DNA of 64,000 nucleotides from positions 1-64,000 of the forward strand of contig CALIML010000017.1 in assembly GCA_938045475.1 (NCBI GenBank), given 5' to 3'. Shown here piece after piece: positions 1 through 64,000 of this stretch. Below the pieces are notes generated by a model. That model saw only the letters and a program-made list of their open reading frames with translations, ran no database searches and was not told the DNA's origin. Each line of letters starts with the position of its first letter. Position 1 is the first letter of the stretch. The DNA comes from an uncultured Sulfolobales archaeon (GTDB taxonomy: Archaea; Thermoproteota; Thermoprotei_A; Sulfolobales; Desulfurococcaceae). The position numbers were made by a program, and so were the translations under genes.

Positions 1-1
1 T

Positions 2-751
2 AGGGAGGCCAAGGCATACTTATATGACCCTGTGGATGGGGGGCTCCTGGCCAGCCTGTCTGCAGTCATCCCAGAGGCGGACTACCGTGTGCCGCGTACA
101 GCTGGATTCTTTAACTACGGGACGACTGGTTGCTACGATGAGTTCGTCGTAGTCCGTGGAGCAAACCCTCTCAGAATCACTGTTAGCGGCGTCCCAAGTG
201 GCTGGACTATTAGGCTCTACAATGGTACTACGCTTCTCCAGAGCTCTGCCTCCACTGGGGAGCCCGTGGTCTTCGACAAGTTCTGGTATCCTCGGGATGG
301 GCAGCGCAGCACTATACTGAGGCAGGGGAGGATAGAGGTTTACGACGGCTTAGGCAATCTAGTGGCTAGCTACGGGCCTGCATTAGTAGTGGGGGGACAG
401 GTCTTCGAGCTCGCCTCTCCACAGAAGATGATCCTTGAAGTACATAACTTGGACTACAAGAGTTATTACGGAGCCTTAGTTCTCCACAGCTATAGCGTTA
501 GTGACTCAGCAAGCATCTCCATATACTTATGCAATCCCGCTGAGTGCTCACTGCCCATAACCATACCTCCCGGGTCTACTGAGACTAGTGAAGTGGAGCT
601 TCCCCAGGGAGTCAGCTACATATTGATTGCCTGCAGTGGAGCTTCCGCCAATGCATCAGCCGACATCTACTTGGTGTACTCTTCGCTGCCTAGCCGGGAT
701 GGAGTACTAGTGGCCTACCCGATAGAGATCCACTTGGTGGTAGAGTCTTGA
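2..751 (+). CDS. Secreted/extracellular beta-rich protein, 5' end outside the window
   Basis: The reading frame is open from base 2 to the TGA at 749-751, so the true start lies before the window; an internal GTG at 32 is only the first possible start inside it. The visible part (about 249 residues) is rich in Ser, Gly, Tyr and Val, has several Asn-x-Ser/Thr sites and four to five Cys, and lacks long hydrophobic helices, as expected for an extracellular beta-sandwich-like protein. Its stop overlaps the TTG start of the signal peptidase gene, so the two are probably co-translated. No family recognised. The location outside the cell is inferred from composition and from the neighbouring signal peptidase and pilin. 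Confidence 0.6.
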   Translation, partial: REAKAYLYDPVDGGLLASLSAVIPEADYRVPRTAGFFNYGTTGCYDEFVVVRGANPLRITVSGVPSGWTIRLYNGTTLLQSSASTGEPVVFDKFWYPRDGQRSTILRQGRIEVYDGLGNLVASYGPALVVGGQVFELASPQKMILEVHNLDYKSYYGALVLHSYSVSDSASISIYLCNPAECSLPITIPPGSTETSEVELPQGVSYILIACSGASANASADIYLVYSSLPSRDGVLVAYPIEIHLVVES

Positions 752-1860
752 AGCTGCAGCGGGTAATCGCTTACCTAGCCATCCTTACAGTAGTTGTCCT
801 AGGGCTTGGGAGAGTTCTAGAGCTCCCCGTATTCTTGTCACTAGTTGCTTCAAGCTCAATGACCCCCACTCTCCAGGCCCTAGACATGGTTGTAGCTGTT
901 AAGAGGAACTACAGTATTGGAGATATAGTTGTCTGGTGCTCCACCCCAATGTACTGCGTAATCCATAGAGTTGTTGAAGCCGGCGGCAATAGAGTTGTAA
1001 CTATGGGTGATGCAAATCCTGCTCCAGACCCTCCTGTGAACCCAGGCTTAGTGAAGGGAGTTGTTGTACTCACGATCCCTAGGCTTATCTGGATCCCTCT
1101 CCTACTGCTTCCCCCAGCGATCTACGCGGCTTTAAAGATCTATAGGAAGAACTATGGGGGGAAGCCCAGTGCTCCTCGCTCATTCAGTGGGTTAGCGGCT
1201 GCCTACACGATCGTTGTCTTTTACGCTGTCTTCTCATCCCTCCTAGCATTCATGAGTCCTCTCAATCCAATACTATTTGCTGAGCTATCAATACCCAGTG
1301 TGGAAGTTGTTGGAGTAGGCTTTGACTGCAGTGAAGGCCTTATAGTTATTGCGTATAGCCCAAGATATCTAGAGATTGAATCCATTGATGGCTGCAGGCT
1401 CTTAGCGGCAAATACTTCAATCAATTGCTCTACAAGGATCTTGGATAGCTCCGTATTGGTGGAAGTGCCTAGTGAACTGCTGAGGTGGATGAACCTCGAG
1501 GGAGTGGGTAAAGCCATGGTTTGGCTCAACGTAAGTCTATCTAGAAATGCCTCTCTCTCAACATACCTATATCCAGTGCACATAGTGCCTCTACACCCAG
1601 TAGTTAGTGTTACTGAAGGAGTTGCATCAATCTATAATCCAAACCCATTCTGCTTTGACGCAAACATAACGATCTTTTGGGCAAACGACGTAGGCCCGTG
1701 GAGCACGAGCAAGTACTTAACTTGCGTAGAGCCCAAGGGATCTCTAGAGATCGATTTAAGGGCATATAGGTATGCATACGTAAGGATCGAGTACGTTGTG
1801 AGTGGGAGAACACTAGTTGTACAGAGGGAGGTTATGAGGGATGGATGGCCGGCCGGCTAG
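748..1860 (+). CDS. Archaeal signal peptidase I (S26B, Sec11-like) with long C-terminal extension
   Basis: Removes signal peptides from exported proteins at the membrane. An N-terminal membrane helix (residues 6-26) precedes the catalytic serine motif SMTP (Ser37). His73 in CVIHRVV and Asp88 in GDANP fit the Ser-His-Asp layout of archaeal/eukaryotic Sec11-type enzymes. Membrane segments follow near residues 112-131 and 150-170. About 190 further residues form an extracytoplasmic-looking, Cys- and Asn-rich domain not found in minimal family members of about 150-200 residues. TTG start overlapping the upstream stop (TTGA). The linked secreted protein, membrane protein and pilin suggest a dedicated processing role, which is inference. 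Confidence 0.82.
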   Translation: MKLQRVIAYLAILTVVVLGLGRVLELPVFLSLVASSSMTPTLQALDMVVAVKRNYSIGDIVVWCSTPMYCVIHRVVEAGGNRVVTMGDANPAPDPPVNPGLVKGVVVLTIPRLIWIPLLLLPPAIYAALKIYRKNYGGKPSAPRSFSGLAAAYTIVVFYAVFSSLLAFMSPLNPILFAELSIPSVEVVGVGFDCSEGLIVIAYSPRYLEIESIDGCRLLAANTSINCSTRILDSSVLVEVPSELLRWMNLEGVGKAMVWLNVSLSRNASLSTYLYPVHIVPLHPVVSVTEGVASIYNPNPFCFDANITIFWANDVGPWSTSKYLTCVEPKGSLEIDLRAYRYAYVRIEYVVSGRTLVVQREVMRDGWPAG

Positions 1861-2425
1861 AGGCCGTAGGGAGAGAGCATCATTGATTGCCTTTATTCTT
1901 TCGCTTACATGCTTAACTGCTTACGCCATACTCCAACTCCTATACTTAGTCCTCCCACTATACGTCTTCTCAGGTGATGTTGAAGGCTACGTAGGTGTTT
2001 TGAGCTATAGGCTAAAGATCTTTGGGCAAGGAGTGAGATCGCCGCTCCTAGAATCACTTGCAGTCATTGCAATACCCGCGATCATCTCAATACCTTCAGC
2101 AATACTATCAGTTATAGCTAGCTACTTCAAGTGGAGGCAGGGCGCCGTGCCCTGGATAGCCCTCGGTGGATCATGTGTTGCAACCATAGCGTCTGGAATA
2201 TCGCTCGGCTTGAAGACCCCTATATCAATTATAGCTAGCCGAGTAGTAAGGAACTACAGCCACTCAACGTCTGCCGGCCACATAGTATTCCAAGGAGCTA
2301 CGCTTACACAGACGCCAGCACTATGCATGCCTGTCGCAGCATACGTATTTGCACTAGCATCAATGATCCTTGCAGCAGCATATGTTTTAGCCAAGAGGGA
2401 GCAGAGCCCTGAACCCATTGAGTAA
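1841..2425 (+). CDS. Four-helix membrane protein, function unknown
   Basis: A 194-residue protein with four predicted membrane helices (about residues 14-36, 70-94, 103-124 and 163-184) and a loop of about 40 residues with Asn-x-Ser and Cys between helices 1 and 2 or 3 and 4. It starts at ATG 1841, inside the last 20 bases of the signal peptidase gene, so the three genes from 2 to 2425 look like one overlapping operon. The tetraspan shape resembles claudin/tetraspanin-like proteins, but no sequence motif proves a relation. The function is probably linked to the exported protein and peptidase before it. Confidence 0.6.
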   Translation: MDGRPARGRRERASLIAFILSLTCLTAYAILQLLYLVLPLYVFSGDVEGYVGVLSYRLKIFGQGVRSPLLESLAVIAIPAIISIPSAILSVIASYFKWRQGAVPWIALGGSCVATIASGISLGLKTPISIIASRVVRNYSHSTSAGHIVFQGATLTQTPALCMPVAAYVFALASMILAAAYVLAKREQSPEPIE

Positions 2426-2542
2426 TTAAATAGGCTGGAAAGCCCACTCCACCAACTTATGATTAATGCAGTTTGAATTCCATTAACCAAGTTGAATTAA
2501 TTTGAATGAGCCTTCGGCATGAGGAATTGGCTAGAGAGCCAG

Positions 2543-2552
2543 TATTTAAATA
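2543..2552 (+). promoter_or_regulatory. TATA box and ribosome site of the pilin gene
   Basis: TATTTAAATA at 2543-2552 is a good archaeal TATA element. Transcription would begin near 2575. A GGTGA ribosome site at 2592-2596 stands at normal distance before ATG 2601, which favours that start over the GTG at 2589. Confidence 0.6.
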
Positions 2553-2600
2553 CTTAGCTCAACAGAAAAGTATGTGGTATGCAGTTAAGTGGGTGAACTC

Positions 2601-3014
2601 ATGGCTAGAGGCATTGAGCCAGTTATAGCTGCAGTCATATTGATCGCTATAGCAGTAGTAGTAGCTATAGCAGTAATAGGATGGATCATGGGCCTATGGG
2701 GAGCAGTAACAGCACCAAGAGAACAACTATCAGTAACAGGAGTAAGCCTTAAAACAAATGGAACGTTAACGTTGGTAGTAGTTAACAGCGGCGGAGCGAC
2801 GGCAAGTATAACTGCTGTAACAATAGATGGACCCAATTGCTCTGAAACTGTACAACAAGGAGATATTAATCCTAATACTGTAGAGTCGAGGTCATCAATG
2901 ACTGTGACAGTAGAAACTGGTTGTGAAAATCTGCCAGTAGGAGCGATGTATACAGTTACAGTATACACCGAGGCTGGCGGAGCTTATCCAACAGTTGTAA
3001 AAGCTGTAGGGTAA
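2601..3014 (+). CDS. Type IV pilin (class III signal peptide)
   Basis: A 137-residue pilin-like protein. The N-terminus MARGIEPV followed by about 24 hydrophobic residues is the class III signal peptide used by archaeal pilins and archaellins; prepilin peptidase would cut after Arg-Gly. The remaining part is a small Thr/Val/Ser-rich beta domain with two Cys (near residues 77 and 103) that may form a disulfide. Start 2601 is chosen because of the GGTGA site at 2592-2596. The gene stands alone behind its own TATA box, consistent with high expression of a surface filament subunit. The ATPase and platform gene pair at 14952-18507 could serve it, but the distance makes this a guess. Confidence 0.78.
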   Translation: MARGIEPVIAAVILIAIAVVVAIAVIGWIMGLWGAVTAPREQLSVTGVSLKTNGTLTLVVVNSGGATASITAVTIDGPNCSETVQQGDINPNTVESRSSMTVTVETGCENLPVGAMYTVTVYTEAGGAYPTVVKAVG

Positions 3015-3124
3015 GAGTAGCTCTGAGGGAGTAAATTACATTAATTTTTTAATTTAAATAGATGTGGGTTATGATAAACATTGATGATGTCTTGTGGTGA
3101 ATTAATGCAGTGCATTAACTCCCG

Positions 3125-3990
3125 TAACGCCAAGCCCTCCCTTCTCTTTTCATGGTAGGGCTTTCGGGGCGAGCGTGTGAAGCCCTACATTTATCTTTCG
3201 AGGAGGTTTTTACTGCTATCACGTCTCTATCTTATTCCAACCTGCATCTAAGGCACTTCAATCTTGGCTTTATAGTCTATTATTGTGAATTGAAGCTTTC
3301 TAAAGCTCCATCTGTTAAGCCTTCCATTTATTTATTTTCTATGTTTTCAGGTCTTCTAAGATTATCGTGGAGTAGCTTTGCTCCAAAGCCATTCCAAGGA
3401 TCTCGTTCACAATGCTGTGGTGAATTGCTTCAACTCTTCTTTATTCACACTCTATATTTTTCCACCAGCTTCTTCACGACTCTTTCTTCAGTTCAAAAAG
3501 CCACGTTGTTCTCATTGATGTCAACTGCTAAGGCTTTCCCATCGTATGCCTTGAGTTCAACTTTTCAAAAACGACTTTGAGATAATGCTCATTATCTTTC
3601 TTAATAAGCCATGCTTAACTAACTTTCATTTCCTTAAATTTCTCATGATGTATTCCATGGAAAAGCTTGGATTTCACTCTTCCATTTCAGTTGTAATCGA
3701 AGCAACTCATTCTTCGAAATGAGAGCTGAGCAAATGATCGTCAGGCATTATTGCATCTTTTTGAAAACCGGCTTGTCAAGTTTTGCTTTATCCCTCCTCT
3801 TAAGCTTTCTAAAGCTTTTATATATTGAGCATGACATTTGGCAAGCAGTATAGGTGTATTGAGAAGGTAGTTTTGGATGTTTAGTTCTCAATTCATAATA
3901 CTTCTCGGATTTCAAGCGTTTGAAGCTTGTTATTCCATTCTCGTTAGCATAATTCAAGAGCTCTTGAACTAGCCTCTTGTGTGCTTAGAA
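3125..3990 (-). pseudogene. TnpB (IS605/IS607 OrfB) pseudogene
   Basis: The minus strand keeps recognisable TnpB blocks. At 3957-3748 is an open stretch with KHPKLPSQYTYTACQM and SIYKSFRKLKR, the N-terminal region of the family. Near 3550-3480 is KALAVDINENNVAF, the RuvC-I strand with its Asp. Near 3300-3240 is KLQFTIIDYKAKIE, and near 3230 a block reading RDVIAVK, the last RuvC motif. The tail reads RASHARPESPTMKREGR. Multiple stops separate these blocks. The 3' part coincides with the hairpin region from which omega-RNA derives in active TnpB loci. Confidence 0.82.
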
Positions 3991-4068
3991 GAGAGATTAG
4001 TATTGGATTTTCGAGCTTGAAGCTCGCTGCAGGTCTAATTGCTTCTGATCACTTCTCTGACAATTCAA

Positions 4069-4349
4069 TTATTTCCTATATCCTTTGCTCCCAGCGAATT
4101 CCAGGAGCTTTCGCCTCTGCCTCTCAAGATCTTCTTGATCTGCGGAACTAGCTTTTGCGTAGGCTATTGCCTTACCTTTGGAGACCTTTCCCTCAGCAAG
4201 CATTTGATCTCGCTCTCAGTGTATCTCTATTTTCCACCAGTAGTTCTTGTGAACTTGATCTTTTCAAAATAAGCCCGCTTCCTGACAGCTGTGCAAGAAA
4301 CTTCAAAGATCTCCGCAACTTCTCAAGGAGTATGGAGTTTTTCCAGCAT
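4069..4349 (-). pseudogene. IS607 serine recombinase (TnpA) pseudogene
   Basis: From ATG 4349 the minus strand encodes a MerR-like helix-turn-helix segment (EVAEIFEVSCTAVRK, then FTRTTGGK, then RYTESEIK), interrupted by an in-frame TGA and TAG. After one frameshift comes AYAKASSADQEDLERQ, the start of the resolvase catalytic domain with its Ser region, then LLEFAGSKGYRK and a stop. In IS607 the small recombinase moves the element and the partner TnpB is dispensable for movement. At least three disabling changes; dead. Confidence 0.82.
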
Positions 4350-4394
4350 CGATGGACGTAAGGTTTTAAGCTTTAAGTTAAAGCTGTTTCAAGC

Positions 4395-4520
4395 CCCCTC
4401 CGCTATGGAAGCAGCGCTTCCCATAGAGGTGGGAATGGAGGACTAATTGAGCCTTCGGATGCGGGGAGCCATGGGTTCGCCCAAAAGCCCTCGGTGGAAG
4501 AGGGCTTGGTGCAGTGAGTG
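4395..4520 (+). repeat. Possible TnpB 3'-end relic with hairpin, upstream of the IS607 remnant
   Basis: The segment holds an imperfect hairpin (CTATGGAAGC and GCTTCCCATAG near 4403-4426) and a stretch GGGTTCGCCCAAAAGCCC near 4474-4491, then GTGGAAGAGGG and GGTGCAGTG. This order (GGGCGAA-type hairpin, a TGAAGnGAGG-like block, then a terminal GTGCAG) resembles the better preserved relics at 40440-40560 and 55030-55140. Assignment is tentative because it is short and diverged. Confidence 0.35.
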
Positions 4521-4651
4521 TTTACGCTGAGCTAAAATGGAGTAAACTAGTTAGGAGTGGCTGTGTGGAGATGGGGTGTGTTCTTAAATACGCTTCAATG
4601 GGGGCTGGGATGGGGGGTGCTGAGGCTGTGTAGTTGATGCTTAGCAAGGGC

Positions 4652-4659
4652 ATAAATAT
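4652..4659 (+). promoter_or_regulatory. TATA box of the membrane protein gene at 4682
   Basis: ATAAATAT lies about 25 bases before GTG 4682, which suggests a leaderless transcript beginning at or next to the start codon. Confidence 0.45.
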
Positions 4660-4681
4660 TGGTTTAGCGTTTTAAGTATTT

Positions 4682-5437
4682 GTGGTTGGTTTGAGAGCAG
4701 TTAAATCGCCGAGCTTTGCGTTCTTGCTGAGTGCTTTTCTACTAGTCTTAGGCACTTGTCTTGCTGTAGTTGAAGTACCTGTTCGAATTGCTTACGATCC
4801 TCTTGCCGTTGAGCAATACGAGCTTATGCGAGCCCTCATGCCTTTAGGAGTTTTCCTCTGGGCCGTTGCTCTCATACTCCTTGCTTATGGAGTTTTCTTA
4901 AGCAAGTGCTTCACTAGGCGTTCTCTCCACCGAAAGACCTACTCAATAGCTTGTGTAATTGCTGCTCCAGCCCTGGGCTCTCTAGCTATAGCATCACTCC
5001 TCCTTCCCTGGGTAATTACTGAGAGGACTGAGCCACTTATAGCTGTCCGCGGAGGCCTCATTGACGTAGGGCAGTATCACTCGCTAACCGGGGTCAGCCT
5101 CATGATTGGCGTAAATAGCTTTGCTGGAGACGTATTGCTCTTCGTTATTACAGGAGCCTTAATAAGCATAGCGTACATACCCCTGATCACGCTCATCGGG
5201 GAGGAGGCGTGTGCTGTAAAAGCAATACTGCTCCTACTTAGCGGCGTATGCATAGCTGCTTCAATAATGCTAATGTACATGCATAGAACTTGGTGGATCA
5301 CTGTGAAAATAGATGGATCGCTATGCTTCTCAACGACTCTCAAAGCTCCAGGAGTAGGCCTGCTGACGGCTTCTTCATCAGCTGCAGGCTTAATGTCTTT
5401 AGGAGCAATTACTGCATTAAAGCGAGCCATGACTTAA
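4682..5437 (+). CDS. Multi-pass membrane protein, function unknown
   Basis: A 251-residue protein with about six membrane helices (roughly residues 12-32, 51-72, 85-111, 143-168, 174-199 and 225-246). The loop between helices 3 and 4 carries an Arg/Glu stretch, and that between 5 and 6 a Trp-Trp and a Cys. No known transporter or enzyme motif is visible. The GTG start at 4682 is supported by a TATA box 25 bases upstream. The next genes also encode small membrane proteins, but spacing (156 bp) and opposite strand argue against an operon. Confidence 0.55.
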   Translation: MVGLRAVKSPSFAFLLSAFLLVLGTCLAVVEVPVRIAYDPLAVEQYELMRALMPLGVFLWAVALILLAYGVFLSKCFTRRSLHRKTYSIACVIAAPALGSLAIASLLLPWVITERTEPLIAVRGGLIDVGQYHSLTGVSLMIGVNSFAGDVLLFVITGALISIAYIPLITLIGEEACAVKAILLLLSGVCIAASIMLMYMHRTWWITVKIDGSLCFSTTLKAPGVGLLTASSSAAGLMSLGAITALKRAMT

Positions 5438-5593
5438 CTTCCTAAAGCATAGGGTAAATACATGTGGATGCAGTAACCTAGCTTCAAGGAGTAGTTAGCG
5501 GACTGTGCACCGACACAGATTCATCCAAGTTGTTTAGCTAAATAGAGATCCACACTCCACAGCTCACGGAGTATTCCCATGGATTCATTGCTT

Positions 5594-6127
5594 CTACACT
5601 TCCCTGGGCTTTGCTTCAATGAGCTTTGTCCAAGGGCCTTTAACTACGCTCACTAAAGTCATTGATGCTGTAAACACTGCTCCAGGTATGAGTGCTGTTA
5701 GGTATGGATTGAAGTACTTTGAGATCACTTCAATTACTCCAGGCTCTAGCGTAGACAGCACTGCTATGGGGGCTATGCCTAGCAGTAGGGTAAATAGTGC
5801 TCCAGACACCAATGCTGAGAGGGCTTCGCTGAGCTTAGTGTTTAGTAATCCCTTCACTAGGCCGAATAGTGCTCCAATCAATAAGTATTGAATGACGTAA
5901 GCTACTGGAGCTACAGCCATGACTGCCTTAATGGATCCCTTAACTACTCTAAGCACTTCCTCCACTTCCTCAGGTGGAAGAGTTTTAGAGAGCTGGTGCT
6001 TCACTAAATCCTCTACTAGAGGATCCATTGATGGCGCTAAAACGAGTGCCACCACTAAGCCTACCAGTATTCCAGTGATTAAGCCAGCGATTACTCCGTG
6101 AAACACGTGCCTACCGTAGCTAGCCAT
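5594..6127 (-). CDS. Membrane protein with four helices, function unknown
   Basis: A 177-residue protein with helices near residues 9-31, 66-90, 100-123 and 140-162. A charged segment between helices 1 and 2 (about residues 36-62, Glu/Lys-rich) is probably a cytoplasmic or external amphipathic hairpin. Small residues and Gly-rich helices resemble small archaeal DUF-type membrane proteins, without a diagnostic motif. The ATG start at 6127 is only 26 bases from the start of the divergent gene at 6154. A TATA-like CATTAAATAG read on the minus strand at about 6158-6149 suggests a leaderless mRNA. Confidence 0.55.
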   Translation of the reverse strand: MASYGRHVFHGVIAGLITGILVGLVVALVLAPSMDPLVEDLVKHQLSKTLPPEEVEEVLRVVKGSIKAVMAVAPVAYVIQYLLIGALFGLVKGLLNTKLSEALSALVSGALFTLLLGIAPIAVLSTLEPGVIEVISKYFNPYLTALIPGAVFTASMTLVSVVKGPWTKLIEAKPREV

Positions 6128-6153
6128 GAGGCCGACCCACCCACATCTATTTA

Positions 6154-6858
6154 ATGCTTGACGCTGTATTAAACTTAGGCAAGTGGTTTAGGGAAGAGTC
6201 TTTGAGTACAGCGATCCCGATAGCTATTGCCTTAGCTCCAGCCCTATTAGCTCTAGCTAAGTTTGCAGGCTTTGAGAAAAACGCTTGGGTAATAGCTCTC
6301 TTAGGTGGGAGCGGCTGGTTTCTAGCATTGATCCTAAGGATTCCCGTATTAATGGCTGTACGTCTTCCAGCCACTATCTACGGGTACTTCTCTTCACTCA
6401 TGGCTGGGCTGTTCGAGGAGATCGTTAGGCTCCTATTCCTCAGAATTGACTTAGTTAGAAGCTGCTTAGTGAGGGGATCTATTGCCCTAGGGCTTGGCTG
6501 GGGCCTTGTAGAGGCATTATTCGTGTACGCTATACCAGCTTACTTAGCTGCAGCAGTAGGTCAGTACAGCTGGATCGATTTAATTCCAGGTGCTTTAGAG
6601 AGGAATAGCGCTACACTAATACACTTATCACTAACTCTATTTCTCACCAGAAATCCGTGGAGCTTCAAGCTCCTCGCATACTCAATAACTATCCATACCG
6701 TAGCAAACTCTGTAGCTATAACAGCCCTAAGCTTATTGAGGAATGTGTGGCTAGTGGAGTTAGTCATAGCAGTGTTCAGTGCATCAGTATTTGCATTCAT
6801 AGCTATTCCTTCTCTAAGGAATTTAAAGACAGCTGAGGATAGAACTGTTGGTGAGTGA
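6154..6858 (+). CDS. YhfC-family-like intramembrane metalloprotease candidate
   Basis: A 234-residue membrane protein with about seven helices. Motifs in order are GLFEEIVR (about residues 85-92), GLGWGLVEAL (113-122), LERNSATLIHLSLTLF (149-164) and IHTVANS (179-185). Glu-Glu-x-x-Arg, a Gly-rich helix with Glu, Glu-Arg-then-His and His-x-x-x-Asn are the pattern of the YhfC/PrsW-like group, thought to bind a metal in the membrane and cut transmembrane substrates. The substrate is unknown. It starts 26 bases from a divergent membrane protein gene and overlaps the following YbjQ-like gene by 11 bases, suggesting coupling. Confidence 0.55.
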   Translation: MLDAVLNLGKWFREESLSTAIPIAIALAPALLALAKFAGFEKNAWVIALLGGSGWFLALILRIPVLMAVRLPATIYGYFSSLMAGLFEEIVRLLFLRIDLVRSCLVRGSIALGLGWGLVEALFVYAIPAYLAAAVGQYSWIDLIPGALERNSATLIHLSLTLFLTRNPWSFKLLAYSITIHTVANSVAITALSLLRNVWLVELVIAVFSASVFAFIAIPSLRNLKTAEDRTVGE

Positions 6859-7195
6859 TGTGAGCGAGGAATTCATTGTTACAACACTAGACTACGTTCC
6901 AGGCTGTAGAGTCAGGAGAGTTTTAGGAGTTGTTAGTGGAAGCATAGTTAGAGCTAGAAACATAGCTAGAGACATTATTGCAGCTCTTAGAAACATAGCT
7001 GGAGGAGAAATAGTTGAGTACACAGAGCTTCTAGCTAAGTCTAGGGATGAAGAATTAAGGAGAATGGTTGATAAAGCAAAGGCCATGGGGGCCAACGGAG
7101 TAATTGGATTAAGACTAGCTACTTCAACTATAATGAGTGGAGCTGCAGAAGTAATAGCTTATGGAACAGCAGTAGTATTAGAGAAAGAAGCTTAA
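6848..7195 (+). CDS. YbjQ/DUF74-family protein
   Basis: A soluble 115-residue alpha/beta protein. GCRVRRVLGVVSGSIVRARNI near the start, EIVEYTELLAKSRDEEL in the middle and AKAMGANGVIGLRLATSTI toward the end are the hallmark blocks of the YbjQ (DUF74) family, a pentameric ring-forming fold related to metal-binding proteins; the cellular role is not established. The start is uncertain among TTG 6848, GTG 6851 and GTG 6860; the first two overlap the upstream stop at 6856-6858. Translational coupling to the candidate membrane protease is likely. Confidence 0.8.
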   Translation: MVSDVSEEFIVTTLDYVPGCRVRRVLGVVSGSIVRARNIARDIIAALRNIAGGEIVEYTELLAKSRDEELRRMVDKAKAMGANGVIGLRLATSTIMSGAAEVIAYGTAVVLEKEA

Positions 7196-7332
7196 GCAAC
7201 ACTAAAAACACTCATTACCCGTATTTACAGCCCCTTGAGTTCACGCACGTTGCTGCCTCAAGGACTTAAGTAATGTAACTCCAGTGGATCCTAAATAATG
7301 CAGGAGCTTGAGAGACTACGGCTTTTAGTTAA

Positions 7333-8325
7333 CTATTGGTATAACGTTATTGTTCTTCCTAAGCCTCTCTTAACTGATTCACTGTAGACATAGCTTGCTA
7401 CTACGACGTCCTGTATTGCTAGACCTGTTGAATCAAATACTGTTATTTCACTGCTTGACTCCCTACCCTTCTTTAATCCAGCAATTACTTCACCTAGCTC
7501 AGCGTATATGTAGTTCTTATCTATGAAGCCTGTGCTTATTGGGACATTTACTTCACCGCTGTGTACTGCTTGCTCATAGTCATCCACGACTACTTTTGCC
7601 CTCCTAAGTATTGCTGGATCAAGCTCCTCCTTCCCTGGGGCATCTGCCCCCATAGCATTTATGTGCATTCCCTCAGCAACCCATTCATTTAAGACTATAG
7701 GCTTCCTTGATGGAGTTAGAGTAGTTAGTACATCTACTCCTTCAACAGCCTCCCTAGGGCTATCTACAGCTCTAGCTCTTACTCCAAGCCTTTCACAGGC
7801 TTCTGCAGCAACTCTCTCAGCCCTACCCTTATCTATGTCGTATACGAGTATTGAATGGGCTTTAAAGACTCTGGATAGAGCATCTATGTGGAATGGAGCT
7901 AGTGCTCCAGCACCAATGAATCCAAGGGTCTTTGACTCAAGCCTAGCCAAGTACTTTGTAGCTACTGCTGCAGCTGCCGCTGTCCTAACGCAAGTAATCC
8001 ACGTTCCATCCATTATGCTGAGGGGCTTCCCAGTCTCAGGATCAACTACTATTATTACGGCCATAACTGTTGGAAGGCCGTGTTTAGTTGGGTTTAGCGG
8101 GTGGACGTTAACTACCTTCACTCCAGCGGCATCTACTCCCTCAAGGTATGCAGGCATAACTCTAAGATCCCCGCTGTACTTATTGAAGAACAAGTAAGTC
8201 TTAGAGGGCATTTGAACTCTTCCAAGCCCCTTCTCTCGGAAGGCTGACTCAACAAGATCTATTGCCTTATCCATGCTTAAAACAGACCTCACTTCACTAA
8301 CACTTAAAATGAGCACATCTATCAA
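7333..8325 (-). CDS. Ornithine cyclodeaminase / mu-crystallin family NAD(P)-dependent enzyme
   Basis: A member of the family that includes ornithine cyclodeaminase, archaeal alanine dehydrogenase and imine reductases. Visible are a substrate region (MPSKTYL, DLRVMPAYL, KVVNVHPLNP), the Rossmann motif GFIGAGALAPFH, TTLTPSRKPIV, INAMGADAPGKEELD and the C-terminal FDSTGLAIQD. Length (330 residues from the chosen start) is normal. Start TTG 8325 is preferred because a GGTGGT site stands at 8335-8330 and a TATA-like element on the minus strand at about 8368-8357; an ATG at 8430 would lie upstream of that TATA box and add 35 residues absent from the family. Alanine dehydrogenase activity is plausible, but substrate cannot be read from sequence. 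Confidence 0.82.
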   Translation of the reverse strand: MIDVLILSVSEVRSVLSMDKAIDLVESAFREKGLGRVQMPSKTYLFFNKYSGDLRVMPAYLEGVDAAGVKVVNVHPLNPTKHGLPTVMAVIIVVDPETGKPLSIMDGTWITCVRTAAAAAVATKYLARLESKTLGFIGAGALAPFHIDALSRVFKAHSILVYDIDKGRAERVAAEACERLGVRARAVDSPREAVEGVDVLTTLTPSRKPIVLNEWVAEGMHINAMGADAPGKEELDPAILRRAKVVVDDYEQAVHSGEVNVPISTGFIDKNYIYAELGEVIAGLKKGRESSSEITVFDSTGLAIQDVVVASYVYSESVKRGLGRTITLYQ

Positions 8326-8419
8326 AGCAACCACCGTGCTTAAACTAGCTGATTTGGAAATATAAGGTCTAGGGGTGGGAGTGGAGTTTAAAATGAAAGA
8401 TCCTTTAGCGCTTAGAAGC

Positions 8420-9775
8420 TCACTCAACATCCCTCACTGAGAGAGCTTTCCGCGGCCCCAGCTGCGTTACTGAATAGCTTGCCTTAAGAGTGGATTTCTC
8501 AACAGCACTCCTTAAGTCAAGCCCCTTCAGCAAGCAATATATGAGTACTGCTGAAAACACATCCCCTGCGCCAAGCGGGTCAACTGCCTTGACTTCAGGA
8601 GCTCTATACTCTATAGGCGCTGACTCCGGGGATTCATAGAGAATTGATCCCTTAAACCCCTTCGTAACTACTACGCTTCTAGCGCCATGCTTAAATAGCT
8701 CCCCCGGTACTCTGACACCCCTACTCTCAAGTGCTTCAACTTTATCTTCATTCAATACAACTACTGGGCCATAGCTCATTATTGACATTAATTCGCTTAA
8801 AGCTAAATCTATTGAGAGCCTGTGGGGCCTATAGACAATGAGTTTCCCTCCGCCAACCCCCCTGAGTAAATCTATGAATACTCTGTTTACTCCCTCGCCA
8901 ATGTATATAGCCTTAGACTCCCTGCATGAGTCTATTAACTCCTCGTTTAAATTCATTAACACAGGCGGATTCAATGGATCGTATGAGCACGAGACTTTAG
9001 GTGAGTGAAGGGGCTCGTGAATCGCTGTGCAAATAGTTGTCTTCAAGTCCCTGCTTAACTCAGCTAAGCTTACATCAACTCCTGCTTCAATTAACTCAAC
9101 CACTGACTGGAGTCCAAGGGGGTCTACAGGTATTCGAGTGGCTAGACGAGTCCTTAACCCAAGGGATGAAGCTACTGCCGCTACATTAGCTCCAGAACCA
9201 CCTGGGTAAACTCTCAATCCGTGGCTTAGATATATGTCGAATGCAACTGATCCAAATACAACTAGGTCTGGGGATTGCTTAGAGCTTCTTTCAGTAACAA
9301 CTCCTAGTGCGCCAGCCAGTATTTCATCAACTTGATCTTTTGTGGAAAGCCCTATTTCCTCGCTGAATTCAATGAATTTATTTAAGAACTCTAGGGTTAA
9401 CTTAACTAAGTTCTCCTTGAGTAGCGCTCTATCCAAACTCTTTGGGTCTTTAAACAATAAGTTGTACCACTTACCTAGCTCAGTCAACTTATAGCACTTT
9501 ACTTTAACTCTCCTATTGCCGCGCTGCTCCAACCTAGTTTCTTCACTAAGTATGCCGAGGTTCACCAGCCTCTTAAGCATGGTTAGAGTGGTTTTGTTTG
9601 AGTGATGGCTCAGCGATCTAACTACCTCCCCCTGGCACAGGGATCTATCCCACTTAAAGATGTTTAATACCTCTAGAGCTACTGGAGAGGAGAATAGAGT
9701 TGATACATACCTGGCTCTCTCGCTTGCTTCAACAGGCATGAATACTATGAACGGCCAGTAATTGGAGCTAGACAC
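8420..9775 (-). CDS. Fusion of winged-helix DNA-binding domain and PfkB-family sugar/nucleoside kinase
   Basis: Residues about 20-110 form an HTH/winged-helix domain (LSHHSNKTTLTMLKRLVNLGIL is its recognition region), followed by an alpha-helical linker, then a ribokinase-type PfkB domain from about 160: GGSGANVAAVASSLG, VVLNEDKVEALE, VVVTKGFKGS and the catalytic DPLGAGDVFSAV. PfkB enzymes phosphorylate sugars, nucleosides or HMP. A kinase fused to a DNA-binding domain suggests a regulator that senses or modifies its ligand. GTG 9775 is chosen since AGGTG (9786-9782) stands six bases before it; GTG 9784 is possible. The gene diverges from an ECF importer across a 22-bp palindrome, pointing to a shared ligand (inference). 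Confidence 0.8.
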   Translation of the reverse strand: MSSSNYWPFIVFMPVEASERARYVSTLFSSPVALEVLNIFKWDRSLCQGEVVRSLSHHSNKTTLTMLKRLVNLGILSEETRLEQRGNRRVKVKCYKLTELGKWYNLLFKDPKSLDRALLKENLVKLTLEFLNKFIEFSEEIGLSTKDQVDEILAGALGVVTERSSKQSPDLVVFGSVAFDIYLSHGLRVYPGGSGANVAAVASSLGLRTRLATRIPVDPLGLQSVVELIEAGVDVSLAELSRDLKTTICTAIHEPLHSPKVSCSYDPLNPPVLMNLNEELIDSCRESKAIYIGEGVNRVFIDLLRGVGGGKLIVYRPHRLSIDLALSELMSIMSYGPVVVLNEDKVEALESRGVRVPGELFKHGARSVVVTKGFKGSILYESPESAPIEYRAPEVKAVDPLGAGDVFSAVLIYCLLKGLDLRSAVEKSTLKASYSVTQLGPRKALSVRDVE

Positions 9776-9835
9776 TGCAGGCACCTAGTAGGGCTCTCTG
9801 TGTAGAGGGCTTACATAGAAAGACTTATATTTTTT

Positions 9836-9857
9836 CCTGTGTAGCATGCTACACAGG
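9836..9857. promoter_or_regulatory. Perfect 22-bp palindromic operator between HTH-PfkB and ECF importer genes
   Basis: The half CCTGTGTAGCA (9836-9846) is followed at once by its exact reverse complement TGCTACACAGG (9847-9857). A further single half CTGTGTAG occurs at 9798-9805. The AT stretch at 9823-9835 (ACTTATATTTTTT, and AAAAAATATAAGT on the other strand) can act as TATA element in both directions. The palindrome would lie between TATA and transcription start of the importer and over the BRE side of the kinase gene, while the extra half-site lies at the kinase transcription start. This is the layout of a repressor controlling both directions. Confidence 0.72.
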
Positions 9858-9871
9858 GAGAGGGGAAATTT

Positions 9872-10624
9872 ATGAGCTCCAGGGTTAGGGCGAGCTATTT
9901 AGCTGCTTATGCAGGAGTGAGTGCTGCAATATACTACATATTCCTATGGCTCCCCGGGCTACCTGCAGTAGGCCTGCCTGAGCTGAGGATTGAGCTAGGT
10001 GCTTCTATAGCTCCAATACTGGGCGTAGTATTGGGGCCTTACGTAGGTTTTGCAGCTGTGTTAGTTGGAAACATCGTTAAGTCACTGACTCCGCCCAGTC
10101 CCTATGCAATGCCGTTTATTCCGGCAGCACCGCTATCAGCTCTTGGAGCTGGGCTACTTGTTGAAAAGAAGTGGAAGGAGCCTATGGCAATAATGCTTGT
10201 AATGCTCATAGCATCGATGTTCACTCCACCCTTTAACCCCGTTACAGAGTACTGGTATGTATACATGCTTGCTTTCTTCGATAAAATAGCTGCACTACTT
10301 GTAACTCCTCTAGCAGTAATATTGTTGAAGAAGGGCTCTAAGTACTTCTATGCATCACTATACATAGTTTTCCTAATAAGTAGAGAGCTTGACAAAGCAT
10401 TCGGCTGCTTCGTGTTCTCACTCCCAATAGTCTACAGCGGGGTTTTCGGAATTAGCGAAGTAAGTGTTGTAAGAATGCTATTCATGGTTAGCCCAGCTTT
10501 CTACGTAGTTGAATACTTTATTGAAGCAGCAATAGCTTTTGCAATAGCTATACCGCTAGTGAAAGCACTATCTAAAGCCCCAGGCTTAGCTGAGGCTCTT
10601 CACTTAAAGTACTTGAAGACCTGA
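9872..10624 (+). CDS. ECF transporter substrate-binding S component
   Basis: A 250-residue membrane protein with about six helices. The early region (YAGVSAAIYYIFLW, then GASIAPILGVVLGPYVGFAAVLVGN) and small-residue helices match ECF S components, the membrane subunits that bind a vitamin or related small molecule. It heads an operon with fused ATPases (10642) and the T component (12338), giving a complete dedicated importer. ATG 9872 has a GGGAGAGGGG ribosome region just upstream. Ligand is not identifiable from the sequence; the divergent HTH-PfkB kinase suggests a nucleoside, sugar or thiamin-precursor-like molecule that can be phosphorylated. Expression is likely controlled through the palindrome at 9836-9857. 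Confidence 0.75.
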   Translation: MSSRVRASYLAAYAGVSAAIYYIFLWLPGLPAVGLPELRIELGASIAPILGVVLGPYVGFAAVLVGNIVKSLTPPSPYAMPFIPAAPLSALGAGLLVEKKWKEPMAIMLVMLIASMFTPPFNPVTEYWYVYMLAFFDKIAALLVTPLAVILLKKGSKYFYASLYIVFLISRELDKAFGCFVFSLPIVYSGVFGISEVSVVRMLFMVSPAFYVVEYFIEAAIAFAIAIPLVKALSKAPGLAEALHLKYLKT

Positions 10625-10641
10625 TGCAAAGGTAGGCATTA

Positions 10642-12345
10642 ATGAATAGATCTGCAATAGATCTAAGGAACGTCACTTACTACTACCCGAATGAATCAAG
10701 CCCGGCGTTAGAGAACGTAAGCCTTAGAGTAGACTATGGCGAGTTCATAGCGATAGCTGGTCCGTCGGGCGGGGGGAAATCTACTTTATGCAAGATATTG
10801 CTAGGCCTCATACCACACCTATATGGAGGCAGGCTTATTGGAGAAGCATACGTTGATGGAGTCAACGTCGTTAGGGAGGGAGTGAAGAGCATTGTTGGAA
10901 GAGTGGGGGCGGTATTCCAAATACCTGAAAACCAGGTTGTTAACATAGTAGTTGAAGAGGAAATAGCCTTCGGACTAGAAAACACTTTACATGAGCCAGA
11001 AGTAATAGTTGGTAGAATTAATGAAGTAGTCGAGGGGCTTGGAATAAGTCATTTAAGGAGCAGAGCTACTTACACTCTCTCCGGAGGCGAAGTACAGAGA
11101 GTTGCATTAGCTAGTGCTTTAGCCTACAAGCCTAGGATACTAATACTGGATGAACCCCTAGCCCACCTAGATCCTCTTGGAGTAAGAGAGCTCCTATCAA
11201 TACTCTACAGACTCCACAGTAGGGATGGAGTTACAGTAATTGTAGTAGAGCACAGGTTGACTGAGCTAGCTAAGTACGCCACTAGGCTAGTGATATTAGA
11301 TAAAAGAGTCTTATTCGATGGAGAGCCCGGGAGAGGCCTAGAGCACTCATTGACGCTGGGGATAGATGTTCCACCAGTCGTAAAGTTGTTTAAGGAAATT
11401 AGAGTAAACCACCCACCACTGCGCCTAGAGAACGCTGTTAAGGAAATACAGGCATTGCTGAAAAACATTGATTCGAGGGGCTTCAACAATTGCGCTAGCT
11501 ACAACAGTGGATCGAGCGGGGAGGAAGCCTTAGCTGTAGAAGATCTATGGCACATATACTCAAGTGGGAGGGAGGCTCTAAGAGGCATTAGCCTTAAGGT
11601 ACGTAGAGGAGACTTCATAGCTATTGTTGGAGCTAATGGAGCGGGAAAGACTACTTTAATAAAGCACTTCAATGGGCTCCTCAAGCCATCTAGGGGCAGA
11701 GTACTAGTCTTCGGGAAGGACACTCGTATGCATACAGTAGCAGAGCTAGCTAAGCACGTAGGCTTAGTATTTCAAAACCCACTCCACCACTTCTTTGAGG
11801 AAAGCGCTTTAAAGGAAGTAACGTTCACGTTGAAGAGCATGGGCTTTGGCAGCGATGAAGGGAGAGCTATGAGTATTTTAAAGAGCTTGAACTTACGCAA
11901 CTTAGCCAATAAGTCCCCATACGAGCTATCTGTTGGAGAGCAGAGGAGGCTCGCTATAGCTTCAGTGCTCGTATATGAGCCCGAAGTAGTTGTATTAGAT
12001 GAACCCACCGCCGGCATAGACTATTCATTGAAGATGGAGCTGCTGAGCATCCTCCTAAGCCTATTGGAGAAAGGGAAGACTATTGTAATGACTACTCACG
12101 ACGTAGAGTTCTTAGCTCACGCCCCAGTAAACAAAGTAGTGTTGATGAGTGATGGAAAAGTCCTGGCTCAGGGAGATCCAAGGGAGATTCTATACAATGC
12201 AGAGCTGTTGGCTAAAGCCCACGTTACGCCTCCACAAATACCGGAGCTTGTAAGCATGGCTGGAGCAAGCTCATACATGAAGCCTTTGAATGCCGAAGAG
12301 CTTGCTTCAATAATCAATGGATCTAGGTGTGTGAAGAGTGGCTAA
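10642..12345 (+). CDS. ECF transporter ATPase, fused A-A' (two ABC domains)
   Basis: A 567-residue protein with two ABC ATPase domains in one chain. Domain 1 (about 5-235) has Walker A GPSGGGKST, signature LSGGEVQRVALA and Walker B LILDEPLAHLD. Domain 2 (about 300-530) has GANGAGKTT, LSVGEQRRLAIA and VVLDEPTAGID. In ECF importers two ATPases usually form a heterodimer that drives toppling of the S component; here both are joined, as in some archaea. It lies 17 bases after the S gene and overlaps the T gene by 8 bases. Both ATP sites look intact. Confidence 0.92.
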   Translation: MNRSAIDLRNVTYYYPNESSPALENVSLRVDYGEFIAIAGPSGGGKSTLCKILLGLIPHLYGGRLIGEAYVDGVNVVREGVKSIVGRVGAVFQIPENQVVNIVVEEEIAFGLENTLHEPEVIVGRINEVVEGLGISHLRSRATYTLSGGEVQRVALASALAYKPRILILDEPLAHLDPLGVRELLSILYRLHSRDGVTVIVVEHRLTELAKYATRLVILDKRVLFDGEPGRGLEHSLTLGIDVPPVVKLFKEIRVNHPPLRLENAVKEIQALLKNIDSRGFNNCASYNSGSSGEEALAVEDLWHIYSSGREALRGISLKVRRGDFIAIVGANGAGKTTLIKHFNGLLKPSRGRVLVFGKDTRMHTVAELAKHVGLVFQNPLHHFFEESALKEVTFTLKSMGFGSDEGRAMSILKSLNLRNLANKSPYELSVGEQRRLAIASVLVYEPEVVVLDEPTAGIDYSLKMELLSILLSLLEKGKTIVMTTHDVEFLAHAPVNKVVLMSDGKVLAQGDPREILYNAELLAKAHVTPPQIPELVSMAGASSYMKPLNAEELASIINGSRCVKSG

Positions 12346-13114
12346 GAGAAGCATTTTTGAAGGCTTAAGCTATGCATTGATTTATGAAGAGCTTAAAGGC
12401 TTCTATCATAACATAGACCCTAGGGCTAAGCTCCTATACGCTGCTGCAACAATAGCAGCACTCATTGTTAACGACTTGCAGAAGCTCTTAGTGATTCTAG
12501 CACTTAACTTAGCTCTCACCCTGCTTTACTTAAGGATCCTCAATAGGCTTGCAGCTCTTTTAAAAGGCCTCAGCATATTTATAGCCATGATAGTGATCTT
12601 CAATACTTTGATCTCGCTGCTCCTCGCTGGAGAGCATTTAGACATCTATAGCTTGCTTGAAACACAAGCTAAGGCAATACTTAGGGTAGTTATTGCAGCT
12701 ACAGCTCTAACAGTATTTCTATCAACGACTACTCCATGGGAGATAGTGCAGGGGTTGTCTAAGATAGGCATTAAGTACACGTACCTATACACATTCATTA
12801 TTGCGCTCAGGTTTATACCAATAGTGTTCAGTGAGATGAGGAGCATTTACGATGCCCAAAGATCTAGGGGGCTCGAGCTAGAGAAGGGAGGAGTCTTGAG
12901 TAGAGTGAAGAAGCTTGCACCAATAGTTATTCCAACGATTGTCTGCTCAATGCTTAGAGCCAGGGACTTGGTTGAAGCAATGGAGTTAAAGGGCTTTGGA
13001 TACAGCAATAAGAGGAGCTTCTACAAGCCGCTCAAGTTCCGCAGAATAGATGCAGGCTTCGCATTAACTACAGTCATGGCTTATGCATTCATAGCTCTCA
13101 CTCCAATACCTTAA
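12338..13114 (+). CDS. ECF transporter transmembrane T component
   Basis: A 258-residue membrane protein with four to six helices. The two coupling motifs of EcfT are clear: DAQRSRGLELEKGG (near 172-185) and ARDLVEAMELKGFG (near 210-223), both of the Ala-Arg-Gly type that insert into the ATPase pair. The GTG start at 12338 overlaps the ATPase gene end, so the three genes are one operon. Together they form a group-I-like importer with its own ATPases and S component. Confidence 0.88.
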   Translation: MAKRSIFEGLSYALIYEELKGFYHNIDPRAKLLYAAATIAALIVNDLQKLLVILALNLALTLLYLRILNRLAALLKGLSIFIAMIVIFNTLISLLLAGEHLDIYSLLETQAKAILRVVIAATALTVFLSTTTPWEIVQGLSKIGIKYTYLYTFIIALRFIPIVFSEMRSIYDAQRSRGLELEKGGVLSRVKKLAPIVIPTIVCSMLRARDLVEAMELKGFGYSNKRSFYKPLKFRRIDAGFALTTVMAYAFIALTPIP

Positions 13115-13195
13115 CGCACAACCTTTATAAGCAACTCTCAATTATTCAAAAGCCCCAGTCCACGAATCACTAGCGTTCGACTTAGGGTATTTGAC

Positions 13196-14713
13196 TTGAG
13201 GACTTTGTATAAAATGATGGCAGTATTCATAGCGCTTTTAGCAATATCGTTCATAGCTATGAAGCTCATCGAGGTCGGGAGAGACCCGGTCGGCGAAGAA
13301 ATAGTTAAATTGTGGGTTAGTGAAAGAGCCTCCTACTCCAATAGTAGTGCCGACATAAATTCATTCAATATGGTTCTAGAGCAGGCAGTATCTCTCACAG
13401 TCTTCCTATTCGTGATCGTGGGAGCCGTTGTAAGAATGGAGTGGAGAGTTGGGCTAGCCATCTTAGGGATAGTTGTCGTGATCTTTACAGCTATAGTTCC
13501 TCCAGAAGCCCTCATCAATAAATCCATTGAGTGGAACTTAATATTGTTCTTAATAGGCTCCATGACTCTCGCAGGCTTGCTGCGTGAATTAGGGGTGTTT
13601 AGATATCTTGCAGTCAACATAGTTAGGGCTACTCGCAGAAGGCCAAAGCTGCTGCTTTCACTAATCCTACTGCTTTCATTCATAACAGCAGCAGTACTGG
13701 ATGAAGTTACAAGCATAGTTTACTCAGTAATGCTTGTTTTCGAGCTTTCCTCAATAATGAATATCGATCCAAGGCCTCTGATGATATTAGTCGTCCTAGC
13801 TACTAATACTGGCAGCCTAGCTTTACCCATAGGGAATCCAATAGGAGTATACTTGTTCTTTAAGACTGGGATGCCCATGCTGGGGTACATTAAGTACTCA
13901 ATGCCTCTAGCCATCCTATGTTTAGCAATACTGCTCCTCTTAGTATTGCTTACGGAGAAGGATCTCGTTAATGCTGTGGGCAGAAGGCTTAGTGAGAAAG
14001 CTGGGAAAGTAGAAGCGTTCATACAGCACTACTACATGGAGCTTAATGGAAGAAACGCCGTCGCCCGCCTAAGGTATGGGCTACTAATGCTGGTGGGATT
14101 CATAGCTATGGTGGCGCTTAACGATAGCATTGCTTCACTTCTGGAGAAAGCCTTTGGCCAGGCAGTAGAGCCACGCTCTCTGCTAGCCTTTATACCATAC
14201 ATCTTCATAGCTCTAAGCATTGCTGCTATACGTATAGAGGATGTGCCTAAGTACTTGGAGAAAAGCGTTGAGTGGTCTTCACTAATGTTCTTCATATGCC
14301 TCTTCATACTGAGCTACTCACTAACTTACAGTGGAGCTATGGCTAAGTTAGCATACGTATTTTCGCGCAGTGCTTCACTAATATCCTTAGTAATGATCGC
14401 TGGCTCAACAGTCCTTAGCGCCATCCTAGACAATCTATCGGTAGTCGTAGCTTTTACACCTATAGCTGCATTCATGAATAGAGCCGGCTTAGTAAACAAC
14501 TTAATCTACTTCTCGCTACTGTATGGAGGAGTCCTCGGAGGGAATTACACGCCAATAGGCTCTACAGCCAACATTGTAGCCGTATCAATGGCTGAGAAGA
14601 AGAAGTTTAAAGTTACTTGGAGCAGTTGGCTTAAGAAATCACTAGTTATAGCTAGTGCCCAAGTATTTGCAGCAATCGCCTGGCTCTACGCTTGTCTCGC
14701 CTTAAACATATAG
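13196..14713 (+). CDS. ArsB/NhaD-type ion transporter (SLC13-like superfamily)
   Basis: A 505-residue membrane protein with 11-12 helices. Two inverted halves carry the typical re-entrant loop motifs: ATNTGSLALPIGNPIG around 201-216 and GGNYTPIGSTANIVAVSMA around 450-468, as in the ArsB/NhaD/citrate (IT) superfamily. AVLDEVTSIVYS and ILDNLSVVVAF are the paired helix motifs before them. The substrate may be Na+/H+ (NhaD-like), arsenite or a dicarboxylate; the sequence alone does not decide. A TATA element CTTTATAAG near 13125-13133 precedes the TTG start at 13196; a later ATG at 13214 or 13217 is an alternative. It stands alone, after the ECF operon. Confidence 0.8.
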   Translation: MRTLYKMMAVFIALLAISFIAMKLIEVGRDPVGEEIVKLWVSERASYSNSSADINSFNMVLEQAVSLTVFLFVIVGAVVRMEWRVGLAILGIVVVIFTAIVPPEALINKSIEWNLILFLIGSMTLAGLLRELGVFRYLAVNIVRATRRRPKLLLSLILLLSFITAAVLDEVTSIVYSVMLVFELSSIMNIDPRPLMILVVLATNTGSLALPIGNPIGVYLFFKTGMPMLGYIKYSMPLAILCLAILLLLVLLTEKDLVNAVGRRLSEKAGKVEAFIQHYYMELNGRNAVARLRYGLLMLVGFIAMVALNDSIASLLEKAFGQAVEPRSLLAFIPYIFIALSIAAIRIEDVPKYLEKSVEWSSLMFFICLFILSYSLTYSGAMAKLAYVFSRSASLISLVMIAGSTVLSAILDNLSVVVAFTPIAAFMNRAGLVNNLIYFSLLYGGVLGGNYTPIGSTANIVAVSMAEKKKFKVTWSSWLKKSLVIASAQVFAAIAWLYACLALNI

Positions 14714-14719
14714 CCGTTC

Positions 14720-14945
14720 CGACCCAGCGTTAACTTTCTTTAAGCCAGTTCCTTCCCCCTCTCGCAGGGCTTTCGGAGTGAACGGTTGAAGAGCCTGCAT
14801 CATTTTCTGGAGGCACTTAATCAGCCCGCCATTTGGGCTTATCCCACCCCACATATTGGGCATAGGCTTAAAGACTCTTCAACGTGCTTTGAAGTCGAGG
14901 AGGATTGTAGGCTAAACGCTAGGCAGAGGCGGTTTCAAAGCCCAA
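14720..14945 (-). repeat. TnpB 3'-end relic (zinc ribbon and tail)
   Basis: On the minus strand at 14903-14790 the broken frames read STSKHVEESLSLCPICGVG and then, one base off, ISPNGGLIKCLQK. This is the zinc-ribbon region of TnpB (SSTS, Cys-x-x-Cys, PNGG, KC). It continues into CTCTTCAACCGTTCACTCCGA and the GAAAGCCCTGCGAGAGGGGG tail that resembles other relics in this window. Stops and a deletion remove the catalytic motifs, so no protein is made. It lies between the convergent ends of the transporter and the secretion genes. Confidence 0.7.
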
Positions 14946-14951
14946 TCATTA

Positions 14952-16823
14952 TTATTTCACTAGCAGCGGTAGTATGTATATGTTGAAGCTTGTAATGCTT
15001 GAGGCAAGCGCTACTACTGCTAAGAGTATTGAGTGAGTAAAGCCAGACAATATAGTTAAGTCTTTGAGTTTTCCACTCATGAGGCCCATAAGCCATGAAT
15101 TTACTAGGCTTCCTATAGAAGCTACTAAAGCTATTGTGAAAAGATCTCTTTCAGTAATAGTTAGCCTAACCATTAATCCACCTACTACTGCTTGCCCACC
15201 AATGCCTCCCCCACCCCCAATAGTTGAGGCAAGCACTTGAGCCATCATTCCGAGAAGCATCAATGACACCGTCGACAACAGTATTGCCCCTATGTATGGT
15301 ATAGCTATGTAGGTCTTAAGCCTCCTCTTTAATTCATCATATATTGCTGTAAGCTCGCTAGCGAACCTGGAGAGGTTGTCTAGCACTAGTGGTGTTGCAC
15401 CACCATATTCTATTGCATCAACTAGGAACCTAAACACTACTAGTACAAGCCAGTTCTGCACCCCCCTCAACGCTTTTCTAACTGCCTTAGTTATGTCCAT
15501 TCCAATGGATATTGAGCCAGCCACCCTCTTAATAACTGGAGTCAGCACGCCGTACTCCCTTGATGTAAGCACTTGAAAGCACTTTTCAATACTCAACCCA
15601 GTCTTCCTTACTTCAGTTAAGTCGCGGAGGAAGTTCGCTAGTTGAGCACTAAGATCTCTTTCAATTCTTCTCTTAATGGAGTATGCTCTAACTCCGCCAA
15701 TTGATAGAGCTACTAGTGAAAAAGCCATGCTAGCTAAAACAGCGTAAAAGTGCCTTGAAGTAGGAGCTATGCCGGCCAACACTTCATAGCCTCCGGAGAC
15801 TATGAATAGAGTTAAGCCCGCTCCTACAGCTGCTGCTGTTGAGAGGAATAAGTATCCATATATAGTCTTGTCCCAAATGGGGTCCTTGGGCATGAGGCTG
15901 TCAACCATTAGTAATATGAGCAGCGATAGCATTGGTTGAATAAAGAGAGTGAACATTATGAACATGGGGAGCCCGAAGCCCCCTATGGGCAGCACTGAGC
16001 TAACTATGAAGAATGCGTACATAGCTAACCCCATCACTAAGTTCACTGACACAAATAATTGCACGAAGATTCCAACTCGATCAGCTAATATCCTAAGGTC
16101 CTCCGTCCTCCTTCTAAACAACTCAGCAGTCTTGGTCTCCAAGTAATGCCTTATGTCTCCACCACTCCTAGCTGTAGCCGTTAATCCAAGCATGAAGTCT
16201 CTGAAGATACTTGACGGATGTTGCGCAGCAATGCTGTCTATAGCTGATAGAGGGTCTTTTCCAAAGATCCTAATGTCTCTAATTATTCTACGCGCTTCAT
16301 CCCTCACTCCCTTGAATACCCTTTGTTCAGCAGCTACTTCAATAACTTTTTCAGGCGCTACACCGCTGTAAGCCATTGTTGTAAGGTATGCTGCAAAGAA
16401 TGGAAGCTCGTGGTCAACGCTTTTCACTCTACCGCCAACCTTCAATGATGGATAGAGCAAGTAGTATGCAAATACTGCTATCGGAGTAAGCATTATTAAT
16501 ATTGTGGCAGCAATTAATACAACTATGTTGCCTTCAAACAATATGAGTATGGACTCAGCTACGAGGCCTCCGAGAACAGCTATTAAAGTGAAGAACAGCA
16601 TTCTAGTAGCATAGACTCTTGGATATATGGCTAGACCGGCTCTAGCAATAGCCTTATCTAAGTTGAATGACTTAGCCACTCTATTTGAAATTCTTCCAAA
16701 AACACTCCATGCAAGTATGTCTATTGCATCACTCATCCTTGCTTTTACGAATTCTCTCCCAGCACTTTCCCCAGCTCTCTTAAGCCTTAGCTTAGGGAAC
16801 CTCAGGTTTTTCAACCCCTTCAA
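14952..16823 (-). CDS. Type IV pilus/secretion platform protein (TadC/GspF/ArlJ-like)
   Basis: A 623-residue polytopic protein with two T2SF-type repeats, each consisting of a cytoplasmic helical domain and membrane helices. Examples are ELPFFAAYLTTMAYSGVAPE near 144-163 and ANFLRDLTEVRKTGLSIEK near 395-413. The double-repeat length is usual for archaeal ArlJ/UpsF/AapF platforms. This membrane platform works with the ATPase encoded just upstream (16792-18507), whose gene end overlaps its start by 32 bases, to assemble a pilus, archaellum-like filament or secretion machine. No archaellum operon genes are adjacent, so a pilus is favoured. The pilin at 2601 is a candidate client. Confidence 0.85.
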   Translation of the reverse strand: MKGLKNLRFPKLRLKRAGESAGREFVKARMSDAIDILAWSVFGRISNRVAKSFNLDKAIARAGLAIYPRVYATRMLFFTLIAVLGGLVAESILILFEGNIVVLIAATILIMLTPIAVFAYYLLYPSLKVGGRVKSVDHELPFFAAYLTTMAYSGVAPEKVIEVAAEQRVFKGVRDEARRIIRDIRIFGKDPLSAIDSIAAQHPSSIFRDFMLGLTATARSGGDIRHYLETKTAELFRRRTEDLRILADRVGIFVQLFVSVNLVMGLAMYAFFIVSSVLPIGGFGLPMFIMFTLFIQPMLSLLILLMVDSLMPKDPIWDKTIYGYLFLSTAAAVGAGLTLFIVSGGYEVLAGIAPTSRHFYAVLASMAFSLVALSIGGVRAYSIKRRIERDLSAQLANFLRDLTEVRKTGLSIEKCFQVLTSREYGVLTPVIKRVAGSISIGMDITKAVRKALRGVQNWLVLVVFRFLVDAIEYGGATPLVLDNLSRFASELTAIYDELKRRLKTYIAIPYIGAILLSTVSLMLLGMMAQVLASTIGGGGGIGGQAVVGGLMVRLTITERDLFTIALVASIGSLVNSWLMGLMSGKLKDLTILSGFTHSILLAVVALASSITSFNIYILPLLVK

Positions 16824-18507
16824 TTTTTAGCTTAGAGAGAATATCCATGGCTTCTCCATAGACTCTGTCTGGATTAACATAGTACCTATGGATTACGTCG
16901 GCCACCTCCCTATAGTTCCTCCTTCCTGATGCAGCTAGGCTTAGCAGTACTCTAGATCTCTTCTTCAACTCATCAACAGCCATTAGTTCATCCTCCCAAC
17001 CCCTCCATACAGCATAGTCCTTCAGCAAGCTGCTTACTCCAACGTCTAACTCAAATTCATCCCTGCTCGGAATCCACCTAGCTACTTCAATGTACTTACC
17101 GTAGTCCTCTACCTCCCATAAGTTAGTGATTCTTCTAGCTATCTTCTCCCCGATCTGCACTCTCCTTATCACTACTGCGAAGTTCATTAAGGGTATGTAG
17201 CTTGGGGGAATATTCATTGGGGGGCTTGTGAGCCTTTTTACAGCAGCATCTATGTGTTCAGCGTGCATAGTTGTTATTCCGCCGTGGCCTGTGGCTATTG
17301 CTTGGAATAAGACGTAGGCTTCTTCACCTCTAACCTCCCCGACAATTATTACGTCCGGCCTATACCTAAGGGCTACTTTTATTAAATCATATAAGGATAC
17401 CTCCCCTATTTTCTCAGATCCAAGGCCGTAGCTAGGCCTAGAGACTAGCTGAACCCAGTTATCTATGGGCAGCTTTAACTCAGGAGTATCTTCAATAGAC
17501 ACTACTTTCACAGTAGGCCTAAGCAATGTAGCTACTGCATTAAGTATGCTTGTTTTTCCAGCGCCAGTCACTCCCAGTATGAGGCCAGTCATTTTGTGTT
17601 CAACGCTCATCCATAGGTATGCAGCTATGTCCGGCGACAGAGTTCTCCAAGCTATTAAGTCAGCTATAGTTATTGGATCCTCTCTAAACTTCCTAATAGT
17701 AAAAGTAGATCCGCTTGTAGATACTTCCCTAGAGTAAGTAGCTGCCACCCTATGCCCACCTGGCAGTATTGCATCAAGTATTGGGAAAGCTACTGATAGG
17801 TGTTTTCCAGCCTTATGGGCTAGCTTAAGTAGGAATGAATTAAGCTCATCTTCATCGCTGAAGAAAACGTTTGTAGGAATATATTCATACCTTCTATGCC
17901 AAATGTAAACAGGCCTTCTTATTCCATCACACGATATGTCCTCTATGTTTGGATCCCTAATCAATGGATCTATTGGGCCAAAGCCTATGGTCTCCCTCTC
18001 AACATAGTACAATATCTTACTCCAAAGTATTCCGGGAGTCCTGCCCAGCCTAATCCTGTACTTGAATATTACATCTTTCGCTTGATTAATGAACTCCTTT
18101 CTAATTAACTCAGGCTCTCCGCTAACGTACCTCATCTGCCATGATAGGACGTCCATTATTTCATTGAATACCCTTACCTCCTGCTCATTGAGCGGTATTT
18201 CGTCAACTAAGTAAGTTGTTCTCTTAGTCTCAAGGTTTTCAACAATGTACGTCTTAGCCCACGGCTCATATAGAGGGTATGATTCAACTACTTTAATTCC
18301 CTTCTGCCTGAGGAAAGTTATTGCGGAAGAAGATAGAGGAGCTGATATAAATAGCTTGAATGCCGCTTCTCTCTCAACCTCCATTTCCTTCTCAATAATG
18401 CGCTCAACCCTCTCCCCTCCGCTTGAATGGTGTTCAGCCCCTCCCCCCTTTTCACTCTTGCGGGGCTTAACCTTAAGCTTTCTAAGTATCGACGACAATT
18501 CAATCAT
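16792..18507 (-). CDS. Type II/IV secretion-family ATPase (GspE/ArlI/UpsE-like)
   Basis: A 571-residue ATPase energising filament assembly. The N-terminal domain (about 1-200) is followed by the core: Walker A GVTGAGKTSILN, the Asp box EDTPELKLP, Walker B VIIVGEVRGEEAY, and His box ATGHGGITTMHAE. The organisation is that of the archaeal pilus and archaellum motors. The first 35 residues are Lys/Glu-rich and low-complexity, as in several crenarchaeal members. The downstream platform gene overlaps its 3' end, so both are translated together. Confidence 0.9.
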   Translation of the reverse strand: MIELSSILRKLKVKPRKSEKGGGAEHHSSGGERVERIIEKEMEVEREAAFKLFISAPLSSSAITFLRQKGIKVVESYPLYEPWAKTYIVENLETKRTTYLVDEIPLNEQEVRVFNEIMDVLSWQMRYVSGEPELIRKEFINQAKDVIFKYRIRLGRTPGILWSKILYYVERETIGFGPIDPLIRDPNIEDISCDGIRRPVYIWHRRYEYIPTNVFFSDEDELNSFLLKLAHKAGKHLSVAFPILDAILPGGHRVAATYSREVSTSGSTFTIRKFREDPITIADLIAWRTLSPDIAAYLWMSVEHKMTGLILGVTGAGKTSILNAVATLLRPTVKVVSIEDTPELKLPIDNWVQLVSRPSYGLGSEKIGEVSLYDLIKVALRYRPDVIIVGEVRGEEAYVLFQAIATGHGGITTMHAEHIDAAVKRLTSPPMNIPPSYIPLMNFAVVIRRVQIGEKIARRITNLWEVEDYGKYIEVARWIPSRDEFELDVGVSSLLKDYAVWRGWEDELMAVDELKKRSRVLLSLAASGRRNYREVADVIHRYYVNPDRVYGEAMDILSKLKIEGVEKPEVP

Positions 18508-18597
18508 CTTCTACACTAAAGTTATTATACTCTCTACTTTAAATCCTCAGCTCCTTAATATGATTAAATGGCCATTGACAAGCAATTTAATTAAACA

Positions 18598-18888
18598 TTA
18601 AACCTGTATTGATGGCTTAGGCTTCCTCTCTTCCTCAGGCCTTACTTTAGCTATTCCAAGGTATACTGCACAGCTAATGCAGTAACACTTTGTCACAGGG
18701 TACTTCATTATAATTGCTCCCTTCTTCTCTAGCTCTTGGGCTAGAGAAGGCTCCACTGGTGAGTACATTTTGGTTACGCATATTGCTTTGTCTTCAGGAA
18801 CCCTCCTCCCACACTGATCGCACTGTACGTAAGTTACACTCCCCTTCGCTCCCTTTCTCCTACCCCTACTCTCCCTCTTCTTAGGCAC
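18598..18888 (-). CDS. rps26e: Small ribosomal subunit protein eS26
   Basis: A 96-residue zinc-binding ribosomal protein, present in eukaryotes and mainly crenarchaea. PKKRESRGRRKGAKG at the N-terminus, CDQCGRRVPEDKAIC and KCYCISCAVYLGIAKVR are diagnostic, with Cys-x-x-Cys pairs for zinc. GTG 18888 is preferred to an upstream start at 18957: a GGTG site lies at 18900-18897, a TATA element (TTTAAAATATA) near 18935-18925, and the family begins with PKKR. The next gene upstream on this strand is PolB, ending 92 bases away. Confidence 0.93.
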   Translation of the reverse strand: MPKKRESRGRRKGAKGSVTYVQCDQCGRRVPEDKAICVTKMYSPVEPSLAQELEKKGAIIMKYPVTKCYCISCAVYLGIAKVRPEEERKPKPSIQV

Positions 18889-18979
18889 TGCGAGTACACC
18901 TACTAATGCAAGCCCTCTTAAGGTATTTCTATATTTTAAAGATATTGGTTTAAGCAACTATACCCCGGGCTTGGAGGCT

Positions 18980-21562
18980 CTATTGCTTTAAAAACGATTC
19001 GAGCTTAGCCATGCCTATTACATCGCTCCACTCAAGTCCAAAAGGTATTATTAATTGTTCTAAAGTGCTCTTTATGTGTTCAATGTACTTCTCATGGTCT
19101 ACTTCATGTATTTTAGCTAGCTGAATAGCTTTCACTCCATCCCTGGATTTAACCTTAACGTACGACACTATGTCCCCGGGTTCAACGACTACTCCATGGC
19201 TCTTCAGCTGTAGAGCCGCCTTTACGTGCGGAGGCCTATTCTTCTTATACTCGCTGAGAGGCTTTGATAAGGTCACTTTGAACGCTAGCTTATCCAGCAT
19301 CAACTCCTTACTTCTCAAAGCTGCATATACAGCCTTTATTTGGTTGTAGAGCCACTCCTTAAAGCTTACAAAGTCCTCTGGAGACTTTATTGTTTGAAGC
19401 TTTTCGAAAGCCTCAGCCATAAGATCCTTGAGAAACGTTGGGACATTCCTCTTCTTGCCGACGAGGCCCTTAATCTCCAAGCCCCCCTCCTCCAGTACTC
19501 CAACATAGTTCTTCTTCAATCCAGTGAATAAAGTGTAGTAAAAGACTTTGTCTAGCTCTATTTCCAAGCCAAGGTTCTTGGAAACCCACTCCTGCAGTAA
19601 CTGAACTTGAGTATTTGAAGGAGCCCAAAGGAATATGGAGTCGGTGTCTCCGTAGAGAACCTTGATGCCTAAGTCAGCGGCCTTCTGAAGTATAGTGTAC
19701 AGGTTCTTTCTACCGAGAGCTGTAACGCTTTCAGCAACTGCTGGAGCATAGAGCGGAAACGACTCCGATCCAAATACTCCATAGCTAGCATTTATGAAGA
19801 CTTTTATGGCTCTCTGAACTACCTCATACCAAGCTCTATCAGACTCCGATGCATCGCGCTCCTTAGCCCTCCTCTTGTATATCCCAACTCTATAGTCCCT
19901 GAGCAATCCAACTATTTCTGAGGAGAGCCCCCTTTGATCCATGCAGATGCTGTAGAGCTTTAACCCAGCTTCATCCTCTACATCCACTGCTTTAGAGCAG
20001 TTTTTAACGCTTATAGTTTCATAACTCAAGTTGTACTTCATTATTATGCTTGGATATAGCGACGCTATATCTAGCACAACTACGTTGAAGAATATGCCTA
20101 CTGGAGGCTCTATTACGAGTGCTCCAGCATACTTCTTGCCCTGGATCACGGCTTCCGACACACTTGATGAGCCCTTAGCAGCCCTCACGTCCTCTGGCTC
20201 CGGTATTAAGTAGTTCCTCTTCCTGTGCTCCCAGTACATCAGGTTTTGAATCCACTTAGATATGGTCTTCCTTGAGACGTCCTCGAGAGGCATCCTCGAT
20301 ATGCGCGCCATTAAAACCATGAGCTTCCAGACGAGCTCTTGATCAAACGTAATTAGCCTTAGAGTCAGGTAGGAGTCCCTATAGTTGTAGGCTATGAGCT
20401 CTCCATAGCTTAAGTCGCTTACGTTTACATCAATAGGTATTTTAGCTATGCCCAGTAGAGCTGAAGCTATTGAGTCAAGAGTGTACTCCTGGTATTTTCC
20501 TCCAAAAGCATAGTTTTGAATAGCCTTATTCTTAAAGAATCTATATAGATCTATATGTATCCCATTCTTTACTCTAAACCTGTCTTCAGCTTCAACAATC
20601 GCTACGTAATCCCTATCTATGCCCAGCCTCAGGGCTCTGTGATATAAGTAGTTGAAGTCGAAGTTGTCTCCATTGAATGTCACTACTATTGGGTACCTGG
20701 AGATAGTTCTAAAGGCTTCAAGGATCATTGAGATCTCATCGTCGAAGAACTCTATTACAGCTCCATACGGATAGTCTTGAGTAACCCTCCCCCAGAAATT
20801 CTCTCTAGCCAGTACAAGCACCCTCCCCCGCCCATCGCTTCCAGCGAGAGCTATGCTTATAACTGGGTACTCTGCTGTTTGAGAGTGAGGCACTCTGCCT
20901 CTAAATGGCGTATACACTTCTACATCTATAGCGATCTTCTTAGCGTTAGGGGGCTTTTCTTCAAAGAGCGGGAGCCATTCAAGCGCTAGCTCAACGTAGT
21001 CACCGCGGCCCTCGGAGAAAACCTTCTTCACTAACTCTAAGAGCCTTACATCTATTTGTGGAATGTGTAAGCGTAATCCACTTTCATTAATTAAATACTT
21101 CATTGTTGGTATGAGCTGTCTATCGTAAATGTAGTTATTGTAGTACTTTATTTTAGCTTCCCAAGCTTTCTTAACTTTATTCCTTAAGCTCCTTACAGCC
21201 AGAGGATCGCTAGTCACTACTTTAGTTAACACTACGTCGCTGCCAGTCAATGGATCATGCTTCCTCACTTCCTCTATGTGATGGAAGCTCTCGTGCTTAA
21301 CTATGGATGTGCTCTTGCCCACCTCATCTATGGGTATGTTAGTTAGGAAGTAAGGCTTATGATCGGTTGGATCGGGCACTAGGAATAGCTGGCCGCCGTC
21401 TTCACTGAGCACTTCAAGGATGGCTTTCCCAATTCCTCCATCGTAGTGCACTCCCAGGATGTATGCTGGCCTGCCATTGCTTTTGAATTCAAAGGCCTTG
21501 CGTGAATAGATGCTGTCTACGTCGTTAATTTTATCAATGTTCATTTTAGAGCCTTCCCTCAT
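18980..21562 (-). CDS. Family B DNA polymerase (PolB1-like, replicative)
   Basis: An 860-residue proofreading DNA polymerase. Exonuclease motifs are AIDVEVYTP (Exo I), VTFNGDNFDFNYLYHRA (Exo II) and YNYRDSYLTLRL (Exo III). The polymerase motifs are DIASLYPSIIMKYNLS (A), KVFINASYGVFGSESFPLY (B) and VLYGDTDSIFLW (C), all with catalytic carboxylates intact. LEIELDKVFYYTLFTGLKKNY resembles the PolB1 (Dpo1) branch of crenarchaea more than the inactivated PolB2 branch. Starts ATG 21562 or ATG 21544; the first overlaps the end of the NAC gene by 17 bases, indicating one operon. Confidence 0.93.
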   Translation of the reverse strand: MREGSKMNIDKINDVDSIYSRKAFEFKSNGRPAYILGVHYDGGIGKAILEVLSEDGGQLFLVPDPTDHKPYFLTNIPIDEVGKSTSIVKHESFHHIEEVRKHDPLTGSDVVLTKVVTSDPLAVRSLRNKVKKAWEAKIKYYNNYIYDRQLIPTMKYLINESGLRLHIPQIDVRLLELVKKVFSEGRGDYVELALEWLPLFEEKPPNAKKIAIDVEVYTPFRGRVPHSQTAEYPVISIALAGSDGRGRVLVLARENFWGRVTQDYPYGAVIEFFDDEISMILEAFRTISRYPIVVTFNGDNFDFNYLYHRALRLGIDRDYVAIVEAEDRFRVKNGIHIDLYRFFKNKAIQNYAFGGKYQEYTLDSIASALLGIAKIPIDVNVSDLSYGELIAYNYRDSYLTLRLITFDQELVWKLMVLMARISRMPLEDVSRKTISKWIQNLMYWEHRKRNYLIPEPEDVRAAKGSSSVSEAVIQGKKYAGALVIEPPVGIFFNVVVLDIASLYPSIIMKYNLSYETISVKNCSKAVDVEDEAGLKLYSICMDQRGLSSEIVGLLRDYRVGIYKRRAKERDASESDRAWYEVVQRAIKVFINASYGVFGSESFPLYAPAVAESVTALGRKNLYTILQKAADLGIKVLYGDTDSIFLWAPSNTQVQLLQEWVSKNLGLEIELDKVFYYTLFTGLKKNYVGVLEEGGLEIKGLVGKKRNVPTFLKDLMAEAFEKLQTIKSPEDFVSFKEWLYNQIKAVYAALRSKELMLDKLAFKVTLSKPLSEYKKNRPPHVKAALQLKSHGVVVEPGDIVSYVKVKSRDGVKAIQLAKIHEVDHEKYIEHIKSTLEQLIIPFGLEWSDVIGMAKLESFLKQ

Positions 21563-21911
21563 TAATTAAGATTATTGCTTGAGCTAAATCCCCTCCAGAC
21601 ATCTCCAGAGCTCTTATAGCTAGTTCTCTAAGAGCGCCCGTTTGCTTAACTACAAATTCTACGTCCTCCTCACTAAACGAAGCCTTTCTCTGCCCAGCTC
21701 CGCTCAATCTCTTTACCGTAATTCTCCCAGCTACTACTTGGTAAATCTTCTGCTTGCCTGAATCCATTAATAAAACATGGGGGGCTTCTATAACTATTTC
21801 AGAGTCCTTAGTTCTAATCAATACTTCGCTCACATCACTAACTTCGCTTACTTCAATGCCCATCCTCTTGAGCATTCTCTTAAGCTCACTTAACGACACT
21901 CCTGGAAGCAA
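21546..21911 (-). CDS. nac: Nascent polypeptide-associated complex protein
   Basis: A 121-residue archaeal NAC homodimer subunit that binds the ribosome and nascent chains. The NAC domain occupies residues about 1-75 (LSELKRMLKRMGIEV, VLIRTKDSEIVIEAPHVLLM, YQVVAGRITVKRL). A C-terminal UBA domain (VEFVVKQTGALRELAIRALE, GGDLAQAIILINEGRL) completes the usual arrangement and length. It is followed directly by the DNA polymerase gene with overlap, an arrangement that links translation and replication genes. Confidence 0.93.
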   Translation of the reverse strand: MLPGVSLSELKRMLKRMGIEVSEVSDVSEVLIRTKDSEIVIEAPHVLLMDSGKQKIYQVVAGRITVKRLSGAGQRKASFSEEDVEFVVKQTGALRELAIRALEMSGGDLAQAIILINEGRL

Positions 21912-22042
21912 TTCTTAAACACCACAGGAATCTCTCAAATGCCCATATATAAGTGCTAAACACATAGAGGAGCTGTAAACAGTTAATTAAGGCCTCTAAT
22001 AATCCCTTAAGGATCCTAAGGAGTGCTGGGAGGATTGCTGAA

Positions 22043-23320
22043 TTGGGGATTGAGGTAAGAGTGCTTGGCGGTGGAGGAGAAGTTGGGCGGACTGGAGTAT
22101 TTTTAAGAGACTCATCTAGGAGTAAGGGGCTGTTGCTAGACTATGGAGTGGGCTTTGATGACTATGGGAGGCCTCTTTTCCCAGAGCACGTTAGGCCAAA
22201 CGATTTAGCAGGCATAGTGATCTCCCACGCCCACTTAGATCACGTTGGTGCAGCTCCCTCATTCTACGTTTCAACAAAGCCTCGGGTAGTTACGACTAAG
22301 CCAACCATTGAAGTGGGCTCAATATTGATCAAGGATATGCTCAAAATATCAAGCTATTACATTGATTATACTGAAGAGGAGCTAAATGAGATGAACAATA
22401 GCTCAATAGTCCTAGATTACGGAGGTGAAGTAGACTTAGATGACTACAATATAGCTTTATCGAATGCAGGCCACATAATAGGCAGCGCACTAACATATGT
22501 AGGCACACCGAGCGGGGAGAGAGTCCTATTTACTGGAGACCTAAATACCGTAAATACATACACCATTAGTGCAGCCGAGCCCTGGCCCGGGGAAGTAGAT
22601 GTCATAGTGATTGAGTCAACTTATGGAGGAGTAGAACACCCCGATAGACATAGAGTTGAGAAGAGCCTTGTTGAAGCTGTTGAAGCAACAGTTGACGGGG
22701 GCGGAGTAGTGCTTATACCGGCATTCAGCGTTGGCAGAAGCCAAGAGGTCTTAACTATGATTGCTTCAGAAATGCCTTACGTAAACATATACTTGGATGG
22801 AATGTCTAGGGAAATCTCTAGAGTATACTTAAGGAACAGCAAGTACTTGAGGAACCCAGACCTCTTTAGAAAAGCCCTTGAAGTAGCCCACATAGTGAGA
22901 GACTGGAGTGATAGAAGGAGGGTTTTTAGAGAGCCGGGAGTAATAATTTCATCAGCTGGAATGCTTAAGGGAGGTCCAGCGCTATATTACTTGAAGAAGC
23001 TGGCTGGCGAACTCAAGAATGCAGTTATACTGGTGAGCTATCAAAGCAATGATAGCCCAGGCCACGAAATTCTTGAGACTGGAGGCATAGCTGACTTAGG
23101 GATAAGCGTGAAGGCGAAACTCATGTGGTTCGACCTCTCCAGTCATGCCGGCAGAAGAGGTTTATTAAACATAGCTCTCCACTATAAGGGGAGCTTGAAG
23201 GCAGTGATACTAGTTCATGGAGACAACGAGTCCAGAGACAAACTAGCTAAGTCAATAAATGAAGCGCTACCAGATGTAAAGGTCTACGCCCCCATGAATG
23301 GAGAGCACGTATCGCTCTAA
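22043..23320 (+). CDS. Metallo-beta-lactamase beta-CASP ribonuclease, aCPSF2-type
   Basis: A 425-residue RNase of the aCPSF2/RNase J-like group. The MBL core has SHAHLDHVGAAPS (metal site), LSNAGHIIGSALT, LFTGDLNT and the beta-CASP region with VIESTYGG, IPAFSVGRSQE, IISSAGMLKGGPALYYLKKLA and LSSHAGRRGLLN. HGDNESRDKLAKSI near the end supplies the last His. It lacks the N-terminal KH domains of FttA, whose gene is at 34490-36448. Function is RNA processing or turnover. Start TTG 22043 follows GGGAGG near 22028. Confidence 0.88.
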   Translation: MGIEVRVLGGGGEVGRTGVFLRDSSRSKGLLLDYGVGFDDYGRPLFPEHVRPNDLAGIVISHAHLDHVGAAPSFYVSTKPRVVTTKPTIEVGSILIKDMLKISSYYIDYTEEELNEMNNSSIVLDYGGEVDLDDYNIALSNAGHIIGSALTYVGTPSGERVLFTGDLNTVNTYTISAAEPWPGEVDVIVIESTYGGVEHPDRHRVEKSLVEAVEATVDGGGVVLIPAFSVGRSQEVLTMIASEMPYVNIYLDGMSREISRVYLRNSKYLRNPDLFRKALEVAHIVRDWSDRRRVFREPGVIISSAGMLKGGPALYYLKKLAGELKNAVILVSYQSNDSPGHEILETGGIADLGISVKAKLMWFDLSSHAGRRGLLNIALHYKGSLKAVILVHGDNESRDKLAKSINEALPDVKVYAPMNGEHVSL

Positions 23321-23387
23321 TAGCTAAGCAATAATGGCCTTATTCAACTTAAATCAATTAACATCCCAGTGTAGCATCAACTAACTA

Positions 23388-23600
23388 CTAAGGAATTTCA
23401 TTTATTGGAACGTCTGGATAGGCTTTCCTCAGCTCGTTAACTAACGATTCCAGCTCGTTTAGAGCAACTTTTAGTGTATACAAGTACTTTTTAGTCCTAG
23501 CCTTTACTTTAGCGTACTCTCTCCCCCTCTTCACTCTAATCTCAATAGCTCTTGAAGCTACATTCATGAAATCCTCCTTATTCTTAACTTCAACTGGCAC
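23388..23600 (-). CDS. rpl38e: Large ribosomal subunit protein eL38
   Basis: A 70-residue protein, shared between eukaryotes and some crenarchaea. PVEVKNKEDFMNVASRAIEIRVKR and KVKARTKKYLYTLKV (read in shorter pieces) cover the family. GTG 23600 is chosen because GGGTG (23612-23608) lies at ribosome-site distance and because the family starts with (M)PVE; an upstream GTG at 23609 would be inside that ribosome site. Confidence 0.93.
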   Translation of the reverse strand: MPVEVKNKEDFMNVASRAIEIRVKRGREYAKVKARTKKYLYTLKVALNELESLVNELRKAYPDVPINEIP

Positions 23601-23770
23601 CGTGAACACCCTTCACTAAGTCAGAGAGCTGGAGTATTAAAACATTTGTGAAGAGAGCTAAGCCATACTTAGCCAGCGTTTAGGAGTCAAGCCCGTTCTT
23701 CATATGTTTGCTTGAGAATGTAAGCTCTCATATACTTAAGACGTGGAGTGATTTAAATTCATTTAATTAG

Positions 23771-23862
23771 TGGGCCCGGGGGGATTTGAACCCCCGACCA
23801 CCCGGTCTCCCCGCCCACTGTGCTTATGAGCCGGGCGCTCTACCTGGCTGAGCTACGGGCCC
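23771..23862 (-). tRNA. tRNA with CAT anticodon (Met, possibly Ile2), with intron
   Basis: The minus strand reads GGGCCCGTAGCTCAGCCAG, a D arm, CCCGG, the loop CTCATA with anticodon CAT (genomic 23828-23826), about 18 extra bases, then CCGGG, the T arm GGGGGTTCAAATCCCCC and CGGGCCC plus discriminator A. The extra segment sits between positions 37 and 38, the usual archaeal intron site. No CCA is encoded. CAT can be elongator Met or the Ile2 tRNA whose C is modified; the sequence alone does not settle it. Confidence 0.9.
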
Positions 23863-23935
23863 GCTGCTCCCTTTTTTGATAAGAGGGTAGAAGGGAAAAT
23901 AAGTTTTACTAACAAAGGATGTTCTTTCATTTATT

Positions 23936-25195
23936 CTAGGTGCCATAGCTCCACGACTTCATGTACTCTCTCTGCTCGCCCGTCAATTCATCTATCGTTA
24001 TCCCCATTGTTTCAAGCTTTAGTTTAGCCACTAAGTAGTCTAACTCCACGGGTTGATTATGTACTTTAACCGGTATTCTGTGTTTGTTTTTAAACAAGTA
24101 CTCTATTGCTAAGAATTGATTTGTGAAGCTCATATCCATGACTTCGCTTGGATGGCCTTCTGCTGCAGCTAAGTTCACAAGCCTTCCATCAGCCAGCAAG
24201 TACAGTCTCCTTCCATCCACTAGCGTATACTCTTCAACGTATTCCCTAATCTTTCTCCTAGACTTCGCCAGGGATTCTAAGTCGGGTATCCAGACTTCTA
24301 CGTTGAAGTGACCTGCATTAGCTAATATAGCTCCATCCCTCATTAATTCCAAGTGCTCCCTCCTGATAACCTTAATGTTGCCTGTCGCAGTTATGAATAC
24401 GTCGCCTACTTTAGCTGCCTCAATCATAGGCATTACTTCAAATCCATCGAAGACCGCTTCCAGGGCTTTAATGGGATTGACTTCAGTCACTATTACTCTC
24501 CTAGCTCCAAGCCCTCTAGCTCTTAAGGCAATTCCTCTGCCAACCCATCCATAGCCTGCTACTACAACTACTTTGCCGGCTATCAGTATGTTTGTAGCTC
24601 TAAGCACTCCATCGAAAGTGCTCTGCCCCGTTCCATATCTATTGTCGAATAAGTACTTTGTGTAAGCATTGTTAACAGCTATAACTGGGTATTTCAGTAA
24701 GCCCTCCTCCTCAAGAGCCTTCAGCCTCGATACTCCAGTAGTAGTCTCTTCAGTTCCCCCAACTACTTTAGAGGCTGCATCTACGTAGTCTTTATGCAGC
24801 ATTACATGTAGATCTGCTCCATCATCTATAACTACGTCCGGACCTGCTTCAGCCACTCTCCTTATACACCAGTAGTATTCTTCACTGCTCTCTCCACGCC
24901 ACGCAAACACGTTTGCGCCATATTTAACTAAAGCTGCCGCCACATCGTCTTGAGTTGACAATGGATTGCTTCCAGCAATCCATACGTCAGCGCCTGCGTC
25001 AACTAAAGCCTTGACTAACACTGCTGTCTCCTTAGTTACGTGCAGTACTGCTCCAATAGTCAGGCCACTTAGCTTTCTTTCAGCAGCGCCCTTCTCCCTA
25101 AGCCTCATCAATACAGGCATGTGTCTCTCAGCCCACTCAACTTTCAACGACCCCTGATCCGCGAGGCCTAGGTTCTTTACTTTATACTCAACCAC
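23936..25195 (-). CDS. ahcY: S-adenosylhomocysteine hydrolase
   Basis: Splits S-adenosylhomocysteine to adenosine and homocysteine with bound NAD, keeping methyltransferases active. The 419-residue length suits the archaeal form. Motifs are [11 protein letters not shown] near the N-terminus, [13 protein letters not shown] (substrate), [18 protein letters not shown] (catalytic Lys/Asp, Asn), the Rossmann motif [14 protein letters not shown], and [13 protein letters not shown] near the C-terminus. ATG 25195. It stands alone next to the CAT tRNA; the divergent gene at 25275 begins 80 bases away. Confidence 0.95.
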
Positions 25196-25274
25196 CTAGA
25201 TCACCTGGTTAACTCCATTATCATACAGTGTTTTAAGGCTTTATTAATACTAAGCTTTCTCAGGTGTCTCAAAG

Positions 25275-26438
25275 ATGCTCATTAGAGTTCCAGCGAGGTT
25301 TGAAACTTATGGAGCAGTCAGAATATACGATGTAAGTAGAGTTGTAAGCCTAGATGCCTTAGGCTTTGAGAAAAGACACGGCGTCTTCAGCTTAGATAGC
25401 GCCACGTTAGAAAGCATTGCTGAGTCGACAGCTATAGTAGTGGCAGTTAGAGATGAAGACCCCGACGTACTTGATGGAGTAATAAAGGCAGTCCCTCTTT
25501 ACTCACCACTAATAGTAATTTCAGCTTCATCTAGGTACCCAGTAGACATGTACTCCCATGAAGTCAGCTTAGTGAAAAACCTTTACTCAATTACTGGAAG
25601 AAAGGCGGTGCTCATTCATCAAAGAGACCCCGTGCTAACAGACTTACTGCAGGGAACGGGCCTTGAAGGCATTATAGATCCTTTAGATGGCTTAGTCAAG
25701 TATGGGAAAGGCGAAGGCATGGTTCTTGGAGTGCTTGCAGCAGATGCTGTAGGGGCAAGGCACGTGGGCTTTATTGATGGAGACAACTATATTCCCGGAG
25801 CAGTCCATGAATACGCATGGATTTACTATACAGGGCTATCGTTCCTGAGGACGAAGTATAAAATGATTAGAGTAGTGTGGTCTTACAAGGGGGGGCTTAA
25901 AGAAGAGTACTTTAGGAAAAGTGGAAGAGTGTCAAGCCAAGTAAACAGCGTATTCAATCAAGCGCTTTCAATGATTAGGAGGTTTGAGACAGAGATAGTT
26001 AAGTCATGTAATAGCGGTGAACACGCTATGTCAATAGATCTAGCTAAAGGCATGAGCTTTGCAGGCAGCTTTGCTATAGAAACACATGAACTAGTTGAAC
26101 TACTTGAGGAATGCTATCTAGGCATTAGCGAAGGCTTATGCAAGTTTGTTCCAGGCAATGTAGAGATACTTCAAGTTGAATCGAGAAATCCACACATACA
26201 CTCTGAGAAGGGGGAGGCGCATTTAATAAAAATGCTTGCTGAAAGTCTAGGCACTATATATCACTCTAAGCTAACTAACGATAAGTTAAGGGAGCATATA
26301 AGGAAGATCCTCGAATCATACCTATATGAAGCCGAGCCCCCTGCGCCAAGGAAGTACAGTGTTTCTGGAGTAAGTACTAGAAAGATCTTTGGTGAATTGG
26401 TTTCTCGAAGCGATTTAGCTGAAGCATTTGGTGTTTAA
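25275..26438 (+). CDS. mpgS: Mannosyl-3-phosphoglycerate synthase
   Basis: GT55-family enzyme transferring mannose from GDP-mannose to 3-phosphoglycerate, first step of mannosylglycerate synthesis, a compatible solute of hyperthermophiles. The 387 residues contain RVPARFETYGAVRIYDV, AVRDEDPDVLDGVI, VLIHQRDP, GKGEGMVLGVLAAD and the metal-binding GFIDGDNYIPGAVHEY. The stop overlaps the start of the phosphatase gene, so the two-step pathway is one operon. Start ATG 25275. Confidence 0.93.
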   Translation: MLIRVPARFETYGAVRIYDVSRVVSLDALGFEKRHGVFSLDSATLESIAESTAIVVAVRDEDPDVLDGVIKAVPLYSPLIVISASSRYPVDMYSHEVSLVKNLYSITGRKAVLIHQRDPVLTDLLQGTGLEGIIDPLDGLVKYGKGEGMVLGVLAADAVGARHVGFIDGDNYIPGAVHEYAWIYYTGLSFLRTKYKMIRVVWSYKGGLKEEYFRKSGRVSSQVNSVFNQALSMIRRFETEIVKSCNSGEHAMSIDLAKGMSFAGSFAIETHELVELLEECYLGISEGLCKFVPGNVEILQVESRNPHIHSEKGEAHLIKMLAESLGTIYHSKLTNDKLREHIRKILESYLYEAEPPAPRKYSVSGVSTRKIFGELVSRSDLAEAFGV

Positions 26439-27240
26439 AGCATTGAGGTATAAAGCCCTGATTTTCACAGACATTGATGGAACCCTAATCAATAGAGCAT
26501 TCCCCGAAGACCTGGGCCACTACATCAATAGACTCAGCTCCCTAGGCTTCCCAGTGATCCCAGTCACTATGAAAACTGTGAGTGAAGTCCTCTACTTATG
26601 GAGGAATCTTGGAGTAGATCTAAGTGCAGCAATAGTTGAAGGCGGAGGAGCCATATATTATTCTTACTCAAATGACTTCATTCTAAGCGGAGGACGCCGC
26701 GATCACTGCGTAGACATGTATTTCATAAAGGTAGCTAGGTACTTAACTGAAATAGAGGGCTACCTCAAGGTTCTTGAGGGGAAGTGCTCGGGTAAAGTGC
26801 TTAGGCTCACTAAGCTACCGCCTGAGTCAATAAGTGAATTAACTGGCTTAAGTCTAGAGGAAGCTGTGCTAGCGGGAAAGAGGCTCTTCTCAGAGGCTTT
26901 CTACACTAGTGAAGCATCATGCTTCGAGGAAATAGTTGAGGCAGCTAAATCAATTGGCTTAACAACTATGACTACAAGCAGGTTCATACACGTATCAACC
27001 AGCAGTAAGGGAAGAGCCGTTAGAGAGTTCTTGAGGAGTAGCTTCCTTAAGCATTTGCCCACAATTGGTTTAGGTGACTCAGAACTCGACGAGGACTTCC
27101 TTGAGTTAATGGACGTGGCCATAGTTGTGTCAAGCAATAAGAGGGTCTTTCTGAAGAGACTTAACTACATCGTCTCCCCTGAAGCTCCCCCAAGCGGGTG
27201 GATTAAGGCTGTGGAAAGAACGATCACTAAGTTTATATAG
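26428..27240 (+). CDS. mpgP: Mannosyl-3-phosphoglycerate phosphatase (HAD family)
   Basis: Dephosphorylates mannosyl-3-phosphoglycerate to mannosylglycerate. HAD motif I is IFTDIDGTLIN, motif II IPVTMKT (Thr), motif III around SSKGRAVREFL (Lys), and motif IV GLGDSELDEDFLELMDVAI. At 270 residues it is normal for the Cof-type MPGP family. The start is TTG 26428 or GTG 26431, both overlapping the synthase stop at 26436-26438. The tail of the gene meets the convergent MarC gene, which overlaps it by eight bases. Confidence 0.92.
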   Translation: MVFKALRYKALIFTDIDGTLINRAFPEDLGHYINRLSSLGFPVIPVTMKTVSEVLYLWRNLGVDLSAAIVEGGGAIYYSYSNDFILSGGRRDHCVDMYFIKVARYLTEIEGYLKVLEGKCSGKVLRLTKLPPESISELTGLSLEEAVLAGKRLFSEAFYTSEASCFEEIVEAAKSIGLTTMTTSRFIHVSTSSKGRAVREFLRSSFLKHLPTIGLGDSELDEDFLELMDVAIVVSSNKRVFLKRLNYIVSPEAPPSGWIKAVERTITKFI

Positions 27241-27862
27241 TGAATTCATTTGACAACTCTGCAATCCACTCATTCACGCCCATCCTAATCAGCTCTACGG
27301 CTGTTGCAGCTATTATTAAAGACATGAACCTAGCTAAAGCCTTAATAAACGACTTGCTTAGAGCTCTAACGAGCAGCAGAGAGTACTTCAATGTAGCTGC
27401 AGCAGTCGCTACAGCTGCTAGAGAAGCTAAGAGTATTAGAGCATAGCCCTGTAGAGTCGGGTTTTCAGCCGTTAAAACTATTATCGTAGTCAGAGTACCT
27501 GGTCCAACAAGTAGTGGAGTAGCTATTGGTATAACAGCTATCTCAGATTCCTCAAGCCTCTTAGTCCTAGGCATGTCCCCAAGCATATCCACAGCTAGTA
27601 CGAATAGCACTGCTCCACCAGCAATCCTGAGTGAAGCTATGGATATCCCCAGGAACTCGAGCACCCATACCCCTATTAGAGTGAACGCTGTAACCATAAC
27701 GACCATGGCTAAGAAGGCCTTCCTTACGATCCTTCTCCTCTCCTCGCTACTCATGCTCTCCGTTAGACTAATGAATATAGGTACGACTGAAAATGGGTTC
27801 AGTATGGCAAAGATCTTGCCGTATATAGTGATGAACCAGACGATCAATGCCAATGAGTTCAA
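27233..27862 (-). CDS. MarC/UPF0056-family membrane protein
   Basis: A 209-residue protein with six helices. The start FAILNPFSVVPIFISLTE and the internal repeat AVIPIATPLLVGPGTLTTIIVL are the paired NP and GP motifs that define MarC proteins. The family was once linked to multiple antibiotic resistance, which is not supported; transport function is unknown (one archaeal member is described as a neutral amino acid transporter, so this is possible). It converges with and slightly overlaps the mpgP gene. Confidence 0.85.
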   Translation of the reverse strand: MNSLALIVWFITIYGKIFAILNPFSVVPIFISLTESMSSEERRRIVRKAFLAMVVMVTAFTLIGVWVLEFLGISIASLRIAGGAVLFVLAVDMLGDMPRTKRLEESEIAVIPIATPLLVGPGTLTTIIVLTAENPTLQGYALILLASLAAVATAAATLKYSLLLVRALSKSFIKALARFMSLIIAATAVELIRMGVNEWIAELSNEFTI

Positions 27863-27951
27863 CGCTGTACACCTTACCTAGTAAATTAATTGCTATTGAT
27901 TTAAAGCATTTTAAGGCTTTGCATGTATGTTGAATTGATAGGGTAGTTAAG

Positions 27952-28548
27952 TTGAGAGAAAAAATATTGATGGCTCTAACAACTGCTTTATTCACAGTCC
28001 TTACAGTTGCAGTAGTACTTGAGTACTCTAAATCCATCGACGCACTTATAGCTGAACTAGTTAGGCCCTATAGCTCAAGCGCTTGGTCTTATGTATCAAG
28101 ACTCTCTGACTTAAGTGCTTCAGCCGCCACGCTAGCGGCTGTTTCAGCAGCTGAGTGTTTAAGGAGAAAGAGGGGTGCTTTAAACACTATATTACTCCTA
28201 CTAGCTTCATTTATGGTTTCCCAGGCTTTAATCATTGCACTGAAGGTATTGATAGCTGTTCCTAGGCCTACTCACACTAGTGGAAGCGTTTTCAAAGCCT
28301 ACTCATATCCATCAGGCCACTCCACTCGTGCAGCAGTAATAGCTTACTATCTATTCAGGAGGTATAAGTTGTTGAGACCTGCCTCAGCAGTCTTTGTGCT
28401 ACTAACGTGCTTCTCAAGAATGGCTGTTGGAGCGCATTGGTTCACCGACGTTGTTGGAGGAGTGTTGTTAGGCGTTTTAACATCTAGCTTAACTGAGTAC
28501 ACTTACTTTAGCTTTATGCGTAAGCAGTTCTCCACTAACGGCGCTTAG
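27952..28548 (+). CDS. PAP2-superfamily membrane phosphatase
   Basis: A 198-residue membrane enzyme of the lipid phosphatase type. The three signature pieces are in order: KVLIAVPRPTH (Lys-x6-Arg-Pro), YPSGHSTRAA (Pro-Ser-Gly-His), and SRMAVGAHWFTDVVGG (Ser-Arg-x5-His-x3-Asp). About five or six helices. It may dephosphorylate a polyprenyl pyrophosphate or lipid phosphate; the substrate is unknown. Start is TTG 27952. It is followed by a relic of an insertion element at 28549-28690. Confidence 0.88.
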   Translation: MREKILMALTTALFTVLTVAVVLEYSKSIDALIAELVRPYSSSAWSYVSRLSDLSASAATLAAVSAAECLRRKRGALNTILLLLASFMVSQALIIALKVLIAVPRPTHTSGSVFKAYSYPSGHSTRAAVIAYYLFRRYKLLRPASAVFVLLTCFSRMAVGAHWFTDVVGGVLLGVLTSSLTEYTYFSFMRKQFSTNGA

Positions 28549-28690
28549 CGGTATTTGTTTTTCCATTAGCAGGATTAGCCCCATCTGTGGAGCCTCCTGA
28601 TTCATCCACGGGGCGTGGGGCCGGGTTGAGTCCAACGCCACAGGGCCCCCATCTGCACATACTTTCTGTAGAGCAGATCGCAGTCTCCAA
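28549..28690 (-). repeat. TnpB 3'-end relic with GC-rich hairpins
   Basis: Read on the minus strand, the segment near 28680-28560 gives MCRWGPCGVGLNPAPRPVDE followed by GGSTDGANPANGK, a typical low-complexity C-terminal tail of IS605/IS607 TnpB. The DNA is far more GC-rich than its surroundings and forms hairpins (GTGGCGTTGGAC with GTCCAACGCCAC-like pairing). The rest of the element is gone. It sits between two convergent genes, so it disrupts nothing. Confidence 0.6.
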
Positions 28691-28745
28691 GCTTAGTTTA
28701 CAAATACCCATAGGTATCTATGTTTATCGTTATATAGAGTGCAGC

Positions 28746-29783
28746 CTACTTAACTTCCATCAATGATTCCTTAGCTGCCTTAATGTTTAATGCTGACTCA
28801 GCTATGCCGTTGCTATAACGCATTATTCTCCTAATGCTGTCGTGCATCATTATGCTTGTAACTCTTTCGCCTGGGGTCACCTCTTGATCAACCATGATCT
28901 TGTCGAACACTACTTCGCGCAGATCCTTTAATGACTTTGCGCTAATGCTTATAACTTCTTCAGCGATCTTTCTGTGGAGCTTGTATACTGAATCCATTGC
29001 TGTATTGAAGATCTCCAGAGCTTTTTCGCCGAAGCCCGCTAATTCATCACAGTACTTACACACAGCTGGCCTAATGTAGGTGAGCCTGGCTATGTTTACA
29101 GAGTGATCAGCTATTCTCTCCATGTTTCTCGCCAATATTCTATAGTTAAGTGCTTCAACTGAGCTCGTCAACCCTAGAGACTCCATTACTCTAAAGTCTA
29201 GTAGAGCTATGGATAGCTGTCTAGCTATAACGAAGTGGAATCTATCCACTTCATCATCTCTTTGAATAACTGCTTCAGCCATATCAGTATTCGTAGCTTT
29301 AAATGCTTTAACAGCGTCTGAAAGCATATTGTTCACTATTAAGTGCACTCTTCTTAAAGCCTTCATTAATGGCAGCTCCTCTAGATCTAGGAGGACTTTG
29401 AATACTATGCTGTTAAAAGTTTCATCTATGACTTCTATTCCTGCAAGCTTTGACCTAGCCAGCTTCTTCATTTCATTAATTAGCTTAGGTAATCCAGGCG
29501 CGTTCTCCGGCATGACTACTTTTATTGTACTATATCCAGCCAAGTATCCAGCTATCACAATCCTGAAGACTTCATCTAGGCTTACATCGGGGCTCAGCAC
29601 TTTCACTTCAGTACTTAATTGCTGAGCCTCAACAATTGATGGAGCTACAATTAGCATATTGCCGTGCCTATAGACCGTCACGTAGTCGCCTGGCCTCATT
29701 CCAAGCGAATCAACCCACTCCTTGGGTAGAGTAACTATGTATGATGATGAACCAGTTTTCTGAATCCTCCTCCTTTCAACCAT
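28746..29783 (-). CDS. PhoU-domain regulator with N-terminal AbrB-like DNA-binding domain
   Basis: Residues about 1-45 form a SpoVT/AbrB swapped-hairpin domain (RRIQKTGSSSYIVTLPKEWV, GMRPGDYVTVYRHG). Residues about 120-345 are two PhoU helical bundles with the metal-coordinating pattern ERIADHSVNIARL. Archaeal proteins of this kind regulate phosphate uptake and related processes. ATG 29783 is preferred over GTG 29792 because GGTGA lies just before it. A 20-bp near-palindrome at 29794-29813 stands in the leader, suggesting autoregulation. No phosphate transporter genes are near. Confidence 0.85.
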   Translation of the reverse strand: MVERRRIQKTGSSSYIVTLPKEWVDSLGMRPGDYVTVYRHGNMLIVAPSIVEAQQLSTEVKVLSPDVSLDEVFRIVIAGYLAGYSTIKVVMPENAPGLPKLINEMKKLARSKLAGIEVIDETFNSIVFKVLLDLEELPLMKALRRVHLIVNNMLSDAVKAFKATNTDMAEAVIQRDDEVDRFHFVIARQLSIALLDFRVMESLGLTSSVEALNYRILARNMERIADHSVNIARLTYIRPAVCKYCDELAGFGEKALEIFNTAMDSVYKLHRKIAEEVISISAKSLKDLREVVFDKIMVDQEVTPGERVTSIMMHDSIRRIMRYSNGIAESALNIKAAKESLMEVK

Positions 29784-29793
29784 GGATTTCACC

Positions 29794-29813
29794 AGTATTG
29801 TACGTACTATACT
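29794..29813. promoter_or_regulatory. Near-perfect 20-bp palindrome at the PhoU-like gene start
   Basis: AGTATTGTAC (29794-29803) is followed by GTACTATACT (29804-29813), a palindrome with one mismatched pair. It lies 11-30 bases before ATG 29783 of the minus-strand gene, just after the expected transcription start set by the TATA element TATTTATATA (29850-29841). Good position for a repressor site of the AbrB-PhoU protein on its own gene. Confidence 0.5.
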
Positions 29814-30003
29814 ATACGTGGGAGTACTTATGCAAATGGATATATAAATATTACCTCCATAATCATATGTATGAATTCGATCTATAGGGTAAGCGGATTT
29901 AATTGATATAATTGATTCTTTATATCAATATACAATCGGTATTTCTAACAATATTTCTGATTACTGCATCTATGCTCCCCCAATTCATTTAACTGTCAAT
30001 AAA

Positions 30004-30011
30004 TTTATATA
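30004..30011 (+). promoter_or_regulatory. TATA box of the aRF1 gene
   Basis: TTTATATA, preceded by AATAAA, stands 40 bases before ATG 30051, so transcription should begin near 30035 and leave a short leader with the GGGTG ribosome site at 30040-30044. Confidence 0.6.
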
Positions 30012-30050
30012 GGGAGAGAATGTTGTGTGACTTACTATAGGGTGTCAGGG

Positions 30051-31176
30051 ATGAGTCTTTAGCTATAGCAGTGATTACATAGAGAGGCTGGCTGTAGATA
30101 AGCGCAGCTTAAGAAATATACTTGTTGAACTAAGGAAGTGGAGGGCTCCAGCCACAGTTCTCCTAAGCCTTTATGTGCCTCCGGAAAGACCTATAAGTGA
30201 TGTACTTAACTTGCTTAGACAAGAGCTTTCAATAACTGATAACATTAAGTTAAAGAAGACTAGGAACGCTGTTCAAAGAGCTCTTACAGCAACTATAGAT
30301 AGATTGTCAAAGATCCTTAAAGTGCCTGAAAAAGGTCTGGCAGTATTCTGTGGCGAAAACATGGATACGGGGGACTTCATATGCGTTACGCTATCCCCGC
30401 CTGAGCCAGTGCCAGTGTTCTTCTATAGAACTGACAAGGAATTCCACCTGGAGTTCCTTGAGCCAATGGTTGAAGAGAGCAATGTAATTGGTTTAATAAT
30501 AGTTGAGAGAGATGCTGCTACAATAGGGTTACTTAAGGGCAATAGACTTGAAGTTCTTGACGAACTTGAAGACTACATACCTGGTAAGCACACTAAAGGA
30601 GGTCAAAGCCAGAGGAGGTACGATAGAGTCATAGAGCAAATGGTTCATGAATTCTACAAGAGAGTTGGGGAAAGAGCTAAAGAGTACTTTGAGCCATACC
30701 TTGAAGGCGGGAAGTTAAAGGCAATACTCTTAGGAGGCCCAGCCTACGCTAAGTACGACTTCCTAGAGGGAGACTACTTAGACTACAGGTTGAAGCAGCT
30801 TCTCATACCGAAGTTCATTGATGTAGCTTATCAAGGTGAAGTAGGCCTTAGGGAAATGATCATTAAAGCAAATGATGTACTGAAGGAACAACAATACTTA
30901 GAGGCTCTTAAAGCTATAGATGAATTTAAACTACACTTAGTGAAGGACGATGGATTAACTATTTACGGAGATGAAGAGTTAAGAAAGGCCTTGGAGGCAG
31001 GGGCAGTGGAGAAACTCATAGTAAGTGAGGAGAGGAGCGATTTAGATGAGTGGATTGAGCTAGCTAAAAGAAGCGGTGCAAAAATCGTTGTAATAAACGA
31101 TGAAATACCTGAAGGAGCCTGGGTCAATAAGACATTCGGTGGAGTAGTTGGAATACTTAGATACAGGCTGTTTTAA
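30051..31176 (+). CDS. prf1: Archaeal peptide chain release factor aRF1, read through a +1 frameshift
   Basis: Class-I release factor that reads all three stop codons and frees the peptide. The body holds DNIKLKKTRNAVQRA (codon-recognition region), GKHTKGGQSQRRYDR with the catalytic GGQ, and GEVGLREMIIKANDVL. The conserved N-terminal part SLRNILVELRKW-RAPATVLLSLYVPP is encoded from 30061 on, but this frame has no ATG, GTG or TTG between the TGA at 30052-30054 and GTG 30175. The only well placed start is ATG 30051 in the neighbouring frame: ATG AGT CTT TAG. A +1 shift at CTT T (skipping base 30060) gives M-S-L then S-Y-S-S-D-Y-I-E-R-L and a 374-residue protein of normal length. Real programmed shift or a sequencing error; see findings. 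Confidence 0.88.
30057..30063 (+). promoter_or_regulatory. Putative programmed +1 frameshift site CTT TAG C in aRF1
   Basis: The third codon CTT is followed by stop TAG and a C. CTT can re-pair on TTT one base ahead, so the ribosome continues AGC TAT AGC in the release-factor frame. The bacterial RF2 gene uses CTT TGA C at its autoregulatory site. Efficient termination at the TAG by abundant aRF1 would lower aRF1 synthesis. An AGGG at 30047-30050 could act as an internal ribosome-pairing element. Confidence 0.6.
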
Positions 31177-31313
31177 CGCTTAAAACTAAAAGCTCTTCAC
31201 GGAGATCTAACTCTGTTTTCAAGCAACAGCTGTTGCGCAGACCTCTTCCATGGAGATGCTGCGGTCAATGGTTTCACGATAAAGATTTAAGTAGACACAA
31301 ATAGCATTTATCG

Positions 31314-31538
31314 ATGAAGAAGCCTTATATTTTTAAGGAAGCGAAGAAGCTCTTGGGAGTTACTATGAGAACTATCTAGAGATGGGATAAGGAAAGAAAG
31401 ATAAGAGTTGTTAGAACTCTCGGTGGTCGTAGGAGAATTCCGGAAAGCGAGATAAAAGGAATTCTCTGTTTAAGAGAAGAAAGAATCATCGTTGGGTACG
31501 CAAGGGTTTCTTGCTTAGCCGAGTATTATGTTTGCTAA
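31314..31538 (+). pseudogene. N-terminal remnant of an IS607 serine recombinase (TnpA)
   Basis: From ATG 31314 the frame reads MKKPYIFKEAKKLLGVTMRT, then a TAG at 31377-31379, then [37 protein letters not shown] and VGYARVS before a stop at 31536-31538. This is the MerR-like HTH followed by the first strand and catalytic Ser motif (YARVS) of IS607 recombinases. All of the catalytic domain after this point is missing. It follows aRF1 by 137 bases on the same strand, and a TnpB tail lies 0.65 kb further on (32192-32302). Confidence 0.8.
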
Positions 31539-31574
31539 TGGAGGTCTATGTCTGACGGTAGGTTTGAGTAGTAA

Positions 31575-31931
31575 TTATATTATGAGTAGGCGCGCTATTG
31601 CCTCTCTTACAGCCATGTTCACTAGCCTTACGCTGAATAGGAATTGCTGGATGCTTTTCTCGATTTCCTCAGGCGCAGCGCTCTCGTAGATTTTGCGGCG
31701 CAGTTCCCCTGCCTCCTGTTCTAGGATCACTTTCCCTTTTGAGAGGATTCTCCCAATCCTGTCGTAAATTATTCCCTTCCCGAAAACTGGGTGCATGATT
31801 ACTGCTAGAAGGGCATCCATGTCTGCGAACATTAATGAGATGATTTCATTCACTTTTGCTTCCATTGATCTAAGAGCACTAACGCCTTTGTCAAGCATAT
31901 CACCATAATCCTCTTCTGTCACTAATATCAC
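31575..31931 (-). CDS. Small helical protein, function unknown
   Basis: A 118-residue, mostly alpha-helical protein without membrane segments or Cys pairs. It has a long heptad-like stretch (about residues 12-60) and charged helices at 60-105. ATG 31931. It lies between the IS607 recombinase remnant and the truncated secreted protein, both on the other strand, so it may be accessory DNA that survived the rearrangement. Codon usage and the intact frame favour a real gene. No family recognised. Confidence 0.5.
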   Translation of the reverse strand: MILVTEEDYGDMLDKGVSALRSMEAKVNEIISLMFADMDALLAVIMHPVFGKGIIYDRIGRILSKGKVILEQEAGELRRKIYESAAPEEIEKSIQQFLFSVRLVNMAVREAIARLLII

Positions 31932-32032
31932 CCTTCCACTTAAAACAGTGCGTGGTTAGGGTTTAAAAACCGCTCCTCATGGAGGAAACACTTATTCTAT
32001 CGAAGTGCAGAACATATTGCTAGCGAGCTGGC

Positions 32033-32191
32033 GTGAAGCACTTTCATACATTGATTACAGCACTGCTTGCCCTAATACTGCTTCAGCCAGCGGTTGCCGC
32101 TCAAGAGACCACTATAGTCGCTGAGCCGTATACCGTGAAGATGACTCTCTCCTCGCGGTTTCTAGGGATGTATGGCCGTATAGAAATATAA
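32033..32191 (+). pseudogene. Truncated secreted protein (signal peptide plus short mature part)
   Basis: From GTG 32033 the frame encodes KHFHTLITALLALILLQPAV followed by AAQETTIVAEPYTVK, a Sec signal peptide with an Ala-x-Ala cleavage site, then 25 residues ending at TAA 32189-32191. Immediately after, in the same frame, comes a TnpB-like tail (32192-32302). The mature part is too short for a normal exported protein, so this is most likely the 5' remnant of a longer gene cut by an element insertion. A functional 52-residue peptide is possible but less likely. Confidence 0.5.
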
Positions 32192-32302
32192 ACAACTCAA
32201 GGTTCTTCAGTGAATAGAACCCCGGTCCCCCAGACATCCCCGTGTCCCGGGGCGAGAGTGAAGGCGGGGCGGGTCTTACTCCCGGCCCACTTTTATAAAT
32301 AA
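32192..32302 (+). repeat. TnpB 3'-end relic with strong hairpins
   Basis: The frame after the TAA at 32189 reads NRTPVPQTSPCPGARVKAG and RVLLPAHFYK then TAA at 32300-32302, the style of C-terminal tail seen in many archaeal TnpB proteins. At DNA level there are two stable hairpins: CCCCGG/CCGGGG (about 32221-32258) and GGGGCGGG/CCCGGCCC (about 32268-32289), separated by GAGAGTGAAG. The pattern hairpin, GTGAAG-G block, hairpin matches the relic at 55030-55140. The end of the relic contains the TATA box for the next gene. Confidence 0.6.
32291..32300 (+). promoter_or_regulatory. TATA box of the gene at 32335, inside the relic end
   Basis: TTTTATAAAT lies about 40 bases before ATG 32335. It is part of the last codons of the TnpB tail, so the promoter of the next gene may have been brought by the element. 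Confidence 0.45.
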
Positions 32303-32334
32303 GAGACGGGCTAGGATAGCGATAAGAATTGGGG

Positions 32335-32679
32335 ATGCGTGCCTTGTTTTTAATAGTTTCTAAACTTCACTTTCCTATGGATGAGAGCTTGTTAGACATT
32401 GCGCTAGTAATTCCACCAACTCCGTGGGGCTATATAATTGAGGACATAGTTAGGGAAGCTGTATCAATATCAATGAAGCTGGGCGTACTAGTTAGAGTTA
32501 AGGTACTTTATTCACCCGATGATGGAATGGCTGTATTGAGCATAGGCGGCAATGAAGTAGTGTTTAGGAGAGATGGAGGAAAGGAAATAACTATTGAGAC
32601 CTTAGTAGACATCATAACTATGTACTCTATTCCAACGAGTTTGACTAGGGGCGAGAACTCGTTAATCATAGCTACGTAG
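32335..32679 (+). CDS. Conserved-looking small alpha/beta protein, function unknown
   Basis: A 114-residue soluble protein with alternating strands and helices: MRALFLIVSKLHFPMDES, ALVIPPTPWGYIIEDIVREA, VRVKVLYSPDDGM. The opening pattern (strand, loop, helix) resembles DsrE/DrsE-like or thioredoxin-type folds, but without a Cys pair or other motif, so no function is given. ATG 32335 is taken since it is the first ATG after the TATA box; TTG 32329 is also possible and adds two residues. Confidence 0.5.
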   Translation: MRALFLIVSKLHFPMDESLLDIALVIPPTPWGYIIEDIVREAVSISMKLGVLVRVKVLYSPDDGMAVLSIGGNEVVFRRDGGKEITIETLVDIITMYSIPTSLTRGENSLIIAT

Positions 32680-32795
32680 ATCATTAAGGGCTTTTCATCT
32701 CCCTAAGTTAAATCGCAATCAAATGAATGAAGAAGCTTAGTCCGCCTAATGATGGCGCTATAGTTAGAGGCGGCAGAGCTGCCCTCAACTCACTT

Positions 32796-33875
32796 CTATT
32801 GAGGCAAAAAACTTATTCCATCAGCGCATATTATTCCTCTTCCATTGCTCTCCCTTACGTCAAATAAATCTCTTTGTAAGAATTGTTTTGTAACCATGAT
32901 TGCCGTTAATGCGTGAAGCGTTATATTTGAAACCCCTATGCAGGACCTTCCTTTAGCTAATGCTATGTATGGTATCAGCATGTCAGCCATGTGGGCGTCA
33001 AAGGCCATACCTGTTCTGAGTTCACTTAACAACTTTACGGCGGCTTCTTCGCCAACTTTTTCAGCTGGCTTACCTCTTTCGCCTAAAGCGTCCGCCCCTA
33101 TAACGCTATTATCAGTTATTGCGTAGATAGTTATGCCACTTCCGGGACCTAGGTGAGGATCCTTAGTTGCTTCGTAGAACTCTACTTCTATCCTTGGCTT
33201 AATGCCTAGCTCCTTAAATATGAGTTCTTCAGCGCTCTTAGCTTGCCTAATTGCTACATGGCTTGGCAGCTTTACGCTGTGACTGAGCCCTCCAATATTT
33301 CTTACTCCACCTCTCTCAATAGCATTAATGGCTATTAACGGCTCTTTAAGTCTTTCAACGCTTAATACAACTAATCCACCGCCGCGCGGATAATGCCCTC
33401 TCTTCTTTAAGTGTATTTCAATGTTTGCCCCAGTTTTTCCTAGAATGCGTTTAAACACAAACCTCATGTAGTCTATTGGCGGGCTATTAGATACATCGGT
33501 TCCACCGGTTATTTCAATGAGTGAATAATCCTCTGCGAATAAGAGCGCTGGCAATAATGCTTGGATCACTAGGCTAATGCTCCCAGCTGTACCTATATTA
33601 AACCTATAGCTTCCTCCAAGCCTTCTCCTAGGCTTAAACATAAGTACTTGACTGCCTACGCTTGCTCCAACTACTTCAGCCATAGTTATGTCTGCTAAAG
33701 CTCTTACAGCAGTTAAATGCTGGGGCCTTAAGCCTGGATTGCTTCTCTTAGCCCTAATGTTAATAATTTTTACAGGCCTCAATAGGAGCGCTGATAGGGC
33801 TAGGCTATACCTAAGTATTTGCCCTCCCCCCTCCCCCATGCTTCCATCTACTGCAACTACTTCTTCACTGCTCAA
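32796..33875 (-). CDS. rtcA: RNA 3'-terminal phosphate cyclase
   Basis: Converts RNA 3'-phosphates to 2',3'-cyclic phosphates with ATP. The 359-residue protein contains VDGSMGEGGGQILRYSLALS at the start (cut at 20 residues here), KRSNPGLRPQHLTAV, GSISLVIQALLPALLFA, GGTDVSNSPPIDYM, RGHYPRGGG and the adenylated His region GMAFDAHMADMLIPYIALA. Start ATG 33875 overlaps the stop of the next gene upstream (nadM) by four bases. With the tRNA endonuclease and translin, it adds to the RNA end-processing genes of this window. Confidence 0.95.
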   Translation of the reverse strand: MSSEEVVAVDGSMGEGGGQILRYSLALSALLLRPVKIINIRAKRSNPGLRPQHLTAVRALADITMAEVVGASVGSQVLMFKPRRRLGGSYRFNIGTAGSISLVIQALLPALLFAEDYSLIEITGGTDVSNSPPIDYMRFVFKRILGKTGANIEIHLKKRGHYPRGGGLVVLSVERLKEPLIAINAIERGGVRNIGGLSHSVKLPSHVAIRQAKSAEELIFKELGIKPRIEVEFYEATKDPHLGPGSGITIYAITDNSVIGADALGERGKPAEKVGEEAAVKLLSELRTGMAFDAHMADMLIPYIALAKGRSCIGVSNITLHALTAIMVTKQFLQRDLFDVRESNGRGIICADGISFLPQ

Positions 33876-34393
33876 TGAAGACCCCTACACAATTCCTTTA
33901 CTCTTTCAACTCCGCCAATGGACTTTAAGTACTTAGCTACGGGCTCTGGAACTAGCTCCTCCCAATCACCGTTGTTTGCAATAAGGGTTCTTATCCTACT
34001 TCCATTAAATAGCTCAGGTCTATACGGATCTACTTCAATCACTCTCGCCCCAATCCATCTATAGATCGCTTTAACGTGGGCATTGCCTGTAGCTATAGCT
34101 TCCACTTTAGGAGATAGCCCCAATGCATAGGCAGTCCACGCCAGCGGCTTATTTATGTCTGGAACAGTTATGAGCCAAAACTTCTTTGGATCAACGCCTT
34201 TGTGCAGCAGTGCATCCCTAATCATTTCCAGTCTTTCACCAGCAGTAAATGGGTTTTGGCACGTGAAGCCCTCTTGAGCTGACCCTACAGCTATAACTAC
34301 TTCATCATATTCATTGAGTAAGCTGAGTATAGCGTGTAAATGCCCCTTGTGAAATGGCTGAAACCTACCTGGGAACAAGACTCTCTTAACCAC
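33872..34393 (-). CDS. nadM: Nicotinamide-nucleotide adenylyltransferase (archaeal NadM)
   Basis: Makes NAD from NMN and ATP. The 173-residue protein begins VKRVLFPGRFQPFHKGHLHA with the GRFQPFHKGH nucleotidyltransferase motif, has AVGSAQEGFTCQNPFTAGER and the ISxxSR-equivalent NGSRIRTLI near residues 130-138. Length and motifs are typical of archaeal NadM. ATG 34393. Its stop overlaps the start of rtcA, so they are co-transcribed. Confidence 0.94.
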   Translation of the reverse strand: MVKRVLFPGRFQPFHKGHLHAILSLLNEYDEVVIAVGSAQEGFTCQNPFTAGERLEMIRDALLHKGVDPKKFWLITVPDINKPLAWTAYALGLSPKVEAIATGNAHVKAIYRWIGARVIEVDPYRPELFNGSRIRTLIANNGDWEELVPEPVAKYLKSIGGVERVKELCRGLH

Positions 34394-34489
34394 TTAAGTA
34401 CACCCTAGCTAGGCCAACCTTCCTTCAACACATGATTTTAAGCTGTTGAACCCCTATTTACATCTTATTTGACTCCATGTTAAAGGGAT

Positions 34490-36448
34490 TCACCGGGCGG
34501 TGAGATTTAGTGAATCTAAGTTTGTTGGAGTATATATCCTTGTGTCTAAGCCGTAGCCCGATTTAGGTTCTTTAACTGCCCTCTTTAACAACATGGACAA
34601 TGTCATTACTGCCGCCGCTTCACCGTGATTGAGGATTACGTTCCTGGGCTTTGGATTTATGGTCTTCACGAATCTTACAAGCTCCCCTTGGTCACTGTGT
34701 CCACTAAAGCCATCTATACTATGGATCTCCATATTGACTTTAGTTACTTCAAGCTTGTTTTCAGTGCTCAGCGTCTGCAGCTCCCTTAAGCCATCCTTAA
34801 TCCTCCTCCCCAAAGTCCCCTCAGCTTGATAGCCAACGAATATCAGTGAGTTCCTATGATCGTTGGCGAGGAGCTTTAAGTACTCTACTGCAGGCCCCCC
34901 AGTCAGCATGCCTGAAGTAGCTATTATTACTGATGGCCTGTCCTCAACTATGTCCGGCCTAGCTACAGGGCCTTCAATGATCTTGAAGTACTCTGCTGTA
35001 AATGGATTCTCCCCTCTGTAGATTCTCGCTCTCAAGCCCTTACTCAAGAACTCGGGGTAGTGGGTGTGCAAAGCTGTAACTTCATTAACTAAGCCTTCAA
35101 TGTATACATTCATCGGGGGCAGGAGCTTTCTCTCCATAGCGTCATTCAATATAATCATTATTTCCTGGCCTCTCCCAACAGCGAAGACGGGTATCAACAC
35201 TACGCCGCTTCTCTCAGCAGTCCTCTTAACTACATCTATTAACATTGCTTCAGCCTCCTCCCTAGACTGTTGCTTTGAAGCTCCATAAGTCGACTCCATT
35301 ATTAATGTCTCTACTCGCGGAAACACGTTTTCGCTCTTCTCAAGCAACCTAGTGCTAGTGTATTTAAAGTCCCCGGTGTAAACTACGTTATGTAGCCCCG
35401 TCCCTATGTGCAAGTGAACCATGGCTGATCCAAGTATGTGTCCAGCGTTGTAGAATGTCACTTTTACATCGGGAGCTACATCAGTCACCTCTTCATAGTC
35501 CAACGGTATGGTGTGTAGGATAGTGGATACTAAGTCTTTATCAGTGTATGGAGGGTTCTTCCCCTCCCTCTTTGCTACATCTATAAAGTCCTTGAGCATT
35601 AATGCCATTAATTCCCTAGTGGGCTTAGTGACGTAAACAGGGCCTCTGTACCCGTATTTAAATAAGAGGGGGACTAGTCCACAGTGATCTAAGTGGGCGT
35701 GAGTTACAATTACTGCATCTAAGTCCTCGAGCCTTAAGCCCTCTACGTAGGGAGAGGCGGATTCAATGTCTTGAGCGCCCATGTTTATTCCGAAATCTAC
35801 GAGAACCTTGCTTTCCTTAGTTTCTATGAGAACAGCCGATCTGCCGACCTCCATGAATCCCCCGAGGCCGGTTACTCTCACATAGTTAGTCTTGTACATA
35901 GTCATTCTATGTATCCTCTCACCAATGAGCCTCAGGAAGTCATACCTATACCTACTTTCATCCAGCAGCTGCCTGACTATAGTGCTTAAAGTCTTAGACT
36001 CTATTGGTGAAACTCTAATTACAATAGGTCTCCAGCCAGTCTCAGCCATTATTAAATGCCTTAAGACCGCTCCACGTCCAATCACTACTCCAGGCTTCTC
36101 AGCCCATATCCATACTTCTCCAAGCTCTTCGTCAAAATACATTGAGTTTACATCTACTTTAGCTTCAGGTGGAGCTAGTTCAGCGATCTTCCTTCTAGCT
36201 TCCTCAGGCTTCAGTCTAGCCAACGGGTCTACTCTCACTACAACTCTTTTCTTAAGCTTCTTAGCAACATTCTTTATTAAGTCTAGTTTATCGACTATGG
36301 CAGCTCTATTCTTAATGAATACCGATATCTCGGGCCCAATGAATTCAATCCTAGTTATACCTACTTCAGGAGGTATTTCGCTTACAAGAGTCCTAAGTAT
36401 AGCAGCCCTCGATCTATCTATCGACATTAGTTTTCTCGAATTCGCCAT
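34490..36448 (-). CDS. fttA: aCPSF1 / FttA transcription termination ribonuclease
   Basis: A 652-residue beta-CASP RNase conserved in archaea; it cleaves nascent RNA at terminators and releases RNA polymerase. Residues about 1-145 hold two KH domains (PPEVGITRIEFIGPEISVFI; KPGVVIGRGAVLRHLIMAET). The MBL core has VTHAHLDHCGLVP, YNAGHILGSAMVH, VVYTGDFKY, and the beta-CASP part LIMESTYGA, IPVFAVGRGQE, IIATSGMLTGGPAVEYLK, SIDGFSGHSDQ and ILNHGEAAAV. All metal ligands are present. TATA-like AAGTATATAAGTC (minus strand, about 36541-36529) suits a leader of about 60 bases. Confidence 0.95.
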   Translation of the reverse strand: MANSRKLMSIDRSRAAILRTLVSEIPPEVGITRIEFIGPEISVFIKNRAAIVDKLDLIKNVAKKLKKRVVVRVDPLARLKPEEARRKIAELAPPEAKVDVNSMYFDEELGEVWIWAEKPGVVIGRGAVLRHLIMAETGWRPIVIRVSPIESKTLSTIVRQLLDESRYRYDFLRLIGERIHRMTMYKTNYVRVTGLGGFMEVGRSAVLIETKESKVLVDFGINMGAQDIESASPYVEGLRLEDLDAVIVTHAHLDHCGLVPLLFKYGYRGPVYVTKPTRELMALMLKDFIDVAKREGKNPPYTDKDLVSTILHTIPLDYEEVTDVAPDVKVTFYNAGHILGSAMVHLHIGTGLHNVVYTGDFKYTSTRLLEKSENVFPRVETLIMESTYGASKQQSREEAEAMLIDVVKRTAERSGVVLIPVFAVGRGQEIMIILNDAMERKLLPPMNVYIEGLVNEVTALHTHYPEFLSKGLRARIYRGENPFTAEYFKIIEGPVARPDIVEDRPSVIIATSGMLTGGPAVEYLKLLANDHRNSLIFVGYQAEGTLGRRIKDGLRELQTLSTENKLEVTKVNMEIHSIDGFSGHSDQGELVRFVKTINPKPRNVILNHGEAAAVMTLSMLLKRAVKEPKSGYGLDTRIYTPTNLDSLNLTAR

Positions 36449-36655
36449 AGCCTATCACATCTATAACGGGCAATAAGGATCTCTTTCCTTAAACGATAGA
36501 CTTAACGCTATTTCATAACATACGTAGGGGACTTATATACTTTCCGCTTAAACCCTTAATTTGACGCCCCCTAGCTCTCAGACTCTGCCGTAATTGATGG
36601 CTGCTCTAGATAAAATCTAGTAAGAGTGGGCCCAGGTACTGGACCCGTGATCAGG
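36449..36655. other. Intergenic region with a hairpin, between FttA start and proteasome gene end
   Basis: Holds the FttA promoter (near 36535) and, at about 36628-36646, the hairpin GGGCCCAGGTACTGGACCC preceded by a second small hairpin CTAGATAAAATCTAG near 36608-36622. The GC-rich hairpin lies just after the end of the proteasome gene and may be its 3' RNA structure. A small RNA read from the TATA-like sequence in the plus direction is possible but not supported further. Confidence 0.3.
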
Positions 36656-37288
36656 CTATTGATGCTTAGCTGTGTGCGCTTTGCTAATTAGAACTGTTTC
36701 CTTAGCTACTCCCTTAGAGCCTATGGTTACAACGTCTACTCCCGTCCCTGTCCACGCATCTCTCTCTACAGCTGACTTAACTGCATTTACGGCTAATTTC
36801 TTAGCTTCACCTAACTCCATGCTTCTATCGTAGTGTTGTTCAAGGACTCCTATAGCTATTGGAGATCCTGAGCCTGTTGCAACGTAGTCCTCTTCACTTA
36901 AAGTACCCAGCATATCTATGTAGTAGAGCCTTGGCGCGCTATCGTATCCCCCCAACACTACTTGGACTACGAATGGAATGTATCTGAGGTATATTGATAA
37001 AAGCAGTGAAATGTACGATGCAATGCTCCCAACCGATGGCTTCACACCAGTCGATAGCTCCATGTCTGATGAAACGTACTTAGCTACTTCAGTCAAGTAC
37101 TGTGCATCAGCTACTAGGCCCGACATAGTCATTGCAGCGTAGTCCTTTATGAAAACAACCTTGTCAACATATTTATGCGCTACATATACTCCAGCAGTAG
37201 CCCTCTTATCGGCTGCCAGTATAACGTGGTCGCGTAGCTTTATTCCAACAGTAGTTGTTTTCGACTCAACGCCTCTATATCTATGCAA
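36656..37288 (-). CDS. psmB: Proteasome beta subunit, catalytic type
   Basis: A 210-residue subunit. After a 10-residue propeptide comes TTTVGIKLRDHVILAADKRA, in which Thr11 would be the catalytic N-terminal Thr; counting from it, Asp17 and Lys33 of the active site are present. The usual Gly before the Thr is replaced by Lys. SGLVADAQYLTE, GGYDSAPRLYYID and VATGSGSPIAIGVLE are other family blocks. ATG 37288. A second beta subunit is at 41272-41877. Confidence 0.93.
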   Translation of the reverse strand: MHRYRGVESKTTTVGIKLRDHVILAADKRATAGVYVAHKYVDKVVFIKDYAAMTMSGLVADAQYLTEVAKYVSSDMELSTGVKPSVGSIASYISLLLSIYLRYIPFVVQVVLGGYDSAPRLYYIDMLGTLSEEDYVATGSGSPIAIGVLEQHYDRSMELGEAKKLAVNAVKSAVERDAWTGTGVDVVTIGSKGVAKETVLISKAHTAKHQ

Positions 37289-37358
37289 CGCATTACACCT
37301 CTGGATTCTTGATACATAGTTTTTAAGTTATATTTATTCATGGAGCGCTAGAGATTTA

Positions 37359-38465
37359 ATGGGAGGGCAAAAGACTTTGAATACAGCTGTAGAGTGGTTG
37401 AATGAATTGAGTCATAAGCACCACATTGAACTACCTAAGAAAGTAGTGGTTGGAGGCGGCATTATTGAGGAAATCCCAGGCTATTTAAATGAGATTGTTT
37501 TAAGGAGGAAGACTATTGCTGTAATAACTGGCCCCCACGTATTTGACCTAGTGAGTAGGAGGGTTGTTGAATTACTGAAGGACGATGGCTATGAAGTCCA
37601 CTACTGGCTAGTTGAAAGTGCTTCAAAGGATGTAGCTGAAAGCATACTTACAGAAGTAAGTGAAGTAAGCCCCAAGGCAGTGATAGGTGTTGGTGGAGGA
37701 AAGTCAATTGATGTAGCTAAGTATGTTTCCTCAAAGCTTAATAGATACTTCATTAGTGTTCCAACTGCGGCAAGCCACGACGGGATAACAAGCCCCTTCG
37801 TGAGCTTAAAGGGCTTTGAAAAACCCACTAGCGTAAAAGCTGTAACGCCAACCATGATAGTTGCTGACGTGAGCATTATAGCTAAGGCCCCCAAGAGGCT
37901 CAACGTAGCTGGAGTAGGAGATCTTGTAGGTAAGCTAGTTGCAACTAAGGACTGGCTGCTCGCACACAGGCTAAAGGGGGAATACTACGGTGAGTACGCT
38001 GCTCAACTAGCCCTTCTTTCAGCTAAACACGTCTTAAAGTACCATGAAGCTATAGCAAGCAGCAATACTGAGGGAGTGAGAGTCCTTGTAGAGGCTTTAA
38101 TAAGCAGTGGAGTAGCTATGTGCATAGCTGGTTCTACTAGACCAGCCAGCGGCTCAGAACACTTGTTCAGCCATGCATTAGACGTAGTTGCATCTAAGCC
38201 AGCCCTCCATGGAGAGCAAGTGGGCGTTGGAACAATAATGATGTTATACCTATATGGCGACCCTAAGTGGAAGCTAGTCAAAAGAGTATTGAGGAAGCTC
38301 GGCGCTCCAATAAATGCAAGGGAGCTCGGAGTGCCGAGCGAAGCCGTAATTAAGGCGCTAACCATAGCTCATACGATAAGGCCTAGGTACACTATTCTTG
38401 GAGAAAACGGACTTACTTGGGAGGCCGCTGAAAGACTTGCTAGAGAAACAGGCGTTATTGACTAG
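37359..38465 (+). CDS. egsA: sn-glycerol-1-phosphate dehydrogenase
   Basis: Reduces dihydroxyacetone phosphate to sn-glycerol-1-phosphate, the backbone of archaeal membrane lipids. The 368 residues contain GVGGGKSIDVAKYVS (NAD site), PTAASHDGITSPFVSLKG, the Zn ligands around GSEHLFSHALD and HGEQVGVG, and AGVGDLVGKLVATKDW. Start ATG 37359 is 70 bases from the divergent proteasome gene. It converges with the FKBP gene with an 11-base overlap. Confidence 0.95.
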   Translation: MGGQKTLNTAVEWLNELSHKHHIELPKKVVVGGGIIEEIPGYLNEIVLRRKTIAVITGPHVFDLVSRRVVELLKDDGYEVHYWLVESASKDVAESILTEVSEVSPKAVIGVGGGKSIDVAKYVSSKLNRYFISVPTAASHDGITSPFVSLKGFEKPTSVKAVTPTMIVADVSIIAKAPKRLNVAGVGDLVGKLVATKDWLLAHRLKGEYYGEYAAQLALLSAKHVLKYHEAIASSNTEGVRVLVEALISSGVAMCIAGSTRPASGSEHLFSHALDVVASKPALHGEQVGVGTIMMLYLYGDPKWKLVKRVLRKLGAPINARELGVPSEAVIKALTIAHTIRPRYTILGENGLTWEAAERLARETGVID

Positions 38466-39165
38466 GCCTCTGTTCAGCTTTTTCGAAAACCTCTTGGAAT
38501 ATTACTTTCGCCACAGAGTCCTTGAATAGCTCAAATATGTTTGAGACTAAAGCAACCTTTGAGTACTGTATGTCCTTCTTTGTCAATATGCTTGGGCTCA
38601 ACTTTATTGTAGCGCTCCTTTCATCACTATTGTATGAAACCTCTATTTCCCTAAGCCCTACTCCAAGGTTTCTTGAAGCCAGTGCAGTTATCTTCTCATT
38701 TAAATCCTCTAATTTCTTCACTACTCTAAGCTTATACGCAAGTGTTTTTCCAGCAAGCGGATTATTGAAATCAACCACCACTCGCCCGCCGCTAATGCTT
38801 TTAACGATCCCTGTTGAGCCTCCATACTCAACTACGTCTCCAACGCTAACTTCATAACCTCTCTTCCTGAACTCCCTTAAGCTAAGGATCTTGACTTTAC
38901 CCGGATCCCTCTCTCCATAAGCTTTCTCGGGCGGAACTTCCACCTCTACTTCTGCACCAGGCTCTAACTGTTTTAAGGCCTCTTCAACGCCTCTAACAAT
39001 CCATCCACGTCCAACTACTATTAACATAGGTCCATAGGTCTTACTTGAATCATATATTCCCTCCCTCCTTGCTACATCTTCAATAGTTGTATCAACTACG
39101 TTCCCCGTCTCCTTCACTTTAGCTACATAGTCTAGGAGTATGAAGTCACCGTCCTGTATGGGCAT
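38455..39165 (-). CDS. FKBP-type peptidyl-prolyl isomerase (archaeal long type)
   Basis: A 236-residue isomerase/chaperone. The FKBP domain with an inserted flap is at residues 1-150: IQDGDFILLDYVAKVKETG, GPMLIVVGRGWIVRGVEEAL, EVEVPPEKAYGERDPGKV and VDFNNPLAGKTLAYKLRVV. A C-terminal domain (about 155-236) is the extra domain of long archaeal FKBPs. ATG 39165. It would help fold proteins; no special partner is indicated by context. Confidence 0.92.
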   Translation of the reverse strand: MPIQDGDFILLDYVAKVKETGNVVDTTIEDVARREGIYDSSKTYGPMLIVVGRGWIVRGVEEALKQLEPGAEVEVEVPPEKAYGERDPGKVKILSLREFRKRGYEVSVGDVVEYGGSTGIVKSISGGRVVVDFNNPLAGKTLAYKLRVVKKLEDLNEKITALASRNLGVGLREIEVSYNSDERSATIKLSPSILTKKDIQYSKVALVSNIFELFKDSVAKVIFQEVFEKAEQRPSQ

Positions 39166-39290
39166 GGCTTATACCTAGGGAAGACTCACAACAGCTTTAG
39201 GTTAAATACTTTTACTAAGCTCAGCGCCGTTGATCGGCTTAACGAAGTTTATTACTTCTTATAGCCATAGCTACAGTAGGTCCAAGCTGG

Positions 39291-40325
39291 TTGTTTAAAG
39301 TGCCTATACCAGAGGATCTTAGAGCCCACATACCGCGTAAAGTGAGTGAATTAATTGAATTTATCGGTAGAAGGGTTAGAGAAATAGGCATGGGCAGCGT
39401 TAAGCATAGGAGCGATGTCGCTAGAGAGCGTTTAAGGAGCTTCAGGAAGCTGGGCGCAGTGCAAAACATCATCTTATCCGAGCTCTCCAAGTCTGAAAAA
39501 GCACTCGTAACTCTAATTAGCCTAGGGGACTTCTATGTTGAAGTATTTAAGTTAATTAGCGATCTCGATCCAACTGAATTAGTTAAGCGCTATAAGTCGA
39601 GGAAACTCATCGCACACAGGATATTTCATGAATGCAGGAAAGACCTTAGCACATCTGAAAGCGTTAGTGAAGCCAAGGAAGTCTTCAGGAAGTGCTCTGG
39701 GAGAATGATCTCTCTATTGAAGAGAATGGCCTCTACTCACAACACTTTAGTAAATACATTAATTGAGGTTTCAAAAATGCCTGCAGTAAGCACGGACGAA
39801 CTTAAGGTAGTTATAGCTGGTTTACCCCAAGTAGGCAAATCCACTTTAGTAAACAAGGTCTCGACTGCTAAAAGCAAAGTAGGTGCACATCCATTCACTA
39901 CAAAAGACATTGTAGTAGGCCACTCTGCTCTAAATGGCGTAAGAGCAGTTTTCATAGATGTCCCAGGAGTACTAGACAGGCCTATTATTGAGAGGAATGT
40001 TGTTGAGAGGAAAGCACTGATAGCTTTAAGGCACTTAGCTGACTTAATCATTTACATACTCGACGTTTCACCCAACTCCTACTACACGCTTAGAGAGCAG
40101 TTAAACGTTCTTAGGGAAGTCGTAGAAGTAGGTGGTGAAAGAGTCGTTGTTGCAATAAATAAAGTCGATGTAACTCCAAGGGATAAAATTGAGGAAGCAA
40201 AAGAATATCTGTTGAAGGAGTTAAATTTAGGGGAAGTAGTTGAGATATCGGCTCTAAGCGGCCTGGGATTAGAGAGGCTCATAAATGAAGTGAAGTCAAG
40301 GCTTCTAAAACACGGGTTTTCCTAA
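39291..40325 (+). CDS. Nog1-type GTPase (ribosome assembly)
   Basis: A 344-residue GTPase related to eukaryotic Nog1, which acts on the large ribosomal subunit. The N-terminal helical Nog1 domain (about 1-165) is followed by the G domain: G1 IAGLPQVGKSTLVNK, G2 region HPFTTKDIVVG, G3 FIDVPGVLD, G4 INKVD and G5 ISALSGLG. The C-terminal Nog1-specific part of eukaryotes is absent, as is usual in archaea. The start is TTG 39291. Confidence 0.88.
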   Translation: MFKVPIPEDLRAHIPRKVSELIEFIGRRVREIGMGSVKHRSDVARERLRSFRKLGAVQNIILSELSKSEKALVTLISLGDFYVEVFKLISDLDPTELVKRYKSRKLIAHRIFHECRKDLSTSESVSEAKEVFRKCSGRMISLLKRMASTHNTLVNTLIEVSKMPAVSTDELKVVIAGLPQVGKSTLVNKVSTAKSKVGAHPFTTKDIVVGHSALNGVRAVFIDVPGVLDRPIIERNVVERKALIALRHLADLIIYILDVSPNSYYTLREQLNVLREVVEVGGERVVVAINKVDVTPRDKIEEAKEYLLKELNLGEVVEISALSGLGLERLINEVKSRLLKHGFS

Positions 40326-40439
40326 GGGCGGGGCTTTGAAACTGTTTCTCCCTAGCGCAAAGCCTATTACCTTAAAAGGAGCGTGCTAAACCCATGCCTG
40401 ATATGTAGAGTAGAATTAAGCCCCAATGGACTTGGTTTA

Positions 40440-40560
40440 AAACATGGATGACCTCCTTCAACCGTTCACGAGCCCGTAAGGCCCATTGGGCGAAAGCCCC
40501 CAATGAAGCGAGGAGAAGGCCTAGCGTTGACTTTCGTAACGCTAGGCCAGAACGAGTGCA
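40440..40560 (+). repeat. TnpB 3'-end relic with terminal hairpin, overlapping the TFB-like gene end
   Basis: Features in order are CTTCAACCGTTCAC (40457-40470), GGCCCATTGGGCGAAAGCCC, ATGAAGCGAGGAGAAGG (about 40503-40519), and a strong hairpin GGCCTAGCGTT/AACGCTAGGCC (about 40518-40549) followed by GTGCAG. The frame EPVRPIGRKPPMKRGEGLAL reads like a TnpB tail. The first block recurs at 14790-14803 (other strand) and the hairpin at 50647-50674. The right half lies within the last codons of the minus-strand gene and supplies its TAG. Confidence 0.65.
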
Positions 40561-41141
40561 GATGCCTTAGAGTACACTCTATTCGCTATTTCCTCAAGCC
40601 TCTTAATAGTTGTTTGACTTACGTTAAACATTTCAGCGAGCTCCAGGAGATCCATGCATTTCCCCAAGGCCTTTAAATAAACTATGTACGCTAAGGCGTA
40701 TTTAGCTCTTTCAGTTCTAGCTAGTGCTGCAGGTTCAACGTCTTCAATTATTTTAAGTACTTTATCGAGCACTACATGGATTCCTCCATTAATGACTTTG
40801 CCTAAGGCATTAGCGCTCTTTAATGACGTAATGGTCTTTATGAGCTTCCCCTGCTCATACAGCTTAACATAGTCTACTCTAAGCCACGGCTTTCCCTTAG
40901 TGAGTCTCTTAGCACGCCTTTCCAATGCTAGGTAATTACGGTACTTCCTTGAGTAACCTCTTCTTACCTTAAGTAATTTTATTCTACTGCATGCTTCCTC
41001 AACACTGGCCTCGCGATTTCTGTAATCGTATATTCTATCTATTACTTCACCCGTATCAACACATATTACAAAGCCGCTGCTATAATCCCACACTTCCCCT
41101 CTGCAATTGATCAATGCATCCCCCAGGAGTTCTCTCTTCAA
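40542..41141 (-). CDS. Divergent TFB-like transcription factor (single cyclin-like domain)
   Basis: A 199-residue protein with a degenerate TFIIB-type ribbon (NCRGEVWDYSSGFVICVDTG, residues 12-31, with GEVID after it) that parallels the ribbon of the TFB at 51384-52328. This is followed by one cyclin-like helical domain ending in a helix-turn-helix, ELAEMFNVSQTTIKRLEEIA. A full TFB has about 300 residues and two cyclin repeats, so this is a shortened paralogue that might modulate promoter use. Its last residues (SALVLA) and stop are encoded by the relic at 40440-40560, so the original C-terminus may have been lost. Confidence 0.55.
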   Translation of the reverse strand: MKRELLGDALINCRGEVWDYSSGFVICVDTGEVIDRIYDYRNREASVEEACSRIKLLKVRRGYSRKYRNYLALERRAKRLTKGKPWLRVDYVKLYEQGKLIKTITSLKSANALGKVINGGIHVVLDKVLKIIEDVEPAALARTERAKYALAYIVYLKALGKCMDLLELAEMFNVSQTTIKRLEEIANRVYSKASALVLA

Positions 41142-41271
41142 TTAAGCCACATTAACGAGTAAGCTTCACTGAATCTTAGGGAAAGAGTTGGCTGAAACTA
41201 CTTTTAGATGCTATAGCAACAACTTTTATTACCCCATGTCCACCCTTAGTTAAGGGTGCTGCGGGGTCGGA

Positions 41272-41877
41272 GTGTTGAGTGAGGGAATTATTGGAGGAAC
41301 TATCGTAGCCATTAGGGCAAGGGATGGAGTTACTATAGCTGGCGAAAAGAGGTTGTCCTACGGAGGCTTTATCATAAGTAAAGCTGCTAAAAAAGTCCAC
41401 CCAATAACTAATACTATTGGAGTGGGGTTCGCCGGAATCTATGGAGACGTGGAGAGGCTGTTGAAAATGCTTAGGCTTGAAGCCCAATACTATGAAACTG
41501 AAGTAGGTAAGCCGATAAGCGTAAGATCCCTTGCAAAGTACTTATCAGTGCTCCTATTCTCGTATAAAGTACTGCCGTTTTACGTTGAAACAGTAGTTGG
41601 CGGCATTGATGAAGGCGGGCCGAGGATATACTTATTGGATCCTATTGGAAGCCTTATAGAAGATAAATATGTTGCTGCTGGAACAGGAGCTCCAATAGCT
41701 ATGGGATTAATTGAGCCCGCGTATAGAGATGACATGAACGTCGGTGAGGCAAAAGAGCTTGCTGTAAAAGCAGTCATGGAGGCTATAGAGAGAGACGCCG
41801 TATCAGGCGATGGAGTCGACACACTCGTAATCACTAGTGGAGGATATAGCTTAGAGGAGAGGTTGCTTAAGAGGTAG
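41272..41877 (+). CDS. psmB: Proteasome beta subunit, second type, no Thr at expected position 1
   Basis: A 201-residue beta subunit. The N-terminus is IIGGTIVAIRARDGVTIAGE, then KRLSYGGFIISKAAKKVHPI. When aligned by RDG, Lys33 (SKAAKK) and Glu17-Lys-Arg with active subunits, position 1 is Gly9 and the Thr is at position 2, so processing and catalysis are questionable. Other blocks are VGFAGIYGDVERL, GGIDEGGPRIYLLDP and AAGTGAPIAMGLIE. Crenarchaea usually have two beta subunits of which one is catalytic; this is probably the structural/regulatory one. GTG 41272; the endonuclease V gene follows after five bases. Confidence 0.9.
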   Translation: MLSEGIIGGTIVAIRARDGVTIAGEKRLSYGGFIISKAAKKVHPITNTIGVGFAGIYGDVERLLKMLRLEAQYYETEVGKPISVRSLAKYLSVLLFSYKVLPFYVETVVGGIDEGGPRIYLLDPIGSLIEDKYVAAGTGAPIAMGLIEPAYRDDMNVGEAKELAVKAVMEAIERDAVSGDGVDTLVITSGGYSLEERLLKR

Positions 41878-41881
41878 CCTA

Positions 41882-42520
41882 TTGATAGATGTTGAAAGAG
41901 CGAAGAGACTTCAAAAGCTGCTTGGAGAGAGGGCTTTAAGAGAGCTTGAAGAGTATCCAGACATAGATCTAAGTGAATTGACGTATGTAAGTGGAGTAGA
42001 CGCAAGCTATTCCGGGAATGAAGTAATTGGAGTAGCAGTACTCTTAGACGCGCTCTCACTTAAGTTAATTACATACTCTACTTCAAGGAAGAAGCCTCAA
42101 ATACCCTACATACCTGGCCTACTAGCGTTTAGGGAGGCTCCGGCAATAATCTCAGCTTTAGCTAAGCTACCTGAGAAACCAGATCTAATAGTTGTCGACG
42201 GCCACGGCCTCTCGCACCCAAGGGCTTTTGGAATAGCTACTCACATAGGGCTTGTACTTAAGAGGGCTTCAATAGGTGTGGCTAAAAAGCCTCTTTACGG
42301 AGAAGTTAAGCTTATTGATGGAAGGGAGCTCATAGTAGCTCATGGAAGGGCTGTCGGCGCCTTAATAAGGCATGGTGGAGCAAGACTCTACGTAAGCATA
42401 GGGTATGGAGTTAGCTTAAGGAGCTCTATTAAGCTCGTGGAATTCATGCTTAAACCTGGAGTTAAGCTGCCTATACCAACGCACGAAGCCGACAACATAT
42501 CTAGGAAACTGAGTCTATAG
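41882..42520 (+). CDS. nfi: Endonuclease V (deaminated-base repair)
   Basis: Cuts DNA (or RNA) next to deoxyinosine. The 212 residues contain YVSGVDASYSG (first catalytic Asp), PYIPGLLAFREAPAI, LIVVDGHGLSHPRAFGIATH (second Asp and His) and SIGVAKKPLYGEV. Length and motifs fit the family. The start is TTG 41882, five bases after the proteasome beta gene, so the two share a transcript. Hot-spring organisms suffer much deamination, which fits the presence of the gene. Confidence 0.93.
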   Translation: MIDVERAKRLQKLLGERALRELEEYPDIDLSELTYVSGVDASYSGNEVIGVAVLLDALSLKLITYSTSRKKPQIPYIPGLLAFREAPAIISALAKLPEKPDLIVVDGHGLSHPRAFGIATHIGLVLKRASIGVAKKPLYGEVKLIDGRELIVAHGRAVGALIRHGGARLYVSIGYGVSLRSSIKLVEFMLKPGVKLPIPTHEADNISRKLSL

Positions 42521-42525
42521 CAGCT

Positions 42526-42984
42526 TTAGAGAGTTTCATTAATATCGATGTCTTCAACCATCTTCATTTCCCTGAATAGAACTTCGTCGCTTATCTCGAC
42601 TCTCCTCTCATAAGCTTTAGCGCATCTTCCATCGGGTAGAAGAGCGTTTAATTTACACGATGCATATCTGCACTCGTGGCCAGCGCACTCCGTTCCAGTG
42701 AGTCTACAGTATATGACTCTTTGCCTAATGCCTTTTTGAATCTTCTGCTGAAATATCATAGCTCTCTGAGTGCATTGAAACAGCGGACATAGCGGCGTAC
42801 ACATACCGTTAATAGGCATAGGTTTAAACTCCTTTTTAGGGAAGCGCTTGTCGCCATAGCCTCGATCTCTATCACGGAACTCGCGGGGTCTAGTTTCTCT
42901 AGAGGAATTCCTCCTAAATTTAGAAGGCGTGTTTCCCAAGTTGAGACACCGCCGATTCTTTCCATGCAGTACTTGTAGCGACAT
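42526..42984 (-). CDS. Cys-rich protein, function unknown
   Basis: A 152-residue protein. The first 55 residues are Arg/Lys-rich and probably disordered or nucleic-acid binding. Then come nine Cys in a metal-ligand-like pattern: CTPLCPLFQC, YCRLTGTEC, HECRYASC and GRCAKAY. A zinc or iron-sulfur site is likely. The C-terminal 30 residues are acidic. ATG 42984 with TATA-like TTTATATTT near 43012-43004 gives a leaderless mRNA. It precedes nothing on this strand, while the tRNA endonuclease gene lies upstream. An RNA-binding role is a guess. Confidence 0.6.
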   Translation of the reverse strand: MSLQVLHGKNRRCLNLGNTPSKFRRNSSRETRPREFRDRDRGYGDKRFPKKEFKPMPINGMCTPLCPLFQCTQRAMIFQQKIQKGIRQRVIYCRLTGTECAGHECRYASCKLNALLPDGRCAKAYERRVEISDEVLFREMKMVEDIDINETL

Positions 42985-43022
42985 ATATAATTATTTTGAA
43001 ACAAATATAAATCTTTGATGAA

Positions 43023-43580
43023 CTAGGGCTTCCACCACTTAAGCAATAGATAGCGGCTTACATTCCTATCTACAACGGCTATGATCAGCTTCTTCCTCAC
43101 TGAGTGAAGGAGCCTGCCCATTCTCACGAAATCTATGGGATCCACGTTGGAATTCATTGATACTACTTGGACTCCGTATGGAGCATGATCTATTCCAGGC
43201 CCGTGTTCGTAAGCTAAGTAATCACATCCAAACTTTAATCCACGCCTCAATACATATCCGTGCTCCCTTAGATCCTTGTATGTCTTGTACAGCTCTAAGA
43301 AGCGGGGCACAGTCATCGATGCGTATTCCTCAAGTTCCTTTAAGCTCAACTCTCTAGATCCTTTATATACCCTTAACCTATTTGCTTCAACTAAGTATAG
43401 GGCTTCTATCAGTGAGAGCTCCAGGGGGGCCTTAATATCTTTCTCCTTAGGCTTAGACACTCCTAGGAATGAGCCGTAGAAGCCGCTCCAATACATTTTA
43501 TTTGAACACTCGCTGTCTAACACGACTACTCTATTGTACATTAAGTAGCCGTCGCACTTAACTTCACTGCGGTGAGTCAA
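43023..43580 (-). CDS. endA: tRNA-splicing endonuclease
   Basis: Removes tRNA introns at bulge-helix-bulge sites. A 185-residue protein with an N-terminal domain (LELSLIEALYLVEANRLRVY) and a C-terminal catalytic domain. The triad is in KFGCDYLAYEHGPGIDHAPY (Tyr and His) and VRKKLIIAVVD (Lys). Crenarchaea often use a heterotetramer with a second catalytic-dead subunit; no partner is visible in this window. Its substrates include all three intron-bearing tRNAs seen here. Confidence 0.9.
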   Translation of the reverse strand: MTHRSEVKCDGYLMYNRVVVLDSECSNKMYWSGFYGSFLGVSKPKEKDIKAPLELSLIEALYLVEANRLRVYKGSRELSLKELEEYASMTVPRFLELYKTYKDLREHGYVLRRGLKFGCDYLAYEHGPGIDHAPYGVQVVSMNSNVDPIDFVRMGRLLHSVRKKLIIAVVDRNVSRYLLLKWWKP

Positions 43581-43590
43581 GAAAATTCCC

Positions 43591-44268
43591 CTAGACTATA
43601 ACAGCCCTCTGTAGAGCTATGTATAGTAGCGTCTCCCCAAGTTCCTTAACGACGTCCGCAGCATTCTCCATGAAGTCCAGGGACTCCTTTAATAACATTA
43701 ATGCAGGCACATTTCCCTGAAGCCTTCTATATATCTTTAGTTCAATGGCTCTGTATACGTCATCGAGAGCGTCCTCATATTTAAACACTTTATCAACGTC
43801 CCTTAGAGTTTTCCTAGGGTCGCTTCTTAAGCCATTGAGGGATGCCGCCAGGGAATTGAATTCGGCAGCTAAGCCTTCAGAGAACTTCACTAGCTCTTGC
43901 TGAAGATCTGCATCTATGCTGTGGTTATTTGCTATAGCCATGTAGAGTCTGTACGCTGAACCATCCATTAATTGAGTAAGCCTGCTTAAACCTATGGCTA
44001 TTGTTGTATAAAGATCCTTTGTTTCTGCAGGTATGCTTAGCCTTACAGTGTACTCCACTAATAGGAGCTTCATGTGATCTGCTTTCTCCTTTAAGCTCCT
44101 TACCTGCTGGTGCAGTGAATAAAGCTTCTGCGGACTCTCATTACTCAGTGCATTCAAGAAGTGTAAGAGCCCCTTAATTGAGTCTTCAACTATTTTCAAC
44201 ATGTTTGTGAGAGAGTCAAACAAGTTCATCTCAGCAATGGTCTCATTGTACTCAGCCACTCTGCGCAC
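43591..44268 (-). CDS. PhoU-like helical protein (DUF47 type)
   Basis: A 225-residue, all-helical protein with two three-helix bundles. ETKDLYTTIAIGLSRLTQLM and the C-terminal LDFMENAADVVKELGETLL are in the positions of the metal-binding Glu/Asp motifs of PhoU/DUF47 proteins, which are often paired with Pit phosphate transporters. No such transporter is adjacent here; the neighbours are endA and a divergent radical SAM gene. Function may be regulatory. Confidence 0.7.
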   Translation of the reverse strand: MRRVAEYNETIAEMNLFDSLTNMLKIVEDSIKGLLHFLNALSNESPQKLYSLHQQVRSLKEKADHMKLLLVEYTVRLSIPAETKDLYTTIAIGLSRLTQLMDGSAYRLYMAIANNHSIDADLQQELVKFSEGLAAEFNSLAASLNGLRSDPRKTLRDVDKVFKYEDALDDVYRAIELKIYRRLQGNVPALMLLKESLDFMENAADVVKELGETLLYIALQRAVIV

Positions 44269-44307
44269 CCGGCTGGACTACGGAATTAGAGTTAATAAGG
44301 ATTGACT

Positions 44308-44315
44308 TTTATATA
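44308..44315 (+). promoter_or_regulatory. TATA box of the radical SAM gene
   Basis: TTTTATAT(A) at 44308-44316 lies only eight bases before the TTG at 44318. This puts transcription start near 44335 and favours TTG 44333 as the translation start of a leaderless mRNA. Confidence 0.45.
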
Positions 44316-44332
44316 CTTTGTTAGTGAAAGCA

Positions 44333-45973
44333 TTGAAGGCAATAGTCATAGATCTTCTAGCAAGAGCTAGCGGAGGCAAGTATACAAGCTTTGACGTAGT
44401 TGGAGCAGGGCCTAGAGTAGTAGCTGGAGTAGTTGAGTCTCTGGGAATAGAAGTGGATTTAGCTAGCTATGAGAAGGCTTTGAAAAGCGTTGACTTCACG
44501 GAGTACGATCTAGTGATGGCTTCAGCCATGTCTTCAGACTTAGGCTCCCTCCGAAGAATTCTAAGGAGGGCTTTCATAAGGAATAGAGATGCTATTAGAT
44601 TAGTCGGCGGACCAATATCAGCTGAATTTTATGAACTAATGCTTAAGCTGCCTGAATTAGATCTTGTGGTAGTAGGGGAAGCGGAGGAGACTTTAAGCAC
44701 TCTCCTGACTAAGGGATTAAGCTCCCTTATTCAAAGAGAGTTCAATGAGCTCAGCAATACAGATGGAATTGCGTATAGAGCGGGAAGTGGAGTAGTTTTC
44801 ACAGGCTTCCCTAAGTATACGTCGGAGGAAGTACTTAATTCAGTAAAGCCATTCACTAGAGTTAGCGAAGCCTACGACAACACATGGATTTACAGGTTTT
44901 ATGTTGAAGTCGTTAGGGGTTGCAGCAACTTCTCGAGACCTATGGTGAGCCCGGGCTCCAATAGGGCTTGCTTAAGGTGCTATAACTGTAGGAGCGACGA
45001 CCTTCTAAAAAGACTCGAATGTCCTGCAAAAATAATGCCTGGCTGCGGCTTCTGCAGTGTAGTTGCAGTCCACGGACCCCCGAGATCGAGGGTTCAGGAT
45101 TCGATAGTTAGTGAAGTGAGGGAGCTGATAAGGCATGGAGCTAGGAGAATAGTCTTAAGCGCCCCCGACTTCCTTGACTACGGGAGGAATTGGCTAGTTA
45201 AGCCCAGGCCCCTGACTCATCCATGCATGCCTAAGGCTAACTTAGAGGCTTTAGAGAGACTTCTTGAAGAAATAAGCAATATAAGTGAAGTAAGCTCGGG
45301 GGAAGTAAGGATCTTTGTTGAAAACGTAAAGGCATGCCTCATAGATGGGGAAACGGCTGAATTACTCGGCACTTACTTGAAGGGGACTCCTGTGAACATA
45401 GGTCTTGAGACATGCGTAGATAGATTTAACGACGAAGTCCTTGGAAAGCCAATAACTCTAAGGGAAGTCATTAGAGGAGTGAAACTATTGCGAAAGTATG
45501 GCGTTAGGCCGTACGTGTACTTAATGTACTATTTACCATACATTGATAGAGAGATCTATTTAAAGACTATTTCAACTATACCTAAGCTATTTAAGGCTGG
45601 AGTAGAGAAGGTCACTCTCTACAAGTTCACTCCACTTCCACTGACTCTATTTGAGTTACTTAAGCCAAGCATTGGAGAATGCTCTGAACTAGTGGAAGAA
45701 CTCAAGGCATTTGTAAAGAGGTTTAATGCATTAGCTAAAAAGACTTACTTAGGGAAGTTTATCGAGGTCTTCACTCTAGTTATTGAAGGAAGGGCTTACG
45801 GATACCCAGTAGATCATGGGCCAGTAGTATTCATTAATGACTCCAGCAAGTTGAGGAGTGGGTGTGTTGCTACAGTAAGGATAACTGACGTTAGATCTAG
45901 GCATGTAGTTGGAGAGCTGATCAACGTTAAGAAGTGTTATGAACGATCAGATTCGCTGAATCCACTGCCTTAA
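44333..45973 (+). CDS. Radical SAM protein with B12-binding-like N-terminal domain
   Basis: Residues about 1-130 form a Rossmann-like domain (RLVGGPISAEFYELMLKLPE, VVVGEAEETL) like cobalamin-binding radical SAM proteins. The Fe-S loop is unusual: VVRGCSNFSRP, then CLRCYNC, then CPAKIMPGCGFCSV, so the final cluster motif is Cys-x7-Cys-x2-Cys rather than Cys-x3-Cys-x2-Cys. NIGLETCVDRFNDEVLGKP and RKYGVRPYVYLMYYLPYIDR are SAM-domain strands. TTG 44333 is preferred from the TATA position. The C-terminus has a TRAM-like strand set (GCVATVRITDVRSRHVVGEL). The product is unknown. Confidence 0.75.
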   Translation: MKAIVIDLLARASGGKYTSFDVVGAGPRVVAGVVESLGIEVDLASYEKALKSVDFTEYDLVMASAMSSDLGSLRRILRRAFIRNRDAIRLVGGPISAEFYELMLKLPELDLVVVGEAEETLSTLLTKGLSSLIQREFNELSNTDGIAYRAGSGVVFTGFPKYTSEEVLNSVKPFTRVSEAYDNTWIYRFYVEVVRGCSNFSRPMVSPGSNRACLRCYNCRSDDLLKRLECPAKIMPGCGFCSVVAVHGPPRSRVQDSIVSEVRELIRHGARRIVLSAPDFLDYGRNWLVKPRPLTHPCMPKANLEALERLLEEISNISEVSSGEVRIFVENVKACLIDGETAELLGTYLKGTPVNIGLETCVDRFNDEVLGKPITLREVIRGVKLLRKYGVRPYVYLMYYLPYIDREIYLKTISTIPKLFKAGVEKVTLYKFTPLPLTLFELLKPSIGECSELVEELKAFVKRFNALAKKTYLGKFIEVFTLVIEGRAYGYPVDHGPVVFINDSSKLRSGCVATVRITDVRSRHVVGELINVKKCYERSDSLNPLP

Positions 45974-46358
45974 TTGCTTTACTGATGTCGTTCATCAATT
46001 CTCTTATTATATTTAAATACACTGCGCCCCCGTTAGACTCTAGATCTCTGATCAATTCACTGAGTATATCACTTATGTACGGCAGGCTTACTAGCCTTAC
46101 ATAGCTCATAAAGGTGCTTACTTGAAATGAAGTTGGTGAATCGAGCTCTGAGCCCACTCCTTGATATATCTCTATAAACTTATTGAGCTCTCTTAAAGCA
46201 AGCCTAAGTTGTTCAGCTAACATATTTATGCGGTCTGTTGATTTAAGCGCTCTATACTCACTTAGCACGCTCTTCCCAAGATCTATTCCATTCTCGAGTT
46301 TTTCAATGGACTTCCTTAAGCTAGTTAAAAGGTCGTTGATTAAGCTCAAGTAGTTCAC
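45927..46358 (-). CDS. Helical protein, function unknown
   Basis: A 143-residue all-alpha protein with long amphipathic helices and no Cys (for example LINDLLTSLRKSIEKLENGI and MLAEQLRLALRELNKFIEIY). It overlaps the upstream gene (46355) by four bases (ATGA), so it is co-translated with it. Its 3' end overlaps the end of the convergent radical SAM gene by 47 bases. No family recognised. Confidence 0.55.
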   Translation of the reverse strand: MNYLSLINDLLTSLRKSIEKLENGIDLGKSVLSEYRALKSTDRINMLAEQLRLALRELNKFIEIYQGVGSELDSPTSFQVSTFMSYVRLVSLPYISDILSELIRDLESNGGAVYLNIIRELMNDISKAIKAVDSANLIVHNTS

Positions 46359-46753
46359 GCCTTTCTCCTAATAGTTGCAATGCTATTGTTAGCTACGCCA
46401 TTTAGCCTCAGCTCCTCGGAATTGCAGAATACTGTGTTGTATTGAACGCCGCTGGCCACTAGTGCTTTATACACAAGCTTCTTTTTCCCTCCAATAACTA
46501 TTTCAACTAAGTCCCCCTCGCTAACTCTTATTTCGCTGGCCAGCTCTTGCGAGATCTTAGCTAAATCCTTTGGCAGATGATCATCGTAAATTATTCTCAC
46601 CCTTCTTTCAACAACTTTAGCCTTTGCCTGCTTTAACTCTGATGCGGGGGGCACTATAGTGAGTAGCTTCACTATATCAAGCTTCTTTTCAGCTTCTTTG
46701 CTTCTAGAGCTACCGGCTTCTTCGCCTCCATAGATCATTTCAAAATCCCCCAC
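46355..46753 (-). CDS. Small protein with double-psi-barrel-like C-terminal domain
   Basis: Residues about 1-45 are charged and probably flexible. Residues 48-132 alternate strands and loops: ERRVRIIYDDHLPKDLAKIS, SEGDLVEIVIGGKKKLVYKA, and a closing GVANNSIATIRRK. The pattern of basic strand, PKD, GD-x-VEI and final strand resembles CDC48-N/AbrB-like double-psi barrels. A nucleic acid or protein-binding role is possible. It is followed by the helical protein gene (overlap ATGA); glyS lies 42 bases downstream on the same strand. Confidence 0.5.
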   Translation of the reverse strand: MGDFEMIYGGEEAGSSRSKEAEKKLDIVKLLTIVPPASELKQAKAKVVERRVRIIYDDHLPKDLAKISQELASEIRVSEGDLVEIVIGGKKKLVYKALVASGVQYNTVFCNSEELRLNGVANNSIATIRRKA

Positions 46754-46795
46754 TATTAATCTTAAATTACTTTAGGTAATAAGTACTTTACGGAC

Positions 46796-48541
46796 TCACT
46801 GAGTACCGGCGCTAATTAACTTGCTTAGTGTCGCCATTAATTCATCTATGCTTACTCTAACTTGGCTTCTAGTGTCGCGGAACCTTATAGTGATAGTTCC
46901 ATCAGTTATTGACTGATAGTCCACAGTAATGGCGTATGGAATTCCGTATTCATCTGATTTCACATATCTTTTACCTATGCTTCCCTCTTCATCATAGTAC
47001 GTTGGTATTGAGGAATTGAGCAGAGTTCTATAGATCTTTGTTGCCAGCTCTTTAATCTTTTGATGCGCCTCCTTCCTCCCAGTAACTAATGGGAAGACTG
47101 CTACCTTATATGGAGCTAGCTCTGCTTGGAACTTCATCACTATTCTGCCGTCGCTTGCCTTACTAAATGAGTACTCTAAGACTGTGTACATGAGTCTCTC
47201 TAAGCCGAAGGAGGGCTCCGCTACGTGCGGCACTATCTTCTCCCCATGGATTAAGGCCTTCTCCTCCTTAACTATGAAGTAGTCTTTGCTGAGCTTAACT
47301 CCGCCTACTTCCACATATCCACATGTCTCCAGAGATCTCTCTAAGAGATCGCTGCTTAACTTAAATACCTCGGATAATATTAGTGGCGCAGACTCCTTAA
47401 AGTCCCTCTTTATACTGACGACATCTGGCGTGAGCTTTCTTGAAATGCCCTCAACAGGCTTTTCATACTTCTTGAAGTAAGTGAGATCTGTTTTAGAATA
47501 AGCCATGTGCCCCCTTAAATCATAGTCAGTTCTATATGCATAGCCAGCTACCTCAATCCACCCATACCTCTTACTGTACACCAGTTGGTCAAATGTTTGA
47601 GCTGAGTAATGGGCTCTTTCATGCGGGAGCTTCTCTTCAAAGTATATAGCCTCCCCAGGGATCCCGAGGCTCTCAACAAACTTTTGCCCAACGGCCATCC
47701 AGTAAGCAAGCCACGGGTTGACTATCACTCCTTTACTGAGAAAATCCCTTAGAGGTGCTTCAACAGGCTCCTTAACTCCAGAGGCTTTTAAATCATTGTA
47801 AAGCACTCTAAGCTTTACGTCAAGCATTTCATCAGTCAAGTACTCCGCAGATTCCTCAGAGCTCTTAGATTGATCGAAGAAGAACTCCAACTCCATTATA
47901 GTGAACTCCCTTAGTCTGACGAGGCCTTGTCTAGGCGATATCTCATTCCTCCCCACCTTACCTATTTGAGCTATGCCTATTGGAAGTCTTTCACCCATAG
48001 CTGCAAGCACGTGTTTAAATGAAGTAAATATTCCCTGAGCAGTTTCCGGCCTAATGTAGCCTAAAGCCCCTTTATATGGGCCTATATCCGTTTTAAATAG
48101 TAGTAGAGCGTGTTTCGGCGCTGAGAGATTCCCTCCATCGATTGGGCACTTCACTCCCCTATCATTAATGATGGCTTCAATTTCCTCTAGCGACAGCCCC
48201 TCCACCTTTACACCTGCAGACTCTTCAATTAAGTGATCTGCTCTGTACGTTCTGCCGCACTTTAAGCATTCAACAACAGGATCTGTGAAGTGGTCTTCAT
48301 GCCCGCTTGCTTTAAGGACTATTTGAGGAGTTACTATAGGCGTCTCTATCTCTACGACTAAGCCGTACTGCCTGTATATGAAGTACTTTCTCCACAGTTC
48401 AATAATGTTGTTTTTAAGAAGCGTTCCAGCTGGCCCAAAGTCGTAGAGTCCAGCTATTCCTCCGTATATCTCATAGGATGGCCATAAGTACCCTCTGTTC
48501 CTCAACAATTTATTGAATTCCTCCCATTGCTCCTCCGACAT
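46796..48541 (-). CDS. glyS: Glycyl-tRNA synthetase (class II, archaeal/eukaryotic type)
   Basis: Charges tRNA-Gly. The 581-residue protein begins with EEQWEEFNKLLRNRGYLWPS and YGGIAGLYDFGPAGTLLKNN. Motif 2 is seen in GIAQIGKVGRNEISPRQGLV and LREFTIMELEFFF. Motif 3 is EPSFGLERLMYTVLEY, and the anticodon-binding domain follows (LAPYKVAVFPLVTGRKEAHQ). An insertion with a Cys pair (VECLKCGRTY, then CPIDGG) is normal for this type. ATG 48541. Confidence 0.95.
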   Translation of the reverse strand: MSEEQWEEFNKLLRNRGYLWPSYEIYGGIAGLYDFGPAGTLLKNNIIELWRKYFIYRQYGLVVEIETPIVTPQIVLKASGHEDHFTDPVVECLKCGRTYRADHLIEESAGVKVEGLSLEEIEAIINDRGVKCPIDGGNLSAPKHALLLFKTDIGPYKGALGYIRPETAQGIFTSFKHVLAAMGERLPIGIAQIGKVGRNEISPRQGLVRLREFTIMELEFFFDQSKSSEESAEYLTDEMLDVKLRVLYNDLKASGVKEPVEAPLRDFLSKGVIVNPWLAYWMAVGQKFVESLGIPGEAIYFEEKLPHERAHYSAQTFDQLVYSKRYGWIEVAGYAYRTDYDLRGHMAYSKTDLTYFKKYEKPVEGISRKLTPDVVSIKRDFKESAPLILSEVFKLSSDLLERSLETCGYVEVGGVKLSKDYFIVKEEKALIHGEKIVPHVAEPSFGLERLMYTVLEYSFSKASDGRIVMKFQAELAPYKVAVFPLVTGRKEAHQKIKELATKIYRTLLNSSIPTYYDEEGSIGKRYVKSDEYGIPYAITVDYQSITDGTITIRFRDTRSQVRVSIDELMATLSKLISAGTQ

Positions 48542-48956
48542 ATAGCTCTACGCCTCCTGCATGAGCAGCTCGACGTTGATTCTATAACTGAAAGTAGGTA
48601 GTCAGTAAGTAGGGTTATAAGCTTTGAAGAATGCTTGACTATCTCACTGCAAAGCCTTAAGATAGGCAGTTTAAGTGAAGTGCTGTGGCAATTTCACTCA
48701 GCATAGCGCCTAAGTTCAAGAAGAGCAGTTTACTCAACAGTATTCAAAGTACTTAACTGTATAGGAGAGCTGGAAGCCATGCTAGAGCTCGCTTCATTAT
48801 TAGACTGCTAAAGATCTCGTTAGAGTAGCGGCAGCATTGAACCCAAGGATCCTGTAGCAACAGGTGGTGCAGAGAGTTCATAGATGTCTGTATAGAGCCT
48901 TCTCAGTAGCCTTATTAATTCTAGGCAATACATCGTATCCTGTAAGGGGGATTTAA
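48542..48956. other. 415-bp region without a clear gene
   Basis: Lies between the divergent glyS and agmatinase starts, so it must contain both promoters. In the plus direction short broken pieces such as LSEVLWQFHS and VFKVLNCIGELEAMLELASL (about 48675-48810) look like coding sequence but are interrupted by stops, consistent with a dead gene of unknown identity. No tRNA, repeat array or TnpB relic was recognised. Confidence 0.35.
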
Positions 48957-49856
48957 GTGTGGAGCAAGCTATTGAGTGAGACTAGGGCATTCGGGTGCTT
49001 GAGAAACCCTGAGTCAATTATAACTATAATTGGAGTTCCTTACGATAGCTCTTCATCCTATAGGCCTGGCTCTAGGTTCGCTCCTCAATCAATTAGAGAC
49101 GCTGCCTGCAACATGGAGTTAAACTCAATGCTTACCGGCATAGACCTTGAGTCAGTGGGCTTTAACGACATAGGTGATCTAGCTGTAGCGCTAGGCGATG
49201 GAGAAAAGACTCTAAGCATGTTGACTAACGTAGTTAGTAATGTGTTAAGCGGGAAGAGAGTTATTTCAGTTATTGGAGGAGAACACACAATTACTTATGG
49301 AGTACTTAGAGCTTTTAAAGAAGACACAGGCTACTTAGTTGTAGACGCCCACTTAGACTTAAGGGAGGACTACTTAGGCTATAAGTACAGCCATGCCTCA
49401 TTCAACAGATTGATAATTGAAGAACTTGGACTACACCCCTTGTACATAGGAGTTAGAGCATGGTCATCTGAAGAAAGCTCTTATGCAAATAAGCGTGGGT
49501 TAAAAGCTATTTCCTCAGAGTTTTTCGAGGATAGAAGCATTAGTGAACTAGTTAATGAAGTGAGGCAGTTGATTAAGAGCGTGGATAAGGTATACCTTTC
49601 AATAGACTTTGACGCCTTTGATCCATCTTACGCCCCTGGAGTAGGCAATCCAGAGCCTCTAGGCATAACTCCTAGAAAGCTTCTGAGATTATTGAAGGAG
49701 CTGGTGCTGAGTAATGGGTTGGAAGTTGCTGGCTTCGATGTCGTTGAAGTAAACCCACTCAAGGATCCATCAGATATAACGAGCGCTCTAGCTGCAAAAA
49801 TGATCGTAGAAATGTCGTCGCTTGAATTAATAAAATTACGCAAAGTCTCTCAGTAA
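48957..49856 (+). CDS. speB: Agmatinase / arginase-family ureohydrolase
   Basis: Hydrolyses agmatine to putrescine and urea in polyamine synthesis. The binuclear manganese motifs are GGEHTITYG, VDAHLDLREDYLG with KYSHASFNR, and SIDFDAFDPSYAPGVGNPEP (20 residues). The 299-residue length is normal. GTG 48957 is the likely start, with AAGGGGG just upstream. Distinguishing agmatinase from guanidinobutyrase or related enzymes cannot be done from motifs alone. Confidence 0.9.
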   Translation: MWSKLLSETRAFGCLRNPESIITIIGVPYDSSSSYRPGSRFAPQSIRDAACNMELNSMLTGIDLESVGFNDIGDLAVALGDGEKTLSMLTNVVSNVLSGKRVISVIGGEHTITYGVLRAFKEDTGYLVVDAHLDLREDYLGYKYSHASFNRLIIEELGLHPLYIGVRAWSSEESSYANKRGLKAISSEFFEDRSISELVNEVRQLIKSVDKVYLSIDFDAFDPSYAPGVGNPEPLGITPRKLLRLLKELVLSNGLEVAGFDVVEVNPLKDPSDITSALAAKMIVEMSSLELIKLRKVSQ

Positions 49857-50116
49857 CATCGTCTCACGCCCGCATGATCTACGCTATCCACTTCCCAAAG
49901 ATCTCTTAGGTTCCTAACCCGGAGCTTCATAAGCAGCATATATGAATGCTTTTTGAAGAGCAGGTTCTGAAGCGAGAGGTAAAGCTCTATGGAGGGAGCT
50001 CTTCATTCAGCTAGCCTTCATTGAGGAAGTTGAGACACGTTATTGAAACTATAGCATTAATAATCCTTAAATTAATAGTTGCAGTTGGGGCATCGGAGGC
50101 GCTATAGAGGCTATGG

Positions 50117-50608
50117 TTGAGAAGATCGGCTATATACGTGAAAATTTCAGGCTTAGAATCGGCAGGATTTACCCTAAAGGTGAGGTGGTGTCTACTGGCG
50201 GTAAGACTTAAGCTAGTGTTAGAATATAGCGTGGGCGCTGTTGAGACTATTGCTCTTCTCAACAGCGGTTATGAAACCCTAAGACCTGAAATACTCTTAC
50301 CTATCTCTATTGCAAGAGAGTTAAAGCTATTCCCCCCACCAACAACAGCAACCATTAAAGAATATACTCTCGCCGACGGCTCTACGATACATCTCATAAA
50401 AATCCCTAGAGCCTTAAAAGTCTCCGTTACTGAAGATGATAGAGTTGTCGGACCCATAGAAGCTGATGTAACTATAAGTGAAGGTGCTGAAGAACCATTG
50501 ATAAGCGATAAACTAGCAAGCAAATTAAACATAGCTGTACTAGACTTTGGTGAAGGAATATGGTGTTTTAGAGATGAAGTAGGGAAGAAAGAGAGAAAGA
50601 CGTATTAA
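50117..50608 (+). CDS. Retropepsin-like (clan AA) domain protein with NSG in place of DSG/DTG
   Basis: A 163-residue protein resembling archaeal clan AA aspartic proteases: LLNSGYETLRPEILLPISIA, KEYTLADGSTIHLIKIP, and a closing ISDKLASKLNIAVLDFGEGI. The catalytic Asp of the Asp-Ser/Thr-Gly motif is Asn49 here (codon AAC 50261-50263), so activity is doubtful unless the dimer uses another residue. The N-terminal 21 residues may be untranslated: GTG 50180 is an alternative start. It is followed by a TnpB relic. Confidence 0.6.
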   Translation: MRRSAIYVKISGLESAGFTLKVRWCLLAVRLKLVLEYSVGAVETIALLNSGYETLRPEILLPISIARELKLFPPPTTATIKEYTLADGSTIHLIKIPRALKVSVTEDDRVVGPIEADVTISEGAEEPLISDKLASKLNIAVLDFGEGIWCFRDEVGKKERKTY

Positions 50609-50629
50609 GTTACTAGAGCGCGTGAAGTA

Positions 50630-50740
50630 CAACCCTCATCCATTCTAGCCTAGCGTTCTTTCGTTACGCTAGGCCTTCCTCCCTCTTCTCATGGAGAAAG
50701 CGGTTTCAAGACCCCCTTCTTCACTTTGAGGCTGGGGTCT
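50630..50740 (-). repeat. TnpB 3'-end relic with hairpin
   Basis: On the minus strand the order is GGTCTTGAAACCGCTTTCTCC, ATGAGAAGAGGGAGGAAGG, then the hairpin CCTAGCGTAACG/CGTTCTTTCG-AACGCTAGG near 50674-50647. The hairpin arms GCCTAGCGTT are the same as at 40440-40560. In one frame it reads LKPLSPMRR, a TnpB-tail-like sequence. It lies between the retropepsin-like gene and rpo12. Confidence 0.6.
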
Positions 50741-50801
50741 TAAGCTCATAAGCTTTGAGAGCTTTAATGAATCCGATCAACTTGCATTAATGCATAAAGA
50801 C

Positions 50802-50948
50802 TTAGAGTGCCTTAACTGCTCTAAACTCTCTCTGAACTTTATATATAACTTTATAGCCGCACTTGGGGCACATAACTCTGCCACCTAAGTTAAGCATCTC
50901 TGATTCATTAAATATGTAGCCGCATTTTCCGCATAGATACCTAGGCAC
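50802..50948 (-). CDS. rpo12: RNA polymerase subunit Rpo12 (RpoP)
   Basis: A 48-residue zinc-ribbon subunit of archaeal RNA polymerase. PRYLCGKCGYIFNESEML and VMCPKCGYKVIYKVQRE give the two Cys-x-x-Cys pairs of Rpb12/RpoP, and the end RAVKAL is typical. GTG 50948 follows a GGTGG site (50957-50953). The gene ends at TAA 50804-50802. It is divergent from the aIF1 gene. Confidence 0.92.
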   Translation of the reverse strand: MPRYLCGKCGYIFNESEMLNLGGRVMCPKCGYKVIYKVQREFRAVKAL

Positions 50949-51043
50949 ATCCCCCACCTGAGCTTGAATACATTAAAGGAAGCAACTTTAATAAAGGTAT
51001 CTGCTTTAGATAGTATTGTAGAGTAACTAAGGAGCAGGAGGAA

Positions 51044-51358
51044 ATGGCGAAATATTTGGAAAGCGTATGTAGAGGGCTTCCACCAGAGCTATGTGAACAG
51101 TTATTTAAGGAGCAGCACTTCGTAAAGATTAGACTAGACAAAAGGAAGTTTGGAAAGGAAGTAACAGTTGTTGAGGGAATAAATGCCGATCACCATGAAT
51201 TGAAGGAACTTGCATCAAAGCTTAAAAGTAAGTTGGCTACTGGGGGAACAGTTAAGGAGGGGCGTATAGAGCTTCAGGGAGACCATAGGTATAGAGTCAA
51301 GGAACTGCTCATAAATGAGCTCGGCTTCCCAGAAGAAAACGTAATGATTTTAGATTAA
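51044..51358 (+). CDS. Translation initiation factor aIF1 (SUI1)
   Basis: A 104-residue factor that monitors start codon selection on the small subunit. [40 protein letters not shown] and [20 protein letters not shown] are the usual blocks, with the GTGGTVK-like loop in ATGGTVK. The ATG is preceded by GGAGG at normal spacing. Followed by the convergent TFB gene after 25 bases. Confidence 0.95.
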
Positions 51359-51383
51359 TTCTATAGAACAACGTCTTTTTTAA

Positions 51384-52328
51384 TTATATCTCATCTTCTT
51401 GAATAGATGCCTCTAAGCCTACTTCCTTTGCTAACTCCTTGTACCTATTTCTCACAGTTACTTCAGTCACTCCAGCTACTTGAGCTACTTCCTTCTGCGT
51501 CCTTCTCTCATTACATAGTAGTGATGCTATGTAAACAGCTGCTGCAGCTAATCCAGCTGGATCCTTTCCAGCCGTCAACCCTTTTTCTCTAGCTGTATTT
51601 ATTACTTCAACGGCCTTCCTTATGACGTTTCCGCTTAAACCCAGTGATCTGGCTATTCTTGGCACGTAGTCAACTGGATCGAGTAGTGGTACATTGACTG
51701 TCAGCTCTCTTAACAGCAACCTATAGCACCTGGCTATTTCCTTTCTAGAACTTCTAGTGAACGTAGCTATTTCGTCAAGAGTCCTTGGAACTTTCAGCTC
51801 TCTACACGCAATGTATATTGCGGCTGCTACTACGCTCTCAATGCTCCTACCCCTCACGAATCCTCTTTCAACAGCGTCTCTGTATATTCTAGCTGCTTCC
51901 TCTCTGACGTTTCTAGGGAGATCCAATTGATCGGAGATTTTGTCGAGTTCGTTCATTGCTTGAGCTAAGTTCCTCTCCATACTGCTCTGTATCCTGCTCC
52001 TAGTCTGCCATCTCCTAAGCCTCTGCATCTCTAGCCTACGCCTTAGCTCAAGTCTTCTCCCAGCAGCATCTCTATCTCTCCAATCTATTACTGTTGAAAG
52101 CCCCATGTCATGTACTGTGGCTGTTAATGGGCCACCGATCCTACTCCTCCTCTCCCTCTCCTCTGGAGTAAAGGCTCTCCACTCAGGTTTTTCCTCAATA
52201 ACTCTCTCCTCAATTACTTCCCCCGTTTCTTCACAAATGTACTCTCCTCTCTCAGGGTCAAAAATGATCTTGTCTTCGGAACACTCCTCTCTTTTACTAT
52301 CAGTAGGTTGAGATGTGCTCTCGCTCAT
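51384..52328 (-). CDS. tfb: Transcription initiation factor TFB
   Basis: Archaeal TFIIB that joins TBP at the promoter and recruits RNA polymerase. The 314 residues comprise an N-terminal ribbon ([20 protein letters not shown], with only two of the four Cys, as is common in crenarchaea), the B-finger region [20 protein letters not shown], and two cyclin repeats ([20 protein letters not shown], and [20 protein letters not shown]), ending in the [26 protein letters not shown] 52328. Confidence 0.95.
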
Positions 52329-52420
52329 AACTATAACCAGGAAACTTTAAATTCCAGACATTGAACACTCTTTTTCAAACATGCTTATAAATTTATCGTA
52401 AGAATCTTTAAACCACGTGA

Positions 52421-52508
52421 TAGCCGGGCGGGGATTCGAACCCCGGTCACGGGGTTTCCCCCGAAACGGACCAAAGCCCCGCATCCTTGGCCGCTAGACG
52501 ACCCGGCT
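52421..52508 (-). tRNA. tRNA-Gln (TTG) with intron
   Basis: The minus strand begins AGCCGGGTCGTCTAGCGG, then the anticodon stem CGGGG, loop CTTTGG with anticodon TTG, an extra segment of about 15 bases (TCCGTTTCGGGGGAA) between positions 37 and 38, then A-CCCCG, the T arm CGGGGTTCGAATCCCCG and CCCGGCT with discriminator A. Acceptor arms AGCCGGG and CCCGGCT pair fully. The CCA end is not encoded. Confidence 0.92.
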
Positions 52509-52600
52509 GCTATAGCTTAACTAGGTTTTGCAGGGATTTTAAGCTATGCTCTCAAAGTACTTAAGGCGTTGCATAATATTTAACTAAGTAAAGCATATAA

Positions 52601-53569
52601 GTGAATGCGGTGCTCAACTTGAATATAGACGTAGAGTACTTGAGTAAGCGTATTTCGGAAATCATTAATAGGACTTCGAGAAGCGTTGTGACAATATATA
52701 CGGAGGTGCCGAGCTTTGACATATTCTTTGGGCCGAGGGTCGTAAGAGGCGCGGGCTCAGGCTTCATAGTTGATAGAGGCCTCTTAGTTACAAATGCACA
52801 CGTTGTCAGCAATGCATCTAGGGTAATAGTGGTCTTCAGCGATGGAGTTAGGAGTGAAGGAGGCGTAGTGGCTGTAGATAGATCAAGGGATCTAGCTTTA
52901 GCTAGCTTTGAGAGAAGAGATGTGGAGCCCATTGCTATAGGGGATTCAGATGAAATTGCTGTAGGTGAAATAGTGTTTGCAATAGGTTCACCGCTTGGTT
53001 TAACAGGTCCTTCAGTATCTATGGGTGTAGTAAGCGCTCTTGGAAGAACTATAGCTGATGAAGAGAGAGGCATAGTTCTAGAGGACTTGATACAGACAGA
53101 TGCCGCAATAAACCCAGGCAATAGCGGCGGTCCAATAATTAACGTTAGGGGAGAAGCTATTGGAGTAGCAACAGCCATAATACCATACGCTCAAGGCATA
53201 GGGTTTGCTATACCCATAAATACTGTCAAGAGGTTTATTGAAATGATTGCGAAGTATGGGCGCCCAATCAGGGCGTGGCTGGGCGTATACGTAGCTCCAT
53301 TAACTAAGGAAATAGCAGGCCTCTATGGGCTATCGACGAGCGAGGGATTAATAGTCGTTCAAGTCATGCCTAGATCTCCTGCTGAAGCATATGGATTAAG
53401 GCGTGGAGACTTATTAGTTGAGGCAGCGGGGAGGAGGCTTAGGAAGCCAAGCGATCTCAGGGCATCCATAGAAGATCACATTGATTCAGAGTGCATAAAC
53501 TTAAGAGTTGTGAGGAGAAACAGGGAATTCAATGTATGCATACCGCCAATAGTGGAGGTCGTAGGCTGA
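52601..53569 (+). CDS. HtrA/DegP-like serine protease with PDZ domain
   Basis: A 322-residue trypsin-fold protease of quality control. The triad is His in VTNAHVV, Asp in DRSRDLALA and Ser in NPGNSGGPI. A PDZ domain covers about residues 230-310 (GLIVVQVMPRSPAEAYGLRR, GDLLVEAAGRRLRKPSDLRA). There is no signal peptide or membrane helix, so it acts in the cytoplasm, unlike bacterial HtrA. GTG 52601 follows the TATA-like CATAATATTT (52572-52581), fitting a leaderless mRNA. Confidence 0.93.
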   Translation: MNAVLNLNIDVEYLSKRISEIINRTSRSVVTIYTEVPSFDIFFGPRVVRGAGSGFIVDRGLLVTNAHVVSNASRVIVVFSDGVRSEGGVVAVDRSRDLALASFERRDVEPIAIGDSDEIAVGEIVFAIGSPLGLTGPSVSMGVVSALGRTIADEERGIVLEDLIQTDAAINPGNSGGPIINVRGEAIGVATAIIPYAQGIGFAIPINTVKRFIEMIAKYGRPIRAWLGVYVAPLTKEIAGLYGLSTSEGLIVVQVMPRSPAEAYGLRRGDLLVEAAGRRLRKPSDLRASIEDHIDSECINLRVVRRNREFNVCIPPIVEVVG

Positions 53570-53609
53570 TTCCCCCATGCCTTGGAGTACTTAAATAATT
53601 GAAGCAATA

Positions 53610-53698
53610 TCCGCCGGAGGGGATTCGAACCCCCGACCACCCGGTTCCTACAGAAACCCCCACTACAGCCGGGCGCTCTACCGCTGAGCTACCGGCGG
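53610..53698 (-). tRNA. tRNA-Tyr (GTA) with intron
   Basis: The minus strand begins CCGCCGGTAGCTCAGCGG, then CCCGG, loop CTGTAG with anticodon GTA, about 17 extra bases (TGGGGGTTTCTGTAGGA) between positions 37 and 38, then A-CCGGG, the T arm GGGGGTTCGAATCCCCT and CCGGCGG with discriminator A. The C1-G72 pair is the archaeal tRNA-Tyr identity pair. The CCA end is not encoded. Confidence 0.93.
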
Positions 53699-53732
53699 CC
53701 CAAGTACTGTACTTTCTTTCCGCGTTTTTAGT

Positions 53733-53760
53733 TTTTACGCTTTTATGTAAAAGCGTAAAA
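53733..53760. promoter_or_regulatory. 28-bp palindrome upstream of tRNA-Tyr
   Basis: TTTTACGCTTTTA (53733-53745) and its exact reverse complement TAAAAGCGTAAAA (53748-53760), separated by TG. It lies 35-62 bases upstream of the tRNA-Tyr 5' end on the minus strand and 60 bases after the stop of the gene at 53820. It could be a terminator for that gene, a protein-binding site, or part of the tRNA promoter, since the AT arms lie at TATA distance. Confidence 0.5.
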
Positions 53761-53819
53761 CTTTGTATTCAGCAAGGCTTAGAGCTAAAAGCTGTGTGAA
53801 CTCGCCGAGACATGTGTCC

Positions 53820-54074
53820 CTACGCTTCTACTTCAGCATCTCTTTCTCTAGGCAATTGCGTGCTTACATCCTCTAACTCTACTTCATAAGGTATTCCTAG
53901 CGCATCTGCTATAGCCTTTATTTGAGCTCTTATGCTTATCAACTCCAGTACTTCAACGAGATCTAGGTGATCCCTTGATGAAAGCTCGTGCTCCCTGATT
54001 TTTAAGTCCTCTAGATAAGTCACGTACTTCCTATCAATCTTGGAGAGAATCTCTTTGTGCTTCTCACTAATCAT
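53820..54074 (-). CDS. Small helical protein, function unknown
   Basis: An 84-residue, strongly charged protein that is helical up to about residue 65 (KHKEILSKIDRKYVTYLEDL, HLDLVEVLELISIRAQIKAI) and ends in an acidic tail. No Cys or membrane segment. ATG 54074; GAGAGGTGTTACT upstream gives a GGTG site. The length and charge suggest a coiled-coil or a nucleic acid/protein adaptor. No family recognised. Confidence 0.5.
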   Translation of the reverse strand: MISEKHKEILSKIDRKYVTYLEDLKIREHELSSRDHLDLVEVLELISIRAQIKAIADALGIPYEVELEDVSTQLPRERDAEVEA

Positions 54075-54200
54075 TTAAGTAACACCTCTCTATAAAGGGC
54101 TTTTGCTTGCAGCAGTTTTAGAGCACTTCACTCAGTATTACTTGGCTAGCCGCTAGCTATAAATGCTGTGAATTTAGTGGCCCACGGATTTGCATAAGCT

Positions 54201-54971
54201 TCACTCATGAATTGTGGAGCCTGGGCGTCTAACATAGGTTGCTAAAGCAGCTATTGTTGTAGCAATTATTAGCAGTATGATGACCCACCTTAGGGCGCCA
54301 TAAAGTACTCCTTCATTCCTACTAGTACCGCTGGGGAGGCTGGACTGCTCTAGGGTTGTTGAAGGAGTAGTTGTCGTTTCTTGAGGCAGCTTTACCTTAA
54401 CTTCACATACGTTACTTATTTTAAAGTATTCGCCTCTCTTGAATAAATCCTTGACATCTGTATTGTTGCATCCAGCTACTTCTACTTTTTCTAAGAGGAC
54501 TTTAGGCTTTGGAATTTCTTTACTCACAGAGTCACTTATTACTGATACTCCAAAAACTCTCCCAACTCCTTCTAAGCCGACCTCCCCCTCTGCGTCGAGT
54601 GCTGCGTAATACAGCTTGTTTTCAACTCTATCAATTAAGAGCTTTAGCTCTAAGTTACTGCTTGTAGCTAAGCCTATATCACTCCAATTACTTGGGCTAT
54701 GGATTAAGTAGATAGTTGGATAGCTTTTATCGGGATCCTTGAGTATTATGAATCCATAACTATAGATCCCGCGGTCAAGGGAGTCTAAAGCTATGTAGAA
54801 GTAGGAGTAGTCGTGGAATTCATAAATCCTTACGCTAGCTACGAGCAGCAGGTACTCATCATTTAAATCAGCTTCATAATACAATGGTGCTTCAACGAGT
54901 TTCTGCACTGATGCTACAAGCGCGTTGACCGCCAGTACAGCTACTGCAACAGCTATTAATGCTTTACTCAA
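54201..54971 (-). CDS. Exported membrane-anchored protein, function unknown
   Basis: A 256-residue protein with an N-terminal signal or anchor helix (about residues 4-22), an extracytoplasmic beta-rich domain (25-195) with two Cys (near 165 and 184), a Thr/Ser/Pro linker (TTTTPSTTLEQSSLPSGTS, about 203-221) and a C-terminal membrane helix (about 229-248) followed by Arg-Arg. This stalk-and-anchor design is usual for archaeal cell-surface proteins. GTG or ATG 54971. It stands next to the TnpB relic at 55030. Confidence 0.55.
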   Translation of the reverse strand: MSKALIAVAVAVLAVNALVASVQKLVEAPLYYEADLNDEYLLLVASVRIYEFHDYSYFYIALDSLDRGIYSYGFIILKDPDKSYPTIYLIHSPSNWSDIGLATSSNLELKLLIDRVENKLYYAALDAEGEVGLEGVGRVFGVSVISDSVSKEIPKPKVLLEKVEVAGCNNTDVKDLFKRGEYFKISNVCEVKVKLPQETTTTPSTTLEQSSLPSGTSRNEGVLYGALRWVIILLIIATTIAALATYVRRPGSTIHE

Positions 54972-55029
54972 AGCCTACACTCTCCAACAATAGTAAATGT
55001 CTGAGAGCTATTAATTGTTTATAGACAGC

Positions 55030-55140
55030 GGGGGGTGTGGACAAAGGTGGATGCGCCTCCACCCGTTCAGGGCGAACGCCCATCCGTGAAGTGAGGGGGA
55101 GACGTGGCGATAACTTTCGCCACGCCAGGTTAGTGCAGTC
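55030..55140 (+). repeat. TnpB 3'-end relic with hairpins
   Basis: Contains CCGTTCAGGGCGAACGCCC (55064-55082; hairpin GGGCGAACGCCC), GTGAAGTGAGGGGGAGACG (55086-55104), the hairpin CGTGGCGATAACTTTCGCCACG (about 55102-55124) and then AGTGCAG. Order and blocks match the relic at 40440-40560. The first 20-base block recurs inverted at 55951-55970. Confidence 0.65.
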
Positions 55141-55184
55141 TCTGATCACTCTAGCTGTTCTTCGGAGCGAGGGATTAAACGTGT

Positions 55185-55841
55185 TTAATCATTAGCGCTT
55201 TTTAAAGAAGCAGTTTTAAGATCTAGTTTCTCCATTAATTTATTAGCGTTATACGCATTTATGAATAAGATCTTTGTGTCTTCAATAAGCCTTCGTGCAA
55301 CATCGACTTTATGCCTTAAGCCCGGAGTTAAGGCATCTGGGAATGACAGCTTCCTCAACCCTTGATATATTTCCTCCATAATATCTATGTACAAGCTTGC
55401 TTCATTAAACGACCCTGCTTTTATTAAATCTATGGCAAGCCTCCTCAGCTCGCCGACGACGTCTCCTAGGCCTTGGAGGTATGGTATGTAGGGAACCCCT
55501 AGCTCTTGCAGGCCAGCGAGTCTTCTTTCACACGTTAAGTCAAGAAGAATCCTTGCTTCAACGTATTCAGCTAGACAACCATGTATTAGTCCACAATACA
55601 TTAAATCAGGGTGGTTTGAGAGCTTCTCTAATAAGTTCTTAACAGCTATTGAGGCTTCATTCAACAATTTCTCTGCTTCATTAAACTTACGTAAGTGCAC
55701 TAGCCTAATAGCTTCAGTGCTTAACCTAGTGATCTCTCTACTAACTACGATAGTCTCCTCCCTAGCCTTATCTTTAATAGTAAGCAGAGATTCTATGAAT
55801 TCCAAGTCCTTCTCAATGACTTCACTAATGCCTTTAACCAC
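55185..55841 (-). CDS. Translin-family protein
   Basis: A 218-residue, all-helical homologue of eukaryotic translin/TRAX, which form the C3PO RNase. Family blocks are CGLIHGCLAEYVEARILLDL, VPYIPYLQGLGDVVGELRR, LYIDIMEEIYQGLRKLSFPD and LTPGLRHKVDVARRLIEDT. The acidic residues in EYVEA and GDVVGE lie where TRAX-type catalytic carboxylates are expected. GTG or ATG 55841. The gene is bracketed by two inverted TnpB relics (55030-55140 and 55895-55975). Confidence 0.85.
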   Translation of the reverse strand: MVKGISEVIEKDLEFIESLLTIKDKAREETIVVSREITRLSTEAIRLVHLRKFNEAEKLLNEASIAVKNLLEKLSNHPDLMYCGLIHGCLAEYVEARILLDLTCERRLAGLQELGVPYIPYLQGLGDVVGELRRLAIDLIKAGSFNEASLYIDIMEEIYQGLRKLSFPDALTPGLRHKVDVARRLIEDTKILFINAYNANKLMEKLDLKTASLKSAND

Positions 55842-55894
55842 AAGTTACACCACTAACACTAGCTTAAGGAAGATGCTAATAACTCCACTTGCTA

Positions 55895-55975
55895 ATCCAC
55901 GCGCGTAGCGTTACAGAAGCTATGTGAAGTACCGCTGCCCCCGCTTCACAGATGGGCGTTCGCCCTGAACAGAGC
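55895..55975 (-). repeat. TnpB 3'-end relic, inverted relative to the one at 55030
   Basis: On the minus strand: GTTCAGGGCGAACGCCCATC (55970-55951), identical to 55065-55084, followed by TGTGAAGCGGGGGCAG and a weaker GTAACGCTACGCGCG end (near 55920-55900). The terminal hairpin has decayed. It lies between translin and the Lrp-like gene. Confidence 0.6.
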
Positions 55976-56099
55976 GTCTTCAGAGAAATATTCAGGCCTA
56001 TCCATAGTTATAATACTCGTATAACGCAGTTACCCAAGTATTTGAGTAGTTGAAGAATTGACAAAGTTTATTAGAGGTTTTAGCTACTATTATTGAGCG

Positions 56100-56615
56100 G
56101 TGTCAACGCTGATAGACGAGTCCATAGATGATGCGATGATAATATCTATTCTGGCTGAAAATGGGAAAACCAGTTTGAGGAAAGTTTCAGCTAAGGTAGG
56201 CACGTCGTATTCATCGCTTAGATTGAAGATGCGCAGGCTTGAAGACAAAGGCTTAATGTTGCTTAAGCCATTGGTGCAGGCCAGTCTATATGGATCAGTA
56301 GCTGCATTCATTGAAGTAGAGGTAGAAGGCTTCCAGGAAGAGCTGGCTAAACGCATGCATAAGTGCAATAGAGTTTTAGCAACAATAGTCGTCAACAACA
56401 AAGTCTATGCAATAGCGCTGGCTAGAAGTGTTGACCAAATACACTTACTACTAGACGAACTTACGTCAACAGCTAAAGTTAAGTCATACACTGTGAAGTA
56501 TGGGAGCATCCCTGGAGAAGCCATGGTCCCCATAAAGAGCGGTGGAGGCTGTAAGAACTGCATGTTGAGGAAGGCCTATGGAGAAATGGCCTGCATGCCC
56601 ACTTTAAGGAAATAA
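56100..56615 (+). CDS. Lrp/AsnC-type regulator with C-terminal Cys cluster
   Basis: Residues about 5-55 form an AsnC-type winged helix (DDAMIISILAENGKTSLRKV, YSSLRLKMRRLEDKGLMLL). Residues 60-140 may be a RAM/AsnC-like effector domain. The C-terminal end carries GGCKNCMLRKAYGEMAC (Cys-x2-Cys-x10-Cys), a metal-binding-like cluster, so a metal or redox sensor is possible. GTG 56100. It overlaps the end of the convergent small gene (56604) by 12 bases. Confidence 0.65.
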   Translation: MSTLIDESIDDAMIISILAENGKTSLRKVSAKVGTSYSSLRLKMRRLEDKGLMLLKPLVQASLYGSVAAFIEVEVEGFQEELAKRMHKCNRVLATIVVNNKVYAIALARSVDQIHLLLDELTSTAKVKSYTVKYGSIPGEAMVPIKSGGGCKNCMLRKAYGEMACMPTLRK

Positions 56616-56897
56616 TCGCTCTTCACTTAATGAAAGCATAGACTTTATTTCCCCCTCACTTATCCCAAGGATTCTTTCAGCAACCTTAACTACTGCTTCA
56701 AGAGTATAAATCCCCTTAAGACCGTGGAGCGCTCTCCTGTACTTAGGGCAGTACCTGGATATAATCCTAGTGATCTTTGTGTAGAGCTTTCTACCATCAC
56801 TGTTCAACACTTCATTGTGAAAGAACCTCCTATTGCCGGCAAGAAGTACTTTCATTAAGCTAATTGCTTCACTTAAATCCCTGCAAGAATCCTCCAT
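56604..56897 (-). CDS. Small helical protein downstream of adenylate kinase, function unknown
   Basis: A 97-residue basic protein, mainly helical (LSEAISLMKVLLAGNRRFFH, ITRIISRYCPKYRRALHGLK). No motif recognised. Its ATG shares its base with the stop of the adk gene (56897), so it is translated after it in one operon aspS-adk-this gene. The C-terminus overlaps the convergent Lrp-like gene. Confidence 0.5.
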   Translation of the reverse strand: MEDSCRDLSEAISLMKVLLAGNRRFFHNEVLNSDGRKLYTKITRIISRYCPKYRRALHGLKGIYTLEAVVKVAERILGISEGEIKSMLSLSEERLFP

Positions 56898-57565
56898 TAA
56901 TTAGCCTCCACGCACTCCTTTAATACAAGCACTCCTCGATCTTTAAGCAGTTTCTCCAGCATTGGTATGGCTCTATCGCTTCCAATGGAATTATCTACTT
57001 CTATTAATAAGCCTCTATCTCTATAGAATTCTATCACTGGGCTGAGGGTCTGGTAATAGACTCTATACCTTTCCCTCACTACATCAGGCTCGTCATCCCT
57101 CCTCCTGACTAGAGTCTCTCCATCACGATCGCACCTTAAGTCATTCTTAGGCGGGTTGTAGGTTAAGTTGTATATAGCGCCGCACTTAGGGCAAATAACT
57201 CTTGAGCTCAGCCTCTCTATAGCGATCTCTACTGGGAGATATATGTGTATGGCTGCGTCTATCCTAGCTATATCCTCGAGAGCTCTTGCCTGGCCCATAG
57301 TTCTCGGGAATCCATCGAGTATAAAGCCCCTGGCTACATCTGCTTGGCCAAGCCTTCCCTTAACGACTTCAATGGTTATTTCATCTGGGACTAGGAGGCC
57401 GCGCTCAATATACTCCTTCACTTTTAGCCCCAGCTCGCTCCCCCTACTGATTTCAAACCTGAACATGTCTCCAGTACTTATGTGGGGTATGCAGTATTTC
57501 TGCGAGAAGTGCTTTGCAAAAGTCCCTTTCCCAGCTCCAGGAGGACCTAAGAGCACTGCCTTCAA
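56897..57565 (-). CDS. adk: Adenylate kinase (bacterial-type, zinc lid)
   Basis: Interconverts AMP, ADP and ATP. The P-loop is LLGPPGAGKGTFAKH; GDMFRFEI and FILDGFPRTMGQA are AMP-binding blocks. The lid has CPKCG and CDRDG with long spacing, a zinc lid with three Cys and one Asp; VRRRDDEPDVVRERY has the Arg pair. Start TTG 57565 is preferred: GAGGGGGGATCG precedes it and it avoids overlap with aspS, whose stop is at 57576. The 222-residue length is typical. Confidence 0.92.
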   Translation of the reverse strand: MKAVLLGPPGAGKGTFAKHFSQKYCIPHISTGDMFRFEISRGSELGLKVKEYIERGLLVPDEITIEVVKGRLGQADVARGFILDGFPRTMGQARALEDIARIDAAIHIYLPVEIAIERLSSRVICPKCGAIYNLTYNPPKNDLRCDRDGETLVRRRDDEPDVVRERYRVYYQTLSPVIEFYRDRGLLIEVDNSIGSDRAIPMLEKLLKDRGVLVLKECVEAN

Positions 57566-57575
57566 CGATCCCCCC

Positions 57576-58835
57576 TCATGGAGTAAGCCTTGTTCTATCT
57601 CTAACAAATATTGTGGCTAGCCTAATGTTATCTAAGTTTAATAAGCTCATGAGCAACCTCTCAACACCTAGTCCAAAGCCCCCGTGGGGAGGCATGCCGT
57701 ATTTAAATGCCTCTAAATAGTATTCAAAGTCTCCTGGGCTGAGGCCCTTGAGCTTTAATGACTCAACCAGCTTCTCATACCTATGCTCTCTCTGCCCTCC
57801 ACTAGCTACTTCGAGCCCTCTATAATCAAGGTCGAACTTTCTTGCAGCAAGCCCTTCTCCATCCCTCATGTAGTAGAACCCGGCCGCCGTCCACGGGAAC
57901 TTCTTTATAAAGTATGCTTCACAGCCTTTTTCAGCCATCGCTTCCCCCAACTCTCTTTCAGCAGTTTCAGATAAGTCCTCTCCCTCAGGTATCTCCAACC
58001 CTCTATTCCTCAATAAATCCACTGCTTCACGGAAGTCCACTCTCTTGAACGGCGTTGATAGAGGCTTTACTTCAATGCCGAGGAGCTCGAGTTCCTCAGA
58101 TGCACGCTCTCTAACTCCATTAACTACGTATGCCACTAGCTCCTCTAGAGTCCTCATAACATCCTCTTCGCTATCTATGAATCCCTGCTCAACGTCTATC
58201 CCCCACGATTCATTTAAGTGCCTCCTAGTGTTGAATTTCTCTGCTCTAAAGTAGGGGGTTATCTCATAGACTTTAGAGAAGCTGGCCATAAGCATTTGCT
58301 TGTAGAGCTGCGGGCTTTGGCTTAAGTAAGCATTTGAATCAAAGTACTTTACTTGGAATAGCGTTGCCCCTCCTTCAGCGCCTGCTGCAACAATCTTTGG
58401 AGTATGTACTTCTATAAACCCCTTGTTCTCCAAGAATTCCCTCGCTAACTTCAGTACTATGGCTCTAACTTTAATAATGGATCTTTCAACGGGATTCCTG
58501 ATCAGCAGATACCTGTACTTAACTCTCGTGTCAAGGAGCGCTGGAACCTTGCCCACGAGATCTACTGGCATTGGCTCGCTGGGCTTGGCGTAAACCCTAA
58601 TGTCTCTAGCCAAGTACTCTACTCCACGCTTACTCCTCTGCTCCGGGGAGACTTCTCCATCAATGCAGACGGCTGTGCCTATGGGAAGATCCTTTACTTT
58701 AGTGAATAGCTCTGGATCCCTATCGCTCTTTACAGCAACCACCGCCGGCCTACTATAAAGATCGGCTGCTACTTCAGCTATAGCCACACGTCCAACTACC
58801 TTCAATCTAACGATCCAACCGCAGATCCTGGCCAT
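57576..58835 (-). CDS. aspS: Aspartyl-tRNA synthetase (archaeal type)
   Basis: A 419-residue class IIb enzyme. The N-terminal OB-fold anticodon domain (about 1-100) is followed by motif 1 (EFLENKGFIEVHTPKIVAAG), motif 2 (KVYEITPYFRAEKFNTRRHL) and motif 3 (GMPPHGGFGLGVERLLMSLL). Archaeal AspRS is often non-discriminating and charges tRNA-Asn too; this depends on whether AsnRS or GatCAB exists elsewhere. The adk gene follows ten bases later. Confidence 0.94.
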   Translation of the reverse strand: MARICGWIVRLKVVGRVAIAEVAADLYSRPAVVAVKSDRDPELFTKVKDLPIGTAVCIDGEVSPEQRSKRGVEYLARDIRVYAKPSEPMPVDLVGKVPALLDTRVKYRYLLIRNPVERSIIKVRAIVLKLAREFLENKGFIEVHTPKIVAAGAEGGATLFQVKYFDSNAYLSQSPQLYKQMLMASFSKVYEITPYFRAEKFNTRRHLNESWGIDVEQGFIDSEEDVMRTLEELVAYVVNGVRERASEELELLGIEVKPLSTPFKRVDFREAVDLLRNRGLEIPEGEDLSETAERELGEAMAEKGCEAYFIKKFPWTAAGFYYMRDGEGLAARKFDLDYRGLEVASGGQREHRYEKLVESLKLKGLSPGDFEYYLEAFKYGMPPHGGFGLGVERLLMSLLNLDNIRLATIFVRDRTRLTP

Positions 58836-58929
58836 AAATCCATACCCTAAGTAACCTAATAGTCTTCACGGGCTTTTTAAAATAAAATTCTCGCGTCTTA
58901 TATAAGTAGTGTAGGAAGCGGGGAGCAGT

Positions 58930-59526
58930 GTGCCAAAGAAGTCCAGGGAGTTTAAAAAGAATAAGACTCTAACCGAGTACTTCACTCACCCCCATGGGTC
59001 AAGTAGTGGAATTAGTGAAGGAACTCCAGTAGAACGAGGAGCAGGAGTCTTGGCTGAACACAGTGAAGTAGAAGTATTAATAGATGAACTCTTACACAGA
59101 GGCAAGAAGCACCTTGCCTTAGGAGTGGAGGAGGCAGGTGGGGAGAGGCGTGAAGAAACTGCGCCTACAAAGGATCTTTTGAGCAACGATCTTCTCGCCA
59201 GGCTTCTATCTAAGAAAGTGAGGGCGCTTAAGGAAGTAAGCTGTGATGAAAGCGGCTCGTGCATTGACGGCAGAAGGCTATCGGAAGTATTTACTGATGA
59301 ATTTGGAGTTAGGAGGCAGAGAGCATACTTGAAGACGACTAGATACACAATATATTTAGACTGGGCTGTAGAGGAGGGTAGAGTGAGGAAGATACTTCCA
59401 GAGGCACACCTCGTTGAAACAGAGCGCGGTGCAAGAGCTATAGTGCCAACTTCGTTTCTCTGCGAGCTAGCTAAGAGGTATGGCGTTATATTGAATGACT
59501 ATAAGTGCAGCAATGGAGGTAAGTAG
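58930..59526 (+). CDS. Protein with an N-terminal PIP-box-like motif, function unknown
   Basis: A 198-residue protein. The basic start PKKSREFKKNKTLTEYFTHP contains NKTLTEYF (residues 11-18), which fits the PCNA-interacting motif (x-x-x-Leu-x-x-aromatic-aromatic) with Asn for Gln. A flexible Gly/Ser/Glu-rich part (20-85) leads to a C-terminal domain (about 95-198) with VSCDESGSCIDG, YLKTTRYTIYLDWAVEEGRV and FLCELAKRYGVILNDYKC; four Cys. A replication or repair accessory is possible. TTG or GTG 58930. Confidence 0.55.
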   Translation: MPKKSREFKKNKTLTEYFTHPHGSSSGISEGTPVERGAGVLAEHSEVEVLIDELLHRGKKHLALGVEEAGGERREETAPTKDLLSNDLLARLLSKKVRALKEVSCDESGSCIDGRRLSEVFTDEFGVRRQRAYLKTTRYTIYLDWAVEEGRVRKILPEAHLVETERGARAIVPTSFLCELAKRYGVILNDYKCSNGGK

Positions 59527-59528
59527 GT

Positions 59529-59882
59529 TTACTGCTTGGGAGCTACATAGAATGGCTTTGCCGCAATATCTAGGTAAATTCTCCTACTCCTTCTCCTCCT
59601 CTTCCTTGAGCCAACTCTGTCCGGCCTAGGCTCCATTCCAGGCAGGCCGAAGCTTCCGTCAGGGAACTCAATTAATATCCCACTATTTATGAGCTTGTTG
59701 AGGGCTCTCCTAAGCCTATCTTCACCAACTACTCCACTAAACTCTAAGCGTAGTTCGTCAAATGCCATAGGGTATCCTTTCTCCTCAATTGCCTCCACAA
59801 TTAATTCCCCTATTTCAGTATCTCTTGGAGCAACCATTACTACTACGTCTCTGTCTTCATAAATTTTCTTTTTTGGAGCCAC
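59529..59882 (-). CDS. Winged-helix protein with basic tail, function unknown
   Basis: A 117-residue protein. Residues 20-78 form a winged-helix-like fold (LIVEAIEEKGYPMAFDELRL, VGEDRLRRALNKLINSGILI). Then follow a Pro/Gly strand and a very basic stretch (GSRKRRRRSRRIYLD). DNA or RNA binding is likely. GTG 59882 follows GGTGG at normal distance, with TATA element TTATATATTTTTATAC further up (about 59923-59908). It converges with the PIP-box gene by two bases. Confidence 0.55.
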   Translation of the reverse strand: MAPKKKIYEDRDVVVMVAPRDTEIGELIVEAIEEKGYPMAFDELRLEFSGVVGEDRLRRALNKLINSGILIEFPDGSFGLPGMEPRPDRVGSRKRRRRSRRIYLDIAAKPFYVAPKQ

Positions 59883-60183
59883 ATTCCCACCTGTTAGTAC
59901 TAGTGTGTATAAAAATATATAAACTAATATGTTTGATGCTGTATTCCCACATAATTAAGCTTTAATGAAAAACATTAATGAATACTGCTCCCACTAAGTA
60001 GTGGGCGACTTGGGCTAAAGCTTAGTCTCCACTTTCTACGCAGCCCATTGACGCTCCTTGTAAGTTGTTGGAAAGCGCGTTTAGAACTCTTGTTATCCAT
60101 AGAGCGCATTAATGGAGTTAAACCATCCTTCTTCTACAGCATTTATTAAAACGTTGTATACAATGATTGTTTGGTGAACTCGC
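59883..60183. other. 301-bp region between divergent genes
   Basis: Contains the promoter of the winged-helix gene (TATA near 59915) and, at 59990-60005, a short inverted repeat CCCACTA-AG-TAGTGGG. The promoter of iorA is expected near 60150. No gene or relic recognised. Confidence 0.3.
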
Positions 60184-62103
60184 TTGGTGGAGAAAAGCTT
60201 ATTGCTTGAAAGAGGCTCAGTAGCCCTATTACTTGGGAATGAGGCTATAGCTAGGGCAGCTATTGAAGCTGGCGTTGGTTTTGCAGCAGCTTATCCAGGG
60301 ACTCCCAGTACGGAAGTAGTTGAATCACTGGCTGAAGTAGCTAAGGAAATAGGTATGCATGTTGAGTGGAGCACTAATGAGAAAGTGTCTTTTGAAGCAG
60401 CTTATGCAGCATCTATAGCTGGCGTTAGAGCCTTAGTAGCAATGAAGCACGTTGGATTGAACGTAGCCTCAGATATATTGATGAGCAGTGCTTACACAGG
60501 AGTGAACAGCGGCCTTCTAGTAGTTTCAGCAGACGACCCCAGCCAGCACAGCAGCCAGAACGAGCAAGACAACAGGTGGTATGGACTCCTATCCCATCTA
60601 CCAGTTGTTGAGCCATGGTGCCCTAGAAACGCCTACAGATTAACGAAAGTCTCGTATGAGATCAGCGAAAAGTACCGCCTACCAGTAATACTTAGAACTA
60701 CTACTAGGCTTAGCCACACGAGACAGCCCATAGTGTATGAAGCTGATGTGCCAAGGGAAGTAAGGACTAGGGGGTCGTTTAAGAAGGACGTTGAGAGATA
60801 CGTCTTAGTGCCAGCGCACAGTAGAAAGCTTAAGGAGGCCTTAATGAAGAAGTGGGAGGAGATCAGGGAAGACCTTGGGGTAGAGCCATTCATATCCATT
60901 GAGAACCCCGGGTTGAGGAGAGCTATTGTGGCTTCAGGAATATCTTACGCACACGTGGATGAAGCACTGAACTTAATGAATATGAGGAATGACTTCACTG
61001 TAGTGAGAGTCTCCATGCCCGTCCCCCTGCCCGTTAAGCCTATGAAGGAGTTGTTGAGCTATGCGAAGAGCATACTGGTAGTTGAAGAACTTGACCCCGT
61101 TGTAGAGCTTCAATTATCTAAGATCGTTGTTGAAGAGAGCGCTAGCGTAGAGCTATACGGCAAGGACTATGTGCCAGCTAACTACGAGCTCAGCCTAGAG
61201 ATCGTTTATAAGTCAATTAAGGCCTTCCTAGGCGAAGAGCCTTCAGCTCCGTGGAGCGGAGTTGAGCCAGTGAAACTAGAGCCCCAAGTACCTCCAAGGC
61301 CTCCAACGCTTTGCCCAGGCTGTCCACATAGAAACACGTTTTATGTAGCTAAAGTAGCTGCAAACAAAGCCGGAGTAAGGGATCTAATATACACGGGCGA
61401 CATCGGCTGCTACACTCTCGGCTACCTCCCCCCATTTAGAGTTCAAGACACAAGCCTGGAGATGGGGGGCAGTATTGGAGTAGCTCATGGCCTCAGCCTA
61501 GTTGTTGAAGACACAGTTATTGCTGTAATAGGTGATTCAACGTTCTACCACGCCGGGCTCCCCCCGTCAATAAACGTCGTGTATAATGGTGGGAGAGCAC
61601 TGATCTTAGTGCTCGACAACTTGTGTACTGCGATGACTGGCCACCAGCCCCACCCAGGCACAGGCCTTACTGCCACTGGTGAGAAGGCTGAGAGAATGTT
61701 CATTGAAGACTTCTTGAAGTCCATGGGGTTTAAGACATATGTAATCGATCCAATGAATGTGGGGGAATCAATAGGGGAGTTCGTGAAGGCGTATAGAGAG
61801 CACTTGAGTGGAAAGCACGTCGCAGTAGTGTCTAGAATGAAGTGCGCTCTAGAAGTCTTGAGAGCCGCCAGGGCTCGCGGAATAGCCTTGCCGAAGTACG
61901 CGATTACTGATGCTTGCACCGGCTGCATGGCTTGCGTAAACCTGCTTGGATGTCCAGCAATAGTTGTGGAGGAAGGCTCTCGCAAGCCACGGATACTTGA
62001 AGAAGCCTGCGCTGGATGCGGTCTCTGCGCATACGTATGCCCATACGACGCCATAGTTGTGTCGAGAGAGGGAGGAGCGGGGTGGAGAGAGCTGTGGCAT
62101 TAA
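60184..62103 (+). CDS. iorA: Indolepyruvate ferredoxin oxidoreductase, alpha subunit
   Basis: Oxidises aryl pyruvates (from Phe, Tyr, Trp) to aryl-acetyl-CoA, reducing ferredoxin. The 639 residues begin with the pyrimidine domain (GVGFAAAYPGTPSTEVVESL, ANDEK-like STNEKVSFEAAYA), then the TPP domain (CPGCPHRNTFYV, YTGDIGCYTLGYLPP, GDSTFYHAGLP, NLCTAMTGHQPHPG). The C-terminus has two 4Fe-4S motifs: CTGCMACVNLLGCP and CAGCGLCAYVCPYDAI. TTG 60184 or GTG 60187. It overlaps iorB. Confidence 0.94.
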   Translation: MVEKSLLLERGSVALLLGNEAIARAAIEAGVGFAAAYPGTPSTEVVESLAEVAKEIGMHVEWSTNEKVSFEAAYAASIAGVRALVAMKHVGLNVASDILMSSAYTGVNSGLLVVSADDPSQHSSQNEQDNRWYGLLSHLPVVEPWCPRNAYRLTKVSYEISEKYRLPVILRTTTRLSHTRQPIVYEADVPREVRTRGSFKKDVERYVLVPAHSRKLKEALMKKWEEIREDLGVEPFISIENPGLRRAIVASGISYAHVDEALNLMNMRNDFTVVRVSMPVPLPVKPMKELLSYAKSILVVEELDPVVELQLSKIVVEESASVELYGKDYVPANYELSLEIVYKSIKAFLGEEPSAPWSGVEPVKLEPQVPPRPPTLCPGCPHRNTFYVAKVAANKAGVRDLIYTGDIGCYTLGYLPPFRVQDTSLEMGGSIGVAHGLSLVVEDTVIAVIGDSTFYHAGLPPSINVVYNGGRALILVLDNLCTAMTGHQPHPGTGLTATGEKAERMFIEDFLKSMGFKTYVIDPMNVGESIGEFVKAYREHLSGKHVAVVSRMKCALEVLRAARARGIALPKYAITDACTGCMACVNLLGCPAIVVEEGSRKPRILEEACAGCGLCAYVCPYDAIVVSREGGAGWRELWH

Positions 62104-62696
62104 AGCGCTTCAACATATTGATAGCCGGCGTGGGAGGGCAGGGGCTTTTAACTCTTGGAGAATTAATAGGGAATGCAGCTATTGAAAGCGGAGTTGACGT
62201 AACTGTTGCCGAAGTACATGGGCTTAGCCAGAGGGGGGGCTCTGTAGTAGTTCACGTAAGGCTTGGCCCCGGTTCTTCTCCAGTTATACCCAAGGGAGCA
62301 GCCGATCTAATTATTGGGCTTGAGGCAATTGAAACGGCTAGGTACATAGATTACGCAAGCAGGGAGTCCTTAGTAGTCATGGATTCGTTCATCTGGCCTC
62401 CCCCGCTGTCAAAGCATCCGAGTCTTAAGCAAATAGTGGGTGAATTAAGTGGGAGAGTCAAGTTATTTGTAATAGATGCTTCAAGGATTGCTAGAGAGGA
62501 GCTTAAGGCAGCTGTTGCAGCTAACGTAGTTCTACTGGGCTACTCCCTCGCTTTATCAAAGGAGTTCCGCAACTACGTGGATCTAGAGGCTGCAGTTAAA
62601 GCTGTTAGAAGAGTGTTTAGGGGAAAGGCTGTTGAAGTAAATGAAAAGGCCCTCATTAGAGGCTATAGTGAGGGGGGAAGTCTTGGAGTTAAGTGA
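62082..62696 (+). CDS. iorB: Indolepyruvate ferredoxin oxidoreductase, beta subunit
   Basis: Gamma-domain subunit that pairs with IorA. The 204 residues contain NILIAGVGGQGLLTLGELIG, EVHGLSQRGGSVVVHVRLG and ADLIIGLEAIETARYI. GTG 62082 is chosen for its GGAGG site (62071-62075) with six-base spacing, which gives a 22-base overlap with iorA; GTG 62094 is also possible. Upstream reading from 62016 is inside iorA and unlikely to be used. Confidence 0.92.
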   Translation: MERAVALKRFNILIAGVGGQGLLTLGELIGNAAIESGVDVTVAEVHGLSQRGGSVVVHVRLGPGSSPVIPKGAADLIIGLEAIETARYIDYASRESLVVMDSFIWPPPLSKHPSLKQIVGELSGRVKLFVIDASRIAREELKAAVAANVVLLGYSLALSKEFRNYVDLEAAVKAVRRVFRGKAVEVNEKALIRGYSEGGSLGVK

Positions 62697-63087
62697 AGAA
62701 ACTAACAAGCTTCTAAGTGAAGCAGTGAAAGTTTTGAAAAACAGCTACGCGCCATACAGCAACATACATGTAGCATCAGCCATCCTATCGGATGGGGGGA
62801 GGATCTACGTTGGAGTAAACGTAGAGAACTCAAGCTACGGCCTCACGATATGCGCTGAAAGATCAGCTGTATCAGCAATGATCTCTGGAGGAGGCAGGAA
62901 CATAGTTGCCATAGCTATAGCAACCGATTACCCGGAGCCATTAATGCCGTGCGGAGCCTGTAGACAAGTAATTGCTGAGTTCAGTGAAAACCCCTTAATA
63001 GTCTCCTACAGTACTTCTACTGGCAAAATATACGCAGTGAGGTTAAGCGACATATTCCCAAGGCCCTTCAAGTTAATGAAGCAGTAA
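62683..63087 (+). CDS. cdd: Cytidine deaminase
   Basis: Deaminates cytidine and deoxycytidine in pyrimidine salvage. Zinc motifs are TICAERSAVSAM (Cys-Ala-Glu) and MPCGACRQVIAEF (Pro-Cys-x-x-Cys); KNSYAPYSNIHVASAIL and NVENSSYGLT are typical. TTG 62683 gives 134 residues, normal for the family, and follows a GAGGGGGG site; ATG 62641 would add 14 residues inside iorB. The iorA-iorB-cdd order suggests one transcript. Salvage could be linked to nucleoside uptake by the ECF importer, which is speculative. Confidence 0.9.
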   Translation: MELSEETNKLLSEAVKVLKNSYAPYSNIHVASAILSDGGRIYVGVNVENSSYGLTICAERSAVSAMISGGGRNIVAIAIATDYPEPLMPCGACRQVIAEFSENPLIVSYSTSTGKIYAVRLSDIFPRPFKLMKQ

Positions 63088-63539
63088 GAGTTTATTTCCC
63101 AGATAAACCTAGTAGTTGGTGGGATGAAGAGGAATCCGGGAGACGATCCATTAATAGGGTGTGAGTTAAAGCTCTTAAAGCGGGCGCTGACCGCTTAACT
63201 AAAAACTATTTAAAGCGCTTGAGCTGAGGCACTGGCCTGAGCACATCTAAGGACTTTAATGAGGCTTTACAAATAGGCTTAGCCCCCGTCTTACGGCAAG
63301 CACTATTAATGGCTCATTGAGGGAGCAGCACGGCATTACAGTAATGCAGTTATTTCATAAGAGTTGAGCGGGGCTCGCTAAGCGAGTGAGTCAAGGTATT
63401 TAAAGGTATTTGAAGAGGCATATATGTATGCTGAAGCTCGAAAGGGCTGAGCAGTGATGAGCCCGCGCAGGTCTTAGCTTATAGCGGCCTTTTCTTCACT
63501 CAGAAAGTAATTTAAGGCGGCTTCAATTAAATTGAGTTA
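63088..63539. other. 452-bp region without a clear gene
   Basis: A 24-codon frame from ATG 63124 (MKRNPGDDPLIGCELKLLKR and four more) is open but has no homology signal; GGGATGAAGAGGAATCCGGG slightly recalls TnpB tails. A GTGATGA near 63454 resembles a C box, but no partner D box with correct spacing was seen. The promoter of the next gene must lie in the last 100 bases. Otherwise nothing recognised. Confidence 0.3.
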
Positions 63540-64000
63540 ATGCTTTGGGGCTCCCCCTTGATTAAGGGAATAGTTGTTGGATTGAGTGGTGCTAGTGGCT
63601 TAATCTATGGACTTAAGTTTATAGAAGCTCTCTGTAGCTTAAAGAAGGAGGGTGTTGTTGGAGAAGCATACGTAGTGTACACTAGTGGAGCATTAAATGT
63701 AGCTAAGTATGAAGTTGGGGGAGACTTAGTTGAACTGCTCAGTGGGTACGAGTGCTTGAACGGCGTCTACAGTGATAGTGATTGGAGTTCCCCATTGGCT
63801 AGCTCAAGCAATACTGTTGAATTCACAGGTGTAGTAGCTCCATGCAGCATGGATGTAGTTGCAAACCTAGCTAATGGAATTCAACACAGGCTCCTCGAGA
63901 GAGTCATGTACAACGTTGTTAGGACTGGGCGGAAGCTAATTCTAGTAATCAGGGAGACGCCGCTGACAACAATAGATCTAGAGAACATGCTTAAGCTATC
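63540..64000 (+). CDS. ubiX: UbiX-family flavin prenyltransferase, 3' end outside the window
   Basis: From ATG 63540 the frame runs open to the window end (153 residues). LIKGIVVGLSGASGLIYGLK is the FMN-binding start of UbiX/Pad1; VVAPCSMDVVANLANGIQ and LILVIRETPLTTIDLENML are the next two conserved blocks, with the ETPL motif. UbiX makes prenylated FMN, cofactor for UbiD-type decarboxylases. The start may instead be TTG 63558. A UbiD gene may follow outside the window. Confidence 0.9.
   Translation, partial: MLWGSPLIKGIVVGLSGASGLIYGLKFIEALCSLKKEGVVGEAYVVYTSGALNVAKYEVGGDLVELLSGYECLNGVYSDSDWSSPLASSSNTVEFTGVVAPCSMDVVANLANGIQHRLLERVMYNVVRTGRKLILVIRETPLTTIDLENMLKL

Follow-up and report, generated by a model that had tools for sequence, protein, structure and literature searches.

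How is archaeal release factor 1 (aRF1) translated from a gene whose coding frame has no usual start codon at its 5' end? The question is raised by a locus within the window, the whole stretch of 64,000 nucleotides analyzed here. An initial annotation had explained this locus by a +1 frameshift like that of bacterial RF2.

The aRF1 reading frame in the window

The TATA box, the GGGTG, and the ATG AGT CTT TAG C (30051-30063) on which the initial annotation was built are all present where it had placed them, and the frame opened by this ATG ends after three codons. In the +1 frame, the same bases read TGA GTC TTT AGC TAT AGC ..., which translates into the aRF1 N-domain. Frame reading confirmed that the N-domain frame lies one base ahead and that its first canonical start is the GTG at 30175, with no ATG, GTG, or TTG before it in the aRF1 frame of the window. 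The shifted-frame protein is aRF1, as it matches TIGR03676 (aRF1_eRF1) with 440.4 bits against a cutoff of 234.7 (E value of 5.3e-132); it also matches pelota, more weakly. A divergent open reading frame of 348 residues lies upstream on the minus strand (28746-29792), so aRF1 probably has its own promoter. Transcription presumably starts near 30034, given the usual archaeal spacing after a TATA-like box. The features of the locus are collected in Table 1.

Table 1. Features of the aRF1 locus, in window coordinates
Feature	Position	Strand	Remark
TATA-like box TTTATATA	30004..30011	+	Read from sequence; likely aRF1 promoter
GGGTG, Shine-Dalgarno-like	30040..30044	+	6 nt from the end of GGTG to the ATG
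AGGG, abutting the ATG, 6 nt before the slip codon	30047..30050	+	Possible stimulator; putative role
Zero-frame mini-ORF ATG AGT CTT TAG	30051..30062	+	Read from sequence
TGA in the aRF1 frame, overlapping the ATG	30052..30054	+	Blocks initiation in the aRF1 frame from farther upstream
Shift heptamer CTT TAG C	30057..30063	+	Read from sequence
aRF1 coding frame after the predicted +1 shift	30061..31176	+	TAA at 31174-31176; TIGR03676 match
GTG, first canonical start in the aRF1 frame	30175..30177	+	Would remove the start of the N-domain

Conservation of the site across genomes

The arrangement was sought in 134 aRF1 genes with anchored 5' ends, taken from genomes of the window's order and near it. 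To count as the motif, a site had to have a zero-frame ATG, GTG, or TTG, then one to three additional codons, and then NTT and a stop, and aRF1 had to lie in the +1 frame. Four genomes without a full aRF1 match (G008, G039, G082, and G087) were left out of the first 99. Of two further sets of new genomes, 20 of 49 (most of those skipped belonging to family f06) and 35 of 103 were examined.

The motif is present in 99 of the 134 genes. It occurs in every gene of the window's family f01 (38/38), of f03 (10/10), f04 (4/4), and f11 (31/31, as ATG AGT CTT TGA/TAG), and of f13 (1/1), and in part of f02 (10/16), f05 (4/5), and f10 (1/3). Families f06 (0/7), f07 (0/4), f08 (0/6), and f09 (0/7) lack it and have ordinary starts, and it is also missing from the single genes of f14 (0/1) and f16 (0/1). 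An uninterrupted ATG-led frame is thus found in some families only, not in all relatives. Family f11 is taken as Sulfolobaceae because the aRF1 of its genome G077 shows no difference, over 232 residues, from the aRF1 chain of PDB entry 8hku, which we take to be the Sulfolobus acidocaldarius model described in PMC10516650, and because the named homologs beside it come from Saccharolobus, Acidianus, Metallosphaera, and Sulfodiicoccus.

The level expected by chance is low, as mononucleotide shuffles of the 90 upstream bases gave the motif (with up to six codons) in 834 of 26,800 cases, or 3.1%. Under the same looser rule of up to six codons, 100 of the 134 genes match, the extra one being in f09. 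Outside the order, 2 of 40 genomes match under this rule, which is chance-like when set against the 3.1% in shuffles. A genome-wide search with the 15-base pattern GGRTGRGTYTTTAGY found a match in 25 of 61 genomes, one apiece, compared with 1 in 61 genomes for a reversed-pattern control; 23 of the 25 lie at aRF1 by their coordinates, and those of G021 and G060 lie elsewhere. Public named records, among them Sulfolobales archaeon SKYB35 (whose protein is 94% identical) and a Staphylothermus sp., carry the same site, although many of these records represent the same genomes. A rough tree was made from 74 aRF1 proteins, with the N-terminal columns kept and the states set by hand. It requires eight changes, and in it the families with ordinary starts fall among those assigned to frameshifting; a single origin is not resolved by it.

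The initial annotation had looked to relatives for CTT-stop-C together with the shifted frame. The arrangement is kept, but its letters are broader than expected: the slip codon is NTT and not only CTT, and the position after it, although always a stop in motif genes, may be TAG, TGA, or TAA instead of TAG alone.

Indications of selection on the zero frame

In f01, f03, f04, f10, and f11, each of the 84 motif genes has a zero-frame ATG or GTG in register with its stop (79 ATG and 5 GTG), and ATG is replaced only by GTG, in two genera of f01. Across all 99 motif genes, the start is ATG in 80, GTG in 16, and TTG in 3. The slip codon, which is NTT by definition of the motif, is CTT in 39, TTT in 30, ATT in 28, and GTT in 2. 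The stop is TAG in 69, TGA in 29, and TAA in 1, and a C follows it in 72 of 99.

The aRF1-frame codon that overlies the stop varies among AGC, AGT, GAC, GAT, GAG, GAA, and AAT, encoding Ser, Asp, Glu, or Asn. The residue over the stop changes while the stop itself is kept, a point that is carried by the whole-family counts since the motif definition already demands a stop. Among relatives with ordinary starts, only 14 of 27 second codons would complete a stop. A Fisher test of 99/99 against 14/27 gives a P value of 1.2e-10. No weight is placed on this value, as a stop is part of the motif definition and the species share ancestry; counting whole families is the sound way to make this comparison.

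Two further patterns concern the bases around the shift. A codon test with 30 genes each from f01 and f11 was restricted to conserved two-fold columns, and in both families the slip-site Phe, always TTT, is the only column with a single codon (1 of 73 in f01 and 1 of 68 in f11). TTT is a minority codon elsewhere in the gene, making up 30% (f01) and 42% (f11) of its Phe codons. All 31 genes of f11 share the 11 bases G-ATGAGTCTTT without variation, and conservation starts abruptly 8 bases before the ATG; none of these 31 genes has an aRF1-frame start codon upstream, and a TGA overlaps the ATG. In f01, the spacing from ATG to stop is fixed and the distance to the Shine-Dalgarno sequence is variable (genus g7). 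We conclude that the site is genuine and conserved, and that it has some function for which the zero-frame stop is required.

Putative initiation signals upstream of the site

Four 16S genes from the window's family end in the anti-Shine-Dalgarno tail GGATCACCTCC, which makes GGTG and GAGG Shine-Dalgarno-like; in the window's own assembly (G000, 89% complete), no archaeal 16S rRNA was found. A GGTG-type site 6 to 8 nt ahead of the start was counted in at least 14 of the 38 f01 genes and in 9 of the 10 genes of f03. AGGG or GAGGG precedes the ATG in most of the listed genes of f01, f03, f04, and f11 and is absent in some, including G099 and several of genus g7. In f11, a TATA-like hexamer, matched with a rough pattern, ends 32 to 33 nt before the ATG in 17 of 31 genes, a position that points to very short leaders.

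For f02, f05, and f13, the zero-frame GTG or TTG could either serve as a near-leaderless start or belong to a Shine-Dalgarno sequence. These families are weaker evidence for frameshifting, as the GTG lies within GGTG, which could be a Shine-Dalgarno sequence alone. Downstream RNA structure that could act as a stimulator was not found in the window (z score of +1.0, with 169 of 200 shuffles folding at least as well).

A predicted +1 frameshift and competing explanations

The best reading of the site, which we consider very likely, is a programmed +1 frameshift like that of bacterial RF2, predicted to autoregulate aRF1. This is also what the initial annotation had proposed, and the conservation in relatives supports it, with the shift and the feedback inferred from the arrangement. 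Initiation would take place at ATG 30051, guided by GGGTG, so that after three codons CTT would occupy the P site and TAG the A site. Should aRF1 arrive late, the tRNA in the P site would slip one base forward, from NUU to UUU (CTT to TTT in the window), and the next codon read would be AGC, giving a product that begins M-S-L-S-Y-S-S-D. The AGGG or GAGGG just upstream may stimulate the shift. As aRF1 would compete with slippage, it would limit its own synthesis, and the shift would likely be more frequent when aRF1 is scarce. Archaeal RF1 reads all three stops (PMC3521657), so any stop can serve as the sensor, and all four slip codons seen (CTT, TTT, ATT, and GTT) land on UUU. For these two reasons the switch would work with any stop and any NTT. 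It is likely, with somewhat less assurance, that the archaeal order containing Sulfolobus controls its only class I release factor by an RF2-style +1 frameshift near the start.

Several observations stand against frameshifting. The motif is missing in 6 of 16 genes of f02 and 1 of 5 of f05, and three sister families do without it. G050, G156, and G170 have an in-frame GTG in its place; in G078 and G080, neither frame's start is in register and the spacer is one base longer; and G069 and G085 carry TAT TAG C, which would not re-pair. Frameshifting thus leaves G069, G078, G080, and G085 unexplained. The 6-nt distance of the Shine-Dalgarno-like element from the slip codon, where prfB has 3 nt, and the missing downstream structure count against it too. 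Moreover, 23 of the 99 motif genes have an upstream start in the aRF1 frame, which in G048 and G063 is a GTG at the site itself. Initiation upstream in frame is nevertheless not a general solution, since the other 76 have no aRF1-frame ATG, GTG, or TTG upstream of the site. Transcriptional slippage is not favored either, the run of T being only three bases long at CTTTAGC and CTTTGAC.

The main competitor is non-AUG initiation, to which we give a small but real chance. Here translation would begin at the aRF1-frame TTT, or at ATT in two genomes, with the initiator tRNA positioned by a Shine-Dalgarno sequence about 7 nt upstream. Such a start codon would be weak and would limit aRF1, leaving the ATG mini-ORF as a chance feature or a decoy. 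This TTT aligns with Met1 of relatives that have ordinary ATG AGC starts. By eye, GAGGG lies 7 nt before it in most f01, f03, and f04 genes, and 15 genes of f02, f03, f05, and f13 show GGTG, exactly 6 nt, and ATTTAG or ATTTAA. G069 and G085 carry GGTG-N7-ATT-AGC, and G078 and G080, which frameshifting does not cover, are covered as well. What such a start leaves unexplained is the zero frame, both the invariant ATG or GTG in the 84 motif genes counted above and the stop constantly formed over the second codon, which is seen in barely half of the ordinary-start relatives. It also offers no reason why TTT never became TTG, and G099 has the site without a Shine-Dalgarno-like AGGG before it. A much less probable route is that ribosomes terminate at the stop of the mini-ORF and then re-initiate in the aRF1 frame or hop into it, which would couple aRF1 synthesis positively to termination. 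The mini-ORF stop does overlap the aRF1 frame, and family f34 has a different mini-ORF stop (TAA) over an aRF1-frame ATA in 4 of 4 genomes. However, there is no aRF1-frame start codon near the stop, nothing in this route requires NTT to be kept before it, and the feedback would be positive. The alternative that the initial annotation had named, an error of sequencing or assembly or else a disabling mutation of recent date, comes to mind because the assembly behind the window is metagenome-style and consists of 24 contigs, but its probability is negligible: the same arrangement recurs in 99 of 134 genes of separate genomes, several of them single-contig, and without exception in the window's family (38/38) and in f11 (31/31), which rules it out.

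Annotation of aRF1 and related loci

Among 13 sequences inspected out of 120 listed, all eight named Sulfolobales aRF1 models (8/8) start downstream of the site, inside the conserved N-domain. Public Sulfolobales models P0001, P0009, P0013, P0016, P0034, P0041, P0044, P0053, and P0056 have scattered starts within this domain.

Some loci depart from the common arrangement. The f34 genomes (L252/G246, L253/G215, L263/G272, and L264/G252) have, in 4 of 4 cases, a short open reading frame ending in CTG GAA TAA before aRF1. Its residues there are D-A/V-L-E, with synonymous differences, its TAA overlaps the aRF1-frame ATA, and its frame relation to aRF1 is -1 or +2; in L264 there is no upstream aRF1-frame ATG, GTG, or TTG. 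This is possibly a second, different recoding event or a non-AUG start. In f02, loci L113 and L118 (G069 and G085) read GGTG-N7-ATT AGC GAG, with ATG AAG TAT TAG C in the zero frame, a site that should not slip by re-pairing and where AUU is perhaps the start. Loci L179, L184, L192, and L119 belong to genus g27, three species of which carry an in-frame GTG immediately ahead of the conserved ATTTAG, which looks like a loss of the switch; L084 (G080) has the longer spacer noted above. Finally, locus L066/L223 (G056, f08) reads ACG AGC TAC in place of the ATG AGC TAC of its ordinary-start relatives, with no alternative start in frame nearby.

Implications

If the frameshift reading is true, two unrelated families of release factor, in different domains of life, have arrived at self-limiting synthesis by +1 frameshifting, and aRF1 would be the second cellular invention of this release-factor thermostat. 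The occurrence of the same heptamers in bacterial prfB and archaeal aRF1, with a giant-virus gene as a third case, would be strong convergence. The shift would also be the first programmed +1 case in a cellular gene of archaea, a domain with a single shown frameshift according to PMC8211752, and would bear on the view, proposed in PMC3521657, that such control was lost from archaea or never existed there. The aRF1 gene would then be misannotated in public records, which matters for recombinant aRF1 made from such models. A genetically tractable host is at hand in Sulfolobus acidocaldarius, with whose aRF1 that of G077 is identified and which carries ATG AGT CTT TGA C.

Comparison with known recoding systems

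No description of an aRF1 frameshift in archaea was found in the open-licence papers searched. A review of archaeal recoding lists one shown programmed frameshift, a -1 event in fucA1 of Saccharolobus solfataricus, and mentions a haloarchaeal virus for which a +1 shift has been suggested (PMC8211752). The fucA1 case resembles the one proposed here in being a programmed frameshift in a crenarchaeon. It differs in direction (-1), in its site (A-AAA-AAT with a putative stem-loop), in lying in a fucosidase gene of a few strains, and in involving no stop-codon sensing (PMC8211752). A genome-wide survey of frameshifts, by its own account, missed those within 50 nt of the start, so the shift in aRF1 would be hidden from it (PMC3711429).

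Closer in protein type are the release factors of giant viruses, Mimivirus R726 and Megavirus mg280, which like aRF1 are of the eRF1/aRF1 type (PMC3521657). The Mimivirus site, CUU UAG C, is identical to the heptamer of the window, and its +1 shift product has been seen in E. coli (PMC3521657). The giant-virus genes have an extra readthrough stop upstream (PMC3521657); the window has none, and only ATG AGT CTT precede its stop. The same paper describes such autoregulation as absent from eukaryotic and archaeal homologs (PMC3521657).

A further likeness is to bacterial prfB, which encodes RF2 and has the consensus YTT_TRA_C with a slip into UUU (PMC3711429). Both are class I release factor genes with a slip codon, a stop, usually a C, and UUU as the landing codon, a predicted one in aRF1. 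The CTT TAG C of the window fits this pattern, with a zero-frame YTT, a TRA stop, a C, and the main frame at +1, and the CTT TGA C found in 19 of 31 f11 genes is the bacterial site letter for letter. The two systems differ in detail. In aRF1, the predicted shift comes 3 to 5 codons after the start, compared with codon 26 in E. coli prfB; slipping would also take place on ATT, TTT, and GTT; and the most frequent stop is TAG. The AGGG of the window stands 6 nt before CTT, whereas the AGGGGG of prfB stands 3 nt before its slip codon (PMC12421855). Furthermore, aRF1 belongs to the eRF1 family and prfB encodes a member of the RF1/RF2 family. Because these are different protein families (PMC3521657), the switch in aRF1 would have an origin independent of that in RF2.
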